From the NCBI RefSeq assembly GCF_014898095.1, contig NZ_CP062946.1, forward strand, positions 372,001 through 436,000: a stretch of 64,000 nucleotides of DNA, written 5' to 3'. Below the pieces are notes generated by a model. It did no database searches. It saw only the letters and a program-made list of their open reading frames with translations, and was not told the DNA's origin. Position numbers and translations under genes: made by a program. Below are positions 1-64,000 of the stretch, piece by piece (position 1 is the first letter of the stretch; the number at the start of each line of letters is the position of its first letter). The stretch comes from Thalassotalea sp. LPB0316. GTDB lineage: Bacteria > Pseudomonadota > Gammaproteobacteria > Enterobacterales > Alteromonadaceae.

Positions 1-297
1 TGGAGCTCTTAGCGGGGCGTGCAGATAAAACTGCTGCGCAAAGGTTTCGATGAATAGATACGGCGTTACTCGATAAGCAGCAGCAAAACTTACGCTAGGT
101 ATTTGTAGTGATTTTTCGGGAACATCGCCATAAACATGACAAACATTACAGTCTATCTCAACGAGTGGACCGTCGATCTTGCTAAGATGCATGCTGTGAG
201 TAACATTAGCCCACAGCAACGCGAAAACAACACACAAGAGTATGCTGTATACATTTTTCGGTTGACGAGTATTTGTATGAGCTAGATGAGAGCGCAT
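1..297 (-). CDS. Small membrane or secreted protein with CxxCH motif, partial
   Basis: An open frame of 99 codons runs from an ATG at 297 off the left edge of the window, so the C-terminus is missing. After a basic start there is one hydrophobic stretch (about residues 17-33), which could be a signal anchor or signal peptide. It is followed by a C-N-V-C-H motif around residues 57-61. Such a two-cysteine motif after a leader suggests metal binding or redox chemistry, but I do not recognise the family. It lies upstream of the lysine operon on the same strand, transcribed away from it. Function unknown. Confidence 0.55.
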   Translation of the reverse strand, partial: MRSHLAHTNTRQPKNVYSILLCVVFALLWANVTHSMHLSKIDGPLVEIDCNVCHVYGDVPEKSLQIPSVSFAAAYRVTPYLFIETFAQQFYLHAPLRAP

Positions 298-392
298 AAA
301 CCTACTTTAAAAATGGGACTAACTAACAGCGTGATAATATATCAAAAGTTACCATTAGAAAATACTCGCTTCACAATTTGTTACAACAACCT

Positions 393-1508
393 TTACACTA
401 ATTCAAAATACTTGCTGAACACTTTATACAACTCTGTACCTTGATTAACGCTCGCTGACGCGAAATGTAAAATAGGAATCACATCGTGATCTAGACTGAT
501 ATAATGCAGTGCATCACCGTCGCCGTAATTATCCATTCGCAATATGCGTGCAAGTGGTTGGCCTGCCCTAAGCACCTGACCAAAATCAGCTAAATAGTCG
601 ACCATCCCGCCCATTGGTGAGTAAAACGCTTTGTAATCTTTCAAATAACAACCATAACGCGTGATATTCGATGGCACAAACTCGCTCGTATCAATAACTT
701 TTTTGTACTGCAAGTAACTCAAAATACTGCGTGCATCTTGCTCTGCGACATCTAAATCGATCAGCTCTTGTGAACCAAGCTCAACGGTAAAGCTCTCTCG
801 TTCAAGTTGATAAGCTATGCCTTTAGTTGCAAGCTGTTTCGACAACGACCACCAAGGGCAAAAAGTAGCTTCATCCATAGCACCATCAAAGCCATCTGGA
901 ATTAAAATCGTATGCTCAATGTCAAAATAACTAGCACTTGCTTTAGCGTATTCAGGACAATACAAATGCTTAGATGAGATGGGCCCGGTGTGCAAATCAA
1001 GTACGAGATCGGCTTGATGAGCCATTTTTTGCAGTTGATAGGCAATGCGCTGACCGGTTGTTAAACCGTATTGGTTGTGTTCGAGTTTTTGTTCAATATT
1101 ACCAACCAATAACTGTTGAAATTGTTGATCGATCTCAGCTTGTGGTTGATTTGTTAAGTGATCAACAAAGTCAGTAATTTGCGCTTGGTTGTAATGATAC
1201 ATCCGATTCCAGTTAACGCCGGTTATTGGATCAAAACGCCCTAACGTGTACTCCCCATTTTTGTGATTTGCACCTACTGGGTTGGCATATGGAACTAGAG
1301 TAATATCACCTAAAACCGGCAACGTTTTTAATAGCTCTAATAATTGATAAATAACAGCATTACCTTGTACTTCGGCGCCGTGCATATTCGCCTGAATATA
1401 AACACTTGGTCCCTCACCTCGCCCCTTAATGCTATAAACAGGCACAGTCAATTTTGCACCAGAGGCCATTTCACCCATTGAAAGTACTGTTTTATTGATT
1501 GTTGTCAT
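393..1508 (-). CDS. Succinylglutamate desuccinylase/aspartoacylase-family (M14) deacylase
   Basis: This 371-residue protein has the zinc-hydrolase pattern of the AstE/aspartoacylase family. H43 and E46 in HGAEVQG and H173 in DLHTG are the expected zinc ligands, NWNR near 99-102 is the carboxylate-binding arginine motif, and E243 in TVELG is the expected catalytic glutamate. The family removes an N-acyl group (succinyl, acetyl) from an amino acid. It is the last gene of a three-gene operon, only 4 bp after the decarboxylase, with a good ribosome site (GAGGTAA). Because the operon starts with a lysine riboswitch and a DapD-like acyltransferase, I infer that it deacylates the N-succinyl (or N-acetyl) diaminopimelate intermediate, a job usually done by the M20 enzyme DapE. 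The substrate is not proven by sequence. Confidence 0.8.
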   Translation of the reverse strand: MTTINKTVLSMGEMASGAKLTVPVYSIKGRGEGPSVYIQANMHGAEVQGNAVIYQLLELLKTLPVLGDITLVPYANPVGANHKNGEYTLGRFDPITGVNWNRMYHYNQAQITDFVDHLTNQPQAEIDQQFQQLLVGNIEQKLEHNQYGLTTGQRIAYQLQKMAHQADLVLDLHTGPISSKHLYCPEYAKASASYFDIEHTILIPDGFDGAMDEATFCPWWSLSKQLATKGIAYQLERESFTVELGSQELIDLDVAEQDARSILSYLQYKKVIDTSEFVPSNITRYGCYLKDYKAFYSPMGGMVDYLADFGQVLRAGQPLARILRMDNYGDGDALHYISLDHDVIPILHFASASVNQGTELYKVFSKYFELV

Positions 1509-1512
1509 TAAT

Positions 1513-2745
1513 TTACCTCAAATACCAAGTTGGCGACTGCGGCTCGCGAACTAATTCAAATGTTAAATTTTCAAAGACATATTCAGCGGCTATGTCATGG
1601 CATAAAAAGAACGGCATACTTTCGGTAAAACCGTAAGCACCACATAAACCGAAGAGCAATGCATCGCCAACCGCTACGTCATTTGGCAAGGCAAATATGC
1701 CCAGCTTATCCATACTCGTACACAACGGACCATGCACGTGATAGTTTTCACTTACTTGATTGGACGTTCGCAACATTCGCGCAGGAAACGGCTGACTAGT
1801 GATCGCAGGACGCAATAAATGGTTGATACCACCGGCAAGGATTAATTGCTGCTCACCAGCATTGAGCTTTTTATCAACGATTGGTGCGACGTAGTAACCA
1901 GCTTGAGCAACGGCATAACGACCGAGCTCTAGCCAAATTTCTTTTACCTGCGCTTTGGCTTTGATTTCAGCTAGATCTCGCATCGCCATTGACCAATCAA
2001 TTGCTTGGCCGGTTTGCAGGTAATCAATGCCCAAACCGCCACCTAAATCGAGAATCTCGAGTTCGAAGCCCAAATCCTCAGCTAAACCAACCAAAGGTTC
2101 AATCATTTGTGACCACAAACTAAACATTTTGGCATTACTGAGCATATTGCCCCATTGGAAAATATGGATGCCACAAATGTTAAGTGCAGGAAAATCACTA
2201 AGCTTGATCGTTTGCCATTGTTCAAGGTTTAGACCAAAAGGGGTTAGCTCATTACCACCTAACGGGTTTTTCTCACCTTCTGGCCACTGTAATTGGACCC
2301 TCAGCAAGACTGTTGGAGTAATTTTATTGTCCTGTGCAAGCTCATTAAGCCAGGCTAATTGATTGATGCTTTCGACGACAAAAGTATTTACCCCTTTATC
2401 GATAAATCGCTGCAACTGGCGTTTAGATTTAGCTGGCCCAGTATTTAAAATATTTTTCGCACTAACCCCTTGCGCTAACACTTGCTCAAGCTCGCCGTCA
2501 CTTGCCACATCAAAACAAAACCCTTGTTGAGCAATCGTTTGAATCACCCTAGATAATGGGTTTGCTTTTACCGCAAACCACAATTTGACAACATCTTGTT
2601 GCTGCAAGTTTGCTAAGTGCAGCCTGAGCTTATCGAGGTGATAGATAAAATAACCGTGTTCACTCGAAAAATGGTTGTGATGATCTTCAATCGCTCGAAT
2701 AAATTCTGGGGCAATAATATGGGGTAACTGGCTCACTTGATTCAT
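1513..2745 (-). CDS. PLP-dependent fold-III decarboxylase (LysA/BtrK-like)
   Basis: A 410-residue alanine-racemase-fold decarboxylase. K60 in FAVKANP is the Schiff-base lysine. GGGLGIDY is the glycine-rich phosphate-binding loop. GPLCTSMD and the late CGAYGF are the C-terminal active-site motifs seen in diaminopimelate decarboxylases and related enzymes. The GPLCTSMD form is closer to my memory of BtrK-like and other type III PLP decarboxylases than to classical LysA. It sits between the DapD-like and AstE-like genes with 4-bp gaps, so the three are almost certainly co-transcribed and, from the leader, lysine-regulated. The simplest reading is meso-diaminopimelate decarboxylation to lysine. 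Decarboxylation of a related diamino acid is the alternative. Confidence 0.82.
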   Translation of the reverse strand: MNQVSQLPHIIAPEFIRAIEDHHNHFSSEHGYFIYHLDKLRLHLANLQQQDVVKLWFAVKANPLSRVIQTIAQQGFCFDVASDGELEQVLAQGVSAKNILNTGPAKSKRQLQRFIDKGVNTFVVESINQLAWLNELAQDNKITPTVLLRVQLQWPEGEKNPLGGNELTPFGLNLEQWQTIKLSDFPALNICGIHIFQWGNMLSNAKMFSLWSQMIEPLVGLAEDLGFELEILDLGGGLGIDYLQTGQAIDWSMAMRDLAEIKAKAQVKEIWLELGRYAVAQAGYYVAPIVDKKLNAGEQQLILAGGINHLLRPAITSQPFPARMLRTSNQVSENYHVHGPLCTSMDKLGIFALPNDVAVGDALLFGLCGAYGFTESMPFFLCHDIAAEYVFENLTFELVREPQSPTWYLR

Positions 2746-2749
2746 CGTC

Positions 2750-3499
2750 TTACCTCAACAGAGATTCAAGCTCTAGTGCTGCATCACTTTGCTCATCGCG
2801 ATACTTAACAATCAAAGCACAACTCATTTGTAAGCCTTGCGCTTGTCCCCATGCACTTGATACCGGTCGAGAACCTTGGACAACAATCGCATTTTCAGGA
2901 ATAGGTGCGCCGCGCTCAAGCTGATATTCATGAACACAATCATATACTGGCATAGAGGCGGTTAGGTTTACGCCTGGCGCTAATACCGCACCTTGCTTAA
3001 CAACACGTCCTTCAACAACCACGACACCGGCCCCTAAAAACGCGTTATCTTCAATGATCACTGGGTTAGCGCCAATTGGCTCAAGGACACCACCGATTTG
3101 AACTGCGGCACTCAAATGCACGTTTTTACCAATTTGTGCACACGAGCCAACAAGTGCGTGACTATCAACCATAGTGCCAGAATCGACAAATGCACCAATA
3201 TTAATATAAGCAGGAGGCATAATAATCACGCCACTGGCAACGTATGCCCCCGCCCTAACTGAACTACCACCCGGCACCATTCTGACACCTCGTTCGGGCG
3301 TAAAAGCTTGGGTAGGTAAATTGTGCTTATCGACAAAACCTTGGTAAGGTGATGAAAAACTTGTGTTTTCGCCCGCTTTAAAGACTTCTAATATAGCTTG
3401 CTTAACTTGCGTATTAGCATGCCATTGACCTTGTTCATCTTGATATGCGGCACGCACAGTGCCTTGTTCTAATTGTGATAGCGTTTCTTGCCAATTCAT
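2750..3499 (-). CDS. dapD: Tetrahydrodipicolinate N-succinyltransferase-like (DapD family)
   Basis: This 249-residue protein is a left-handed beta-helix acyltransferase with hexapeptide repeats. Stretches such as DSGTMVDSHALVGSCAQIG, VHLSAAVQIGGVLEP and ANPVIIEDNAFLGA closely follow E. coli DapD. DapD transfers succinyl from succinyl-CoA to tetrahydrodipicolinate in lysine and diaminopimelate synthesis, in the cytoplasm. It is about 25 residues shorter than the usual 274, mainly at the N-terminus. It is the first gene of the operon, 132 nt downstream of a lysine riboswitch aptamer, with an AAGGTT ribosome site. A second, canonical dapD may exist elsewhere in the genome. Acetyl instead of succinyl donor use cannot be excluded. 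Confidence 0.85.
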   Translation of the reverse strand: MNWQETLSQLEQGTVRAAYQDEQGQWHANTQVKQAILEVFKAGENTSFSSPYQGFVDKHNLPTQAFTPERGVRMVPGGSSVRAGAYVASGVIIMPPAYINIGAFVDSGTMVDSHALVGSCAQIGKNVHLSAAVQIGGVLEPIGANPVIIEDNAFLGAGVVVVEGRVVKQGAVLAPGVNLTASMPVYDCVHEYQLERGAPIPENAIVVQGSRPVSSAWGQAQGLQMSCALIVKYRDEQSDAALELESLLR

Positions 3500-3552
3500 T
3501 GGATAACCTTATGTTTAAAAACTGATACAGCAAAACAAGAAGGTTTTAAGCC

Positions 3553-3585
3553 GCCTTGAACTTACTGCAAATTAAAGCTCAAGGC
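3553..3585 (-). promoter_or_regulatory. Hairpin in the expression platform of the lysine leader
   Basis: GCCTTGAGCTT on the minus strand can pair with AAGTTCAAGGC (11 bp, one G-U pair) around an 11-nt loop. It lies between the aptamer and the dapD start. The RNA after it lacks a clean U-run, so attenuation by a classical terminator is uncertain. Control of translation or Rho access is equally possible. Confidence 0.45.
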
Positions 3586-3631
3586 ATGTGATATGACAGG
3601 TGCGATATAGCCCCTGAAGATATGACATAAA

Positions 3632-3798
3632 CCAGAAGCTCTCCACCAGATACGGTGACAATTGTCAGGATTCAACCTAAACAACCGACAACATGCTCAT
3701 CAAATAGCAGGTCGTCTCGGCATTAATCCCCCTCACTACCCGTCGTTGGAGTTTGATCTCCTCGAAGTAGCTACCTGGTTAATGCTCCTCTTCTGACT
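3632..3798 (-). promoter_or_regulatory. Lysine riboswitch (L-box) aptamer
   Basis: On the minus strand the conserved L-box elements appear in order: AGAAGAGGAGC, GGTAGTGAGGGGGA, ATGCCGAGACGACC, GGTTGAATCC, TTGTCACC and GGTGGAGAGCTTCT. These match the E. coli lysC leader block by block. The closing P1 helix forms between GTCAGAAG and CTTCTGGT. Binding of lysine is expected to reduce expression of the downstream dapD-decarboxylase-deacylase operon. It is the only structured leader in the 563-bp gap between that operon and rsmC. Confidence 0.93.
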
Positions 3799-3803
3799 TT
3801 GTT

Positions 3804-3840
3804 TTCACTAGGCTAATATGCGTTATGCTAGCCTAGCGAA
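3804..3840 (-). promoter_or_regulatory. Long hairpin directly 5' of the lysine aptamer
   Basis: TTCACTAGGCTAA and CTAGCCTAGCGAA form a 13-bp near-perfect inverted repeat with an 11-nt loop, ending a few bases before the aptamer. It may be a stabilising 5' helix of the leader transcript. It has no U-run. Confidence 0.6.
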
Positions 3841-3853
3841 CAAAAGACGCGGT

Positions 3854-3883
3854 ATTTAAGCACGTTTAACCTCGCTTTGGCAA
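3854..3883 (-). promoter_or_regulatory. Candidate sigma-70 promoter for the lysine operon
   Basis: Read on the minus strand, TTGCCA is followed after 18 bp by TTAAAT. This would start transcription just before the 5' hairpin and the riboswitch. It is a pattern match only. Confidence 0.35.
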
Positions 3884-4062
3884 GCTATAGCTTGTTCAAT
3901 CAGCCTCGACCAACGTGAGACTAACCGCGAATGCGCTACCAAGCTTCCACCCGTCTGCAACCACAGGTCTTGATAACACATATTTCTGACTTCGCGTTAG
4001 CCAATATTTAAGTGACTATGGCATAATAGTGCTTTGTCACTATTGCCGATGTGCGGATAATC

Positions 4063-5091
4063 ATGTCTGTTGCGAATACCAGTCAACTATTACTCAAGAA
4101 CCTCTCGTTACTCAAAGCGACTAAGCCGCTATTTATCAATCTTCCGGCAGATGCTTTTATTGATGAATACAAGCGTGAATATCCACATGCTCAATTGAGT
4201 TTTTTCAACAGCCATTACGGCGAATATCTAGCCCATCAAGCCAAACAACACCCGTGTCAATTTTCTCATTACTACCAAGCTAATGAGATCCACGACCTGA
4301 TTATTATCGCGTTCCCGAAAAGTAAAGCTGAGCTTGGTTACACACTCGCCATGCTAAATGAGGTCACCGACCAAAATACGATAATTTATTTTGTTGGCGA
4401 GAAAAACTCGGGCGTAAAATCGGTAGAGAAGCTCGCTAAAAACTACCTTCACGGCTGTCAGAAAGATGATGCAGCCCGTCACTGCTTATTATTTAGTGGT
4501 TGCTACAAAGCGCAGGCCAAGCCATTTGATGTTGACGAATGGTTTGTTCAATATCCGCTTGATATCAAAGGTAAAACTATCCAAATATATGCGCTACCAG
4601 GGGTTTTTAGCCAAGAGCGTCTCGATGTTGGCACTAAACTATTACTCGAGTACTTGCCGGATTACACCGGGAAAAAAGTCTTAGATTTTGGCTGCGGTGC
4701 TGGTGTTATCGGCGCTTATATAGCATCGAGTTACCCATCAAGTACACTTGCGCTAGCTGATGTAAGTGCACTAGCCTTAGCCTCTGCCAAACAGACTTTT
4801 GCTGCCAATCAACTAAAAGGGAAGTTTATTGCCACTGATAGCATGTCAAATATCACTGATTTATTTGATGCTGTCATTTCAAATCCACCATTTCATCAAG
4901 GGCTGAAAACCCATTACCAAGCAACCGAGCGTTTCTTGAGTGAAATAGCCAAGCACATCAAAGTCAAAGGCTCCTTAACCATAGTCGCTAACAGCTTTCT
5001 AAAGTACCAACCGATCATCGCCAGTAAATTTATTAGCGTTGAACAAGCGGTTAAGGCCAATGGTTTTACGGTTTATCACGCAATTCGTTAA
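4063..5091 (+). CDS. rsmC: 16S rRNA (guanine(1207)-N(2))-methyltransferase RsmC
   Basis: This SAM-dependent enzyme methylates G1207 of 16S rRNA in the assembled 30S subunit. The protein (342 residues) has a degenerate N-terminal methyltransferase-like half and a catalytic C-terminal half with VLDFGCGAGVIG as the SAM-binding loop and SNPPFHQG as the NPPF catalytic motif. GVFS..LDVGT before the catalytic domain is also typical of RsmC. I chose the ATG at 4063 because it aligns with the E. coli start (MS...). A GTG four codons earlier is in frame but unlikely. It is a single gene, divergent from the lysine operon. Confidence 0.93.
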   Translation: MSVANTSQLLLKNLSLLKATKPLFINLPADAFIDEYKREYPHAQLSFFNSHYGEYLAHQAKQHPCQFSHYYQANEIHDLIIIAFPKSKAELGYTLAMLNEVTDQNTIIYFVGEKNSGVKSVEKLAKNYLHGCQKDDAARHCLLFSGCYKAQAKPFDVDEWFVQYPLDIKGKTIQIYALPGVFSQERLDVGTKLLLEYLPDYTGKKVLDFGCGAGVIGAYIASSYPSSTLALADVSALALASAKQTFAANQLKGKFIATDSMSNITDLFDAVISNPPFHQGLKTHYQATERFLSEIAKHIKVKGSLTIVANSFLKYQPIIASKFISVEQAVKANGFTVYHAIR

Positions 5092-5161
5092 AAAAACATG
5101 ATAAATATCAAACGATCGTATAAGTTTAATAGGTTGGATATATAAAAACGAATAGTGACAA

Positions 5162-6787
5162 ATGACGAAAAATAATATTTCAATCTCGCGACAGATTTTT
5201 TGGTCTACCACTGGCCTCGTCTTCGTTTTACTCATGAGCACACTAGCTTTTGCGAGTTATTGGTATATCAATCATCACAAATTCCAACTTGCCAAATCTT
5301 TTGAGTCTATCGCCAATATCATTGGCGAGCGCAGTGTAGACTTTTTAGTCGCTAATCAAGGGGAAGAACTCACTCAAGACTTAAAGCGACTGGATAGCCT
5401 TGCAACTGTTGATCAGATATTCATTTTCAAAGTAAACGCTCAAACGAATACTGACACCATATTCAGCCGTTACAAAAAATTTAAAGACGCGCCTACTTTC
5501 AAAGTGAATTTAGAAGAAATCAAAAAACTCACCAAAACGACATTTCAAGGCGACACGATTGAATACGCCAAACCTATTTATTTAAATGAAAACTTGCTTG
5601 GCTACGTCTATCTCCATGGCAATATTAGCGATGTAACAATCACAAACCGCAATATCATGTTGATGCTGGCTGTGTTAGTTTTTTTATCAGTTGTTACCAG
5701 CCTCATTGTCGGCTTTTTATTATTGAAAAAAATTCGCCGCCCGTTATCAGTAATTTCAGACTCGATAATCGACGTTACTCAGAAAAAAGATTACAGCCAA
5801 AAATGCCCCACACAACCATTTGCCGAAGCACAAATACTGACTAACAACCTCAATTTATTATATGAGCGCACCGATAAACTGATTAAAAAACACATTGGTA
5901 ACGCCAAACAACTAAAAGAGCAAAACCAAGAATTAGAAAACAAAGTGGTCAGCCGAACCGATGCGCTAAAAGAGTCGAACAGCGAACTACTCTCTACCTT
6001 AGAACAGCTTCACCAATATCAAGAGCAACTGGTTGAAAATGAGAAAATGGCCTCGCTCGGCGATTTAGTTGCAGGGGTTGCTCATGAGGTAAACACCCCG
6101 ATCGGATTAGGTGTAACGGCTTCAACCTTAATGATCGACAAGCTAGAAGGCTTGAAGGCTGAATTTAAGAATAAAACCTTAAAGCCAAGTCAGCTAGATA
6201 AATACATCGAAGAAAGTGAAGAAAATTTACAAATCATCATTCGCAACTTAGACAGAGCAGCTAACTTGATTTCAAGTTTCAAACAAGTCGCAGTAGACCA
6301 AAGTGTTGAAGATGAGCGCGATTTTAACATGAAGCAATTAATCGACGATGTCTTTCTAACACTGACGCCAAAAATCAAGAACTATCAATATCAATTAGCT
6401 GTTACCTGTGACGAAAACTTGATGATCAGAAGTAAGCCAAGCCCGATTACCCAGGTCCTCATCAACTTGATCATTAATAGTTTTATTCATGGCTTTGAAA
6501 ACATCGATAACGGCCAAATCACGATAATTGTCCGAGCAAGCGATGACCGTTTAACCATTACCTATAGCGACGACGGCAATGGCGTAAAGCCAGAAATGCA
6601 AGATAAAATATTTGAACCATTTTCAACCACTAAACGAGGTGAAGGGGGCTCTGGTTTGGGTATGCATTTGGTTTACAATCTTGTTACACAGGCACTTAAA
6701 GGAACCATTCAACTCGACACGACCCAAGAAAAAGGTGCAACATTTATTATTGACTTCCCTATCGAATTATTAACAAAAACCGAATAG
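5162..6787 (+). CDS. Membrane sensor histidine kinase
   Basis: A 541-residue kinase with two transmembrane segments (about 13-35 and 164-188) enclosing a periplasmic sensor region of about 130 residues. A HAMP-like linker and a coiled coil (245-295) follow. The HisKA block MASLGDLVAGVAHEVNTPIG has phospho-acceptor H308, and the HATPase domain shows an N-box near 430-440, DDGNG, FEPFSTTK and GSGLGMHLV. It has no receiver or Hpt domain. It lies 177 bp upstream of arcA on the same strand, but the AT-rich gap and ArcA's known use of an Hpt relay make it uncertain whether ArcA is its partner. Ligand unknown. Confidence 0.85.
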   Translation: MTKNNISISRQIFWSTTGLVFVLLMSTLAFASYWYINHHKFQLAKSFESIANIIGERSVDFLVANQGEELTQDLKRLDSLATVDQIFIFKVNAQTNTDTIFSRYKKFKDAPTFKVNLEEIKKLTKTTFQGDTIEYAKPIYLNENLLGYVYLHGNISDVTITNRNIMLMLAVLVFLSVVTSLIVGFLLLKKIRRPLSVISDSIIDVTQKKDYSQKCPTQPFAEAQILTNNLNLLYERTDKLIKKHIGNAKQLKEQNQELENKVVSRTDALKESNSELLSTLEQLHQYQEQLVENEKMASLGDLVAGVAHEVNTPIGLGVTASTLMIDKLEGLKAEFKNKTLKPSQLDKYIEESEENLQIIIRNLDRAANLISSFKQVAVDQSVEDERDFNMKQLIDDVFLTLTPKIKNYQYQLAVTCDENLMIRSKPSPITQVLINLIINSFIHGFENIDNGQITIIVRASDDRLTITYSDDGNGVKPEMQDKIFEPFSTTKRGEGGSGLGMHLVYNLVTQALKGTIQLDTTQEKGATFIIDFPIELLTKTE

Positions 6788-6964
6788 AATAGCGACCAAT
6801 AGTTAATAGCACGCTAAATACTGTCGTTAAATTTTTCCTATTATTTACAATTGAATTCAAAAGATTACATAAACAAACATAATAAAAAATTTACATAGTT
6901 TATAATTTAGTCAAATTTTAGATAGTCTCGCTATCATTACCTGTACATAAAGGGAAGCACTGAT

Positions 6965-7669
6965 ATGCAAAACAACCACATTTTAATTGTTGAAGACGAA
7001 GACGTAACTCGCTTCAACTTGCGTAATCTTTTTGAAGCTGAAGGCTATAGTGTATCTGAAGCCATTGACGGTGACACCATGGAACAAGCGCTAAAAGCGA
7101 ATCCAGTAAGCTTAGTGATCATGGATATTAATTTGCCCGGTAAGAATGGTTTATTACTAGCTCGCGAGCTCACTAACAATCCAGATTTAGGTTTAATTTT
7201 CTTAACGGGTCGCGATTCAGATATCGACAAGATTTTAGGCTTAGAAATTGGCGCTGACGATTACCTAACTAAACCATTTAATCCTCGTGAATTAACAATT
7301 CGCGCACGTAATATCTTAAACCGTATTACACAATCTAAGAAAGAACCAGACAACGCGATAATTACTTTTAATGGTTGGCACTTAGATGGCAACTCACGCA
7401 AGATGACATCACCACAAGGCGACGTTATTTCAGTACCACGTGGCGAATACCGCGCGTTGCGTTTGTTAATCGCTAACGCAGGTCAAATTGTTACTCGCGC
7501 AGAGCTTATTAAAGAAATGACAGGCCGCGAATTGCGCTCCAATGATAGAACGGTTGATGTCACCATTCGTCGTTTGCGTAAGCATTTTGAAGCCGATACT
7601 GATGCACCTGAGTTGATCAATACTATTCACGGTGAAGGTTATCGATTTGTCGGACAAGTAGGCGAGTAG
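6965..7669 (+). CDS. arcA: Redox response regulator ArcA
   Basis: A 234-residue OmpR/PhoB-family response regulator, very close to E. coli ArcA through both domains. The receiver has D54 in [16 protein letters not shown], and [29 protein letters not shown] is almost identical to ArcA. The winged-helix domain ends in [14 protein letters not shown] and IHGEGYRF. ArcA controls respiratory and TCA-cycle genes according to redox state. An Hpt protein of the ArcB type lies convergently just downstream, as expected where the ArcB Hpt domain is a separate protein (Shewanella ArcS/HptA/ArcA). A GGGAAG ribosome site precedes the ATG. Confidence 0.95.
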
Positions 7670-7695
7670 TCCTAACCGATATAAGGACAACAGTT

Positions 7696-7733
7696 AATGG
7701 CTCCTCACACTAATGTGTGTCGAGCCATTTTTT
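7696..7733 (+). terminator. Rho-independent terminator after arcA
   Basis: AATGGCTC pairs with GAGCCATT, with an inner CACAC/GTGTG helix and TAAT loop, followed by a T run. The hptA stop codon, read from the other strand, lies inside the hairpin, so the last hptA codons double as the arcA terminator. Confidence 0.85.
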
Positions 7734-8057
7734 AAATGTTTCAATTGATGCTTCATTTAGCGCCAGCATTTCTTTAACGAAGGCTTGCTTTTCATCACTT
7801 GGTGCTTGTGAGTGCTCTATTTCTACCATGTAAGCATGCATTTGCAATAAGCCGACACTACTTGCAGCCCCTTTAAACTTGTGGCATCTCTCATGCCAAT
7901 CTTGCTGAGACCCATCGGGTAAGGTTGCCGCTATTTCATTGATATAAATAACTGACTGCTCTTTATAGAGACCAAACATCTGCTCAACGATGTTTTTCCC
8001 CAAGCTTTCGATATAACCACTCAATAAAGTTTCATCAATTAAAGGTTTATTTGCCAC
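7710..8057 (-). CDS. hptA: Hpt-domain phosphotransfer protein HptA (ArcA partner)
   Basis: A 115-residue protein that is essentially one histidine-phosphotransfer domain. H59 in CHKFKGAASSVGL is the phospho-accepting histidine, and the surrounding sequence resembles the Hpt domain of E. coli ArcB (HKIKGAAGSVGL). In Shewanella the stand-alone HptA passes phosphate from the hybrid kinase ArcS to ArcA. Lying head-to-head with arcA supports the same role here. The sensor kinase that feeds it is not obvious in the window, since the kinase at 5162 has no receiver domain. Confidence 0.88.
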   Translation of the reverse strand: MANKPLIDETLLSGYIESLGKNIVEQMFGLYKEQSVIYINEIAATLPDGSQQDWHERCHKFKGAASSVGLLQMHAYMVEIEHSQAPSDEKQAFVKEMLALNEASIETFKKWLDTH

Positions 8058-8499
8058 AATTTATACTCTTTACAACTATTAATGATATTTTGTTGAAGCA
8101 TTATGCCATAAATAGATGAAATAACACCTAATGATGTGAAGATAAGTTCACATCATTTAGTACTCTACTTATAACAGGTAATACAAACGTTATTATACAA
8201 GTAATAACGAAGAAAGTTATCAGCAACTAACATCAAGGTAAGTGTCTTTAGTTAGGACTGTATACTTCTGTCTACAATAAAAACAGTATCTATTTGCCGA
8301 TACGCCCTATCATGATTGCATTTCGCTGTTTTTTCATTCAGAATAGCCGACCTTTTTAGTCAAGTTTTCCAACTAGCGGACAGTTTCGCCATGAAATAGT
8401 TGAAATAGTACTAAAGAAATCTCGTGTTTTCGGGTAAAATATGCGCCCTTAAATAAACACTGTGAATATTTCGCGCTTGTATTTTTTATTGGAGAAGTA
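8058..8499. other. Intergenic region between hptA and folE2
   Basis: A 442-bp AT-rich gap between divergent genes. It should hold both promoters. The only structured element I see is a 20-bp inverted repeat, GTTATTA-TACAAG-TAATAAC, at 8189-8208. No RNA gene or further reading frame is convincing. Confidence 0.5.
8189..8208. promoter_or_regulatory. Inverted repeat, possible operator
   Basis: GTTATTA and TAATAAC are perfect 7-bp arms separated by 6 bp. It lies 132 bp upstream of hptA and 291 bp upstream of folE2. It does not fit the usual Zur box well. The binding protein is unknown. Confidence 0.3.
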
Positions 8500-9423
8500 A
8501 TGCCAACATCAATGCCTGATATTGCTAATCAATCTAAAGCTCAAACTGAAGGGACTTTAGACTGGGTAGGTATGAGCAATATTGAAATGCCGATCATGAT
8601 CGCATCTAAAGGTGAAACGCAACGTATGTGTTCAGCACACGTTGACGCATTTGTGAATCTAAAAGATCCGAAAGCCAAAGGCATTCATATGTCGCGCTTA
8701 TATTTACTTCTCGATCAGCTATCGAGCGAAAATGTCCTCAATTACCAAACATTAGTTACCTTACTTGATGGCTTTATTTCAAGCCACCAAGATCTTAGCG
8801 ACAATGCAAAAGTACAATTTGCCTTTGATTATCATTTACGCCGAAAATCACTAATGAGCGGTAAACTGGGTTGGAAAGCCTACCCAACGACGATTACCGG
8901 CCGCTTAAACCAAGGTAAACTCGATATCGAGCTGGCGATTGATGTTCGTTATTCTTCTACTTGCCCATGTTCAGCAGCCTTAGCTCGTCAACTGATACAG
9001 CAAGCATTCAAAGAAAACTTTACCGGTGATCAAGTTAACTTAGAAGCCGTGCACGAGTGGTTGGGCACGACTGAAGGTGTTGTGGCAACACCGCACAGCC
9101 AGCGCTCAGTCGCCGAAGTCAAAGTTAAGTTGAATCCATCAGTAAGTGAATTTCCAATCACTGATTTAGTTAACTTAATTGAAGATGCACTTCAAACCCC
9201 AGTACAAGCCGCAGTAAAACGTGAAGACGAACAAGAGTTCGCTCGCTTAAACGGTCAAAACTTGATGTTTTGTGAAGACGCTGCTCGTCGATTACAGCAC
9301 GCGATGTTACAAGCTAATGAATATGACGATTTCTGGTTAAAAATAAACCACTTAGAGTCACTTCACGCACATGACGCGGTCAGTGTTACCACAAAAGGCA
9401 TAGCAGGCGGCTACCAACCGTAA
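8500..9423 (+). CDS. folE2: GTP cyclohydrolase I type IB (FolE2)
   Basis: This 307-residue enzyme converts GTP to 7,8-dihydroneopterin triphosphate, the first step of folate synthesis (and of queuosine-type pathways). It has the FolE2 signatures: [10 protein letters not shown] with paired cysteines C155 and C157, [13 protein letters not shown], and [14 protein letters not shown]. FolE2 enzymes differ from zinc-dependent FolE in accepting other metals, and in many proteobacteria they are a zinc-starvation backup under Zur. I see no convincing Zur box in the 442-bp upstream region, so constitutive use is possible. Ribosome site GGAGAAG. A strong terminator follows. Confidence 0.95.
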
Positions 9424-9437
9424 GTTTTCATCTCGAA

Positions 9438-9480
9438 AAAAAAAGGCCTATTTTGTCATAACAAAATAGGCCTTTTTTTT
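9438..9480 (+). terminator. Strong terminator after folE2
   Basis: AAGGCCTATTTTGT pairs perfectly with ACAAAATAGGCCTT around a CATA loop, flanked by A and T runs, so it could act in both directions. Confidence 0.93.
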
Positions 9481-9919
9481 CGTTCGATAACGAGTAACGC
9501 CAACTCAGCCAACTTTAAATTAATACTTTCTCGCCATTAAAAAAGACACCAATCGGGTTTGAGCACGCACCACGCCTCAAGCATAAATATACAAAATACC
9601 GAGAATAAATTAACATAATTCCTTTCCTATCAACACTGAAAGTAAATTACACATAATTAACTCACACACAGAAAAAAGTGAAAAAATCTCACTATAGCTC
9701 GCTACATTCGCAATTTATTTATATTTCAGACCGTTTTACTCTAATAAAACTGTAATAAAACTACGAGCAAATACTCTATTTTAATTGACGAATGTTGAAT
9801 AACTCGTTAATGTTAAAAGTTCCTCTAGCGTAAAAGCAGGGTAAATATGCATAATTATCATAAAAATATTCTTCAATATGCATCCTGCTTGGCTATGGTG
9901 ATTTTTTAGGAGAGAAGAG
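9481..9919. other. Long upstream region of gltB
   Basis: A 439-bp AT-rich gap with no open frame I trust. It must carry the gltB promoter. Glutamate synthase operons are usually under nitrogen or amino-acid control (Lrp, ArgR, NtrC in relatives). The only distinct structure is the paired inverted repeat at 9834-9890. Confidence 0.5.
9834..9890 (+). promoter_or_regulatory. Two-part inverted repeat in the gltB leader
   Basis: AAGCAGG...ATATGCAT is mirrored by ATATGCAT...CCTGCTT about 25 bp later, 30 bp before the gltB start codon. It could be a leader RNA hairpin or a dyad operator. The binding factor is unknown. Confidence 0.4.
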
Positions 9920-12900
9920 ATGATGCTTTATGATCCACAAATGCAAAAAGATAATTGTGGTTTTGGTTTAATTGCCCACCTTGAAGGTGAGGCGAGCCAT
10001 AAGCTCATAAAAACTGCCATTACTGGCCTTGATAGAATGCAACATCGCGGCGGTATTGCTGCTGATGGTAAAACAGGTGATGGTTGTGGTCTTCTGATCC
10101 AAAAACCTGATAGTTTTTTCCAGTCTATTGCCGCTGAGAACAACTGGAATTTAGGCAAAAAATACGGTGTAGGGATGATCTTCTTAAACCCAGATCCCGT
10201 CGTTGCTGAACAAACCAAAGCGATATTAGAAGAAGAGCTGACCAGAGAAACCTTATCATTAGTCGGGTGGCGAGAAGTACCGACCGATAGTGATTGCTTA
10301 GGGGAAATCGCCGCATCTAACCAACCGCGCATTGAGCAAGTATTTGTTAACGCGCCACCGGGTTGGCGCAACAAAGATCTTGAACGCCGTTTATATATGG
10401 CACGTCGTCGTGCCGAAAAACGCATTGAAGATAACGTATTTTATATTGCCAGCTTAAGTTGCTTAGTCACCGTCTATAAAGGCTTAATGATGCCGGCTGA
10501 CTTGCCTAATTTTTATTTAGACTTGGCCGACATCCGCATGCAGAGCGCGATTTGCGTTTTCCACCAACGTTTTTCAACCAACACTTCTCCACAATGGCAA
10601 CTCGCTCAGCCATTTAGATATTTAGCTCATAATGGTGAGATCAATACCATTCGCGGTAACCGTCAATGGAGTCGCGCTCGAACATATCGCTTCCAATCGC
10701 CATTATTACCCGATTTACGTGACGCAGCACCCTTTGTTAATGAATCCGGCTCTGATTCATCATCACTCGATAACATGCTAGAGCTATTCTTAGCCGGTGG
10801 TATGGATTTGTTCCGCGCCATGCGTTTATTAATGCCGCCGGCATGGCAAAACAATCCGTGCATGGATGACGATCTTAAAGCATTCTACGAGTTTAACTCT
10901 ATGCATATGGAGCCTTGGGATGGTCCTGCTGGTGTGGTAATGACAAACGGCCGCCACGTTGCTTGTAACCTTGACCGAAACGGCTTGCGCCCAGCTCGTT
11001 ATGTGATTACGAGAAACGGTTTCATTACGTTAGCTTCAGAAGTTGGGATTTGGGATTACGGCGAAGATGAAGTATTGAAAAAAGGTCGTGTAGGACCGGG
11101 AGAAATGCTTGCTGTCGACACCTATACTGGCAAAATTTTTGATTCACACAGTATCGATAACGACTTAAAAGTTCGCCACCCCTATCGCGAATGGCTTGAT
11201 AAAAACATCCGTCGACTGGTGCCATTCCATCAAATGGAAGCCTCACTTATTGGCCAACGCATTTTCTCAGATGAGCAAATAGCCCAATATCACAAGCTAT
11301 TCAATTACAGTTACGAAGAAATTCAACAAGTGGTTAAAACCCTTGCTGAAAATGGCCAAGAAGCCACCGGTTCGATGGGTGACGACACGCCTATGGCTGT
11401 TTTGTCGTCAAAGCCGCGTTCGCTCTACGACTATTTCCGACAACAGTTTGCACAAGTAACCAACCCGCCAATCGATCCACTTAGAGAGCGCTATGTGATG
11501 TCATTGGCAACCTGTGTTGGTCGCGAGCACAACGTATTTAACGAAACGACTGGCCATGCCGATCGCATTATTTTCGACACCCCCATTTTAATGTATACCG
11601 GCTTAAAGCAATTACGAGAACTTGATCCTAAGCATTATCGCTCAGATACGCTAACGCTTAACTACGATCCTGAAGAAGGCTTAGAAAATGCAATTCGCCG
11701 CTTGTGTGATGAAGCAGAAGAACTCGTCAGAGATAAAAATACCGTTATTCTTGTGTTATCAGATCGCCAAGTGCACCAAGGTTTATTACCGATCCCTGCG
11801 GCAATGGCTGTTGGCGCGGTGCAAAAACGCTTAGTCGATGCCCAACTTCGTTGTGACTCGAACATTATTGTGGAAACAGCTTCCGCTCGTGATTCACACC
11901 AATTTGCGGTGTTACTTGGCCTAGGTGCAACAGCGGTCTATCCGTTTTTAGCCTATGAAACCATTGAACAGATGTGTGAGAAAGGCCATATCGACCTGCC
12001 TGCGCGCGACGCATTAATTAATTATCGCAACGGTATCAACAAAGGTCTGTTGAAAATATTATCTAAGATGGGGATTTCAACCATTGCCAGTTACCGTTGT
12101 GCTGGCTTATTTGAAATCATTGGCTTACATGAAAACGTGATGAAGCTGTGCTTCCCTGATTTGCCAAGTCGTATTCAAGGCGCTGACTTTAGTGATATCG
12201 AGCAAGACAACTTTAACTTAGCGCGCAAAGCGTTTTTACCACACCAAAAAATTAATCACGGCGGGCTATTAAAATATGTTCACGGTGGTGAGTACCACGC
12301 CTACAACCCAAATGTCGTAAGTTACTTACAAGAAGCCGTGCGTTCAGGTGATTATGCGAAATATCAACAATTCGCTAAAGAGGTTAACGAACGCCCAGTC
12401 GCTATGTTGCGTGATTTATTGGCCTTCAAACAAAATACTCAGGCTATTGATATCGACAAGGTAGAAGCTGACACTGAACTATACAAACGCTTTGACTCTG
12501 CAGCCATGTCAATTGGCGCTCTGAGTCCAGAAGCCCATGAAGCATTAGCGATTGCCATGAACCGCTTAGGTGGTTTTTCTAATTCAGGTGAAGGTGGTGA
12601 AGACGAACGCCGCTTTGGCACCGTTAAAAATTCACGAATCAAGCAGATCGCTTCTGGCCGCTTTGGTGTTACGCCGCATTACTTAGTCAATGCCGATGTC
12701 TTACAAATTAAAGTCGCTCAAGGTGCTAAGCCGGGTGAAGGTGGTCAGTTACCAGGCGACAAAGTTACCCCGTTAATTGCCAAATTGCGTTTTTCGGTGC
12801 CGGGCGTGACGTTAATTTCGCCACCGCCGCACCACGACATCTACTCAATTGAGGACTTAGCTCAATTGATTTTCGATTTAAAACAAGTGAATCCGAAAGC

Positions 12901-14380
12901 AGTTATTTCGGTCAAACTTGTTTCGGGTCCTGGCGTTGGCACAATCGCCTCAGGTGTAGCGAAAGCTTACGCCGATTTTATCACTATTTCAGGTTACGAC
13001 GGTGGTACTGGCGCAAGTCCGTTAACCTCAGTTAAGTACGCCGGTTGTCCTTGGGAATTAGGCCTAGCCGAAGCTCATCAGTCATTGGTTGAAAATGGCT
13101 TACGCCACAAAGTGCGCTTGCAAGTTGATGGCGGTCTTAAAACCGGAGCGGATATTGTTAAAGCAGCCATTTTAGGTGCTGAAAGCTTTGGTTTCGGTAC
13201 TGCGCCTATGGTTACGCTAGGTTGTAAGTTTCTGCGTATTTGTCATCTAAATAACTGTGCAACCGGTGTAGCAACACAAGATGAAGTGCTTCGCGAGCAA
13301 TTTTTCAAAGGCCTACCAGAACAAGTGATGAACTACTTCAAGTTTGTCGCCCAAGATGTCCGAGAAATTCTTGCTCAGCTTGGTGTTGAGAGCTTGACGG
13401 CAATTATAGGTCGCGTCGATTTACTTGAGCCATTAAAAGGTATTAGTGCCAAACAACAAAAGCTCGACTTATCACCGATTATTGCACCGGTTGTTGCCGG
13501 TAGTCACACTGCCTTGCATCAAACTGAAGTTAATACGCCATTCGATGAAGGGAAGCTTAACCAACAATTAGTCGAATTAACTCGTGATGCTGTCGCCCAT
13601 AGTACAGGTGGCGAATATCGCTTGAATATCGCCAACACCGATCGCTCGGTAGGCGCAGCTCTCTCAGGTGAAATTGCTCGTCAACACGGCGATCAAGGCA
13701 TGGCAGCAAGTCCAATAAAAATTCATTTACAAGGCACAGCAGGCCAAAGTTTTGGTGTCTGGAATGCCGGTGGATTGCACATGACCCTAACCGGAGATGC
13801 TAACGATTATGTTGGTAAAGGTATGACGGGTGGCCAGTTAGTGATCAAGCCACCCAAAGGCGTGGAATATCAGTCTAATCAAGCCATGATCATGGGTAAT
13901 ACCTGTTTATACGGTGCAACCGGCGGCAAGTTATTCGCTTGTGGCCGCGCTGGTGAGCGCTTCGCTGTTCGCAACTCAGGTGCTCAAGCAGTCGTTGAAG
14001 GTGCAGGCGATCACGCTTGTGAATATATGACCGGTGGTATCGTGACGGTTTTAGGTAAGGTCGGTCTTAACTTCGGTGCAGGTATGACCGGCGGTTTTGC
14101 CTATATTCTCGATCAAGATGATGATTTAGCTATTCGCTTAAATACTGAGTCAATCGAAATGGTCGATATGAGTGATTTAGTGATCCATCAAGAGCATTTA
14201 CGCGGCATTATCAACCAACACGTTGAAGAAACGGGTAGTCTGCACGCACAAGAAATATTAGCCAACTTTGATGAGTATGCGAGTAAGTTTAAGTTAATTA
14301 AACCAACCTCTGCAGATATCAAGTCACTCCTTGGTCATCGCAGTCGCAGCTCTGCAGAGCTTCGTGTTCAAGCGCAATAA
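9920..14380 (+). CDS. gltB: Glutamate synthase (NADPH) large subunit
   Basis: This 1486-residue subunit moves the amide of glutamine to 2-oxoglutarate, giving two glutamates, and is central to ammonia assimilation. The glutaminase domain begins with the N-terminal nucleophile cysteine in KDNCGFG (C13), so short N-terminal processing is expected. The FMN-binding barrel has SGEGGEDE, PGEGGQLPG, TISGYDGGTGASP and the [3Fe-4S] cysteine region CKFLRICHLNNCATG. The C-terminal domain is the glycine-rich beta-helix. Two consecutive ATGs (9920 and 9923) are both well spaced from AGGAGA. It is followed after 20 bp by gltD. Confidence 0.97.
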   Translation: MMLYDPQMQKDNCGFGLIAHLEGEASHKLIKTAITGLDRMQHRGGIAADGKTGDGCGLLIQKPDSFFQSIAAENNWNLGKKYGVGMIFLNPDPVVAEQTKAILEEELTRETLSLVGWREVPTDSDCLGEIAASNQPRIEQVFVNAPPGWRNKDLERRLYMARRRAEKRIEDNVFYIASLSCLVTVYKGLMMPADLPNFYLDLADIRMQSAICVFHQRFSTNTSPQWQLAQPFRYLAHNGEINTIRGNRQWSRARTYRFQSPLLPDLRDAAPFVNESGSDSSSLDNMLELFLAGGMDLFRAMRLLMPPAWQNNPCMDDDLKAFYEFNSMHMEPWDGPAGVVMTNGRHVACNLDRNGLRPARYVITRNGFITLASEVGIWDYGEDEVLKKGRVGPGEMLAVDTYTGKIFDSHSIDNDLKVRHPYREWLDKNIRRLVPFHQMEASLIGQRIFSDEQIAQYHKLFNYSYEEIQQVVKTLAENGQEATGSMGDDTPMAVLSSKPRSLYDYFRQQFAQVTNPPIDPLRERYVMSLATCVGREHNVFNETTGHADRIIFDTPILMYTGLKQLRELDPKHYRSDTLTLNYDPEEGLENAIRRLCDEAEELVRDKNTVILVLSDRQVHQGLLPIPAAMAVGAVQKRLVDAQLRCDSNIIVETASARDSHQFAVLLGLGATAVYPFLAYETIEQMCEKGHIDLPARDALINYRNGINKGLLKILSKMGISTIASYRCAGLFEIIGLHENVMKLCFPDLPSRIQGADFSDIEQDNFNLARKAFLPHQKINHGGLLKYVHGGEYHAYNPNVVSYLQEAVRSGDYAKYQQFAKEVNERPVAMLRDLLAFKQNTQAIDIDKVEADTELYKRFDSAAMSIGALSPEAHEALAIAMNRLGGFSNSGEGGEDERRFGTVKNSRIKQIASGRFGVTPHYLVNADVLQIKVAQGAKPGEGGQLPGDKVTPLIAKLRFSVPGVTLISPPPHHDIYSIEDLAQLIFDLKQVNPKAVISVKLVSGPGVGTIASGVAKAYADFITISGYDGGTGASPLTSVKYAGCPWELGLAEAHQSLVENGLRHKVRLQVDGGLKTGADIVKAAILGAESFGFGTAPMVTLGCKFLRICHLNNCATGVATQDEVLREQFFKGLPEQVMNYFKFVAQDVREILAQLGVESLTAIIGRVDLLEPLKGISAKQQKLDLSPIIAPVVAGSHTALHQTEVNTPFDEGKLNQQLVELTRDAVAHSTGGEYRLNIANTDRSVGAALSGEIARQHGDQGMAASPIKIHLQGTAGQSFGVWNAGGLHMTLTGDANDYVGKGMTGGQLVIKPPKGVEYQSNQAMIMGNTCLYGATGGKLFACGRAGERFAVRNSGAQAVVEGAGDHACEYMTGGIVTVLGKVGLNFGAGMTGGFAYILDQDDDLAIRLNTESIEMVDMSDLVIHQEHLRGIINQHVEETGSLHAQEILANFDEYASKFKLIKPTSADIKSLLGHRSRSSAELRVQAQ

Positions 14381-14397
14381 CAATTGGTAAGGAATAA

Positions 14398-15837
<1,440 letters not shown>

Positions 15838-15859
15838 ACTTATAAATCCTACCCAATAT

Positions 15860-15896
15860 AAACGCCATGAAGCCACGCTTTATGGCGTTTTTTTTC
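15860..15896 (+). terminator. Terminator of gltBD
   Basis: AAACGCCATGAAGC pairs with GCTTTATGGCGTTT (14 bp, one G-U pair, CAC loop), followed by a T run. Confidence 0.92.
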
Positions 15897-16038
15897 ATTT
15901 TTTTACTCAGCCTATTTGATATTTTTCGATCGACAATGTTCATCCTTTTGTCTGTTTCAGTCATTGGCACCTTTTGCAAAATTATTAGTATAAAAGACAA
16001 CACTCCCCCCTTTACTGAAGTAACAGATAGGAAACAAT

Positions 16039-16959
16039 ATGAGTCAAATTACATTTAACGATCGCGTAGTTATTGTGACTGGCGCCGGTAACGGATTAGG
16101 TAAAGCATACGCCTTAGAATTTGCCAAACGCGGTGCCAAAGTAGTCGTGAATGACTTAGGTGGTTCATTTGACGGTGAAGGTTCAAGTAGTGCTGCAGCT
16201 GATATCGTAGTTAATGAAATTAAAGCCGCAGGTGGCGAAGCTGTCGCAAACTATGACTCGGTTGAGTATGGCGACAAGATCGTCAAAACCGCTATCGACA
16301 GCTTTGGCCGTGTCGATATTGTTATCAATAATGCGGGTTTCTTGCGTGACTCAAGCTTTAGCAAATTAACTGATGACAACTGGCAGGCGATTCAAAACGT
16401 TCATGTAAATGGCGCCTATTCAGTAACCAAAGCAGCTTGGCCATACATGGTTGAACAAAACTTTGGTCGAGTGATTTTCACCACATCAGCGGCAGGTATT
16501 TACGGTAATTTTGGCCAAGCAAACTACAGCGCGGCAAAATCAGCACTACTTGGTTTAGGTAAAACACTCGCTTTAGAAGGCGCTCGTAAAAATATTCATG
16601 TTAACGTTATTGCGCCAATTGCCGGTTCACGCTTAACGGAAACGATTTGGCCCGATGAAGTTCTTCGTGCGACGTCACCAGACTACGTTGTACCTTTAGT
16701 CATCAAATTAAGCAGTGATGACAACAGTGAAACAGGTGGTGTTTTTGAAGTGGGCGCAAGTTGGTTTGCTAAGATTAGAATAGAACGAACCAGAGGCTAT
16801 GCCTTTGGTGTAGAGCACAATATTAGCGCGGAAGATGTTGCCAGTAAATGGGAGCAGATTTGCGATTTTACTGATGCACAACCGGCTGAAAGTATTATTA
16901 GTACCTTCCACGCGGTTGGCGACATGGTCGGTTTAGATTTGCTTAACGCAAAGAAATAA
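16039..16959 (+). CDS. SDR dehydrogenase, MFE-2-type (3R)-hydroxyacyl-CoA dehydrogenase
   Basis: A 306-residue short-chain dehydrogenase. TGAGNGLGKAYA is the cofactor loop, NNAG is at 97-100, and S150, Y163 and K167 are the catalytic residues. The block SAAGIYGNFGQANYSAAKSALLGL and the C-terminal half resemble the (3R)-hydroxyacyl-CoA dehydrogenase part of the eukaryotic peroxisomal multifunctional enzyme MFE-2. It probably oxidises a D-3-hydroxyacyl-CoA. It lies 10 bp upstream of an SCP-x-type thiolase, which would carry out the next step. The exact acyl-CoA substrate (branched, steroid-derived or ordinary) is not shown by sequence. Confidence 0.82.
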   Translation: MSQITFNDRVVIVTGAGNGLGKAYALEFAKRGAKVVVNDLGGSFDGEGSSSAAADIVVNEIKAAGGEAVANYDSVEYGDKIVKTAIDSFGRVDIVINNAGFLRDSSFSKLTDDNWQAIQNVHVNGAYSVTKAAWPYMVEQNFGRVIFTTSAAGIYGNFGQANYSAAKSALLGLGKTLALEGARKNIHVNVIAPIAGSRLTETIWPDEVLRATSPDYVVPLVIKLSSDDNSETGGVFEVGASWFAKIRIERTRGYAFGVEHNISAEDVASKWEQICDFTDAQPAESIISTFHAVGDMVGLDLLNAKK

Positions 16960-16969
16960 GGAGCATAGT

Positions 16970-18145
16970 ATGAATGCAAGAATAGCCGGCGTAGGCATGA
17001 CAAAATTTTGTAAGCCAGGCCAACAAGAACCCTACAGAGTAATGGCAAGTAAAGCGATCATTGAAGCGCTTAAAGACGCAGGTATTAGCTACCAACACGT
17101 TCAACAAGCTTATGCGAGCTATATCTATGGTGACAGTACCTGTGGTCAACACGCCCTTTACGACGTTGGTATGACAGGTATTCCCGTGATTAACGTCAAC
17201 AACAACTGCTCTTCAGGTTCAACAGCGCTATACTTAGCGCGCCAAGCGGTTAAATCTGGTGCTGTTGAATGTGCTCTAGCCTTTGGTTTTGAAGAAATGC
17301 AGCCAGGTGCCTTAGGCTCTCATTGGGATGATCGCGAATCACCATTTGCCAATATGCTCGATACCTTGGCTAAAGTATCTAATGCACCAGAAGGACCACT
17401 AGCTCTGCGCATGTTTGGTCAAGCAGGCACTGCCTATATCGAAAAGTACGGTGCTAACCCTGATATTTTCGGGAAAGTGTCAGTGAAAACACGCAGCCAT
17501 GCAGTAAATAACCCGTATTCATTATTTACCAACGAGTTAACGTTAGAAGAAGTGATGAACTCACCGACTATCTTCCCACCGTATTTAACGCGTTTTATGG
17601 CTTGTCCACCAACCTGTGGCGCCGCCGCTGTTGTTGTTTGTTCTGAAGCATTTGCTAAGAAGCACAGCATCAATGCCAACGTTGAAATTGTTGGTCAAGC
17701 AATGGCAACCGACTTAGAGGGCTCATGGACAGATCCAATGAAGCTTATCGGTAGCGAAATGACGGCGCACGCAGCGCGTCAAGTATACGAGCAAGCTGGC
17801 ATGGGCCCAGAAGCAGTACAAGTGGTTGAATTACACGACTGTTTCACAACCAATGAAGTGATCACCTATGAAGGTTTAGGCTTGTGTGGCGAAGGTCAAG
17901 CTGAGCAGTTTATCAATGACAAGCAAAACACTTATGGCGGCCAGTTTGTCGTTAACCCATCAGGCGGTTTGATGTCTAAAGGTCATCCAATTGGTGCTAC
18001 TGGTTTAGCTCAGTGTACTGAACTTGTTTGGCATTTACGCGGCGCAGCAGGCAAACGCCAAGTAGAAGGTGCTAACGTAGCACTGCAACACAATCTAGGT
18101 TTAGGTGGCGCAGCCGTTGTTACCATGTACCAAAAAGTTAACTAA
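16970..18145 (+). CDS. SCP-x-type thiolase / lipid-transfer family acyltransferase
   Basis: A 391-residue thiolase of the SCP-x (nonspecific lipid-transfer) subfamily. C80 in NNNCSSGSTAL is the acyl-accepting cysteine, HDCFT carries the family's active-site histidine, and GGLMSKGHPIGATGLAQ is the C-terminal catalytic block. Members cleave 3-ketoacyl-CoA, often of branched or sterol side-chain origin. With the preceding MFE-2-like dehydrogenase it makes a two-step end of a beta-oxidation cycle. The enoyl-CoA hydratase and acyl-CoA dehydrogenase are not next to it. A large hairpin ends the operon. Confidence 0.85.
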   Translation: MNARIAGVGMTKFCKPGQQEPYRVMASKAIIEALKDAGISYQHVQQAYASYIYGDSTCGQHALYDVGMTGIPVINVNNNCSSGSTALYLARQAVKSGAVECALAFGFEEMQPGALGSHWDDRESPFANMLDTLAKVSNAPEGPLALRMFGQAGTAYIEKYGANPDIFGKVSVKTRSHAVNNPYSLFTNELTLEEVMNSPTIFPPYLTRFMACPPTCGAAAVVVCSEAFAKKHSINANVEIVGQAMATDLEGSWTDPMKLIGSEMTAHAARQVYEQAGMGPEAVQVVELHDCFTTNEVITYEGLGLCGEGQAEQFINDKQNTYGGQFVVNPSGGLMSKGHPIGATGLAQCTELVWHLRGAAGKRQVEGANVALQHNLGLGGAAVVTMYQKVN

Positions 18146-18171
18146 AACCAAGCTTAAACGCTCGATGCTAT

Positions 18172-18223
18172 AAGGCGGTAATGAATTAACGTTCAAGCGT
18201 TAAAGCATTATCGCCTTTGTCTT
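18172..18223 (+). terminator. Large two-stage hairpin after the SDR-thiolase operon
   Basis: AAGGCGGTAATG pairs with CATTATCGCCTT (one G-U pair), and inside it TTAACG pairs with CGTTAA around a TTCAAG loop. The following TGTCTTT tract is imperfect. It most likely ends the thiolase transcript. Confidence 0.75.
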
Positions 18224-18291
18224 TGATAGGCTTGTATCTTAATCCTTCCTTAGGCACACTATCAGCAATAAAAATTGCAGTTGAGAAAACA

Positions 18292-18921
18292 ATGACAAAC
18301 TTAGAAACCGCTAAAGTACAAATCGGTCAAATGCTACAAATGCAAGATGCGATGAATTCTCGTGTCAGCGAAACATGGCGCGAAAACAACTACGAATGGT
18401 ACCGCGCCATTTGGGTTGAGTGTGCAGAAATGCTTGATCATCACGGCTGGAAGTGGTGGAAGCATCAAGAAATCGACGTTGCACAAGTACAATTAGAATT
18501 AGTGGATATTTTCCACTTCGGTTTAAGTTTGCGCTTGATGGCACAAAACGATGTTGAAAAAGTCGCTGAGCAACTCACTCAAGATTTATCGTTAACCAGT
18601 AACGAAGGTGACTTTAAGATTGCATTAGAGTCATTAGCTTCTGATGCTGTTACCAATAAAGCGTTTAACGGTTTAGCCTTCGCTGATTGTATGCGTTTAA
18701 TGGACATGGATTTAACGGAGCTATTTCGTCAGTACGTAGGTAAAAACACCCTCAATTTTTTCCGCCAAGACCACGGCTACAAAGATGGCACTTACATCAA
18801 AGTGTGGCACGGTAAAGAAGACAACGAAGTATTAGCCGAAGTGGTTAATGAATTAGACGTAACTCACCCTGATTTTCAAAGCCAAGTCTACAACGCGTTA
18901 AAAGCGCACTACCCAAGCTAA
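18292..18921 (+). CDS. dUTP diphosphatase, all-alpha dimeric type
   Basis: A 209-residue protein of the dimeric dUTPase family (MazG-like all-alpha fold). It hydrolyses dUTP, and often dUDP, to dUMP, keeping uracil out of DNA and supplying thymidylate synthesis. The metal-binding acidic motifs are visible as ECAEMLDH, ELVDIF and the later acidic region, with the tryptophan-rich EWYRAIWVE and HGWKWWK typical of this family. It is unrelated to the trimeric beta-fold Dut of E. coli. I chose the ATG at 18292. An upstream TTG frame begins inside the preceding terminator and is unlikely. Confidence 0.85.
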   Translation: MTNLETAKVQIGQMLQMQDAMNSRVSETWRENNYEWYRAIWVECAEMLDHHGWKWWKHQEIDVAQVQLELVDIFHFGLSLRLMAQNDVEKVAEQLTQDLSLTSNEGDFKIALESLASDAVTNKAFNGLAFADCMRLMDMDLTELFRQYVGKNTLNFFRQDHGYKDGTYIKVWHGKEDNEVLAEVVNELDVTHPDFQSQVYNALKAHYPS

Positions 18922-18987
18922 AATCAAAGTCCTCGAATCATAGCGAATAGCCCACTACCTACTAGCTATTCGCTTGTTCACTCCCCC

Positions 18988-19006
18988 ACTATGGTACTAA
19001 GGTAGC
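18988..19006 (+). promoter_or_regulatory. ACTAWRGTR-type site upstream of the 3-hydroxybutyrate dehydrogenase
   Basis: ACTATGGTA runs directly into ACTAAGGTA, a tandem pair, 68 bp before the start codon. Close relatives of this motif precede the esterase, the TonB receptor and the MFS gene of the same locus. I infer a binding site for the local CrbR-like regulator. Confidence 0.5.
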
Positions 19007-19073
19007 AAATCAATTTTCTACCGACTTCCTTACACTCTATCTCTGTTTTAAATGAGTTTAATAAGAGTGTGTT

Positions 19074-19856
19074 ATGTTAAAAGGAAAAGTTGCTTTAATT
19101 ACCGGTTCAACCAGTGGTATTGGCCTCGCAACCGCCCATGTACTTGCCGAACACGGCGTTAATATTGTCTTACATGGTTTACTTGACGATGAGGCTGGCA
19201 GGCAACTTGCTGAGCAATTCAACCAACAATATCAAATAAACACCTTATTTAACAACGCTGACATTCGCCAACCATCGGCTATCGCTAACCTAATTGAACA
19301 AACGCAACAAACCTTAGGTGACATCGATATTTTGGTGAACAATGCTGGAATTCAACACACTGAACGGGTTGAGCATTTCCCACCGAATAAATGGGATGAC
19401 ATTATCGCCATAAACCTCAGCTCGGCGTTCCACTTAATTCAACAAACCTTACCTATGATGAGTAAAAATAATTGGGGTAGGATCATCAATATTGCCTCAG
19501 TTCACGGCTTAGTCGCCTCAAAAAATAAAGCCGCCTACTGCGCCGCAAAACACGGATTAATCGGGTTAACCAAAGTCGTCGCCCTTGAAAATGCCGAACT
19601 CGGTATTACCGCTAATTCGATATGTCCGGGCTGGGTTGATACACCGTTAATTAATCATCAAATCAAGGAAATCGCCGAACAAAAACAACTGACGATTGAG
19701 CAAGCAAAATATGATTTGATCACCGCCAAACAGCCACTACCTGAAATGATGGATCCGAGGCAAATTGGCGAATTCATTGTCTTTTTATGTAGTGATGCCG
19801 CTCGTTCTATCACCGGTGCCTCACTGCCAATGGACGGCGCTTGGACCGCGCAATAG
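19074..19856 (+). CDS. bdhA: 3-hydroxybutyrate dehydrogenase
   Basis: A 260-residue short-chain dehydrogenase that oxidises D-3-hydroxybutyrate to acetoacetate with NAD+. ITGSTSGIGLAT is the cofactor loop, S142, Y155 and K159 the catalytic residues, and the segment from KVVALENAELGITANSICPGWVDTPL through the late alpha-helical insert is typical of bacterial BDH. It is the first gene of a group containing a PHB-depolymerase-family esterase, which would release its substrate. An ACTAWRGTA site lies 68 bp upstream. Confidence 0.9.
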   Translation: MLKGKVALITGSTSGIGLATAHVLAEHGVNIVLHGLLDDEAGRQLAEQFNQQYQINTLFNNADIRQPSAIANLIEQTQQTLGDIDILVNNAGIQHTERVEHFPPNKWDDIIAINLSSAFHLIQQTLPMMSKNNWGRIINIASVHGLVASKNKAAYCAAKHGLIGLTKVVALENAELGITANSICPGWVDTPLINHQIKEIAEQKQLTIEQAKYDLITAKQPLPEMMDPRQIGEFIVFLCSDAARSITGASLPMDGAWTAQ

Positions 19857-19947
19857 CATTACAACATGTTTGATCATTATCATGTTGTAATGCATCCTCT
19901 AGCACGGCGAAATCATCGCTAAAGTAAACAGTAAACGACGCTATAGC

Positions 19948-19956
19948 ACTAAAGTG
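19948..19956 (+). promoter_or_regulatory. ACTAWRGTR-type site upstream of the PHB esterase
   Basis: ACTAAAGTG, inside the near-palindrome GCACTAAAGTGC, lies 63 bp before the esterase start. It is the weakest of the four related sites in the locus. Confidence 0.35.
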
Positions 19957-20018
19957 CCATGGTTTTATTGACGATATCTCGCCAAGATTACATAACCCAA
20001 TAACTCACAGGAAAGGTG

Positions 20019-20945
20019 ATGAGCAAAATTATCAAGCTTTGCACACTGCTTCTCATCAGCGTCAGCATGACAAGTCATGCAAGTTTCAAAACGCTGGAAA
20101 ACTTTGGCGCCAATCCCGGCGAACTTACGGCAAGTTACCTTCAGCCGAAAAAAGCTAAGCCGATTGCTGTAGTGTTGTTACACGGCTGTGTCCAAAATGG
20201 CCAGCAGTTTGCTAGCGACAGCGGTTTTGTCGCCCTTGCCAACGAGCGAGCGTTTAACCTTTTAGTGCCGCAACAATCACCGAGTAATAATATTCAATCG
20301 TGTTTTAATTGGTTTTCAAGCCAAGATATCGAGCGCGATCAAGGTGAGCTGTTATCACTAAAAAACATGATTAGCGCTTTTGCCAAACAAACGCAAAGTA
20401 GCCAGGTTTATATCGCTGGGCTGTCTGCTGGAGGCGCTATGACAAGTGCCCTGATGTATCACTATCCTAACCTTTTTAACGGCGTAGCAATCGTTGGAGG
20501 CATTCCCTATCCATGTGCCGACAACTTAACCAAAGCGATTTCTTGTATGCGCTTGGGGCCGAGCCAAACGCCAGAACAACTTGCCAATCAGATCACAAGT
20601 AACGCCAGCACAGCACTCAACACTTTACCTAGATTATCGATCTGGACCGGTAGCGCAGATGCTGTGGTCAATCCTAAAAACGCCAATTACCTTGCGATGC
20701 AATGGCTTGGCATCAATAAGCAAGCATTAACGAGTACTACAGCTAAACAGTCTGGCTATCAAAAGACCAGTTGGAAAAACGACAAAGATCAGGTGCTGTT
20801 AGAGCTCGTTGAGCTTGATGAGATTGGTCACGGCATGATGATCAACCGCGAGCAAAATCGCGCTGAAAAAGCGGGGGATTATCTAATACCGTCACCGCTT
20901 AGCGCATCAAAAAACATCGTAGAATTTTGGTTTAACAATCAATAA
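20019..20945 (+). CDS. Secreted PHB-depolymerase-family esterase
   Basis: A 308-residue protein with a signal peptide (hydrophobic core about 7-17, cleavage near HA-S). It is an alpha/beta hydrolase of the extracellular PHB depolymerase (Esterase_PHB) family. LLHGC is the oxyanion region, S136 in GLSAGG the nucleophile, D in GSADAVV and H in GHGM complete the triad. It has no C-terminal PHB-binding domain, so it may act on oligomers, on soluble esters or as a weakly bound polymer hydrolase. Feruloyl and acetylxylan esterases share the fold, but the neighbouring 3-hydroxybutyrate dehydrogenase favours polyhydroxybutyrate. ATG 20019 is well placed after CAGGAAAGG. Confidence 0.82.
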   Translation: MSKIIKLCTLLLISVSMTSHASFKTLENFGANPGELTASYLQPKKAKPIAVVLLHGCVQNGQQFASDSGFVALANERAFNLLVPQQSPSNNIQSCFNWFSSQDIERDQGELLSLKNMISAFAKQTQSSQVYIAGLSAGGAMTSALMYHYPNLFNGVAIVGGIPYPCADNLTKAISCMRLGPSQTPEQLANQITSNASTALNTLPRLSIWTGSADAVVNPKNANYLAMQWLGINKQALTSTTAKQSGYQKTSWKNDKDQVLLELVELDEIGHGMMINREQNRAEKAGDYLIPSPLSASKNIVEFWFNNQ

Positions 20946-20989
20946 AAACAACCTAAAACAATAAATATCAAAAGCTTAGATGGCATACT

Positions 20990-20998
20990 ACTATAGTA
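20990..20998 (+). promoter_or_regulatory. ACTAWRGTR-type site upstream of the TonB receptor
   Basis: ACTATAGTA lies within the perfect palindrome TACTATAGTA, 105 bp before the receptor start. It is followed by an AT-rich block, AAATTATTTTTT, also seen after the MFS-gene site. Confidence 0.45.
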
Positions 20999-21102
20999 CA
21001 AATTATTTTTTAGACATCTTGATATAGAGTTTTATGCAGCTAAGAAAACAGGCTTAACAAGCCAAGATAAAAAGATATAAAAAATATAAATCGGGGAAAA
21101 CT

Positions 21103-23379
21103 ATGAACAAACGTGTCACGCAAAAAAGCTGCCTTGCCCTTGCAATCGCAACGGCATTGACCAGCAACATCACCTTGGCTCAAGACTCAGCGAGTGAAGC
21201 TGCCGAGCAAAAAGGTTTAGAGCGCATTGAAGTCACAGCGCGAAGAACCGTAGAGAGCTTACAAGAAGTACCAGTTGCCGTTACCTCAATTAGTGCTGAC
21301 GAATTAGCCGAAAATGGCATAGAAGTGATCACCGAAGTTCAGCAGTTTTCGCCAAACACCACCTTGCAACGCAGCCGTGGTACCAACTCTACAATCACGG
21401 CATTTATTCGCGGCGTTGGTCAGCAAGATCCACTTTGGGGCTATGAGCCGGGTGTAGGTATTTACATCGATGATATCTACATGGCAAGACCACAAGGCGC
21501 TGTACTCGATTTACTCGATGTTGAGCGTGTTGAAGTGTTACGCGGCCCGCAAGGTACGTTATACGGCAAAAACACCATAGGTGGTGCGATTAAATACGTC
21601 ACCAAAGAAATGTCTGGCGATATGGAGCTTAAGGTACAAGGCACCATAGGTAGCTACGATCAGCGCGATCTTAAAGTTACCGGTCAAATTCCATTGATTG
21701 AAGACAAACTTTATTTTGGTTTTGGCGCGGCGAGTTTAAACCGCGACGGCTTCGGTGAATTCTTAGAATCAGACTTACCTGATCAAGATACTCAAAACTA
21801 CAACAAAGATGTTGTCGCGAGTCGCTTTACCTTAGAATTTCGCCCAAGCGACGAGCTATTTTTCCGCTTAAACTACGATAAAACCACCGATGATTCGAAT
21901 GCTAAAGGTGGTTACCGCTTACTGCCGAGTATCTTGACCGATGCGCCTGTTCCTGACAGTGTTTTTGACTCATACACGAGCTTGCCAACGTGGAATAAAG
22001 TTGAACTTGAAGGTTTGAGCTTGACTGCCCAATGGCAATTATCAGATGCAACTAACTTAAAATATGTTGCCGCTAAGCGCGAAAGTTATTCACCAACTAA
22101 TATTGATTTCGACAACACGCCACTACGCATTTTTGACGTACCGGCTATTTACGATGATGAGCAAACGTCACATGAATTACAGCTCAATCATTACGGCGAT
22201 AACTACAAGTTTGTCTCGGGCTTATATTATTACGATGGCGAGTCGTGTGGTCAGTTCGAAGCCATTCTAGAAGTACTCGGCAATGCACTAGGCGCACCGG
22301 GGCTTACCCGTGAGGTTACCGGTTGTAATAACTCAACCAGTACCGCTGCCTACGCCCAAGTATCTTATGATTTCACAGATAAGTGGTCAGCAACCCTCGG
22401 TGCTCGCTACACCAAAGATAAAAAAGAGGCTTATGTTAATAACGGGCTTATTTTTGCCACGGTTTACCCAGAATCAGGTTGGTTACCTGGCTATATTCGC
22501 CCCGAAGGCGAGCTCGTGCCAGAAGTGTTAAACGATTCCGAAGATTGGTCAAAATTCACGCCGCGCATCGGTGTTGAATATCAAGCCAATCGCGACTTAA
22601 TGTTTTTTGCCAGCTTTGCCCAAGGCTTTAAATCAGGGACATTCAACCCTCGAGCAACGACCGCCGAACCAGCTGCCGATCCTGAAGATGTTGATTCATT
22701 TGAGCTCGGTATGAAAAGCGAATGGTTAGACAATCGCCTTCGCGCCAACGTCACGCTATTTGCCTTAGATCACAAAAACCGCCAATACATTTCTGTACTA
22801 CCGGGCGAAAGCGCTGCTGACTTAAACCAACGCTTAGGTAATATCGGTACGTCAGAGGCAAGTGGTATTGAAGCAGAATTTACCTATTTAGCAACTGAAA
22901 ACCTATTGCTTACTGCGAGTATTGGTACTATCGACTCAGAGTTTAAAGAAGTTATTGATTATGATACCGATGGCAACCCATTTGATAAATCTGAAAACTT
23001 CAGTATTTCAAATACGCCTGACTACACCTACAACCTAGGGGCAAGTTACACCTTAGAGTCAAACCTAGGTGACTTCATTTTTAACGCGAATTATTACTAC
23101 CGCGATGATTATGTCTTGTTTGAAGAAAACAGCTTATTAACACAAGAAGGTTACGGATTGCTTAACTTAGGCATTAATTGGTATAGCACTGATGGCAACT
23201 GGAGCGCGGGTTTACACGCGAAAAACGTCACTGATGAAGAATACATGATCGGTGGCTACCAGTTTGTCACGCCAACACCAGATGGTGACTATTTACCGGG
23301 GCTAGGTGGCGATAACACCTTAATCGGTTACTACGGTGATCCGCAAACCATTAGCCTCACCGTGAGTTATCAGTTTTAA
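21103..23379 (+). CDS. TonB-dependent outer-membrane receptor
   Basis: A 758-residue outer-membrane transporter. A signal peptide (cleavage near TLAQ) is followed by the plug domain with the TonB box/plug sequence IEVTARRTVESLQEVPVAVT and the conserved VERVEVLRGPQGTLYGKNTIGGAI. The rest is a 22-strand-type barrel ending in the aromatic terminus SYQF. It has no N-terminal signalling extension. Given its place between the esterase and the CrbR/CrbS pair, I infer uptake of 3-hydroxybutyrate oligomers or another esterase product. The substrate cannot be read from the sequence and many such receptors carry other ligands. Confidence 0.9.
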   Translation: MNKRVTQKSCLALAIATALTSNITLAQDSASEAAEQKGLERIEVTARRTVESLQEVPVAVTSISADELAENGIEVITEVQQFSPNTTLQRSRGTNSTITAFIRGVGQQDPLWGYEPGVGIYIDDIYMARPQGAVLDLLDVERVEVLRGPQGTLYGKNTIGGAIKYVTKEMSGDMELKVQGTIGSYDQRDLKVTGQIPLIEDKLYFGFGAASLNRDGFGEFLESDLPDQDTQNYNKDVVASRFTLEFRPSDELFFRLNYDKTTDDSNAKGGYRLLPSILTDAPVPDSVFDSYTSLPTWNKVELEGLSLTAQWQLSDATNLKYVAAKRESYSPTNIDFDNTPLRIFDVPAIYDDEQTSHELQLNHYGDNYKFVSGLYYYDGESCGQFEAILEVLGNALGAPGLTREVTGCNNSTSTAAYAQVSYDFTDKWSATLGARYTKDKKEAYVNNGLIFATVYPESGWLPGYIRPEGELVPEVLNDSEDWSKFTPRIGVEYQANRDLMFFASFAQGFKSGTFNPRATTAEPAADPEDVDSFELGMKSEWLDNRLRANVTLFALDHKNRQYISVLPGESAADLNQRLGNIGTSEASGIEAEFTYLATENLLLTASIGTIDSEFKEVIDYDTDGNPFDKSENFSISNTPDYTYNLGASYTLESNLGDFIFNANYYYRDDYVLFEENSLLTQEGYGLLNLGINWYSTDGNWSAGLHAKNVTDEEYMIGGYQFVTPTPDGDYLPGLGGDNTLIGYYGDPQTISLTVSYQF

Positions 23380-23390
23380 TCAAAGACATT

Positions 23391-23419
23391 AAGAGCTGGC
23401 AATCGTCAGCTCTTTTTTT
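23391..23419 (+). terminator. Terminator of the TonB receptor gene
   Basis: AAGAGCTG pairs with CAGCTCTT over an 8-nt loop, followed by a T run. Confidence 0.88.
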
Positions 23420-23454
23420 CATAATCAAATTAGACTCAACTTCAGGAGCCAAAT

Positions 23455-24123
23455 ATGTCGAGTGCAAAAATTGCCATTGCCGATGACCACCCTTTATTTC
23501 GCGCAGCGCTCAAGCAGGCGATTGGAGAATGCTTGGCTGGCGAAACGACCTTAGAAGCAGACAGCTTTGGTGAATTACTCACGCTAGTTGAAAATAACCC
23601 GACCATAGAAATCGTATTTCTCGATTTACACATGCCGGGCAATGATGGTTTTACTGGTCTAGCACAACTGCAAAACCACTATCCAGATTTGGTTGTGATT
23701 ATGGTCTCATCAGAAGACAATCCACAAACCATGCAAAAGGCGATTAACTTTGGCGCTGCCGCTTTTATTCCAAAATCAGCTAACTTAACCACCATTAGCC
23801 AAGCCATAGGCTGTGTTCTTGAAGGTGAAATTTGGCTACCCGAAAATATAACCCTAACGACGGACCAACAAGCCGATAATGCCCATCAGACATTAGCAAA
23901 ACAGCTTGGCCAGTTGACCCCGCAACAGTATGTTGTGTTAACCATGATCGCTGATGGTCAACTCAACAAACAAATCGCCTATGATTTAGCGATCAAAGAA
24001 ACCACCGTCAAAAAACACGTATCAGCGATACTAACCAAACTTGAAGTCAGCAACCGAACACTGGCTGGCCTTAAATACCAGCAATTAATGTTAAGCGGTG
24101 CTACTCAAGAGCTCGCCTCATAA
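23455..24123 (+). CDS. crbR: LuxR/NarL-family response regulator, CrbR-like
   Basis: A 222-residue response regulator. The receiver has acidic residues D10-D11 and phospho-acceptor D57 in FLDLHMPG. The C-terminal helix-turn-helix has LTPQQYVVLTMIADGQLNKQIAYDL and ETTVKKHVSAIL, typical of NarL/FixJ members. The partner gene on the opposite strand, 9 bp away, encodes a CrbS-type symporter-kinase. CrbS/CrbR control acetyl-CoA synthetase and acetate use in Vibrio and Pseudomonas. Here the pair sits among PHB and 3-hydroxybutyrate genes, whose breakdown yields acetoacetate and acetyl-CoA. The identification as CrbR rests on architecture and context. Confidence 0.75.
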   Translation: MSSAKIAIADDHPLFRAALKQAIGECLAGETTLEADSFGELLTLVENNPTIEIVFLDLHMPGNDGFTGLAQLQNHYPDLVVIMVSSEDNPQTMQKAINFGAAAFIPKSANLTTISQAIGCVLEGEIWLPENITLTTDQQADNAHQTLAKQLGQLTPQQYVVLTMIADGQLNKQIAYDLAIKETTVKKHVSAILTKLEVSNRTLAGLKYQQLMLSGATQELAS

Positions 24124-24132
24124 ATTAGCGGT

Positions 24133-27100
24133 TTAATTGGGTATTAACTGTTTGATTAAACGCTTTAACGCCAGTGGTTTAATTGGCTTGCGCAAAAATT
24201 GAAAGTTGGCATTGCTGGTGTGTTGGCGCACCGATTCAGAAGGATCCGCCGAACAAATCACACACGGTACTTGCCAGTTGTGTTTTGCTAATAATGATTC
24301 AATCACATCAACGCCATTTTGCTGATCATCTAAGTGATAATCAGCAATAATCAACTCAGGCTCAGCCGACAACTGATCAACACATTGAACTAAGCTCGCT
24401 TCATCTTTTGCGATTACAACATCGCATCCCCATTCAGTTAACTGTGAAGAGAGCGCGGTTAGCATTAACGGATCGTTATCCAGTAACACCACTGACAAGT
24501 TCATCTGTGAGCTTGCCTTTGCATCTGAACCATTTGCGTTGGTTTGCTCACTTGTGGCTAAGGATTGATAACTACGCGGCACATCAATCATAAAACACGT
24601 GCCCTTGCCCACAGTGGAGCAAACACCAATTTGTAAGCCAAGAAGGCTGGCGATTCGCTCTGAAATCGCTAAACCTAACCCTAAACCTGGGATTTCACGA
24701 TTTTGCTCTAGGCGCTCAAACTCTTGGAAGATTGTTTTTTGTTTATCTTCGGGAATACCCGGGCCGTTATCCCACACTTGAATGCGAATGTTGTTTTGGT
24801 GTCGGCGCACGCCTAAAAGTATTTTTGCATCACGCGCAACTTGATTCGTTGGTGCTTGGCAATAGTGAACGGCATTCGACAAGAAGTTTTGCAAGATGCG
24901 CCTTAGCAAGCGTTTATCTGTTGCTATGACAACGGCGCTGTCAACAAAGCAAAACTCAATGTCGGCTTGTTGAGCTAAAGCGGTAAATTCATTATTCAGT
25001 GGCGTTAACAATTCACTTAGCGCAAATGTTGACGGCTCAGTTTTCTCTGAGCCACCATCAAGGCGAGAGATTTCCACTAAATCTGATAACAGCGCCTCCA
25101 CCACAGTCAAAGAATCATCAATATGATTAGCAAGTTCGGTTAATTCTTGCCCCTGTACTTTTTTCTTCAACATTGAAGTAAACAGGCTCAAGGCATTAAA
25201 CGGTTGCATTAAGTCATGACTTGCAGCAGCGAGAAATCGCGTCTTACTACTATTTGCCGCTTCGGCTTGCGCTTTGGCTTTTTGCAATTCTTCAGTGCGA
25301 ATTGCAACGCGTTTTTCAAGGAGTTCATTGGCTTGTTGTAAAGCTTTTTCCGCTTCAATATGAGCACTTATATCGCTAAAGGTACTGACAAACCCACCAC
25401 CTGGCATCGGTTGGCCTCTAATTTCTAATACCGTACCGTTTGGCATTGTTCGCTGAAAATAATGGCGGGTCCCCAAACGCATATGCTCCACCCGCTTGGC
25501 AACCAAGGCATCGGCTTCATCGCCAGAGATAATACCGCGCTCAACATTAAAGCGGATCAGTACCTCAATCGGCATGCCCGCAACCACTAATTCTGCAGGG
25601 TAATCAAGTAATTCAATGTAGCGATTATTCCACGCAACCAAGCGCATTTGAGAGTCAATCACACTAATACCTTGTTCAATATTCTCAACACCTGATTGCA
25701 GTAACTCGCGATTAAACTGAAACATTTTACTGGCTTCATCAACAATACTCACGACATCAGCCAGTGGTACTTCTTCAATGTTAGCCGCCGCATTCATCAC
25801 CATACTCGTTGAGGCACTGCCTAGTACCCCTGATAACTGAAGCTGAGTGTATTCAATTAACTCATCGCTGGTTTTACTCGGGTGAATACCCTGCGCTTTG
25901 GCATAGACTAATAAGTCATCGGCAGCTTGTTTACTGATAAAGCGCTGTAACAAACTGTATAAATCTTTGGTGGTTAATTGACGTTGATTCGGGGATTTTT
26001 TCTTATTAACAAAGACTTCAGCTTGCAGCTGCTCACCGATACTGCGACGACTAAACAGTGAGACCAAAATAAAACACAGTAAATTAAGAGCAAGAGAGAA
26101 AAACACACCATGAGAAATACTATCGAGTGAATTAACGCCGAATAATGCCTGAGGTTTGAGCCAAGCAATATTTAACGGCCCATGCTCAACCCAACTCGCA
26201 GTTGTGAAAATAAGCGGTAATAACAAGGTGTATAGCCACACCATGCTGCCGATCAAAACACTTGATAATGCCGCGCTAGTCGTCGCTTTTCGCCAATACA
26301 AGGCGCCAAACACCGCTGGCGCAAATTGCGATAATAAAACGAATGACAGTAACCCGATACTGGCTAAATGACTTTGCTGACCGACTAAACGCTCAAAGGT
26401 GAAAGCCATCAATAAAATCACCGCGATGGTAATACGACGTAAGTTAAGTAGTAAACCCGACAGTTGCGGCGCCGCTTTTGAACTATACAGTTTAAATTTT
26501 AAGATCACTGGCGTAAGGATTTCTGTCGAGATCATGGTGCTCAAAACAATCGCAGCAATCACCACCATACTCGTTGCTGCCGCTAACCCGCCAACATAGG
26601 CGAGCACACCTAACCACGCTTGCTGATGAAATAGCGGTAAACTCAAAACAAATGAATCAGGATTAACACTGCCGCCAGGGAAGCTCAACAAACCGGCTAT
26701 TGCGATTGGTAAAACAAACACATTAATCGCAATCAGGTAGACGGGATATAACCATCTTGCGGTACGCAACTCACTTTCACGATGGTTTTCTATCATCGTC
26801 ATGTGAAATTGTTGCGGTAAAATAAAGATGGTAATTGCACCTAACACTGCCTGTGCTAACCCCAAATACCAACTGCTTGATTCAACAGGCGCTTCTATTA
26901 GCGCTTGTTTATCCCGCAAATCGGCAAAGCCATCAAACAAAAAGAAGGTCGCAAAAATGCCAATAGCAGTGAGAGCCAATAATTTAACAATCGAGCTAAA
27001 CGCGATAGCTAACACCAGCCCGGGGTTTTGCTTACTGGCAGAGAGTTGCTGGGTACCAAACAAAATACTAAAGGCAATTAATACTAGGGTAACGATAAAC

Positions 27101-27573
27101 GCGGTACTCACACCGATTTGAAAGGTGCCGGTGAGTAAATCAAAACTGGCGCTAATCGCCCGTAATTGCAAGGCGATATATGGCACCAAGCCAGCAAGTG
27201 CGACGAGGGCTACCACGGCGGCGACTTTGGGGGATTTGTCATAACGGCAAGCAATGAAATCAGCAAGCGAGGTCAAGTTTTGCTGCTTGATGATCCGCAA
27301 TGTTTTGAGCAACATCGGCCACGCGAAAATAAAAAATAAGATAGTGCCAATGTAAATCGGTGCTAACCACTCACGAGTTTGCGCCGCTTGCCCGACGGTG
27401 CCGTAAAACGCCCATGAGGTACAACTAACACCTAACGAGAGGCTGTAAACCCAAGGCTTATTGGTCCATGTTTTACTGTGTTGTCCCCAATAGGCAACCA
27501 CAAACAAAAACGACAAGTAAGCAATTGATATAAATGTCACCAACCACGTATCAAGCGACTGCCAAGCTAACAA
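24133..27573 (-). CDS. crbS: Hybrid histidine kinase with sodium/solute symporter domain, CrbS-like
   Basis: A 1146-residue protein. About residues 1-500 form a multi-pass SSS-family transporter domain. A STAC-type linker (around 515-600), a PAS domain (around 630-740), a coiled coil, HisKA with AAASHDLMQPFNAL (H near 788), HATPase with DNGPGIPEDKQ and GLGLGLAIS, and a C-terminal receiver (D near 1076, in IADYHLDD) follow. This order is that of CrbS, which couples acetate-related signals to CrbR. The start is a TTG at 27571-27573, six bases after AAGGA. No upstream in-frame ATG fits, and the first internal Met lies inside the membrane domain. It is convergent with crbR. Confidence 0.82.
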   Translation of the reverse strand: MLAWQSLDTWLVTFISIAYLSFLFVVAYWGQHSKTWTNKPWVYSLSLGVSCTSWAFYGTVGQAAQTREWLAPIYIGTILFFIFAWPMLLKTLRIIKQQNLTSLADFIACRYDKSPKVAAVVALVALAGLVPYIALQLRAISASFDLLTGTFQIGVSTAFIVTLVLIAFSILFGTQQLSASKQNPGLVLAIAFSSIVKLLALTAIGIFATFFLFDGFADLRDKQALIEAPVESSSWYLGLAQAVLGAITIFILPQQFHMTMIENHRESELRTARWLYPVYLIAINVFVLPIAIAGLLSFPGGSVNPDSFVLSLPLFHQQAWLGVLAYVGGLAAATSMVVIAAIVLSTMISTEILTPVILKFKLYSSKAAPQLSGLLLNLRRITIAVILLMAFTFERLVGQQSHLASIGLLSFVLLSQFAPAVFGALYWRKATTSAALSSVLIGSMVWLYTLLLPLIFTTASWVEHGPLNIAWLKPQALFGVNSLDSISHGVFFSLALNLLCFILVSLFSRRSIGEQLQAEVFVNKKKSPNQRQLTTKDLYSLLQRFISKQAADDLLVYAKAQGIHPSKTSDELIEYTQLQLSGVLGSASTSMVMNAAANIEEVPLADVVSIVDEASKMFQFNRELLQSGVENIEQGISVIDSQMRLVAWNNRYIELLDYPAELVVAGMPIEVLIRFNVERGIISGDEADALVAKRVEHMRLGTRHYFQRTMPNGTVLEIRGQPMPGGGFVSTFSDISAHIEAEKALQQANELLEKRVAIRTEELQKAKAQAEAANSSKTRFLAAASHDLMQPFNALSLFTSMLKKKVQGQELTELANHIDDSLTVVEALLSDLVEISRLDGGSEKTEPSTFALSELLTPLNNEFTALAQQADIEFCFVDSAVVIATDKRLLRRILQNFLSNAVHYCQAPTNQVARDAKILLGVRRHQNNIRIQVWDNGPGIPEDKQKTIFQEFERLEQNREIPGLGLGLAISERIASLLGLQIGVCSTVGKGTCFMIDVPRSYQSLATSEQTNANGSDAKASSQMNLSVVLLDNDPLMLTALSSQLTEWGCDVVIAKDEASLVQCVDQLSAEPELIIADYHLDDQQNGVDVIESLLAKHNWQVPCVICSADPSESVRQHTSNANFQFLRKPIKPLALKRLIKQLIPN

Positions 27574-27649
27574 ACAAAATCCTTATTTAAGATGTTGTAT
27601 ACCTATTGATTTGATTGAGCATATCACGAATCACATATCGCGATAGTGC

Positions 27650-27661
27650 ACTAAGGTAGTA
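27650..27661 (+). promoter_or_regulatory. ACTAWRGTR-type site between crbS and the MFS gene
   Basis: ACTAAGGTAGTA lies 63 bp before the MFS start and 76 bp from the divergent crbS start. It may serve both genes. It is followed by CTTATTTTT, resembling the sequence after the receptor-gene site. Confidence 0.5.
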
Positions 27662-27724
27662 CTTATTTTTATAAAAGCTTGCGATAACCTAACAATCTGT
27701 ATTCTAGATCGTCAAATTATCTTT

Positions 27725-28906
27725 ATGAAAATAACCAATAAGTACTTCGTTGAAGCACTCGTTTTTTTTAGTTACGTTTTATTTGCCATGGCATGGGTTG
27801 GCGGCACCGCAAGTATGAGCCAAATCATGCAGTCGATGGGCATAGATAGCTTGGCCGACGCGAGTTTTATTAGTGGTGCGGTGACCTTGGCAAAAATAGT
27901 CGGGACATTTGGCGCCGCGTGGTTATCGGTAAAATACGGCGTAAAAATGGCCTTTTTTATCGCCAGTTTGCTGATCACCATCGGCATATCTACGCCCTAT
28001 TCGCCTAATTACGAAGTCTTATTAGTCAGCCGTTTTTTAATGGGGTTAGGCGGCGCTTTTATGATTGTCTATTTTAACCCTATTGTTTTGCAGTGGTTCT
28101 CGGTTGACGAGCGCCCGATCGTTAACGGTTTAAATGCTGTCGCATTTAACGTAGGTACTGGCGTGGTGCTATGGCTGATGGATGATATCAATCAGGTAAC
28201 CGGCAGTTGGCAACTCAGCCTGACCCTATTTTCCCTCGCCAGTTTAGTACTCGCATTGGCTTGGCTATTTGTCGATTTTAAGCAGCCAACGACAACAAAC
28301 AACCAAATAGATCAAGATAATGGCTACAGCTACAGCCAAGGCTTTAAAGATAAATTCAACTGGATTTATGCCTTTACCTACTCAGGTTTACTCGCTTTCT
28401 ATATTTGTTTATTCACCTTTTACCCGAAAGCGGGTATCAGCCAAAGTAAGTGGGTCATTGGCTTTGGTATTATAGGCACCATCGCCGGCATTTTATACAG
28501 TAAAAAAGTCAAGCAACGCCTCCCCGTGATCCGTTGGTCAGGCCTTATTATGACGATCAGTTTAGTTGGGCTATCGTTTGGCCAAAGCCCGTGGTTGGTA
28601 TTACTATCCGCCGTCGTATTGGGCTTTTTTATCTTTTTTCCAATTACCGCTTTGGTGTCGATTCCCCACGAATTGCCGAACATGACGCCTGCTCGTGTCA
28701 CTGTAATTTTCAGCCTGTTTTATTCGATTAGTTACTTGATCGCGACCGCAATTTTATGGCTATTTGGCAAATTAGTTGATATCAACCAAGGCGACTATCA
28801 CATGTCGCTCATCTTAATTTGCTTGTTGAGCTTAACCTTTTTTATCGGCAGTTTCTTTTTACCTGAAACTCACCCTAAAACATCCGCATCACAACACAAG
28901 GAATAA
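27725..28906 (+). CDS. MFS transporter
   Basis: A 393-residue major facilitator with about 12 transmembrane segments and a central loop (about 192-212, rich in Q, N and D). The motif SRFLMGLGGAFMIVYFNP and the loop WLSVKYGVK are MFS-like. It does not match a specific subfamily I can name. It is translationally close to the esterase that follows (4-bp gap) and shares the locus motif, so carriage of 3-hydroxybutyrate or its oligomers across the inner membrane is a reasonable inference only. Confidence 0.8.
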   Translation: MKITNKYFVEALVFFSYVLFAMAWVGGTASMSQIMQSMGIDSLADASFISGAVTLAKIVGTFGAAWLSVKYGVKMAFFIASLLITIGISTPYSPNYEVLLVSRFLMGLGGAFMIVYFNPIVLQWFSVDERPIVNGLNAVAFNVGTGVVLWLMDDINQVTGSWQLSLTLFSLASLVLALAWLFVDFKQPTTTNNQIDQDNGYSYSQGFKDKFNWIYAFTYSGLLAFYICLFTFYPKAGISQSKWVIGFGIIGTIAGILYSKKVKQRLPVIRWSGLIMTISLVGLSFGQSPWLVLLSAVVLGFFIFFPITALVSIPHELPNMTPARVTVIFSLFYSISYLIATAILWLFGKLVDINQGDYHMSLILICLLSLTFFIGSFFLPETHPKTSASQHKE

Positions 28907-28910
28907 GCTA

Positions 28911-29846
28911 ATGCGTGGAACTGTTTCGCAAAAACTCGCCGCATTTCTTGAACAGGTTAATCAAGCAATAGCAGATAACCAAGGCGTGCCCTTTGAGGTG
29001 GAAACCACCCGTAACAACTTAAACAACCTAGCGAATTTGATGCCGCAAGGGCCAGCTATCGCCGAAATCAAAAATATTTGCTTAAAACGCGATGGTGCTT
29101 TGATCCCAATTCGAATATATCACCCTGAGCCGACACGTGCCTTGCCTGTGATAGTCCATTTTCACGGCGGTGGTCATATGTGCGGCAGTGTTGATTTATA
29201 CGATCCGATTAGTCGTCAACTTGCTGATAACTGTCAATGTATTGTCATCGCTGTCGATTACCGATTAGCGCCTGAGTCCCCCTATCCCACTGGCCTTAAC
29301 GATTGCGAATTTGCGCTAAGACATATTGACACCATACTCAAAGGCATGCACCACCAAAACACCACGATTCTTGTTGGCGATAGCGCAGGCGGGGCAATTT
29401 GCTCATCGCTAGCAATGAAAGCGCAAGATGATGATAGCCTCAATATCGACAAGCAAGTGCTCATTTACCCGAGCGTCGACTACACCATGAGCTCAACGTC
29501 TTTTGTAGAAAACGGCAATGGTTTTTTATTAGAAAAAGAAAAAGTGATTTGGTATTTCGAGCAATATTTTCAGACTAACGATACGCTCGAAACAAGAGTT
29601 AAGGCATCACCACTGATGGCGACATTCTCAGATAGATTACCAGAAACCTTAGTGATTACCGCAGGCTGCGATCCACTTAGAGATGAAGGACTCGGTTATG
29701 TTGAAGCGCTAAAAAATGCCGGAGCAAACTGCCAATATATTCAATTTGACGGCATGATCCACGCTTACATGTTATTGCAAAATTTGGTAGAGCAAGAATG
29801 CCAACACACATACCAACTGATCAATCAATTTATCCACGGTGAATAA
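28911..29846 (+). CDS. Alpha/beta hydrolase, HSL family esterase
   Basis: A 311-residue cytoplasmic hydrolase of the hormone-sensitive-lipase family. HFHGGGH is the oxyanion motif, GDSAGG the nucleophile elbow, DPLRDEG carries the acid and the late GMIHAY the histidine. It has no signal peptide. It follows the MFS gene by 4 bp with an AAGGAA ribosome site, so the two are co-transcribed. In this setting it could split imported 3-hydroxybutyrate dimers or oligomers, supplying the dehydrogenase at 19074. HSL enzymes accept many short acyl esters, so this is inference. Confidence 0.82.
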   Translation: MRGTVSQKLAAFLEQVNQAIADNQGVPFEVETTRNNLNNLANLMPQGPAIAEIKNICLKRDGALIPIRIYHPEPTRALPVIVHFHGGGHMCGSVDLYDPISRQLADNCQCIVIAVDYRLAPESPYPTGLNDCEFALRHIDTILKGMHHQNTTILVGDSAGGAICSSLAMKAQDDDSLNIDKQVLIYPSVDYTMSSTSFVENGNGFLLEKEKVIWYFEQYFQTNDTLETRVKASPLMATFSDRLPETLVITAGCDPLRDEGLGYVEALKNAGANCQYIQFDGMIHAYMLLQNLVEQECQHTYQLINQFIHGE

Positions 29847-29973
29847 AGCCAAAGCGGTAAATAAAGCTAATGATAAAACAAAGAATAAAAACGAGGATCT
29901 AAAACGATCTGGCACATTCCCTGCTTATCCATAGATAAAACAAAACATCGTCAAAATTTTGTAGGAGTTATCT

Positions 29974-30624
29974 ATGGAACTCATTTTATTTGCCATGATC
30001 AGCTTAATTGTTGTTGTAGCGTTATTAGCAAGCAAGCTTAATGACAATAGCTTTCCATTTCCTTTCGACAAAAAACAAGCAGTGTTCACGCCTGCCGAAA
30101 AACACTTCCACCTGTTACTTGAAAAAGCCGTTGGTGAAGATTTTCGGGTGATTAATCGAGTTAAATTGAGCGATATTGTCACCGTGCGCAATGGTGTTTC
30201 AGCAAAAGCAAGTCAAGCGGCAGCAAACAATGCTCGCGGTAAGTATTTAGACTTTGTCATTTGCGATAAAGAGACCATGGCGCTATTAGGCACTATTGAT
30301 TTAGTTGACACTCAAGGCAAGGGTTACAAAGTCAAAAAAGATTGGTTTGTTTCTGGCGCGTTAGAAGCAGCATCAATTCCGCACATTCGCATCAAGGTAA
30401 AAGGCAATTACACCTTAGATGAGATCCGCGCTTGTGTTAACTCGAAAATTTTAGGTAACAAAGCACCTAAGCCTCGCTTCAAAGGTCGTGTCATTCCTGC
30501 GCCACTGGTAAAAGCACGCCCTAAAAATACCGGAGTGGTGTCACAAGCTGCTGCCAACATAGCGGCAGAGCCACAAGTGTCAGGCCAGCTTAGTGCGCCG
30601 CCTAGAGCTGCACTACCACACTAA
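29974..30624 (+). CDS. DUF2726-domain membrane-anchored protein
   Basis: A 216-residue protein with one N-terminal transmembrane helix (about 3-20), then a DUF2726 domain (about 38-165). That domain is nuclease-like in fold: FTPAEKHFHLLLEKAV, LDFVICDKETM and LGTIDLVD include acidic residues that could bind a metal. The tail (170-216) is rich in Pro, Ala and basic residues and is likely disordered. Biochemical function is unknown. A clear AGGAG ribosome site precedes the start and a terminator follows, so it is a single-gene unit. Confidence 0.75.
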   Translation: MELILFAMISLIVVVALLASKLNDNSFPFPFDKKQAVFTPAEKHFHLLLEKAVGEDFRVINRVKLSDIVTVRNGVSAKASQAAANNARGKYLDFVICDKETMALLGTIDLVDTQGKGYKVKKDWFVSGALEAASIPHIRIKVKGNYTLDEIRACVNSKILGNKAPKPRFKGRVIPAPLVKARPKNTGVVSQAAANIAAEPQVSGQLSAPPRAALPH

Positions 30625-30657
30625 GACCAATTGCAATAATGAATTATCTCGGTGTTT

Positions 30658-30681
30658 AGCGGACTCAGGTCCGCTTTTTTA
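30658..30681 (+). terminator. Terminator of the DUF2726 gene
   Basis: AGCGGAC pairs with GTCCGCT over a TCAG loop, followed by a run of six T. Confidence 0.92.
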
Positions 30682-30767
30682 TTGGCCGAGTTTTACTATA
30701 ACTAGTTACAGCTTTGCAGTGTCAGGCTATAATTTGCTGATTATTATCTAGTTATACGAGAATTAGC

Positions 30768-31478
30768 ATGAAAGCAGGCATTATTGGCGCAATGGAGCCA
30801 GAAGTTGCGATTTTAAAATCACAATTAACTAACATGACAACACAATCACACGCGGGTTTTACCTTTTATCAAGGTTTGTTAAACGGTCACGATGTTGTGA
30901 TTGTGCAATCGGGTATTGGTAAAGTGGCCGCGGCACTTGCCACTTGTATCTTAATTGATAAATTTAGCCCAGATTATGTGGTGAATACTGGCTCTGCGGG
31001 TGGCTTCGATCAAAGCCTAAAAGTTGGCGATATCGTTGTCAGCTCAGAAGTGCGCTACCACGATGTTGACGTCACCGCGTTTGGTTATGAAATGGGTCAA
31101 CTACCGGCTAATCCGCCAGCTTACATTCCACATCCAACCCTGGTTGAAGCGGCGACCAAGGGTATTAGTAAATTAGAGAATATCAATGCACTAGTTGGTT
31201 TGATCACAACAGGTGACACCTTTATGACTGCCGATGACGATATCGCCAAGGCACGTAAAAACTTTCCAACCATGGCAGCGGTTGAAATGGAAGGTGCAGC
31301 GATTGCCCAAACCTGCTTACAGTTTGATACGCCGTTTGTTGTTATTCGCTCAATGTCAGATATCGCGGGTAAAGAATCACCAAGCTCATTTGAAGCTTAT
31401 TTAGAAACAGCGTCAGTAAATTCATCGCAAATGGTTAACAATATGCTTGATGAACTGACTGGAAAAAGCCTCGCTTAG
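30768..31478 (+). CDS. mtnN: 5'-methylthioadenosine/S-adenosylhomocysteine nucleosidase
   Basis: This 236-residue cytoplasmic enzyme removes adenine from methylthioadenosine, S-adenosylhomocysteine and 5'-deoxyadenosine, clearing inhibitory by-products of SAM use and feeding autoinducer-2 precursors. MKAGIIGAMEPEV at the start, NTGSAGGF, VEMEGAAIAQ (catalytic Glu and ribose-binding Glu) and RSMSD.AG are the family motifs. Length is standard. It is 15 bp upstream of a CbiB-like gene, an order I recall from Vibrio and Shewanella. Confidence 0.96.
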   Translation: MKAGIIGAMEPEVAILKSQLTNMTTQSHAGFTFYQGLLNGHDVVIVQSGIGKVAAALATCILIDKFSPDYVVNTGSAGGFDQSLKVGDIVVSSEVRYHDVDVTAFGYEMGQLPANPPAYIPHPTLVEAATKGISKLENINALVGLITTGDTFMTADDDIAKARKNFPTMAAVEMEGAAIAQTCLQFDTPFVVIRSMSDIAGKESPSSFEAYLETASVNSSQMVNNMLDELTGKSLA

Positions 31479-31493
31479 CGCTTAAGGATCAAG

Positions 31494-32453
31494 ATGCAGT
31501 GGTTTGAACAATTACCTTATTTAGTCGGGCAAATCTGCCTGCTGTTCGCAGTGATTGCAACGAAAGCGATTGTTACTAGATTATCCGAGGTTGAGCCACT
31601 GCAAGCGTTTGCATTTTTTTGCCAACAGCTGGCAAAAAAAGTCAATAAACCAGCGCAAAATTCACCTAATCAACAGGTGATTTCTGGTTTTGTTGCAATT
31701 TTGATCACCATATGCCCAATTGTCATTATTTTGTGGTTATTTGCCGATTTCATTCTGATCCCTGAGCTTTGGCAAGCCATGTTGTTATTCTTTGCCCTAG
31801 GCGGATTTGGCGTGAAGCGTCAATCACTAAAAATGGCGCAGGCAATAAAAGGGCAAAATACTTACCAAGCGAAACAAGATGCTCAACGCTTGTTATTGCG
31901 CAAAACCGACAATCTATCATCACTAGGCTTAACCAAAGCCAATATCGAAGCGCAAATCCTACACTTTTTACAGCAACAGTTTGTTGTCGCCTTGCTGTTT
32001 TTAAGTTTTGGGGCGCTAAGTGCGTTGAGCTATCGCTTGCTATTGGTTATGCATCAACAGTGGAATATAAAACAACCAGATTTTAATGATTTCGGCCAAC
32101 CTATCCACCGATTAATTAATCTCATTACTTGGCTGCCATCAAGGTTACTTGGCATCATGATGCTACTCACCAGTATCGGCCAAAACTTTTTACTCAAATG
32201 GCGGTTAGCTCGCGGCCACTTCTTTAAGCTCAACAATGATTTTGTTATTCATTTATTCGCGCTTAATCTCGGTGTTTGTTTAGGTGGTGTCGCCATGTAT
32301 CAAGACACCAAACTTAGACGAGTATCGTTTAACGAATCGGCAAAGCCATCTGAAATAAGTGATGTTATCAATGCGAGTAAGCAAGTACTTACCCTGCAAT
32401 TATTTAGCATGGTTATTATCGGTTTTATCTGCGCATTAGCTATTGTCAGCTAA
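31494..32453 (+). CDS. CobD/CbiB-family membrane protein
   Basis: A 319-residue integral membrane protein with about five hydrophobic segments. The stretch LAKKVNKP...VISGFVAI, the KDAQ-like TYQAKQDAQRLLLRKTDNLSSLG and the SRLLG block near 215-220 resemble CbiB, which attaches the aminopropanol arm to cobyric acid in cobalamin synthesis or salvage. Sequence conservation with classical CbiB looks weak, and no other cobalamin gene is nearby apart from the usual neighbour mtnN. It could be a salvage enzyme or a diverged paralogue. Confidence 0.65.
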   Translation: MQWFEQLPYLVGQICLLFAVIATKAIVTRLSEVEPLQAFAFFCQQLAKKVNKPAQNSPNQQVISGFVAILITICPIVIILWLFADFILIPELWQAMLLFFALGGFGVKRQSLKMAQAIKGQNTYQAKQDAQRLLLRKTDNLSSLGLTKANIEAQILHFLQQQFVVALLFLSFGALSALSYRLLLVMHQQWNIKQPDFNDFGQPIHRLINLITWLPSRLLGIMMLLTSIGQNFLLKWRLARGHFFKLNNDFVIHLFALNLGVCLGGVAMYQDTKLRRVSFNESAKPSEISDVINASKQVLTLQLFSMVIIGFICALAIVS

Positions 32454-32499
32454 TACTTGTATACGTTAATGTGGAAAAAATATTCGCCAAGGAGAATGT

Positions 32500-32913
32500 A
32501 TGACTGCTTTTACTAAAGTACTATTAATTACTGCTACTTTGCTATTTAGCCATTTGGCTCAGGCAAGCGAGACACCACAAATAAGCCAAACTCAATTGCT
32601 AAGCATGCAAAATGCTGCCAAAGCTGAAAAATTTGTCGTCTTAGACGTCCGTTCACAAGAAGAATATAACCAAGGTCACATTGAAGGCGCGATTAACTTT
32701 AGTCACGACCAAATCGCCGATCAGTTAGCGGCGCTGCAAGCAAAATTAAACGGCGATAAAGATACTCTGATTATTGTTCACTGCCGCTCAGGTCGACGCG
32801 CAGCAATGGCGGAAGAAATACTCAAAGCCAATGATTTTACGCAAGTACGCCACCTAACGGGTGATATCAAGCTATGGCAAGAAAACAACCTCCCCTTAAC
32901 CACTAACCGATAA
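32500..32913 (+). CDS. Periplasmic rhodanese-like protein
   Basis: A 137-residue single-domain rhodanese with a signal peptide (cleavage near AQASE). VLDVRSQEEYNQGHIEGAIN is the CH2-like motif and C95 in HCRSGRRA is the active-site cysteine. Such secreted rhodaneses probably transfer sulfur or bind thiols and oxyanions in the periplasm. The true substrate is unknown. A ribosome site AAGGAG precedes it. It is followed within 6 bp by the TRIC-channel gene, so the two are probably co-transcribed. Confidence 0.87.
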   Translation: MTAFTKVLLITATLLFSHLAQASETPQISQTQLLSMQNAAKAEKFVVLDVRSQEEYNQGHIEGAINFSHDQIADQLAALQAKLNGDKDTLIIVHCRSGRRAAMAEEILKANDFTQVRHLTGDIKLWQENNLPLTTNR

Positions 32914-32919
32914 TAGTTA

Positions 32920-33549
32920 ATGACCTTAGTTTATTGGCTCGACTTATTTGGTGTCGCAGTGTTCGCACTCTCAGGTGCGCTAATGGCAGGACGATACCAG
33001 CTCGACCCGTTTGGCGTCATTGTACTGGCCGCCGTAACAGCTGTCGGCGGCGGCACCATTCGCGATATTATTTTAGGTGCACCGGTGTTTTGGCTTAATG
33101 ACGTCAACTATTTATATATTATTGTCACCACGGCGTTGCTGACTATCTTGATCATTCGTCAGCCGAGCAGAATTCCTCGGCGCTTTTTACTGATAGCCGA
33201 TGCTTTTGGTTTGGCACTTTTCGCAGTTTTAGGTACGCAAAAAGCACTGAGTTTTGGCACGCCAATGTCAATAGCTATGGTGATGGGTATTCTTACTGGG
33301 TGTGCAGGCGGTATGATTCGCGATGTTTTGTGTAATGTTATTCCGATGATCTTACGTCAGGAAATTTACGCGACCGCGGCATTAGTTGGGGGTGCTTTGT
33401 TCTGTGGCTTACTCGTTGTCGGACTCAACCAACAACTCGCTACGGTTATTGCCATCGTTGGTGCCCTGAGTTTGCGCTTAGCCGCAATTTATTGGCAGTT
33501 GTCACTGCCAGCATTCGAGATTGTCGATGATAGCGAGCGGCTGAAATAA
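32920..33549 (+). CDS. TRIC-family (UPF0126) cation channel protein
   Basis: A 209-residue inner-membrane protein with about seven transmembrane helices. It has the twin family repeats GGGTIRDIILG and CAGGMIRDVL, each at the kinked-helix position of prokaryotic TRIC channels, and the FGLALFAVLGTQKA helix. These proteins form trimeric monovalent cation channels. It directly follows the rhodanese gene. Physiological role in bacteria is uncertain. Confidence 0.88.
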   Translation: MTLVYWLDLFGVAVFALSGALMAGRYQLDPFGVIVLAAVTAVGGGTIRDIILGAPVFWLNDVNYLYIIVTTALLTILIIRQPSRIPRRFLLIADAFGLALFAVLGTQKALSFGTPMSIAMVMGILTGCAGGMIRDVLCNVIPMILRQEIYATAALVGGALFCGLLVVGLNQQLATVIAIVGALSLRLAAIYWQLSLPAFEIVDDSERLK

Positions 33550-33568
33550 CCGCTCTAAGCTGTAGCAC

Positions 33569-33889
33569 TTAAGCCTCTATGCCCCAACCATCGTTGTAAC
33601 CGTTAAACTGTCCGGCTATTTGCTCAAACAGCTTTTCTTGATCAACGATATTTTGATAACTTGGCACCATGTTAACCGTCACATTGACATCCCAAACATT
33701 CGGGATTTCATCAGGTAAAAGTTCAGCTCTCACTTCAGGTAATTCGTCTTGCAAGTATACGAGCATTTGCTTCGCTTGCTCTTGCTTTTCAAATAACTGA
33801 AAAAACACCACATCATGGGCAACACTCAGGTCAACACCTGCTTGTGCCATTTCATTTAACACTTGTGTAGTTTCGTCAATCGCCGTCAT
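33569..33889 (-). CDS. rraB: RraB-like regulator of RNase E
   Basis: A 106-residue acidic protein whose C-terminal signature YNDGWGIEA and central VNVTVNMVPSY match RraB (DUF1260). RraB binds the C-terminal scaffold of RNase E and tunes mRNA decay. Length is a little below that of E. coli RraB, which has a longer C-terminus. It is convergent with the TRIC gene (19-bp gap) and is followed upstream by an unrelated lipoprotein gene. Confidence 0.82.
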   Translation of the reverse strand: MTAIDETTQVLNEMAQAGVDLSVAHDVVFFQLFEKQEQAKQMLVYLQDELPEVRAELLPDEIPNVWDVNVTVNMVPSYQNIVDQEKLFEQIAGQFNGYNDGWGIEA

Positions 33890-33977
33890 ATTTTACCTTT
33901 ACCTAAAAGCTCGCAGGATTAAAGCCCAGTGCTATGTCGCGAGCGTTGGCAATTATAGCTCGCTTGTCGATAATTTC

Positions 33978-34541
33978 CTATCGCGCAATGACAACTTGTT
34001 GCTCGCGATTATTTTTCGGGTATTTGGCGACTATCTCATTAATTGCTTTATCAATTTCACGGTTAAACTCAACACTATTTTCGTCGCCTTTTAGCGAAAG
34101 AGGGTAACTCGCGCGCCAAACTGACAACTGGCTTTTACCCGATTGAACATCGAGCATAATCGAACTGATCGCTTGCTGATTCTGGCGTGCTTTATTCAGC
34201 TCCTTTTTCGAAGGTCGACAATCTCGGCAAATCTCTTCCTTGCGGCCATTAAAAATCGTGCCATTGACACCGTATAAGCGATACCCAATGATGATATCAG
34301 GTTGCTCTTTGGCATAGCGAAAACCCAGCTTATCAAATTGTCGTTCAATGGCGAGCTCAATGCTGTTGCGCATCGCATGGCTCATATTCTGTTGTTGGCT
34401 ATATCGGCTATTTAATTCGTGAAAGCCGTAAGTTTTAGCGCTGTCAAAATCAAAAGGCACTAAGTATTTTGTTTCAGCTTTATTTGGGCTCGAACAACCA
34501 AGCGCTGTTAACACTAATAAAAATATCGCTAAATATCGCAT
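33978..34541 (-). CDS. DUF4136-like lipoprotein
   Basis: A 187-residue protein with a lipoprotein signal (LTALGC, lipidated Cys at 16). The mature part starts with a DFDSAKTYGF segment and has a C-terminal INEIVAKYP, features of DUF4136 proteins. Small CRDC motif near 108-112 could form a disulfide. It is probably attached to the outer membrane, facing the periplasm. Function unknown. Confidence 0.7.
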   Translation of the reverse strand: MRYLAIFLLVLTALGCSSPNKAETKYLVPFDFDSAKTYGFHELNSRYSQQQNMSHAMRNSIELAIERQFDKLGFRYAKEQPDIIIGYRLYGVNGTIFNGRKEEICRDCRPSKKELNKARQNQQAISSIMLDVQSGKSQLSVWRASYPLSLKGDENSVEFNREIDKAINEIVAKYPKNNREQQVVIAR

Positions 34542-34587
34542 ACCTACCCTTGCTACATGTTGAAACTAATACGTTAAAATTCAAACA

Positions 34588-34615
34588 TAAAAAAAGCCAG
34601 CACAAGTGCTGACTT
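34588..34615 (-). terminator. Terminator of tyrS
   Basis: On the minus strand AAAGTCAGCAC pairs with GTGCTGGCTTT (one G-U pair), followed by seven T. The G-U pair exists only in the minus-strand RNA, which supports this direction. Confidence 0.88.
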
Positions 34616-34644
34616 TATTAACCTAACACGCTAAAACGCGTTTG

Positions 34645-35844
34645 TTAAGCAATGGTTACTTTGGCAAACTTGCGCTTACCTACCTGATAGACTTGAGTGG
34701 TACCGGCTTCAATAACCAATTTATTATCACTGATTTTTTCGCCTTCTATTTTCGCGGCGCCTTGTTTGATCATTCGCATCGCTTCAGACGTACTCGCTAC
34801 CAAGCCAGCGTCCTTTAACAGGTTTGCGATTGCAATTTGGCCACCTTCAGGCGTTAGCGTTAACTCTGGCATATCATCTGGCACCGCTTTCTTTTGAAAA
34901 CGATTAATAAACTCTTGATGTGCCGCTTGCGCAGCTTCATCATCATGGAAACGGGCAATCAGCTCTTTCGCTAAGTCAATTTTGATATCACGTGGGTTGG
35001 CACCATCGGCAACACGTTGTTTAAATTGCTCAATTTCACTTAACGGACGGAAGCTTAACAAGTCGTAGTAGCGCCACATTAAATCATCAGAAATTGACAT
35101 CACCTTACCAAACATATCATTTGGCGTATCGGTAATGCCGATATAGTTGCCTAATGATTTCGACATTTTTTGGACACCGTCTAAGCCTTCTAACAGCGGC
35201 ATCATCAACACAGTTTGAGGACGTTGGCCTTCTGCCTTTTGCAGCTCGCGCCCCATTAATAAGTTGAACTTTTGATCGGTGCCACCAAGCTCAACATCAG
35301 CTTCTAGCGCAACAGAATCCCAACCTTGCACTAATGGATACATAAACTCGTGGATCGCAATGGCTTGACCATTGTTGTAACGCTTTTTGAAGTCATCACG
35401 CTCCATCATACGTGCAACGGTTTGACGAGAAGCTAACTTTAACATGCCAGCAGCACCGAGCTTTTCCATCCAAGTTGAGTTGAACGCAACGGTGGTTTTT
35501 TCCGGATCTAAAATCTTAAACACTTGCTCTTTGTAGGTTTGCGCATTAGCCAAAACATCTTCTTTCGTCAGTGGCTTACGTGTCACGTTTTTACCCGTTG
35601 GATCACCAATCATGCCAGTAAAATCACCAATTAAGAAAATGACTTCGTGGCCTAATTGCTGAAACTGACGCAATTTGTTGATAAGAACGGTATGACCTAA
35701 ATGTAAATCTGGAGCTGTTGGATCGAAGCCCGCTTTAATTTTCAGCGGCTTACCTTCTTTCAACTTTTCTAATAATTCATCTTCTAACAGAATTTCTTCT
35801 GCACCGCGTTTTAACTCAGCAAACGCTTGGCTGACTTCAGTCAT
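34645..35844 (-). CDS. tyrS: Tyrosine--tRNA ligase
   Basis: This 399-residue class I synthetase charges tRNA-Tyr. [11 protein letters not shown] is the HIGH motif, [10 protein letters not shown] the KMSKS loop, and the S4-like RNA-binding domain is at the C-terminus. It belongs to the TyrZ-like subgroup, distinct from the E. coli TyrS type (no GxY..GFDPT in the same arrangement, but [12 protein letters not shown]). No T-box leader is visible, as expected in this group. It is divergent from the mepM-like gene. Confidence 0.95.
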
Positions 35845-36001
35845 GAATTTCGCTCCAGTAGCAATAACAATTTAATTTCGAATGCCGAATTCTACTTCAA
35901 AAATCGCTAGGGTTACAGCCTGTAGCTGATTCATTTGTTTTTTTTTTGCTATAGTGCAGGCATATATGATTTTTGTTTTTTAGATTTTAAGTAGTAATAT
36001 T

Positions 36002-37402
36002 TTGAAAAATATAAAGAATTTATATTTATCCTTACCCAAATTACACCGTTGGTCACTCAAGGCTGGCGTCTTTATTTTGATCTCTTTAACCTTACTACCC
36101 AGCGAAAATCAGCAAACAGCCAATCAAAGTAAGCAAAATAATTTAGAAGTGGGTAAACGCTACGAGTTAGCCATTCCCTTTACCGATGAACCTAGCGGTG
36201 CTGCAATTGCTCCTATATCACCTGCGCCAGTGACGAGCACAGAAACAGCAAACCAAGACGAAGATGCGCAAACAACAGCAGAAGTACTTATTGACGAACC
36301 AACGATTAGTTGGCAAACAGCCACGGTAAAAAGTGGTGATTCGTTAGCAAAGATTTTAAATCGCCACGGCTTTAGCGCACAAACGACTTATAACATTACT
36401 AAAACCAAACACGACGATATTAACCTACTGAAAAAGTTACAAGTCGGTGACACGTTGAACATTGGTACCGATGACACTAATACACTAGTGGCACTTGATT
36501 ACCCTATTTCTCGCGTGAAAACCTTGCGCATTGTCGGTGATGGTAAAGATTACCAAGCCGATATTGAAGAAAAAGTGATTGAAACGCGTCAAGCCATTGC
36601 CCATGGAGTTATTAAAACCAGCTTTTGGCACGCTGGCGTCAACGCAGGCTTAACGGATAATCAAATCATCAATTTAGCCAATGTATTTAGCTGGGACATA
36701 GACTTCGCCCTAGATATCCGCAAGAACGATGAGTTTCATGTGATATACGAAAACCAATATGTTGACGGTGAATTTATCGGTCACGGCGCGATTTTGGCGG
36801 CTGAGTTTGTCAATCAAAATGAAGAGTTTAGAGCAATTCGCTTTACCGATGGTGAGTATTACACGCCAGAGGGTAGAAGCATGCGCAAAGCGTTTTTGCG
36901 TGCACCGGTTAACTTCAAATACATTAGCTCAAACTTTAAGCCGAAACGCTTCCACCCCATTCAAAAGCGCTGGAAAGCTCACAACGGGACAGATTACCGG
37001 GCAGCAAAAGGCACGCCTGTAGTTGCCGCTGGTAATGGTAAAGTGACCCACTCTACCTACAATAAATACAATGGTAACTATGTTTTTATCCAACATGGTT
37101 CAGGCATAGTTACTAAGTACTTACATTTTTCAAAACGCGCCGTTAAGAAAGGCCAAAGAGTTAAGCAAGGTCAAGTAATAGGCTATGTTGGCTCAACGGG
37201 TATGTCAGAAGCACCACATCTTCACTACGAGTTTTTGGTCAATGGTGTTCACCGCAATCCTCGCACGGTTAAGCTGCCAGATGCCGAGCCTATCGCAAAA
37301 CAGCACAAGCAAGCATTTAACTTGCTAGCCCAACAACGTATTCAAGAACTTTCAGGCTCAAAACAAGCACTTTTAGCGATGCAAGTTGCTGATGAAGACT
37401 AA
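36002..37402 (+). CDS. mepM: M23 peptidoglycan endopeptidase, MepM-like
   Basis: A 466-residue cell-wall hydrolase that cuts cross-links between peptide stems, allowing growth. It has one N-terminal membrane anchor (about 17-35), a LysM/OapA-like domain (about 105-160, GDSLAKILNRHG), an intermediate domain, then the LytM/M23 catalytic domain. The zinc ligands are in HNGTDYRAAKGTPV and PHLHYEF. The start is TTG. An in-frame stop lies 7 codons upstream and no ATG is near, so TTG (or possibly ATT just before) must serve. It overlaps anmK by 11 bp, linking wall cleavage with muropeptide recycling. Confidence 0.92.
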   Translation: MKNIKNLYLSLPKLHRWSLKAGVFILISLTLLPSENQQTANQSKQNNLEVGKRYELAIPFTDEPSGAAIAPISPAPVTSTETANQDEDAQTTAEVLIDEPTISWQTATVKSGDSLAKILNRHGFSAQTTYNITKTKHDDINLLKKLQVGDTLNIGTDDTNTLVALDYPISRVKTLRIVGDGKDYQADIEEKVIETRQAIAHGVIKTSFWHAGVNAGLTDNQIINLANVFSWDIDFALDIRKNDEFHVIYENQYVDGEFIGHGAILAAEFVNQNEEFRAIRFTDGEYYTPEGRSMRKAFLRAPVNFKYISSNFKPKRFHPIQKRWKAHNGTDYRAAKGTPVVAAGNGKVTHSTYNKYNGNYVFIQHGSGIVTKYLHFSKRAVKKGQRVKQGQVIGYVGSTGMSEAPHLHYEFLVNGVHRNPRTVKLPDAEPIAKQHKQAFNLLAQQRIQELSGSKQALLAMQVADED

Positions 37403-38519
37403 CTATTACATAGGCTTGATGTCTGGTACCAGTGCTGATGGCATTGATTTAGCACTGGTTGATTTTAAGGGTGATAAACCGGTATTAGTAGCGAGTTTTT
37501 ATCAAGCCTACAGCTCAACCACGCAAGCAAAAATTACCCAACTTTATCAATCGTCTATTAACGAAATTGATATGATGGGCGAGCTTGATATAGCACTAGC
37601 CAAGCATTTTGCTGATGCCATCAATCAATTTTTAGCCGAGCAATCACTAACGCCTGATGACATCTGCGCGATTGGCAATCATGGCCAAACCATTCGCCAT
37701 CGTCCACCGAGCACATCGCAACAACACGCTTTTACCTTACAAATTGGCTGTAATGACACCCTAGCGGCATTAACCGGCATTCGCGTTATTGGCCAATTTC
37801 GCCGCAAAGATATTGCTTATGGTGGTCAAGGTGCACCACTAGTACCGGCCTTTCATCGTGTTTTATTAAGTGATGACCAACCGCTGTTTATTGTCAATAT
37901 TGGTGGTATTGCCAATATCACCTACCTACCCACTAGCGAGCAACAGGACGTGATCGGTTTTGATACTGGCCCCGGCAACGCATTGTTAGATGAATGGTAC
38001 CAACAACATCACAGTGACAAAGCCTATGATGAAAATGGCCAGTGGGCACAACAAGGTGAGATAAACACAGCCTTACTTACTCATTTTCACGCTGATCCCT
38101 ATTTCCAACTACCTGCACCGAAAAGCACAGGCAGAGAATATTTTCATTCAGCCTGGTTAAGTGAAAAACTCAATCAATTTAATGGTAAAAACCCCCTAAA
38201 TCCCAAGGACATACAAGCAACATTAAGCGCACTAACGAGCACTACAATTGCTGAGCAAATCAAGGCATTAAGCGCTACTGGCAAGGTTTATTTATGCGGT
38301 GGCGGCGCACACAACGACCACCTAAAAAGCATTCTAAAACAACAGCTTAAAAAGCATACAGTTACACCAATGAGTAGCATCAATATCAATGGCGATGCCT
38401 TAGAAGCCATGGCGTTTGCCTGGTTTGCCTACGCCTTTGATAAAAAAATTTGCAGCAACATCCCAAGTGTTACGGGGGCTAACAAAGCATTGGTACTTGG
38501 CAGCGAATATCTTGCATAA
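37392..38519 (+). CDS. anmK: Anhydro-N-acetylmuramic acid kinase
   Basis: This 375-residue cytoplasmic kinase phosphorylates and opens 1,6-anhydro-MurNAc from recycled peptidoglycan, giving MurNAc-6-phosphate. GLMSGTSADGIDLA at the start, IGNHGQTIRHRP, GFDTGPGNALLDEW and CGGGAHN are family motifs. The ATG at 37392 overlaps the end of mepM. An upstream TTG is less likely. MurQ is not in the window. Confidence 0.96.
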   Translation: MKTNYYIGLMSGTSADGIDLALVDFKGDKPVLVASFYQAYSSTTQAKITQLYQSSINEIDMMGELDIALAKHFADAINQFLAEQSLTPDDICAIGNHGQTIRHRPPSTSQQHAFTLQIGCNDTLAALTGIRVIGQFRRKDIAYGGQGAPLVPAFHRVLLSDDQPLFIVNIGGIANITYLPTSEQQDVIGFDTGPGNALLDEWYQQHHSDKAYDENGQWAQQGEINTALLTHFHADPYFQLPAPKSTGREYFHSAWLSEKLNQFNGKNPLNPKDIQATLSALTSTTIAEQIKALSATGKVYLCGGGAHNDHLKSILKQQLKKHTVTPMSSININGDALEAMAFAWFAYAFDKKICSNIPSVTGANKALVLGSEYLA

Positions 38520-38685
38520 AAAATCACTGGCGTTGTATAAAAATCCCTCTATAATCGATCAGCAACCGTTTAAAAATTGTGCAAACCGATTGTCAACTTG
38601 TACACGCCAAAAACGATAATAATGAACTTATAAAACTTCTGGCAATCTAAGTCCCTGCACCAATTCAACTTGATGAGGAGGAGCG

Positions 38686-38877
38686 ATGAATTTCAACGAT
38701 CTACATATAGGTATGAAATGCGGTAGTAAGAAAGGCAGCGGTACAGTAACTTGGATTGATGGCTCGACCAAAACCGTTTATATGTCAAACATGGAAAATA
38801 ACCATAGTTTCGAAGTACCTTTTGAGGACCTCATTGAAGATCCTCAAGCACACAACAAAGAAGATACCTATTACTAA
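38686..38877 (+). CDS. Small conserved-looking protein (63 residues)
   Basis: It has an excellent ribosome site (GAGGAGG) eight bases before ATG, a full small-domain sequence with the pattern GMKCGSKKGSGTVTWIDGS followed by YMSN, and an acidic C-terminus (EDLIEDPQ). This looks like a compact all-beta fold of the kind seen in small RNA- or protein-binding proteins, but I do not recognise a family. A strong terminator follows, so it is a monocistronic gene. Function unknown. Confidence 0.75.
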   Translation: MNFNDLHIGMKCGSKKGSGTVTWIDGSTKTVYMSNMENNHSFEVPFEDLIEDPQAHNKEDTYY

Positions 38878-38910
38878 TTTTTCAAAGCTGTAATGTAATA
38901 TATATCCGCA

Positions 38911-38940
38911 AAAATGGGGCAGATAACGCCCCATTTTTAT
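38911..38940 (+). terminator. Terminator of the 63-residue protein gene
   Basis: AAAATGGGGC pairs with GCCCCATTTT over a 7-nt loop, followed by T-rich sequence. Confidence 0.9.
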
Positions 38941-39082
38941 TTTCCCAAATAAAAATTTCATCACACCACGCCAAGCGTACAAATTTTCACAAACATCGAA
39001 CAACAATCAACAATATCTATACCTTCAATGCGCTATCTTTCGCCATAGTAATTAACAACTCTCTAACAATGGTATTTACACG

Positions 39083-39262
39083 ATGAACAGCACAACTACT
39101 GTATCGCAATCAAACAACGGACAATCGTATAACCAAACATTGATTTGCACCAAAAATGCAATGGACCGCAATAACTTCAAGCGCCGCCAACAACACCAAG
39201 CCAAACGCTTCACCTCCGTAGAGCGCGATCAAGAGAAAGATTTTATCCTCGGCTACAACTAA
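39083..39262 (+). CDS. Possible small basic protein (59 residues)
   Basis: An open frame starts at ATG 39083, with polar N-terminus, a basic middle (NNFKRRQQHQAKRF) and an acidic end. It lies alone in the 555-bp stretch between the 63-residue gene's terminator and the ssb terminator. The preceding bases have no obvious ribosome site, so it may not be expressed. A longer frame lies on the other strand (39110-39328) and looks less natural. Rest of the stretch: nothing else recognised. Confidence 0.35.
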   Translation: MNSTTTVSQSNNGQSYNQTLICTKNAMDRNNFKRRQQHQAKRFTSVERDQEKDFILGYN

Positions 39263-39369
39263 ACCGTAAACTCGCTTACATAGCTTAATGCTCTGATAAT
39301 CTACATTAAACTTCAACGCACGACTCACAGGTGCAATAGATTTTTAATACCGAGGTTTACTCATAAAAC

Positions 39370-39397
39370 TAAAAAAGCCGCTTAGTAGCGGCTTTTA
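39370..39397 (-). terminator. Terminator of ssb
   Basis: AAAAGCCGCT pairs with AGCGGCTTTT over a 4-nt loop. The minus-strand copy continues into T6, matching ssb direction. Confidence 0.88.
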
Positions 39398-39432
39398 AAA
39401 TTCTTTTTCAACATTTTTAAATTTGTCTTGAA

Positions 39433-40131
39433 TTAGAACGGAATGTCGTCATCAAAATCAATTGTTGGCTCTTGAGGATTTACCTTAGGTGCATTTTGTT
39501 GCGCAGGCGCTTGATTTGATTGGTTATAACCGCCTTGGCTTTGTTGTGTTGGTGCTTGATAACCGCCACCTTGCTGACCTTGATTTGGTTGGTAACCACC
39601 TTGGTTTTGCTGTGCTGGTTGGTAACCACCGCTTTGTTGACCTTGGCTTTGTTGGTATCCGCCTTGGCTTTGTTGCGCCGGCTGATAACCACCACTTTGC
39701 TGGCCCGCTGGCTTGTTGTAGCCGCCTTGATTTTGTTGATAAGAAGCACCTGATTGGCCTTGATTTTGTTGAAAACCACCTTGACCTTGACCACGAGAAT
39801 CTAACATTTGCATGTCATTAACAACGATTTCAGTTGTGTACTGATCTTGACCTTGTTGGTTTTGCCATTTACGCGTTTGCAGGCGACCTTCTAAATATAC
39901 TTTTGAACCTTTTTTAAGATATTCGCCAGCAATTTCAGCTAGGCGTTGATAAATCACAATACGGTGCCATTCGGTTTTTTCTTTTTGCTCACCGGTTTGC
40001 TTATCTTTCCACGTTTCTGACGTAGCAACTGTAAAATTGGCAACTGCACCACCGTTTGGCATAAAGCGAACTTCAGGATCTTGCCCTAAGTTACCGACGA
40101 TGATGACTTTGTTGATTCCACGACTGGCCAT
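39433..40131 (-). CDS. ssb: Single-stranded DNA-binding protein with long Q/G/Y repeat linker
   Basis: A 232-residue SSB. The N-terminal OB fold (about 1-112) is classical: [27 protein letters not shown] and [11 protein letters not shown]. The C-terminal tip DFDDDIPF is the acidic peptide that recruits partner proteins. Between them, about 100 residues form a low-complexity linker built of degenerate [13 protein letters not shown] units, rich in Gln, Gly and Tyr. E. coli SSB has 178 residues, so the linker accounts for the extra length. Similar Q/G-rich linkers occur in other SSBs and can promote cooperative binding or condensation. The opposite-strand frames over this linker are repeat shadows. 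Confidence 0.97.
39480..39790. repeat. Degenerate short tandem repeats encoding the SSB linker
   Basis: Units such as GGTTGGTAACCACCTTGGTTTTG recur with small changes at the DNA level, in register with the QGGYQ coding unit. Such repeats can expand or contract by slippage, so linker length may differ between strains. Confidence 0.8.
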
Positions 40132-40263
40132 GTATTTATCCTATGGGGTTGGCAATGTTTTCAACATTGACTGATCTTCGTTTGAGATCTTCTTATCTAA
40201 AATATTTGAGCAGAATATTCTATCACTACAAGTGAGTTTTACCTATAACTAAGGTCAAAAAAT

Positions 40264-40653
40264 TTATCGAATATGCGCTGTTAACATCTGCTTAATTTGT
40301 TCTGGAATGACTGTTGGTTTTTGCGCTTGATAATCGAAATGAACCATAGTTGCAGTACCTGTTGCACAGCACTTTTCTTGTTGCCATAACTCTTGATAGA
40401 CCTTAAATGAGCTATTGCCAATATGGCTGATAAAGGTTTTCACCTCCATATCAAAGCCAAAATACATTTGTGCTTTAAAAGCCACTTCAATATTGGCCAA
40501 AATCAAATTCCATTTGTTCGGGTCGAGATCTGGTACAAATAATTCAAATACCGGTTTACGGGCGCCCTCAAACCAAATCGGCACTAAGGTATTATTGATA
40601 TGCCCAAGCGCATCGGTATCACTAAAACGCGGACTAAATTTTTCACTAAACAA
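40264..40653 (-). CDS. Acyl-CoA thioesterase, hotdog fold (4HBT-like)
   Basis: A protein of 129 residues with the hotdog motif SPRFSDTDALGHINNTLVPIWFE, in which the Asp of DTDALGH is the catalytic residue of 4-hydroxybenzoyl-CoA-type and YbgC-like thioesterases. It hydrolyses acyl-CoA. Substrate is not evident. Start codon choice is uncertain: AGGA precedes two in-frame TTG codons, and the one at 40653 is spaced about 10 nt from it, while the earlier one at 40662 is too close. It stands between ssb and the amidohydrolase. Confidence 0.82.
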   Translation of the reverse strand: MFSEKFSPRFSDTDALGHINNTLVPIWFEGARKPVFELFVPDLDPNKWNLILANIEVAFKAQMYFGFDMEVKTFISHIGNSSFKVYQELWQQEKCCATGTATMVHFDYQAQKPTVIPEQIKQMLTAHIR

Positions 40654-40835
40654 AACAAACAATTCCTATCTCGTGATTAACTTAAATTCAAACACCAGTG
40701 TAGAACTGGTTAATTTTTTGTCGTCTATCGTACTAACAACCAGTTCAAACGCAAAGTAATTGTTTGCTAATTTGTTCGAGCTATACTGATTGAAAACAAT
40801 AAAGACAAACAATAAACACTGGAACTGTCGACCTT

Positions 40836-42389
40836 ATGAAAAAACTGATGACGCTTTCGCTATTGTTAATCACGACAATGTTACATGCCGCACCCGGCGA
40901 AAAAGCACCAAATAGAACAACCGGCGATGGCCCATACGAACGCTTGATTTTGCGCGGAGGCACTATCGTCAACGGTGAGGGCGCACCAGCACAAGGGCCA
41001 ATGGATATTATCATTGAAAATGATCGCATTGTTCGCATCGTTAATGTCGGCAACCCCGGAGTGCCAATTAAGCCGAATAAACGGCCAAAAGCGGGGCCGA
41101 ACGACAAGGAAATTGATGTAAGTGGCCAATACATTTTACCCGGTTTTATCGACATGCATGGCCATATAGGCGGTAGCGCTGATGACATTCCAGCTGAATA
41201 TGTCTTTAAACTATGGCTAGCACACGGGATCACCACAGTACGTGAGCCGGGTAGCTTTAACGGGATTGACTGGGTGATGGATCACGTGAAACGCAGTGAA
41301 GCTAATACTATCGCCGCGCCACGGATTGTTCCTTACGTTGGGTTTGGTATGGGTAGTAAGGAGCCAATTACCACACCTAAACAAGCGACCAAATGGGTAA
41401 AATACATTGCTAAACAAGGCGCAAAAGGCATTAAGTTTTTTGGTGCGCCACCGCAAATCATGGAGGCAGCATTAACCGAAGCGAAAAAACAAGGACTGGG
41501 TTCGATGATGCATCACGCTCAATTAGAAGTAACCGCGATGAACGTTATCGACTCAGCTCGTTTAGGCTTAACAACGATGGAGCATTGGTATGGCTTGCCT
41601 GAAGCCTTGTTTGAACATCAAACCATTCAAAATTACTCGCCAGAATATAATTACAACAACGAGCAGCACAGATTTGCTGAAGCGGGCCGATTGTGGGAAC
41701 AAGCCGCCAAGCCAGATACTGAGCAGTGGCAAATGGTACGCGATGAGTTAATCAAGCTCGATTTCACGATTAATCCAACCATGACCATTTACGAAGCTAG
41801 CCGAGATTTAATGCGTGAAATGAATGCCGATTGGCATGAAGAATACACGCTACCAACGCTGTGGGAATTCTTCCAACCCAGCCGCTATGCCCATGGCTCG
41901 TATTGGTTTGACTGGACAACCGATGATGAAATCGCCTGGAAGAAAAACTTTCAGCAGTGGATGGTCTTTTTAAACGACTACAAGAATCACGGCGGCCGTG
42001 TCACAACGGGCTCTGATTCAGGCTATATCTTTAAAATATACGGCTTTGGCTATATCCGTGAGCTTGAGCTTTTGCGCGAAGCCGGCTTTAACGCGCTAGA
42101 AGTGATTAAGTCGGCAACGTTTAACGGTGCACAAGCCTTGGGGCTTGACGGCGACATAGGCTCAATTCGCGTAGGTAAAAAAGCTGATTTAGTGATAGTT
42201 AAAAACAATCCGCTGAGAAACTTCAAAGAGCTTTATGGCACGGGGCATTTTAAGTTAGATGAAAACAACAAGCCCGTTCGTGAAGGCGGCGTAAATTACA
42301 CGATTAAAGACGGTATTGTGTATCACGCGCCGACGCTGTTAAAAGAAGTTAGAGAAATCGTAGAGCAGGCTAAGGCACAAACGCCATAA
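40836..42389 (+). CDS. Secreted amidohydrolase-family protein
   Basis: A 517-residue protein with a signal peptide (cleavage near MLHAAP). It has the amidohydrolase N-terminal beta-sandwich (LILRGGTIVNGEGAPAQGPMDIIIENDRIVRI), the metal motif HGH in GFIDMHGHIGG, TVREPG, HHAQLEV, MEHW and the late TTGSDSG with catalytic Asp, ending in the sandwich block GSIRVGKKADLVIVKNNPLRN. This family includes periplasmic dipeptidases and prolidase-like and imidazolonepropionase-like enzymes. The substrate is not clear. Confidence 0.8.
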   Translation: MKKLMTLSLLLITTMLHAAPGEKAPNRTTGDGPYERLILRGGTIVNGEGAPAQGPMDIIIENDRIVRIVNVGNPGVPIKPNKRPKAGPNDKEIDVSGQYILPGFIDMHGHIGGSADDIPAEYVFKLWLAHGITTVREPGSFNGIDWVMDHVKRSEANTIAAPRIVPYVGFGMGSKEPITTPKQATKWVKYIAKQGAKGIKFFGAPPQIMEAALTEAKKQGLGSMMHHAQLEVTAMNVIDSARLGLTTMEHWYGLPEALFEHQTIQNYSPEYNYNNEQHRFAEAGRLWEQAAKPDTEQWQMVRDELIKLDFTINPTMTIYEASRDLMREMNADWHEEYTLPTLWEFFQPSRYAHGSYWFDWTTDDEIAWKKNFQQWMVFLNDYKNHGGRVTTGSDSGYIFKIYGFGYIRELELLREAGFNALEVIKSATFNGAQALGLDGDIGSIRVGKKADLVIVKNNPLRNFKELYGTGHFKLDENNKPVREGGVNYTIKDGIVYHAPTLLKEVREIVEQAKAQTP

Positions 42390-42461
42390 AAGTCGAACCA
42401 CTTGGTTTCACTTTTTGTAGTATTGTGTCAATACTTACCTTATTGAAGTTAATCGTGCAAA

Positions 42462-43988
42462 ATGACTCAGATGTTTAGGTTAATATTATTATTGTGTTTA
42501 TGCTTATCCTCTTTACCAAGTAAAGCCGATCATCCGGTGCTACATGTGGTTGCTGAAGAGTGGCAAGGTTCAACCAACAAAGACTTAACCGGCAAATACT
42601 GGGATATTTTGCGCGCGATTTATCAACAAGATTACGACATCAAATACGAGCTTGCCGACTGGAGCACAGCAATAAGTTTAGTCGCAAGACAACGAGCCGA
42701 CATCGTAATAGGTGTTTATCAAGGACAAGATGAGAATATTATCACGCCTAATTTTCATCTTGATATGGACTCGTCATTTTACCTGCTGTACGACAAAAAG
42801 CGCCACAATATAAAAACGCTGCAAGATATCGATAACTTAACCATCGCTGGAAGGCGTAACTATGTGTTAAAAAGCAGCTTGCCAGATCATGTCAATTTTT
42901 ATTCCATGGACTCACTGGCTAATGTCGATAAGCTCATTATAAATCAACGAATTGACGGCGCGTTGATGTATGCCAAAGAGCTTACCAATGCCGACCCTGA
43001 TCAGCGCTTAGATCACCTTGAATTGTTACCTAAACAAAAAATGTATTTTGGCTTCGCCAACACGGTAAAAGGTAGAGCACTAGCTAAAATCTTTGATCAA
43101 AAAATGCCGATATTAGTTAAGCAAGGCGTGATAAAAAAGTATTTTGCTAATGATCTGATATATCAGTTTGCTGACTACGCTGAAAAAGGAGAAAAGCCAA
43201 CGGTAGATTGGTATTTAATCCCTAAAATGTTTCAAGAAAACGCATCATTAAAAGCCGTTTTTCTCGATCATCAATTTAGTAACTATGTCGCCAATCGATT
43301 CGACGATATTCACTTTGATTTAAAAATTGGCAGTACCCGAGTAGCGGACACAGCCATTAAAAAGAGTGATAAATCCGCTAATAGCTGTGTGATTAATGTT
43401 TTCAAAAACTCGCGTAGAGAATCTTATGCGCTGTTCTCACAACCAGTAAACAGTTATATAAAACCGAGATTACTCACCCTAAAAGAATCCTTATTTGAAT
43501 TTTCAAAGCCACTATCTCACGACGTGGTAATCGATCTGAATCAATTACTCATTGACAACCCTAAAGTTCGAATCGGTATCGTTAACAAAGGTTTTGCCCA
43601 CAATACCTTAGCCAAGGCACTTGACGAGCAAAGTTTCAACCAACTAATTATTTTTGAAGATTATTCATATGCAACCATTATGTCGATGTTAAAAACACAC
43701 CGACTTGATGCAGTGATTATCTGGCCAACGATTTTGCCTGACATTACCGAAGGCGATTTTGACGCTTCACTAATTGAAAGCTTCACTTTACCTGAAAAAG
43801 TTGGTCAAAGCTTTCAAACCTATTTGATGTGCAATGACACGCCGCTAAACCAAGACTTGATAAAGCGTTTTAACCAAGCCTTAGCTGACCCAGTTGAACA
43901 AGTGAAAATATACTCAAAACTACTAAGTAAATTCGATCAGCAAACCGCTGAGCTTTATAAAAAAGCGTTAGGGTTAAGCATAAAATAG
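42462..43988 (+). CDS. Tandem periplasmic solute-binding-like protein
   Basis: A 508-residue protein with a signal peptide (cleavage near SKA-D). Two type-3 solute-binding-like modules appear: about 25-245 (LHVVAEEWQGS, ADIVIGVYQGQDE) and about 265-505 (KIGSTRVADT, VRIGIVNKGFAHN, LDAVIIWPTILPD). The first copy is complete, the second partial in motifs. No permease or kinase gene adjoins it, so it is an orphan receptor or a domain of a lost transport or sensing system. Ligand unknown. Confidence 0.72.
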   Translation: MTQMFRLILLLCLCLSSLPSKADHPVLHVVAEEWQGSTNKDLTGKYWDILRAIYQQDYDIKYELADWSTAISLVARQRADIVIGVYQGQDENIITPNFHLDMDSSFYLLYDKKRHNIKTLQDIDNLTIAGRRNYVLKSSLPDHVNFYSMDSLANVDKLIINQRIDGALMYAKELTNADPDQRLDHLELLPKQKMYFGFANTVKGRALAKIFDQKMPILVKQGVIKKYFANDLIYQFADYAEKGEKPTVDWYLIPKMFQENASLKAVFLDHQFSNYVANRFDDIHFDLKIGSTRVADTAIKKSDKSANSCVINVFKNSRRESYALFSQPVNSYIKPRLLTLKESLFEFSKPLSHDVVIDLNQLLIDNPKVRIGIVNKGFAHNTLAKALDEQSFNQLIIFEDYSYATIMSMLKTHRLDAVIIWPTILPDITEGDFDASLIESFTLPEKVGQSFQTYLMCNDTPLNQDLIKRFNQALADPVEQVKIYSKLLSKFDQQTAELYKKALGLSIK

Positions 43989-44008
43989 TGCTATTCGCGC
44001 AATAAAAC

Positions 44009-44035
44009 AGGGGGCGATAACGCCCCCCCTTTTTA
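44009..44035. terminator. Terminator between solute-binding gene and fadH
   Basis: AGGGGGCG pairs with CGCCCCCCT over ATAA, followed by T5 on the plus strand. The minus strand copy is weaker but could serve fadH. Confidence 0.85.
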
Positions 44036-44052
44036 AACCAAACTTATCACAC

Positions 44053-46131
<2,079 letters not shown>

Positions 46132-46143
46132 TCAATAACAATG

Positions 46144-46172
46144 TTGACACCTGTCAGATTGATATCTAATTT
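46144..46172 (+). promoter_or_regulatory. Sigma-70 promoter for the GreA-like gene
   Basis: TTGACA and TAATTT are separated by 17 bp, ending 45 bp before the start codon. The -35 overlaps a perfect palindrome TGACA-CC-TGTCA (46145-46156) that also lies upstream of divergent fadH. Confidence 0.55.
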
Positions 46173-46217
46173 ATCTTATTCGTTGGCATTGTCAAGCTTT
46201 TACATTATGGTGTAAGA

Positions 46218-46694
46218 ATGGAAAAAACACCTCTTTTGATGCAGATCATTGAACAGCTCGAAGCCGAACTAGCCAATGCTAAGCAAGCCGCAGAACAAGC
46301 AAGGCTCGCCGCAATTGACGATCAATCAGTTGCTGAAACTCAGTATGATACGCTTGCAATAGAGGCGGGATTTTTAGCACATGGCCAATCTCAGCGAGTT
46401 GAGCAATTAAGCCAATCGATTACTTTGATCAATGAATTAATCAAGCAAAATAGCCTACATCAGCACGTCGCTATAGGTAGTTTAGTCGTTTTAATTGATG
46501 AGCAAGAAACGCTACATTATTTTTTTATTGCACCTGTCGGTGGCGGTATCAATTGCCAACATCAAGGTAAAGTCATTACCGTGATCACACCACAAGCACC
46601 ACTTGGGCGACTACTGATGGGCAAAAGTAGAGACGATGAAGTGGTACTTCAAACCAGTACCACTAAATCCTATATTATCGAAGAGATTTATTGA
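46218..46694 (+). CDS. GreA/GreB-like transcription factor
   Basis: A 158-residue protein with an N-terminal helical part rich in Ala, Glu and Gln (residues 10-45), and a C-terminal GreA/Rnk-like domain: VAIGSLVVL, FIAPVGGG, VTPQAPLGRLLMGKSRDDEVVL. Gre factors insert a coiled coil into RNA polymerase and stimulate RNA cleavage. Here the coiled-coil tip acidic pair is not obvious, so it could be a Gre-like inhibitor or competitor, not a cleavage factor. It overlaps the end of the MFS gene on the other strand by 7 bp. Confidence 0.72.
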   Translation: MEKTPLLMQIIEQLEAELANAKQAAEQARLAAIDDQSVAETQYDTLAIEAGFLAHGQSQRVEQLSQSITLINELIKQNSLHQHVAIGSLVVLIDEQETLHYFFIAPVGGGINCQHQGKVITVITPQAPLGRLLMGKSRDDEVVLQTSTTKSYIIEEIY

Positions 46695-48055
46695 GGTTTA
46701 AGCGCCGCTTTAACTTGCTCTATTGAGGTTTTCTTAACGTCGAGTTTGACGTAGGCAACGCATTCTTCGTAGACCAATGTTGCTTCAACGACACCAGGTA
46801 ATTCGATCAGCTTTTGCAAGACTTGCTCACCCTGCTCTTCATCCATTTTATCGGTGCTAAAGCTAAAACTTTTAGACGCTTGGTATTGCTTCATCGTCAG
46901 CGATAAAACAAACCACAAACCTGCAAATAGCGCCATCACTTGAAAAATAGTTTGCTCGCCAAAGTTTTGCGCAACATAGCCGCCGAGCGCACCACCAACA
47001 AACGCCCCCATAAACTGGCTAGAGGTAAATATGCCCATTGCACTGCCTTTTACACCCGCTGGGGCGATGCGAGATAATTGAGATGGCATGGTTGCCTCTA
47101 AGTAATTGAACGCGGTGAAAAATGCCACCATTGCGACAATCAGTGCCACCAGTGAACTCGCATCAAGCGCCAATGCGACTAACGTGAGTGTTAATAACAT
47201 CACTGCAGCGCTAAACATGGCTTTTTCTCTACCTGATTTAATCGCGTAAATCATAAAAGGCACCATTAAGAAGAATGAGCCAAAGAGAGTTGGTAAGTAC
47301 AGTGCCCAGTGTTTTTCTAGCGGTAAACCTGCAGCGACAAATAATTTAGGCAGCGTAATAAAGCACGCAGTTAACACCATATGGAGAATAAATACACCTG
47401 CGTTTAAACGAAATAGCTGAGGATGAACAATCAACCGACTGACCTGCTGAGGAATAGCAACATTATCGCCTTTGGGCGCTTTATTTTGTGAGCTTGGGAC
47501 AATAAATTGCACCATAAAAATCGCCATCAACGTGAGCACACCGGTAAACAAGAACACGCCAGATAGGCCATAACTTTGCGCGACAACTGGGCCAAGTACC
47601 ATAGAAACAGTAAACGACAAACCAATAAACATGCCTATGGTCGCCATCACTTTCGGGCGTTGCTCTTCACGCGATAAGTCAGCAGCTAAGGCTAATACAG
47701 CACTGGCAATAGCGCCCATACCTTGGAGCGCACGACCAAAAACAACGCCATGAATCGTTTCCGAATGCGCCGCGACTAAACTCCCGATTAAAAACACGAT
47801 TAAGCCAATAATAATAATAGGCTTGCGGCCAAACTTATCAGACAAAATCCCCATAGGAATTTGTAATAGCGCCTGCGTTAAACCATAAGCACCAATGGCG
47901 ATGCCGAGCCAAAATGGTGTGTAACCTTCTAGCTCTGTGCCGTAAATTGCGAAAATAGGCAGGATCATAAACAACCCTAACATGCGCAAGCCGAACACTG
48001 TCGCTAAAGAAAACGCCGCTTTCTTCTCAATACTGTTTAATCCATCTGATTTCAT
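46688..48055 (-). CDS. yajR: MFS transporter, YajR-like
   Basis: A 455-residue major facilitator with 12 helices and a C-terminal cytoplasmic ferredoxin-like domain (about 385-455, LPGVVEATLVYEECVAYVKL), the YAM domain seen in YajR. FGRKPIIIIGL and GMGAIASAVLAL are MFS motifs. The YAM domain may sense ions. Substrate unknown. In Shewanella I recall an MFS gene between uvrA and ssb, as roughly here. Confidence 0.85.
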   Translation of the reverse strand: MKSDGLNSIEKKAAFSLATVFGLRMLGLFMILPIFAIYGTELEGYTPFWLGIAIGAYGLTQALLQIPMGILSDKFGRKPIIIIGLIVFLIGSLVAAHSETIHGVVFGRALQGMGAIASAVLALAADLSREEQRPKVMATIGMFIGLSFTVSMVLGPVVAQSYGLSGVFLFTGVLTLMAIFMVQFIVPSSQNKAPKGDNVAIPQQVSRLIVHPQLFRLNAGVFILHMVLTACFITLPKLFVAAGLPLEKHWALYLPTLFGSFFLMVPFMIYAIKSGREKAMFSAAVMLLTLTLVALALDASSLVALIVAMVAFFTAFNYLEATMPSQLSRIAPAGVKGSAMGIFTSSQFMGAFVGGALGGYVAQNFGEQTIFQVMALFAGLWFVLSLTMKQYQASKSFSFSTDKMDEEQGEQVLQKLIELPGVVEATLVYEECVAYVKLDVKKTSIEQVKAALKPQ

Positions 48056-48255
48056 TGGCTGTCTTTCATTGGCTCTATAAGTAACTGTGGTTATGCAAAA
48101 AGTAATACCCGCATAAACCTAAAAAATATCAAAAAACACGCCATTTTAACACGACTTATTAACAATTATCACCATTGAAAATGCTTTGCTAATTTGATCA
48201 ACATCGCTGAGATTTTATGCGATACTAGTGGGTTCTTTCAGTAAGCGGATTGGTT

Positions 48256-51081
48256 ATGAATACAATTGAAGTTAGGGGTGCAAGAACCCATAACCTGAAA
48301 AATATCGATTTAGAATTACCTCGTGACAAACTCATTGTGATCACGGGCTTATCTGGCTCAGGCAAATCATCATTAGCCTTCGATACGTTATACGCCGAAG
48401 GTCAGCGCCGTTATGTCGAATCGCTGTCAGCCTATGCTCGCCAGTTTTTATCACTGATGGAAAAACCTGACGTCGATCACATTGAAGGCTTGTCACCAGC
48501 CATTTCTATTGAGCAAAAATCAACGTCTCACAACCCGCGTTCAACCGTCGGTACAATCACAGAAATCTACGATTACTTGCGTTTGCTCTACGCTCGTGTT
48601 GGTGAGCCGCGCTGCCCTGAACATCACCAACCGCTAGCTGCCCAAACCATTTCACAAATGGTCGACAAAGTATTAGCACTTGAAGAGGGTACCAAGGTGA
48701 TGATCTTGGCGCCGGTACTGCAAGATCGAAAAGGTGAGCACATTAAGTTATTAGAAAATTTAAGTGCTCAAGGTTTTATTCGCGCCCGCATTGATGGCGA
48801 AGTATGTGATTTATCTGATCCTCCTACGTTAGAGCTTCACAAAAAACACACGATTGAAGTAGTGGTTGACCGATTAAAAGTTCGCGAAGACATTCAACTG
48901 CGACTATCTGAATCATTTGAAACTGCACTCGGCTTAACCCACGGTACTGCCAAGGTTGCCTTTATGGACGAGCCAAACAAAGAAGAGCTGTTATTTTCAG
49001 CAAACTTTGCTTGTCCGCTATGTGGTTATTCTATGCAAGAGCTTGAGCCTCGTTTGTTTTCTTTCAACAACCCTGCAGGTGCATGTCAAACCTGTGATGG
49101 TTTAGGCAATCAACAGTTCTTTGACCCAAATCGCGTGATTACCAACCCTGAGCTGAGTTTATCAGGTGGTGCCATTCGCGGCTGGGATAAGCGCAATTTC
49201 TATTATTTTCAGATGTTACAGGCACTGGGAGAGCATTACGGCTTTGAGCTTGATACCCCGTTTAAAGAACTACCAGAAAACATTCAAAAAATTGTCTTAT
49301 CCGGCAGTGGTAAACAAGATATTGAATTCAAATACATGAATGATCGAGGCGATATCGTTGTTAGAAAGCACCCATTTGAGGGTATTTTAAACAACATGAA
49401 CCGCCGCTATAAAGAAACGGAATCGAATGCGGTTCGCGAAGAGTTGTCGAAGTACTTAAACAGTCAACCGTGTAACGATTGCGGAGGTTCGCGATTGCGC
49501 CTAGAAGCCCGCAACGTCTTTATTGAAAATGTCACCTTACCGACGATTGCTCAGCTATCGATTGCCGAAGCACTGGCCTTTTTCGAAGGGTTGGAGTTAA
49601 CCGGTCAGCGCGGCAAAATTGCTGAGAAAATATTAAAAGAGATCAATGATCGCTTAGGCTTCTTAGTGAATGTCGGCTTGAATTATTTAAACATGTCGCG
49701 CAGTGCCGATACGTTATCAGGTGGCGAAGCTCAGCGAATTCGCCTAGCTAGCCAAATTGGCGCCGGCCTTGTCGGGGTGATGTATGTATTAGACGAACCT
49801 TCCATTGGTTTACACCAACGCGACAACGAACGCCTACTTAATACCTTAATTCACCTGCGCGATTTAGGTAATACCGTGATCGTTGTAGAGCATGATGAAG
49901 ATGCTATTCGCGAAGCTGATCACATTATCGATATTGGCCCCGGTGCCGGTGTCCACGGTGGTAATGTCATAGCTCAAGGTAGCTTAGAAAACATTTTAGC
50001 AAGTGAAGACTCACTCACCGGAAAATACCTTTCTGGCAAAGAGGGTATTGAAGTCCCTAAAAAGCGTACGCCGTATGATGCCAAGCGGTTAATTGAATTA
50101 AAAGGTGCTAGTGGTAACAATCTTAAAGACGTCAATTTAACGGTACCGGTTGGTTTGATGACTTGTATCACAGGAGTGTCAGGCTCAGGTAAATCGACCT
50201 TAATTAACAATACATTATACCCACTTGCCCAAACCGAGCTAAATGGCGCGACAACCAATGATCCAGCACCATACAAAGAAATTACTGGCCTAGAGCATTT
50301 AGATAAAGTTATCGATATCGATCAGAGCCCAATTGGTCGTACACCTCGCTCAAACCCCGCCACCTACACTGGCATTTTCACTGCCGTACGCGATATATTT
50401 TCAGCGACTCAAGAAGCACGCTCACGAGGCTATAAACCAGGCCGCTTTAGTTTTAATGTTAAAGGTGGTCGCTGCGAGGCTTGCCAAGGCGACGGTGTTA
50501 TTAAAGTTGAAATGCACTTTTTGCCCGATGTTTACGTGCCGTGTGATGTTTGTAAGGGTAAACGCTACAACCGCGAAACCTTAGAAGTGCGTTACAAAGG
50601 TAAAAACATTCACGAAGTGCTGGATATGACTATCGAAGATGCGCTTGAGTTCTTCGCACCTATCCCTGCCGTTAAACGCAAACTTCAAACTTTAATGGAC
50701 GTTGGTTTAAGTTACATCAAGCTTGGCCAATCGGCGACTACCTTGTCAGGTGGTGAAGCTCAACGGGTTAAGCTGGCTAAAGAATTATCGAAGCGCGATA
50801 CCGGTAAAACCTTATACATTCTCGATGAGCCGACGACAGGTTTACACTTTCACGATATTAAACAGCTACTGCAAGTTATTCATCGTCTGCGTGATCACGG
50901 CAATACCATTGTGGTTATCGAGCATAATTTAGATGTGATAAAAACTGCCGACTGGATCGTTGATTTAGGCCCAGAAGGTGGCTCAGGTGGTGGTGAAATT
51001 CTCGTGACAGGAACACCAGAGGATATTTCGAAAGACAAGCGCTCGCACACCGCAAGGTTTTTAAAGCCGATGCTCGGCTAA
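48256..51081 (+). CDS. uvrA: Excinuclease ABC subunit A
   Basis: This 941-residue DNA-damage recognition ATPase loads UvrB in nucleotide excision repair. It has two ABC modules ([13 protein letters not shown] and [13 protein letters not shown]), two signature motifs ([24 protein letters not shown]), and zinc fingers [13 protein letters not shown]...CQTCDG and [27 protein letters not shown]. The ATG at 48256 matches the usual [14 protein letters not shown] start. An earlier TTG is not needed. I see no SOS box upstream, although uvrA is LexA-controlled in E. coli. Confidence 0.97.
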
Positions 51082-51103
51082 ATAGAACCGTCATAGCAAC
51101 AAA

Positions 51104-51408
51104 GATACCTGAGCAATCGGGTATCTCATTCCAACACCGTCATACTCGAGCAGTCGGGTATCTTTCAACTACTTGCCATAGTGGCATTTACATGAGATTA
51201 CCGTCTTCACGGTAATGACGCCTTAGTGTCACACCCTAAATAGTGTCATGCCCGAGTAGTCGGGCATCTCGTTCCAACACCGTCATGCCCGAGTAGTCGG
51301 GCATCTTTCAACTACTTGCCATAGTGGCATTTACATGAGATTACCGTCTTCACGGTAATGACGCCTTAGTGTCACGCCCAGCATAGTGTCATACTCAGCG
51401 TAGTGTCG
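51104..51408. repeat. Tandem palindromic repeat array (143-bp period)
   Basis: The 419-bp gap downstream of uvrA is mostly repeat. Four copies of a 20-22-bp palindrome of the type ATGCCCGAGTAGTCGGGCAT start at 51104, 51142, 51248 and 51285. A second palindrome, ATTACCGTCTTCACGGTAAT, is at 51198 and 51341, and TGCCATAGTGGCA at 51174 and 51317. The block 51131-51273 is repeated almost exactly from 51274. AGTGTCA-type words recur at the end. It has no coding potential. It may fold into a multi-hairpin RNA after uvrA. Confidence 0.9.
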
Positions 51409-51500
51409 TTAATAATGACTAGCACATCATTAGCTAAGCAAAAACAACCAAAGCATGTACTGTGTAAATTTGGCTTGTTTATCAACCACAACAAGTTAAT

Positions 51501-52151
51501 ATGATGAAAACCCTAACGAATTATTATGGTATGTGGCAAAACTCATTCGTATATTTATTAGCATTTTGTAGTGGCTTTGCCATTATGGGCATCGAATTAC
51601 TCGGCGGGCGGATCCTCGCTCCCTATTTTGGCTCAAGCGTACATATTTGGGGCAGTATTATTACCGTATTCTTACTGAGTTTATCCCTTGGTTACTTACT
51701 CGGTGGTAAGCTTTCAATGCATCAGCCCAACTTAAAAAAATACGGCTTACTATTCCTCTTTTCAGGCATAACTGTGACTCCAGTTGCTCTGTTCGCGACA
51801 CCTATTTTAGAAATGATTTTCATCCAAATTGAGGACGCGAGATATGGCTCTTTAGTTGCCTCTATTGCTTTATTCTTCATCCCTACCGTTATCTTAGGGA
51901 TGATTTCACCCTACTCGATTCGACTGTTAATCGACGATAAAGAGAAAAGTGGCCAAGTTGCTGGTATTTTGTATTTTGTTTCCACCATTGGCAGTGCCTT
52001 AGGCACACTAATGACTTCCTTCTATTTGGTGCTGTGGTTTGAAGTTAATACCATTATTTTATTCTACTGCAGCTTACTGGCTGTTTTAGGCTTGTGTTCG
52101 ATTGCTTTAGCGCATTATCCCGCAGTAGCCAATAAGACAGGTGACTCATAA
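51501..52151 (+). CDS. Membrane half of a split spermidine-synthase-like system
   Basis: A 216-residue membrane protein with six hydrophobic segments. YLLAFCSGFAIMGIELLGGRILAPYFGSSVHIWGSII is the classical start of the 'fused MFS/spermidine synthase' family, where the same membrane part is normally joined to a methyltransferase-fold domain. Here the second part is a separate gene that overlaps it by one base (TAATG), so the two are translationally coupled. Role unknown. Such membrane parts are not polyamine carriers of known kind. Confidence 0.82.
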   Translation: MMKTLTNYYGMWQNSFVYLLAFCSGFAIMGIELLGGRILAPYFGSSVHIWGSIITVFLLSLSLGYLLGGKLSMHQPNLKKYGLLFLFSGITVTPVALFATPILEMIFIQIEDARYGSLVASIALFFIPTVILGMISPYSIRLLIDDKEKSGQVAGILYFVSTIGSALGTLMTSFYLVLWFEVNTIILFYCSLLAVLGLCSIALAHYPAVANKTGDS

Positions 52152-53029
52152 TGAAGTATTTAATCGCCGTGATGATATCAATATTAGGCGTTAACTCAGC
52201 AGCTTACGCAGAAGTTATTCATCAAGAAAAATCTTTGTATCGCAACATTTTTGTTGAAGATAGCGGCGATTTACGCTGCTTAAAATTTAGTGTTAAACGC
52301 GCCACCAGTAACCAAAGCTGTATTTACAAATCTGACCCAAACAAAATGGTGTTTAGTTATACCAAACTCATTTTTTCAGGTTTACTACTTAACCCCAAGC
52401 CAAGCAAAATCTTAATCGTTGGATTAGGTGGTGGCACCTTATCAAATACCTTCAATCAGCTATTACCTACAGCCAAAATCGATAATGTTGAAATCGATCC
52501 CGCCGTGGTAAAAGTGGCGAAAGATTATTTTGGCTTTAAGGAAAATAGTCAGGTCAGCAATACTGAACAAGATGCGCGCATTTTTATTAAACGCGCTGGA
52601 CTGAAGAAACAACAATACGATTGGATTATTTTAGATGCTTATAATGGTGATTACATTCCAGAGCATTTAATGACCCAAGAGTTTTTACAGGAAGTCAAAA
52701 ATCTATTGTCGGCCGATGGTGTGTTGTCTGCTAACACGTTTTCATTAAGCAAGCTCTACAATGCGGAATCGGCGACTTACCAATCGGTGTTTGGTGATTT
52801 TTATAACGTACGGTTTAACACTACCGGTAACCGCATCATCTTATATTCCAACGCTGGCAAACCGAGTAAACAGGTGTTAAGTGAGCGCGCCGACCAACTA
52901 GCGCCAGTGCTGATTGATTACGGCGTTGATATTTACCGCGTATTGCGCCATATGAAAATAGAGCAAGACTGGCCGAGCAACACCCGATTACTGACCGATC
53001 AATATTCACCAGCTAACCTATTGAAATAG
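52151..53029 (+). CDS. Spermidine-synthase-like protein with apparent signal peptide
   Basis: A 292-residue protein with an N-terminal hydrophobic segment and AYA-E cleavage pattern, then a spermidine-synthase Rossmann domain: VGLGGGTLSN, VEIDPAVVKVAKDYF, DARIFI and ILDAYNGDYIPEHLMT. The enzyme family transfers an aminopropyl group from decarboxylated SAM. The leader, if real, would place this part outside the cytoplasm, where SAM is not expected. It may therefore be anchored to the membrane protein upstream. The activity is uncertain. Confidence 0.82.
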   Translation: MKYLIAVMISILGVNSAAYAEVIHQEKSLYRNIFVEDSGDLRCLKFSVKRATSNQSCIYKSDPNKMVFSYTKLIFSGLLLNPKPSKILIVGLGGGTLSNTFNQLLPTAKIDNVEIDPAVVKVAKDYFGFKENSQVSNTEQDARIFIKRAGLKKQQYDWIILDAYNGDYIPEHLMTQEFLQEVKNLLSADGVLSANTFSLSKLYNAESATYQSVFGDFYNVRFNTTGNRIILYSNAGKPSKQVLSERADQLAPVLIDYGVDIYRVLRHMKIEQDWPSNTRLLTDQYSPANLLK

Positions 53030-53074
53030 CTTTCTCGATATTTATACTAAGCAAAAAACCAAGAGAAGTCTGTT

Positions 53075-53599
53075 ATGCCGATTATTTTTCAACGTGTCAC
53101 CAAGTCAATGAATTACTACACGATTGACGACCACGGGGTAAAAAACTACAAAACGCGCTATGTTTTTTTACTCGCGCTACTGGCGATGATTTTGCTGGTA
53201 TGCTTTTTTGGCTACATCACCTTGCAGTTTGAACAAGGGCATCCTGAAGCAACCGTAAAAACCTATGCTGATGCGATATGGTTAATGTTAATGAGTTCAA
53301 CCACCATTGGTTTTGGCCGCATTAGCCCTGTTACTGTCGGCGGGCAGGCTACCGTCATGGTGATGTTTGTTTTTGGTGTCGGTATTATGGGAGGCCTTGG
53401 CGCATTAGCGGCATCGAAAATCCTTGGCTTTTCTGATACCAATGTCAAAAACCGTGAGTTGCGCAGCCAAAACGCTCAAATCATAGCTAGGCTCATTGAA
53501 TTAGAAAAGAAAATTGCCCACCAAGATCAAACCGTTAAAAGTGCCCAGCAAACCATAGAACGAGCGATGGACGATAGCTCGAACAGTAAATCGGGTTAA
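53075..53599 (+). CDS. Two-helix potassium channel-like protein
   Basis: A 174-residue protein with two transmembrane helices (about 27-50 and 92-115) and a pore loop between. TIGFG at 77-81 replaces the usual TVGYG filter of K+ channels. A coiled coil (about 128-165) at the C-terminus could drive tetramer assembly. It has no RCK domain. It follows the spermidine-synthase-like gene by 45 bp with an AGAGAAG ribosome site, so it may be in one operon with the split synthase. Confidence 0.82.
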   Translation: MPIIFQRVTKSMNYYTIDDHGVKNYKTRYVFLLALLAMILLVCFFGYITLQFEQGHPEATVKTYADAIWLMLMSSTTIGFGRISPVTVGGQATVMVMFVFGVGIMGGLGALAASKILGFSDTNVKNRELRSQNAQIIARLIELEKKIAHQDQTVKSAQQTIERAMDDSSNSKSG

Positions 53600-53609
53600 C
53601 TTTATTGCT

Positions 53610-53642
53610 TAGCCTGTTGGATAATATGCTATCGACAGGCTA
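53610..53642 (+). terminator. Hairpin after the channel gene
   Basis: TAGCCTGT pairs with ACAGGCTA, and GATA with TATC inside. There is no T run, so it is only a possible terminator. Confidence 0.35.
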
Positions 53643-53861
53643 TTCCCATTCACCGATGTTAGTACCTCTTCAAACACGAATAGTTATCTTAATTACCTAG
53701 CTGATAAATATTTTTTGTCGTAAAGCCAAGTATAATTAGTTTTTCAACGCTTAAACTACTTCCTAGAATAGCGACTAAATTATAACCCTACCTTCTCGAT
53801 ACGTGCAGCCACCAACCAATTTTTGTACTGTCGTTATCGAGCACAACACCAGTGATAACTC

Positions 53862-54521
53862 ATGAATATCCCCTGTAATGCGACAATTGCTAATGATCTC
53901 GACGTGTTTGGTAAGATCAGTAATGATTTACAGACACAAGGGTTTAGTATTAACCCACTCGGCATACCTCGTGATATAGCCGACGCCCTGCACTTTCACT
54001 TAACTCATATGCCTAATGAAAAATTTAATCACGCAGGCATTGGCAGAGAACAAGATTTTGACAAAGACGACACGATTCGCGGTGATGAAATTTGCTGGGT
54101 CTTGGGTGATTCAATTGCCGGTCAGCAATGGCTACGTTGGTGTGATGATTTAAAGCAACACCTCAATCGCCGTTTGTTTCTCGGTTTGTTTTCGTTTGAG
54201 AGCCATTTTGCCCATTACCCACCACAAGCCTTTTATCAACGCCACGTTGATGCCTTTCACGGCGACAAAAACCGCGTGCTTTCGGTTGTGTTGTATCTTA
54301 ATAAGGATTGGCAAGCCCAAGATGGCGGCGAGCTGGTTTTATATAAAAATGAACAAGATGTTGATGGCATAAAAGTGATACCTGAATTAGGTACACTGGT
54401 GGTCTTTTTGAGTGAAGAGTTTCCGCATGAAGTGCTGCCAGCTACTAAAAACCGACTATCTATCGCGGGTTGGTATCGGGTTAACGGCTCACACGAACAC
54501 AAAGTAGATCCGCCAAACTAA
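53862..54521 (+). CDS. 2-oxoglutarate/Fe(II)-dependent oxygenase
   Basis: A 219-residue cytoplasmic prolyl-hydroxylase-like oxygenase. H128 and D130 in RHVDAF and the distal H189 in FPHEV form the Fe(II) triad, and R198 binds 2-oxoglutarate. YLNKDWQAQDGGELVLY is the typical strand pair. It resembles bacterial SM-20/PHD-like enzymes, one of which hydroxylates the translation factor EF-Tu in Pseudomonas. Its target here is not known. Confidence 0.87.
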   Translation: MNIPCNATIANDLDVFGKISNDLQTQGFSINPLGIPRDIADALHFHLTHMPNEKFNHAGIGREQDFDKDDTIRGDEICWVLGDSIAGQQWLRWCDDLKQHLNRRLFLGLFSFESHFAHYPPQAFYQRHVDAFHGDKNRVLSVVLYLNKDWQAQDGGELVLYKNEQDVDGIKVIPELGTLVVFLSEEFPHEVLPATKNRLSIAGWYRVNGSHEHKVDPPN

Positions 54522-54549
54522 TATCAAGTCAATTGGTATTGATCATAAA

Positions 54550-54588
54550 AAAGGGCTTACAACACTTGGTTATAAGCCCTTTATTTTT
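54550..54588. terminator. Terminator between the oxygenase and the amidohydrolase
   Basis: AAAGGGCTTA pairs with TAAGCCCTTT, with A and T runs on either side. It can act in both directions between the convergent genes. Confidence 0.88.
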
Positions 54589-54603
54589 CACCTTAACTCA
54601 CGA

Positions 54604-57600
54604 TTATTTTTCGAAGTAAAACTTCTCGCGTTTGTTATCGTAGTTACCAATTTCATTCATGGTATCGGCATCATATAAACGACCGTTGATCATGGTGTGA
54701 GTTACCTTGTCACTGATGCGAATATCTTGAGTGATATCACCATCAACAACAATTAAGTCAGCCAATTTACCTTGCGTTACTGAGCCTAATTGTTTATCTA
54801 AACCGAGTGTTAGCGCTGGGTTCATCGTTGCGGTACGCAGTGATTCAAGCGGCGTCATGCCACCTTGGGCCATCATCCACATTTCCCAATGCATTGCTAA
54901 GCCTTCACGCTGACCGTGACCACCTGAGTTAACTAATACCCCCAAATCACTCATTTCTTTGGCGACCTTAGCAACGTTAATGTGATTGTAATGGTGGTGC
55001 GGCGCTTTAGTGCGGCGCATTGAACGCGGATCTAAAATTTCGCTCGGTACATATTTACTCAACCGCGGATGCTGCCATACGTCAGTTGTGTCGTACCAGA
55101 AATGCTCACCTGAAATACCACCATAGGCAACCCCCATTGTTGGCGTATAGGCCATTTCTGACGCAGACCAAAGTTGCTTGATATCGTCATAGATTTTTTC
55201 AGTTGGAATTGAGTGCTCTAACGTGGTGTGACCATCAACTAACATCGTTAGGTTGTGCTGTAATAATGAACCGCCCTCTGGCACCACTAATACCCCCGCT
55301 TCACGCGCCGCTTGAATAAATTGCTGACGCTGATTCCGGCGTGGTTGGTTGTAGCTTTTCACACTGTAAGCACCGGCTTTTTGCAAGCGTTCAACATGGA
55401 ATTTAGCATCGTCTAGGCTGTCAACATGTGAGGTATAACCGGCAACTGTTGCGCCATATAAAATTGTCCCGGTTGAGTGTAAGCGCGCAGCGACAATATC
55501 ACCCGCTTTTTGCATTTCACTCGCAGCAAAAAACTCCGTAGTATCATTTGACGGATCGTGAATAGTTGTAACACCTAGTGCTAAACCAGCGTAGTTTTTC
55601 CAGTTCTGCTGTGGAATGATTTCGTCACTACCTTGTGGGCCATGCGCGTGAGCATCAATTAACCCAGGCATGATTGACTTACCGCTAATATCGATTTGCT
55701 GAGCATTTGCTGGAATGTCAACACTGCCTTGAGGACCAACGGCTGTGATCACGTTACCTTCAACGACCACTACGCCGTTTTCGATCACTTTATCGCCTTC
55801 CATAGTCACTACTTTACCACCGATAAACGCAATTGCGCCCGACGGCTTATCGACTTTGTGTTTAAAGCTTAAGTTAGTTACGGTTGGCTCAGTTTTCTCA
55901 GCGTTGTCTGCTTCGCCTTTAATATCGAATAAACCAGCAACTGACGCTTGGTATAATTCAGGCCCTAAACTCCAGTAAAGGCTGTTAGACGCACCATTCC
56001 AGCTAATACTTTCACCCGCGCGAACAGAAAGCTGCTTCACTGGGAAGTTACCGCCTTTCGGGCCGATAGTAATAACATCACCACGCTCAACAAATGGCGT
56101 AACAAAGACTTTAAAGCGCTCAGCAAAAGCTAAGTACTCACCATTAGGTGATACGCGATATTCTGTGGCAAATTTGCCTTGATATAAGGTCGTGTCGTTT
56201 TGACCATCAATATCGACTCGCGCAATATTTGGCATTTCACCACTGCGAATGACGTAAACGCGATCATTTGCTGCGCCAAAATGCGGTTGAACACCATAGC
56301 GAGTGACTAATGTTGGTTCACCGCCTTTCGCTGGCATTGCGTAAATACCAGGGTTTAAACCCCATTTAGGTTGAGTAATATAACCGCCGGCAATTTTGCG
56401 ATAAACCACGGTTTTTCCATCAGGTGAAAAGCTCGGCTCTACGTATTTACCCGGCTCTTTTGAAATGGTTTTACCCTTACCGCCGCGAGCAGAAACCACT
56501 TTGATTTCGGCTAGGTTTTCATCGTCCCATGCGATATAAACAATTTTCTTACCATCGCGAGAAAAGCTTGGGAAAAACTCAAATTTATCTTTTTCTTTAG
56601 TCAAGCGCTTTGGCTTTCCGTCAGGTAACGCTCGGGTGTAAATACTACCCATAGCTTCAAACACAACTTGCTTGCCATTTGGCGAAATTTGCACATTGCG
56701 GAGCATTTTTACGTCAAAGTCATCTTGCTCTAAGGTTTGTTCAAATTTCAACGCGGTTTGAATTTTCTTCTGCGTTTTTACATGAAACTCAATCGTGCTC
56801 GCTTTCTTTGATTTGATATTGAGTTTTTTGATCTTGCCGTCAGCCCAAAAAACGATATTTTCGCTATCAGGTGTCCAGGCCATGTTTGAGTAAACACCAT
56901 GGATCGCCCAGGTTTCTTGCATATCACGCTCTAAATTTTCGTGAATAAGCATTTCTTCACCACTTTTTAGATCGTAAAGGTAAAGATTTGACTGGAAATC
57001 GTCACGGCTGATAAAGGCTAAGTATTTACCATCTGGCGATGGCGTTGGGCGAATCGCACCACCTTTACCTGAAATAATCGTGTCGATTTTGCCAGTCTCT
57101 AGCTCGTAACGCTTAATTTTATAAATACCCTTTTCAGAGTCTTTCGAGTAGTGGAACGTTTTACCTGGGGTTGCATCTTGTGAGAAATAAACATACTTGC
57201 CATCGTGAGAGTATGCTGGCTCACCTAAATCTTTTTGCTGATTCGGACGCTTAGTTAGCATCACGCCACTGCCACCAGTTTTGTGGTATAGCCACACCTC
57301 ACCAGCACCCAGTGAGCGCGAGCCAGTGTAATGCTTACGACCCACTAAATAGTTGCCATCTGGAGACCACGCAGGGCTGTTTAATAAACGGAACGTTTCA
57401 TTCGTTACGGGTTTAGCATTTGAGCCATCGGCATTCATGATCCACAAGTTATCGCCACCGTCCTGATCAGACGTAAAGGCAATATACTTGCCATCAGGGC
57501 TAAATTTCGGCTGCATTTGCCAAGCAATATCCGTCATCAAAGCCGTGGCTTCGCCACCTGTTATAGGCATAGTGTAGATGTCGCCAAGTAAGTCAAACAC

Positions 57601-57801
57601 GATAGTTTTGCCGTCTGGGCTAATATCGACATTCATCCAAGTACCTTGTTGAACATCAATATCTACGGTTTTAAAGATACCTTGTGGCTCGTTTACAGAC
57701 CAAGCTTTTTCTTCTGATTTTGATTCCGCAAATGCGGCTGACGGTAAAGCGACTGCTACAGCCAAGGCCAAAGCAGATACTTTTGGAAATTTAATCGCCA
57801 T
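54604..57801 (-). CDS. Beta-propeller plus amidohydrolase exported protein
   Basis: A 1065-residue exported protein. The signal peptide ends near AFAE. About residues 45-640 form TolB/WD40-like propeller units with repeated SPDGK.IVF, SPDGKYIAF motifs. The amidohydrolase domain follows (from about 655: GKVVTMEGDKVIENGVVVVEG, metal motif HAH in GLIDAHAHGPQG, LEHS, and ADLIVVDGD at the end). Such fusions are seen in marine proteobacteria and are thought to be peptidases or amidases. The ATG at 57801 gives a normal signal peptide. A start 11 codons earlier does not. Confidence 0.87.
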   Translation of the reverse strand: MAIKFPKVSALALAVAVALPSAAFAESKSEEKAWSVNEPQGIFKTVDIDVQQGTWMNVDISPDGKTIVFDLLGDIYTMPITGGEATALMTDIAWQMQPKFSPDGKYIAFTSDQDGGDNLWIMNADGSNAKPVTNETFRLLNSPAWSPDGNYLVGRKHYTGSRSLGAGEVWLYHKTGGSGVMLTKRPNQQKDLGEPAYSHDGKYVYFSQDATPGKTFHYSKDSEKGIYKIKRYELETGKIDTIISGKGGAIRPTPSPDGKYLAFISRDDFQSNLYLYDLKSGEEMLIHENLERDMQETWAIHGVYSNMAWTPDSENIVFWADGKIKKLNIKSKKASTIEFHVKTQKKIQTALKFEQTLEQDDFDVKMLRNVQISPNGKQVVFEAMGSIYTRALPDGKPKRLTKEKDKFEFFPSFSRDGKKIVYIAWDDENLAEIKVVSARGGKGKTISKEPGKYVEPSFSPDGKTVVYRKIAGGYITQPKWGLNPGIYAMPAKGGEPTLVTRYGVQPHFGAANDRVYVIRSGEMPNIARVDIDGQNDTTLYQGKFATEYRVSPNGEYLAFAERFKVFVTPFVERGDVITIGPKGGNFPVKQLSVRAGESISWNGASNSLYWSLGPELYQASVAGLFDIKGEADNAEKTEPTVTNLSFKHKVDKPSGAIAFIGGKVVTMEGDKVIENGVVVVEGNVITAVGPQGSVDIPANAQQIDISGKSIMPGLIDAHAHGPQGSDEIIPQQNWKNYAGLALGVTTIHDPSNDTTEFFAASEMQKAGDIVAARLHSTGTILYGATVAGYTSHVDSLDDAKFHVERLQKAGAYSVKSYNQPRRNQRQQFIQAAREAGVLVVPEGGSLLQHNLTMLVDGHTTLEHSIPTEKIYDDIKQLWSASEMAYTPTMGVAYGGISGEHFWYDTTDVWQHPRLSKYVPSEILDPRSMRRTKAPHHHYNHINVAKVAKEMSDLGVLVNSGGHGQREGLAMHWEMWMMAQGGMTPLESLRTATMNPALTLGLDKQLGSVTQGKLADLIVVDGDITQDIRISDKVTHTMINGRLYDADTMNEIGNYDNKREKFYFEK

Positions 57802-57950
57802 GAAATAAACCCTTTGTTGTAATGAATTGCACAATGAACAAAGTCATCGCACGAAATATTTTTCTGTTATAAATAAAACATAACTGCCGTCAAAATTTAA
57901 CAACAATGCGCTCACTTGTCTGCAATTAACGATAAGTGTAAATGGTAACT

Positions 57951-58055
57951 AACCTGAATTTGGGATAACAAATTGCTTTATAGCGGAATTATCAAAAGTG
58001 ATTATAAGATTTTACTTGCAACAGTTTAGCTAACTTCTTATCCCAAGTTCAGGTT
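57951..58055. mobile_element. Short inverted-repeat element (MITE-like) overlapping the ubiX stop codon
   Basis: AACCTGAATTTGGGATAA at 57951-57968 is mirrored by TTATCCCAAGTTCAGGTT at 58038-58055 (17 of 18 pair, one G-U in RNA), enclosing a 69-bp AT-rich interior. The right arm covers the ubiX stop codon at 58054-58056. No transposase is present. It may be a miniature element or a long-stem transcription end. The remaining part of this gap upstream of the amidohydrolase holds its promoter region, nothing else recognised. Confidence 0.5.
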
Positions 58056-58680
58056 AACTAAGTTGATAACCCCACTTCGGCATAATGGTTTGTTCAATAC
58101 CCAAGTGGTCAAGTACTCTGCCCACCATAAAATCGATTAAGTCATTGATCTCGGTTGGCTGGTGATAAAAGCCCGGTGCAAGTGGCATAATGGTTACGCC
58201 CATTTGCGAAAGGGTTAGCATGTTTTGCAAATGAATCGTTGAGAAAGGGGTTTCTCTTGGCAAAATTAATAACTGGCCACGCTCTTTGATCACAACATCG
58301 GCAGCGCGCTCTATCAAATTATCACTCATGCCTTGGCTAATCGCCGCTAAAGTACCCGTTGAGCATGGGCAAACAACCATTTTTTTCGGCGCAGCAGAGC
58401 CGGAAGCCACCGGTGAAAACCACTGCTCTTTGCCAAAGACTTTGATCTGCTCAGGCTTAGCATTATATTTCTCGATAAGAATGGCGCTAGCCGCATCTGG
58501 CGAGGCAGGTAATTTCAAGCCAACTTCGGTATCAAAGACCACGCGAGCCGCAGACGAAAATAAAAAATACACTTGGTAATTTGCGGCAACTAAGCACTCT
58601 AACAAACGCAACGCGTAAAGTGAGCCTGATGCGCCCGTGACAGCGAGCGTGATTTTTTCTTGAAATTCTTGTTGTGACAC
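58054..58680 (-). CDS. ubiX: Flavin prenyltransferase UbiX
   Basis: A 208-residue enzyme that adds a dimethylallyl group to FMN, making prenylated FMN for UbiD decarboxylase in ubiquinone synthesis. [15 protein letters not shown] at the start, [20 protein letters not shown] and [17 protein letters not shown] [19 protein letters not shown] are the family motifs. Its stop codon lies in the arm of an inverted-repeat element. It follows mpl by 14 bp on the same strand, a common pairing. Confidence 0.94.
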
Positions 58681-58694
58681 AATGAGTCCTTACA

Positions 58695-60053
58695 CTATTG
58701 GCTTAATGCCTGAAGTAATTTTTGATGAAAATTGCCAAAACCGCCATTGCTCATGACCAGAATATGATCAGTTGGCTTGGCTTCACTACGCACCATGTCG
58801 ACTAATTGTTCAATATTGTTACTGACGCGGCAAGGTTGAACACAGGCGTCAATTAGCTCATCAACCGACCACTTCACTTGCTCACCTTGAAAAACAAATA
58901 CTTGATTCGCCAAGGTCAACGATTTAGGTAGTGAAGCTTTGTGAACACCTGATTTCATGGTATTTGAGCGCGGCTCTAAGACCGCCAAAATGCGACTTTC
59001 ACCAACGTGCTTGCGCAAACCATCTAAGGTTTTTGCAATAGCGGTTGGGTGATGAGCGAAATCATCATAAACCTTAATTTGGTTTACTTCACCGCGCAGT
59101 TCTAAGCGCCTTTTGGTATTGACGAATTCCGCTAACGCTTCAATAGCTACCGCACTTGGTACACCAGCATGACGCGCCGCGCCAATCGCCATTAAGCCAT
59201 TTTCAATATTAAAGTCGCCAATCAGTTGCCAATTCACCACACCTTGTAACTCGCCATTAAAGTAGACTTCAAAGGCACTGCCATCGGCTGCAAGTTTATT
59301 GACCGACCAACCGATTTGTTCCGTCAGTGACATGTTTTCTCTTGGTGTCCAACAGCCCATCGCTAACGTTTGCTCAATAGTAGGCGTATCGTATGGTGAT
59401 AAAATTAACCCGTTACTCGGCACCATTCGCACCAAATGATGAAATTGGCGCTGAATATCGCTGATATCATTAAAAATATCACCGTGATCAAACTCCATAT
59501 TATTGATCACTAATGTCCGCGGACGATAATGGACAAACTTAGAGCGCTTATCGAAAAACGCGGTGTCGTATTCGTCTGCTTCAATCACAAAAAACGGGCT
59601 GTTGCCCAAACGAGCTGAGCTATCAAAATTTTGTGGCACGCCACCAATTAAATAGCCAGGGGTAAGTTTTGCGTATTCTAAGATCCACGCCAGCATACTT
59701 GATGTTGTGGTTTTTCCATGCGTACCTGAAACCGCCAATACCCAACGATCTTTAAGGACATTTTCAAGTAACCATTGCGGGCCTGAGATATAAGGAATGT
59801 TGCGATCTAACACATACTCTACCATCGGGTTACCACGTGCCATGGCATTGCCGACAATCACGAGATCGGGCTCATCGGCAAGGTGGTCAATGGTGTAGCC
59901 TTGCATTAACTCGATACCTAATGCTTCAAGTTGGGTGCTCATCGGAGGATAAACATTGGCATCGCACCCTGATACGCGAAAGCCCATTTCTTTGGCGATC
60001 GCGGCGATACCGCCCATAAAAGTGCCACAAATCCCTAAAATATGTATATGCAT
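58695..60053 (-). CDS. mpl: UDP-MurNAc:L-alanyl-gamma-D-glutamyl-meso-DAP ligase
   Basis: This 452-residue Mur ligase joins recycled tripeptide to UDP-MurNAc for peptidoglycan recycling. HIHILGICGTFMGG at the start, SGTHGKTTTSSML as the P-loop, NNMEFDHGDIF, and YDDFAHHPTAI and EPRSNTMKSG are highly similar to E. coli Mpl. The ATG at 60053 matches the E. coli start. A TTG four codons earlier is in frame but not needed. It goes with anmK elsewhere in the window as part of wall recycling. Confidence 0.96.
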   Translation of the reverse strand: MHIHILGICGTFMGGIAAIAKEMGFRVSGCDANVYPPMSTQLEALGIELMQGYTIDHLADEPDLVIVGNAMARGNPMVEYVLDRNIPYISGPQWLLENVLKDRWVLAVSGTHGKTTTSSMLAWILEYAKLTPGYLIGGVPQNFDSSARLGNSPFFVIEADEYDTAFFDKRSKFVHYRPRTLVINNMEFDHGDIFNDISDIQRQFHHLVRMVPSNGLILSPYDTPTIEQTLAMGCWTPRENMSLTEQIGWSVNKLAADGSAFEVYFNGELQGVVNWQLIGDFNIENGLMAIGAARHAGVPSAVAIEALAEFVNTKRRLELRGEVNQIKVYDDFAHHPTAIAKTLDGLRKHVGESRILAVLEPRSNTMKSGVHKASLPKSLTLANQVFVFQGEQVKWSVDELIDACVQPCRVSNNIEQLVDMVRSEAKPTDHILVMSNGGFGNFHQKLLQALSQ

Positions 60054-60175
60054 TAATGTTCTCAACGAAGGTTAGCTTATTATCTATTTGCCGTTAATAT
60101 AACATTTGTCTTAATTATTTGGCGATGCAAAAATAGCTTATACACTTTAGGAATAATTCACACAGGAACGTAAAC

Positions 60176-61315
60176 ATGGCAAAAGTCAGTGAAATAAATG
60201 TCTATCCAATAAAGTCTGCCAGTGGCATTAGCCTCTCCGATACTTGGGTCGACGAACTGGGCTTAAGCTTTGATCGCCGCTTTGTTGTTACCACGCCAGA
60301 GGGTAATTTCATCACAGCTCGCACTCATCACCACTTGTGTTTAATTAAGTGCTTACTTACTGCCAACGGCCTAAAACTTATTGCACCTGATATGCCGGTA
60401 CTGACCATCAATTACCGCGATTTTGATCAAAATTACCACCCGGTGACTGTATGGAACGATACCATCAACGCACAGCATTGCCATGCAAGATACGATGCGT
60501 GGTTTTCACAATATCTCAATCAACCGTGCCAATTAATGTACTTTGGTGAACGTTCGACCAGAAGTGTGAAAAACTCGACTAATCAAGTGTCATTTGCCGA
60601 TGGCTACCCATTACTTATTACCTCAGAAGCATCACTAATAGACCTCAATGGCCGAAGCTATCACAAAACCTCAATGAACCAATTTAGAGCCAATATTGTG
60701 GTTGAAGATTGTGAAGCCTTCGCAGAAGATACTTGGTCGAGAATTCGCATCGGCGAAGTGGAATTTGACGTTGTCAAACCCTGTACCCGTTGTATTTTTA
60801 CAACCATTAATCCGCAAACTGGGGAAAAGCATCACAAACAAGAACCACTTCACAGCTTGAAAAAATATCGCCAACTCGACAATGGTGATGTTTGTTTTGG
60901 TCAAAACATAGTACCTTTAAACCAAGGGAAAATTAGCTTATCTGATCCCGTAGAAATCATCAGTAAGCAATCACCACCGGTATTCGTCACTAAAAAGCCA
61001 AACAATAGCAATAGTGAACAAAACAAAACAGTCGCCAAAAAAGGTAGTAATAACGTGGATATTTTATTTGATAGCTGGGATAAATTCGTTAAAGGTAACA
61101 GTAAAGAAACGCTACTAGAACAAGGTGAAACAGCGGGACTGATAATGCCATACTCATGCCGAGGCGGTATGTGTGGTCGTTGTAAAGTTAAACTGCAATC
61201 AGGCGAAGTGAGGCAGCTAGCTACTGATGGCTTGTCGCCGCAAGAGCAAGAGCAAGGCTATGTCTTGGCATGTAGCTCAGTACCACTAACCGATGTTGTG
61301 ATCACCAAAGATTAA
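60176..61315 (+). CDS. YcbX-like MOSC-domain protein with [2Fe-2S] ferredoxin domain
   Basis: A 379-residue protein with MOSC N-terminal beta barrel (SEINVYPIKSASGI), MOSC domain (VKPCTRCIFTTINPQTGE, with the Cys that binds molybdenum cofactor) and a C-terminal plant-type ferredoxin with C328, C333, C336 and C366. In E. coli YcbX reduces toxic N-hydroxylated bases using molybdenum cofactor. It is 14 bp upstream of pxpA and may share its promoter. The link with 5-oxoproline use is not explained. Confidence 0.87.
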   Translation: MAKVSEINVYPIKSASGISLSDTWVDELGLSFDRRFVVTTPEGNFITARTHHHLCLIKCLLTANGLKLIAPDMPVLTINYRDFDQNYHPVTVWNDTINAQHCHARYDAWFSQYLNQPCQLMYFGERSTRSVKNSTNQVSFADGYPLLITSEASLIDLNGRSYHKTSMNQFRANIVVEDCEAFAEDTWSRIRIGEVEFDVVKPCTRCIFTTINPQTGEKHHKQEPLHSLKKYRQLDNGDVCFGQNIVPLNQGKISLSDPVEIISKQSPPVFVTKKPNNSNSEQNKTVAKKGSNNVDILFDSWDKFVKGNSKETLLEQGETAGLIMPYSCRGGMCGRCKVKLQSGEVRQLATDGLSPQEQEQGYVLACSSVPLTDVVITKD

Positions 61316-61329
61316 GGTTAAGCCGCGCG

Positions 61330-62061
61330 ATGTTAATTAACTGTGATTTAGGCGAGAGTTTTGGCCAATGGCAAATGGGTCAAGATGACAAAATTATGCC
61401 ACTGATTGATATGGCGAATATCGCCTGCGGTTTTCATGCTTCTGATCCCTTAACCCTGCAAAAAACTTTAGCACTGGCTAAACAACACGGCGTTGCGATT
61501 GGTGCTCATCCTAGTTACCCTGATCTCGTTGGTTTTGGCCGCCGCTCTATGGCACTCGAGAGCCAAGAGCTAAAAGCTGTTGTTCAATATCAAATTGCGG
61601 CGATTCAAGGTATGGCAAAACTTCAAGGGCTAAGCGTAAGTTACGTAAAACCTCATGGCGCGCTATACAACGACATGATGAATAACCCACATATTTTTGA
61701 AAGCTTATGCCAAGCTATTGAACAGTTTCCAGAACCGCTCAAACTCGTTATTCAAGCGCTATCAAACGTATCAGCCTTTGTCGAGATTGCCGAAAAGTAT
61801 CAAATTCCTTTGCTGTTTGAAGCCTTTGCCGATCGTCATTATCAAGACAATGGCCTATTAGTGCCACGCACTCAACCCAACGCTGTAATAAATGAGCTAG
61901 ACTTGATAAAACAACGATGCCAACAACTCAAATCAACAGGACGCATATACTCAGTGAATAACCAACCACTTAATATGAACATTGACACCTTATGTATTCA
62001 TGGCGATAACCCAAGCGCAGTGCAAATGGCGCAACTTATCAGGCAACAACTACATGGCTGA
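61330..62061 (+). CDS. pxpA: 5-oxoprolinase subunit A (LamB/YcsF family)
   Basis: A 243-residue subunit of the ATP-dependent 5-oxoprolinase PxpABC, which opens 5-oxoproline to glutamate and prevents build-up of this damage product. NCDLGESFG at the start, ANIACGFHA.DP, GAHPSYPD, KPHGALYN and CIHGD.P near the end are the conserved metal and active-site motifs. It is translationally coupled to pxpB (overlap). Confidence 0.95.
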   Translation: MLINCDLGESFGQWQMGQDDKIMPLIDMANIACGFHASDPLTLQKTLALAKQHGVAIGAHPSYPDLVGFGRRSMALESQELKAVVQYQIAAIQGMAKLQGLSVSYVKPHGALYNDMMNNPHIFESLCQAIEQFPEPLKLVIQALSNVSAFVEIAEKYQIPLLFEAFADRHYQDNGLLVPRTQPNAVINELDLIKQRCQQLKSTGRIYSVNNQPLNMNIDTLCIHGDNPSAVQMAQLIRQQLHG

Positions 62062-62770
62062 CTTAACTCAGTTTGAAATAACGCCCTATAGCGAAAACGC
62101 GATTTTGGTAAAATGGCCAAGTGTAATAAGCGCGGTTTTGCATCAAAGATTGATTGCGATAAGCTCACAAGTCGCTGAGCTCAAGCCTTGGTTTATTGAA
62201 CAAGTATGCTCATATCACAGCCTGTTAATTTATTACCGCTTTGAGGCGATTAGCGCTGCCGAGTTTAGCGCAAAAGTGGCAAACATCATTGAGCACCATT
62301 CAAACCAAGAGTTTTCAGCCGATTTAACCGGTAAAACCATCACCATCGACGTACTTTACAATCATCAAAGCGGTTGGGATAACGCGTTACTTTGCCAAGA
62401 AAAAAATTGCACATTAGAGGATATTATCAAGTGGCACACAGGTAGAAGTTACCGCGCATATGCCTTGGGTTTTACCCCTGGATTTTGTTACCTAGCCAGC
62501 GTTGATGAAAAACTGTCGATACCGAGAAAAACGGTGCCGCGAAAACGCGTGCCCGCAGGCGCGGTCGCGATAGCGCACAAACAAACCGCAATTTACCCTG
62601 ATTCAAGCCCGGGGGGTTGGCATATTATTGGCCAAACCGCTCAGCCAATGTATCAAATGACCAATAATGAGTTCACGCCATTGATCAATGTTGGTGATAT
62701 CGTTACTTTTAAGGCTGTTAGCCAAGAAGATTTTATCGCCCAAGGCGGTAAATTGATCAAGGAGTACTAA
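62054..62770 (+). CDS. pxpB: 5-oxoprolinase subunit B
   Basis: A 238-residue subunit with the carboxyltransferase/allophanate hydrolase subunit 1 fold: YRAYALGFTPGFCYLASVDEKLSIPRK, VPAGAVAIA.KQTAIYP and SPGGWHIIG. It works with PxpC in the ATP-driven step. The ATG at 62054 overlaps the pxpA stop (8 nt). A longer TTG frame inside pxpA is not needed. Confidence 0.94.
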   Translation: MADLTQFEITPYSENAILVKWPSVISAVLHQRLIAISSQVAELKPWFIEQVCSYHSLLIYYRFEAISAAEFSAKVANIIEHHSNQEFSADLTGKTITIDVLYNHQSGWDNALLCQEKNCTLEDIIKWHTGRSYRAYALGFTPGFCYLASVDEKLSIPRKTVPRKRVPAGAVAIAHKQTAIYPDSSPGGWHIIGQTAQPMYQMTNNEFTPLINVGDIVTFKAVSQEDFIAQGGKLIKEY

Positions 62771-62771
62771 C

Positions 62772-63770
62772 GTGTCAGCGCTTACAATTACCGAGCTTAA
62801 TAGCATCGCCTTAATTCAAGATTTTGGCCGGTTTAATCATCAAAACCAAGGGATAAGTGTCAATGGTGCGGCGGACGAATACGCATTTTTAAAGGCCAAC
62901 CAATTAGTCGGCAACCCGTTATTTAATGCTGACAACAATAAACAAAACAGCCAATGCGCAAGTATCGAAGTATTTTATGGTCAACTAACCTTTTTCACTG
63001 ATGTCGATTGTACCATCGCAATTACTGGGGCAAATTGCACGCCAGTTAAGGTGACTATAAGCGGTGAGCATAAGCCTTTAACGATGTGGCAAAGTCATTT
63101 ACTCAGGGCCGGCGAGTCAGTTGAGTTACTTCGACCAACATCAGGGGTGATTAGTTACGTAGCAGTCAATGGCGGCATACAAACTGAGTGTTTTTTAAAC
63201 TCTCGTTCGCAAAATATTGTTCCCAACGCAAATTTACCTTCACTCGCACCATTAACAAAGGGGACGGAACTAGCATTAAGCGCGACTTGTCAACAGCAGT
63301 CAACATCAACACGCTTAGATTTAACCAAGTACAAGCCTGAAAATTTTTACCCGAACGCCCCTCTGACACTACGGTTTATACCGCATCAACAATGGTTTGA
63401 TGCACCGAAACACCAACAACAAAGCTTCCAACAGTTGATGTTTACTATCAACAGCCAAAGTAATCGCATGGCTTATCAATTTGATGTCACAGAGGAGCAA
63501 ACCACAGGCTGTTTTGAGCAATTAAGCCAAGCATTATCGAGTGCCGTCAATTTTGGCACCATTCAGCTGTTGCCTTCAGGTTTGCCCGTGGTATTAATGA
63601 AAGACCGACAAACCATGGGCGGATATCCAACATTAGGTAGCGTTTTTCAAGTCGACTTATTTCGATTAAGCCAACTGCCTCCTGGCGAGAAAGTCAGATT
63701 TAAGCCGGCTGATATCACTCAAGCACAAAGCCAACTAAATGCATTTTATCAAAAATTTATGCAACAATAG
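62772..63770 (+). CDS. pxpC: 5-oxoprolinase subunit C
   Basis: A 332-residue subunit with the carboxyltransferase subunit 2 fold: LIQDFGR near the start, VNGAADEYAF, VAVNGGI, the SNRMAYQF region and the C-terminal PTLGSVFQVDLFRLSQLPPGEKVRF. It starts with GTG after AAGGAG. It is the third gene of the pxpABC operon. Confidence 0.93.
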   Translation: MSALTITELNSIALIQDFGRFNHQNQGISVNGAADEYAFLKANQLVGNPLFNADNNKQNSQCASIEVFYGQLTFFTDVDCTIAITGANCTPVKVTISGEHKPLTMWQSHLLRAGESVELLRPTSGVISYVAVNGGIQTECFLNSRSQNIVPNANLPSLAPLTKGTELALSATCQQQSTSTRLDLTKYKPENFYPNAPLTLRFIPHQQWFDAPKHQQQSFQQLMFTINSQSNRMAYQFDVTEEQTTGCFEQLSQALSSAVNFGTIQLLPSGLPVVLMKDRQTMGGYPTLGSVFQVDLFRLSQLPPGEKVRFKPADITQAQSQLNAFYQKFMQQ

Positions 63771-63800
63771 TAAGCGCTTAACATCAAAAAACAAAATAGA

Positions 63801-64000
63801 ATGCAATTAGTTAACTGCCAATTTAAACAACACGGCGAAAAAGTTCAGGCGCTATTTAACCATGCTATCCGTCACTCGACGGCCTTGTACGAATATCGAG
63901 AACGCAGCAAACAAGATATCGAGCAATGGTTCAACACCAAGCATGAGCAAGGCTTTCCGATCATCGCAATGGAAGACGACAACGGTCAGTTAATGGGATT
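63801..64000 (+). CDS. GNAT-family N-acetyltransferase, partial
   Basis: An ATG at 63801 opens a frame that runs to the edge of the window (66 complete codons). The sequence has the look of the phosphinothricin-acetyltransferase-like GNAT subfamily: an N-terminal FNHAIRHSTALYEYRERS segment, then W and GFPIIAMEDDNGQLMG leading into the acetyl-CoA binding core. The C-terminal part, including the acetyl-CoA loop, is outside the window. Confidence 0.7.
   Translation, partial: MQLVNCQFKQHGEKVQALFNHAIRHSTALYEYRERSKQDIEQWFNTKHEQGFPIIAMEDDNGQLMG

Follow-up and report, generated by a model that had tools for sequence, protein, structure and literature searches.

A lysine riboswitch precedes a DapD-like acyltransferase, decarboxylase and M14 deacylase operon that may encode a decarboxylation-first branch to lysine

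The succinylase branch of lysine synthesis uses DapD, DapC/ArgD, DapE, DapF and LysA. To our knowledge, the last step of DAP-type lysine routes is the conversion of meso-DAP by LysA, so that lysine and cell wall supply are linked. Lysine riboswitch operons have been described with the gene orders dapA-dapD-lysA-hypothetical1-hypothetical2 in Pseudoalteromonas haloplanktis and lysC-dapB-dapA-dapD-lysA in Bacteriovorax marinus (PMC5584792). In riboswitch class and gene order these operons match the loci found here in the same groups. The part of PMC5584792 that describes them differs in naming the decarboxylase lysA and the next genes hypothetical, and it proposes no alternative route. For the lysine riboswitch in these genera, this was the relevant paper among the matches listed. 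No proposal of a lysine route that decarboxylates first was found in titles and abstract openings, a scope outside which most subscription journals and bioRxiv fall. Other relatives come from secondary metabolism: according to the sections of PMC7857480 on these enzymes, the substrates of SbnH, FigC and BtrK are L-amino acids, N-citryl-L-diaminopropionate in the case of SbnH, and the three enzymes serve siderophore or antibiotic synthesis. SbnH and BtrK decarboxylate amino acids that carry an acyl group.

The window analyzed here is a 64-kb stretch of the Thalassotalea sp. LPB0316 genome. RF00168, the lysine riboswitch family, matched its minus strand at 3800-3628 with 99.3 bits (gathering score, 30; E value, 3.4e-25). 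The alignment covers model positions 1 to 182 of 182, so the aptamer is complete. This was the sole Rfam match above the gathering score in the whole window, and the same site was the top-ranked place in a riboswitch search of the genome. Behind it lie three ORFs, all on the minus strand and separated by 4-base gaps, which encode a DapD-like acyltransferase (DapD2; 3499-2750), a fold-III pyridoxal phosphate (PLP) decarboxylase (DEC; 2745-1513) and an M14 deacylase of the AstE/AspA type (1508-393). The initial annotation, made from the sequence without database searches, had placed a lysine riboswitch ahead of three tightly packed genes here, and the covariance model and family matches bear it out. 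In the leader between the aptamer and the first gene (3500 to 3627, minus strand), an 11-bp hairpin is predicted (fold of 3480-3800; z, −1.95). A classical terminator was considered there and rejected, as no terminator-like site was called on this strand; the hairpin is predicted nevertheless. An RNA of a lysine-sensing class thus precedes DapD2-DEC-M14, and lysine would be expected to repress the operon.

The complete 3.55-Mb genome also encodes canonical dapD (480.3 bits), dapE (539.9 bits) and lysA (540.7 bits), all over their profile cut-offs. A dapF gene adjoins lysA, and its product is 67.5% identical to E. coli DapF. Because the genome holds this canonical set, the initial annotation's statement that DapE is absent does not hold for the genome; it stands for the operon, dapE being located elsewhere. 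DapD2 (249 amino acids), a putative tetrahydrodipicolinate N-acyltransferase, is 41% identical to the canonical DapD of the same genome. It scored over the cut-off of the tetrahydrodipicolinate N-succinyltransferase profile PRK11830 (299.9 versus 204) and under that of the dapD profile TIGR00965 (196.6 versus 375.4). Classical DapD over the cut-off is absent from 30 of 38 DapD2-bearing genomes, where DapD2 is the only DapD; two Photobacterium genomes with canonical DapE belong to these 30.

DEC (410 amino acids; K60, R312 and C342-T343) has the fold of Orn/DAP/Arg decarboxylases, but profiles, alignment and tree indicate that it is not LysA. It falls below the cut-off of the lysA profile TIGR01048 (192.8 versus 297.9) and belongs to a clade separate from LysA. 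The residue after the catalytic Cys is Thr in 63/63 DECs with that residue present and Glu in 15/15 LysAs. As suggested by the initial annotation, which had called the enzyme BtrK-like, the best solved relatives by profile are SbnH and BtrK (203 to 207 bits), although the best LysA, at 196 bits, is only 7 to 10 bits behind. SbnH and BtrK also carry Thr where LysA has its acidic residue, while FigC has Met after the catalytic Cys (PMC7857480, section 8). That section describes the acidic residue of LysA as touching the side-chain amine of the substrate, and DEC has lost this residue, on which a substrate with a free amine would be expected to depend. The same section has an Arg of the specificity helix touching the DAP carboxylate in LysA. 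The corresponding Arg in the RP motif, R312, is kept in 63/63 DECs and probably reads the distal carboxylate; it was matched to the published R343 by conservation and not by residue numbering. Neither SbnH nor BtrK has the RP motif at the corresponding alignment position (in SbnH an Arg lies one residue before it), and LysA is therefore the sole source of the carboxylate reading for DEC. DEC resembles SbnH, FigC and BtrK in lacking an acidic residue behind the catalytic Cys and differs from them in keeping the LysA motif and in belonging to a lysine operon rather than a siderophore or antibiotic cluster. We propose that it is an N-acyl-LL-DAP decarboxylase.

The M14 protein (371 amino acids) scored 97.6 bits against PF24827, the AstE_AspA catalytic domain (cut-off, 25). 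In Pfam and NCBIfam profile searches it hit none of the DapE models, the M20-family TIGR01246 included, and no AstE model was among its NCBIfam matches at E 0.01. H43, E46, R102, H173 and E243, noted as intact in the initial annotation, are identical in 59/59 aligned M14 sequences (the window and 58 loci). H43, E46, H173 and E243, which are zinc-site and catalytic residues, align with identical ones in E. coli AstE, from which the protein differs in the alignment at N50, N101, R102 and E248. It is a candidate N2-acyl-L-lysine deacylase.

The DapD2-DEC-M14 unit is widespread. Among the best 80 loci, with flanks as fetched, DEC is present in 63 and M14 in 60, each M14 being accompanied by DEC; dapE and dapF were found at none of the 80. 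An operon with the order lysC-dapB-dapA-dapD2-DEC-M14, mostly under a lysine riboswitch, occurs in Bacteriovoracia, Cysteiniphilum and others. All six genes are on one strand at 9 of the best 80 loci, contiguously at 7, with M14 a few genes on at L062 and L070. The L063 operon additionally holds asd, and two relatives have a class I aminotransferase after DEC. Of the 63 DEC-containing loci, 27 were scanned for the riboswitch, and 24 of these have it. Since the operon starts at lysC in these groups and is mostly riboswitch controlled there, its product is most likely lysine. This agrees with the initial annotation's idea of a lysine-controlled, self-contained variant of the lysine pathway. Its other suggestion, a pathway to a related diamino acid, is improbable, given that other groups carry the operon with aspartate kinase as its first gene and this class of riboswitch ahead of it.

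The initial annotation had also linked the trio to a lack of DapE. Across genomes, M14 tracks DEC and not missing DapE. Full-length M14 was found in 21/23 genomes with DEC and 0/15 without (Fisher P = 8.8e-9, uncorrected for ancestry). DapE over the cut-off was found in 10 of the 21 genomes with both M14 and DEC and in none of the 15 without DEC, all likewise M14 free. Four relatives (L138 and L141 to L143) have DEC without an adjacent M14.

Starting from what is directly established, the riboswitch, gene order, conservation and residue pattern, we infer the substrates, step order, acyl group and repression of a lysine-dedicated branch of the succinylase pathway, a reading that we favor by a little. 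DapD2 would succinylate tetrahydrodipicolinate, and an aminotransferase of the ArgD/DapC type, encoded outside the operon, would yield N-succinyl-LL-DAP. DEC would then decarboxylate the free L-amino end to give N2-succinyl-L-lysine, from which M14 would strip succinate. Lysine would form without DapE, DapF, LysA or meso-DAP; canonical dapD, dapE and dapF would keep supplying meso-DAP to the cell wall, and rising lysine would shut the branch via the riboswitch. Like the succinylase branch, the proposed one has tetrahydrodipicolinate as its start, a DapD-family acyltransferase and, most likely, lysine as its end. The operon differs in its decarboxylase of another clade, its M14 in place of an M20 deacylase, its lack of dapE and dapF and its probable order of decarboxylation before deacylation.

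The lysC-to-M14 operons, the lack of dapE and dapF at the best 80 loci and the frequent riboswitch tip the balance modestly toward decarboxylation first, as do the Thr in place of the LysA Glu together with the kept R312, the kinship with SbnH and BtrK and the tracking of DEC by M14. So does the family of Cysteiniphilum: of the 18 genomes there in which LysA does not exceed the cut-off, 8 have a motif-verified DEC beside dapD2. On the same evidence, M14 would somewhat more probably act after the decarboxylation than before it. Counting against decarboxylation first, besides the dependence of the carboxylate reading on LysA, canonical LysA is present in 29/33 DEC-containing genomes, that of Thalassotalea included, and M14 is absent genome-wide from two DEC-containing genomes (G026 and G028) and not adjacent to DEC in the four relatives named above. 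We give about an even chance to a previously unrecognized route via N2-succinyl-L-lysine in several bacterial classes, which would be the sole lysine route in some lineages (Cysteiniphilum and relatives). If correct, lysine supply would no longer be tied to meso-DAP or to the cell wall, and a branch leaving at N-succinyl-LL-DAP would explain a second lysine-controlled set beside complete dapD, dapE, dapF and lysA. In marine and predatory bacteria, many genes that now carry the names diaminopimelate decarboxylase or succinylglutamate desuccinylase would have to be renamed, and acyl-amino-acid decarboxylases of the SbnH/BtrK type would also work in primary metabolism.

Alternatively, M14 could be a nonhomologous DapE and DEC a divergent LysA acting on meso-DAP, together forming a second, lysine-controlled succinylase route that borrows DapF. 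DapE_proteo is below the cut-off in 13/33 DEC-containing genomes, and DapL is above the cut-off in 0/38 with TIGR03542, one of the two DapL models (the other being TIGR03540), so something else must desuccinylate, and M14 could therefore make LL-DAP in those 13. DapF, above the cut-off in 45/48 genomes, would be available. A second M14 gene, its residues intact, is present in two Cysteiniphilum genomes, where it overlaps dapF, an arrangement that would suit a DapE substitute. This overlap and the 13 genomes with DapE_proteo below the cut-off also count against decarboxylation first. However, M20 proteins are above the Pfam cut-off in 19/20 DapE-poor genomes, DEC lacks the LysA Glu, and dapF is not at the operon loci. 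Because of the distribution of M14 across genomes, with canonical DapE in nearly half of its hosts and no M14 in the DEC-free genomes that have no over-cut-off DapE, a role as a pure DapE stand-in, as the initial annotation had proposed, is weakened. We regard it as a live but unlikely rival, weaker than decarboxylation first.

If M14 instead deacylated first and DEC then acted on the L center of LL-DAP, only DapF and LysA would be bypassed. The use of L-amino acids by SbnH, FigC and BtrK and the missing dapF fit this order, but the distal amine of LL-DAP is unblocked, and the acidic residue that DEC has lost is the one expected to bind it; we consider this order very improbable. Scarcely more probable is a role of the trio in secondary metabolism, in which its product would be a diamino acid or acyl-diamine related to lysine and the riboswitch would respond to lysine as the signal of a precursor. 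The frequent presence of canonical LysA as well and the siderophore and antibiotic roles of the DEC relatives agree with this idea, whereas operons that run from aspartate kinase without any additional tailoring gene, end-product control by lysine through the riboswitch and genomes without any other LysA candidate over the cut-off argue for lysine itself. The closest solved relatives of the M14 protein are 3LWU and 3FMC (424 to 426 bits), solved but unstudied structures for which the proposed decarboxylation-first branch, if true, would suggest a function.

A full-length lysine riboswitch (Rfam, 99.3 bits, E 3.4e-25) lies at 3800-3628 on the minus strand and is the sole Rfam match over the gathering score in the 64-kb window. 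After a 128-base leader, three ORFs follow on the same strand, spaced by 4-base gaps: DapD2, a DapD-like acyltransferase of 249 aa (3499-2750); DEC, a fold-III PLP decarboxylase of 410 aa (2745-1513); and M14, an AstE/aspartoacylase-type deacylase of 371 aa (1508-393). The riboswitch match and these ORFs confirm the observation, made in the initial annotation, of a lysine riboswitch before a three-gene operon.

The absence of DapE, noted for the operon, did not hold at the genome level. Away from the trio, the 3.55-Mb genome (one contig, rated 100% complete) carries canonical dapD (480.3 bits versus a cut-off of 375.4), dapE (539.9 versus 361.8) and lysA (540.7 versus 297.9), and dapF adjoins lysA. 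DapD2 and DEC are 41% and 29% identical to their canonical partners in the same genome. Judged by sequence, the operon supplies a diverged second set of genes beside the canonical ones. The whole genome contains two lysine riboswitches, one before the trio and the other before the aspartate kinase gene lysC. The latter (G000:C1:2115653-2115824; L117 2654-2825, plus strand; 81.4 bits) lies 176 bases upstream of the lysC-like ORF (L117 3002-4357).

GTDB genomes were scanned with DapD2, and the best 80 loci of at least 563 relatives were kept. Among these 80, DEC was present in 63 and M14 in 60, never without DEC, and the trio was complete as ORFs of >200 aa in 58. Gene order was dapA-dapD2-DEC-M14 in 41 loci, lysC-dapB-dapA-dapD2-DEC-M14 in 9 (7 contiguous; L062 and L070 with other genes between DEC and M14), lysC-dapA-dapD2-DEC-M14 in 2, and dapD2-DEC-M14 with no other recognised gene in 8, one with M14 split in two pieces. 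DEC occurred without M14 in three loci, one of which (L043) is on a contig ending inside DEC; the 17 loci without DEC belong largely to Balneolota and Bacteriovoracaceae. The flanks fetched, which reach 4.5 kb at most and less on several short contigs, hold no dapE, dapF or canonical lysA in any of the 80. The loci come from, among others, Thalassotalea, Colwellia, Pseudoalteromonas, Photobacterium, Bacteriovoracia and Cysteiniphilum, as well as single alphaproteobacterial, deltaproteobacterial and Oligoflexia MAGs. DapD2, DEC and M14 show correlated pairwise distances over the 58 complete loci (r 0.88, 0.92 and 0.81, values inflated by shared ancestry). From these patterns, the trio is read as old and as travelling as a unit. 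In Colwellia psychrerythraea (L018 6682-7727), the M14 gene is split into two ORFs, of which the latter runs to the contig end, possibly owing to a frameshift or an assembly error.

Thirty of the best 80 loci, 27 of them with DEC, were scanned for the riboswitch in two batches of 15. It was found in 14 loci of the first batch (missing in L012) and 11 of the second. Two of the negatives (L057 and L059) lack DEC, and the contigs of the other two (L068 and L079) begin 398 and 147 bases before dapD2. Overall, 24 of the 27 DEC loci have a riboswitch. Nine operon fragments were found in further relatives and seven were scanned: three (L133, L135 and L141) have a riboswitch upstream of lysC, and four (L138, L140, L142 and L143) end ≤36 bases from lysC or within it.

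DEC is distinct from LysA. In a phylogeny built from 15 LysAs and 29 of the 64 DECs, with two long LysA branches flagged, the two groups fall on opposite sides of one branch (support 100/100). The closest solved proteins in a profile search were SbnH (6knh, 6knk) and BtrK (7ru7, 2j66) at 203 to 207 bits, with the best LysA a small margin below at 196 bits. The PLP lysine K60 is conserved throughout 64 aligned DECs and 15 LysAs. In all 63 DECs long enough to include the C-terminal motif, the catalytic Cys is present and followed by Thr, while all 15 LysAs have Glu after it; the RP-motif Arg, R312, is invariant in both groups. SbnH and BtrK share the Thr but lack an Arg at the R312 place, SbnH having one a position earlier. 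According to PMC7857480, the acidic residue of LysA touches the side-chain amine of the substrate, and an Arg of the specificity helix (R343) touches the DAP carboxylate. We take R312 to be this Arg, a match made by conservation and not by numbering, because it is the sole invariant Arg in that segment. The DEC pattern would fit a substrate with a distal carboxylate and without a free distal amine, as N-acyl-DAP offers.

Formation of N-succinyl-LL-DAP by an acyltransferase and an aminotransferase is succinylase-route chemistry, and the M14 relatives AstE and aspartoacylase cleave N-acyl-L-amino acids. In the proposed route, DapD2 and an aminotransferase would make N-succinyl-LL-DAP, DEC would take off the carboxyl at its free L-amino end, and M14 would convert the resulting N2-succinyl-L-lysine to L-lysine. 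DapE, DapF and LysA would be bypassed, and lysine would branch off ahead of meso-DAP. The match of DapD2 to PRK11830 favours succinyl rather than acetyl as the acyl group. In the relatives L141 and L142, a class I aminotransferase gene lies immediately 3′ of DEC; in L138 and L143, DEC is followed by an amino-acid permease gene.

The company that DEC keeps was surveyed in 48 genomes of unstated completeness (33 DEC+, 15 DEC-), 38 of which (23 and 15, respectively) were searched for M14, classical DapD and DapL. Full-length M14 (≥430 bits) was present in 21 of 23 DEC+ versus 0 of 15 DEC- genomes (Fisher p 8.8e-9, uncorrected for ancestry). Classical DapD was over cut-off in 8 of the 38 and DapL (TIGR03542) in none. 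In the other 30, two Photobacterium with canonical DapE among them, no DapD besides DapD2 was found, so DapD2 is very likely a genuine THDP acyltransferase feeding an ordinary pathway there. DapF was over cut-off in 45 of the 48 genomes and DapE_proteo in 20, every one a DEC+ gammaproteobacterium. Of 20 DapE-poor genomes, 19 have M20 proteins above the Pfam cut-off, and these may include a DapE that went unrecognised. Four Bacteriovoracaceae (G038, G040, G046 and G047; loci L066, L073, L088 and L089) have DapD2, DapF (partial in G040) and LysA; over-cut-off DapE or DapL, DEC and full-length M14 were not found in them.

Several observations count against decarboxylation before deacylation. LysA is over cut-off in 41 of the 48 genomes, including 29 of the 33 with DEC; the exceptions are DEC+ G025, G030, G031 and G032 (G025 and G032 are MAGs) and DEC- G042, G043 and G048. 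M14 is absent genome-wide, by full-length search, from DEC+ G026 and G028, and is not adjacent to DEC in four relatives (L138, L141, L142 and L143). Finally, in two Cysteiniphilum genomes the end of dapF is overlapped by a second M14 gene of the same family, with intact catalytic residues; genes of fabF and fabG type and one that weakly resembles fabZ complete the row (L114 2536-6874; L115 253-4106). M14 enzymes can possibly make LL-DAP, this one substituting for DapE in the cell-wall branch; alternatively, each branch could have its own deacylase.

Two genomes with the trio, those of Cysteiniphilum litorale and Cysteiniphilum sp. JM-1, lack a LysA over cut-off; the operon is entire in JM-1, and the C. 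litorale contig begins 147 bases before dapD2. By gene content, Cysteiniphilum and its relatives may depend on the DEC route for lysine. In the family as grouped here (30 genomes; NCBI assigns Cysteiniphilum to Fastidiosibacteraceae), LysA was over cut-off in 12. Among the other 18, DEC was verified by motif and dapD2 neighbour in eight (G030, G031, G051-G054, G063 and G076), G063 having no adjoining M14 and a further 184-bit match. Three (G050, G055 and G074) have an SbnH-like decarboxylase in the fetched fragments, G055 with a second match outside them, and seven have no match of ≥100 bits.

A literature search found no publication proposing decarboxylation first, and the proposed route is a lysine pathway built from known enzyme families with a probably new order of steps. 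The operon list in PMC5584792 includes lysine-riboswitch operons of Pseudoalteromonas haloplanktis and Bacteriovorax marinus with the same gene order, but names the decarboxylase lysA and the genes 3′ of it hypothetical. In P. haloplanktis (L048 7785-8906), a phospholipase A1 (PF02253) gene directly follows the trio; it is probably the "hypothetical2" of that list, without a tie to lysine.
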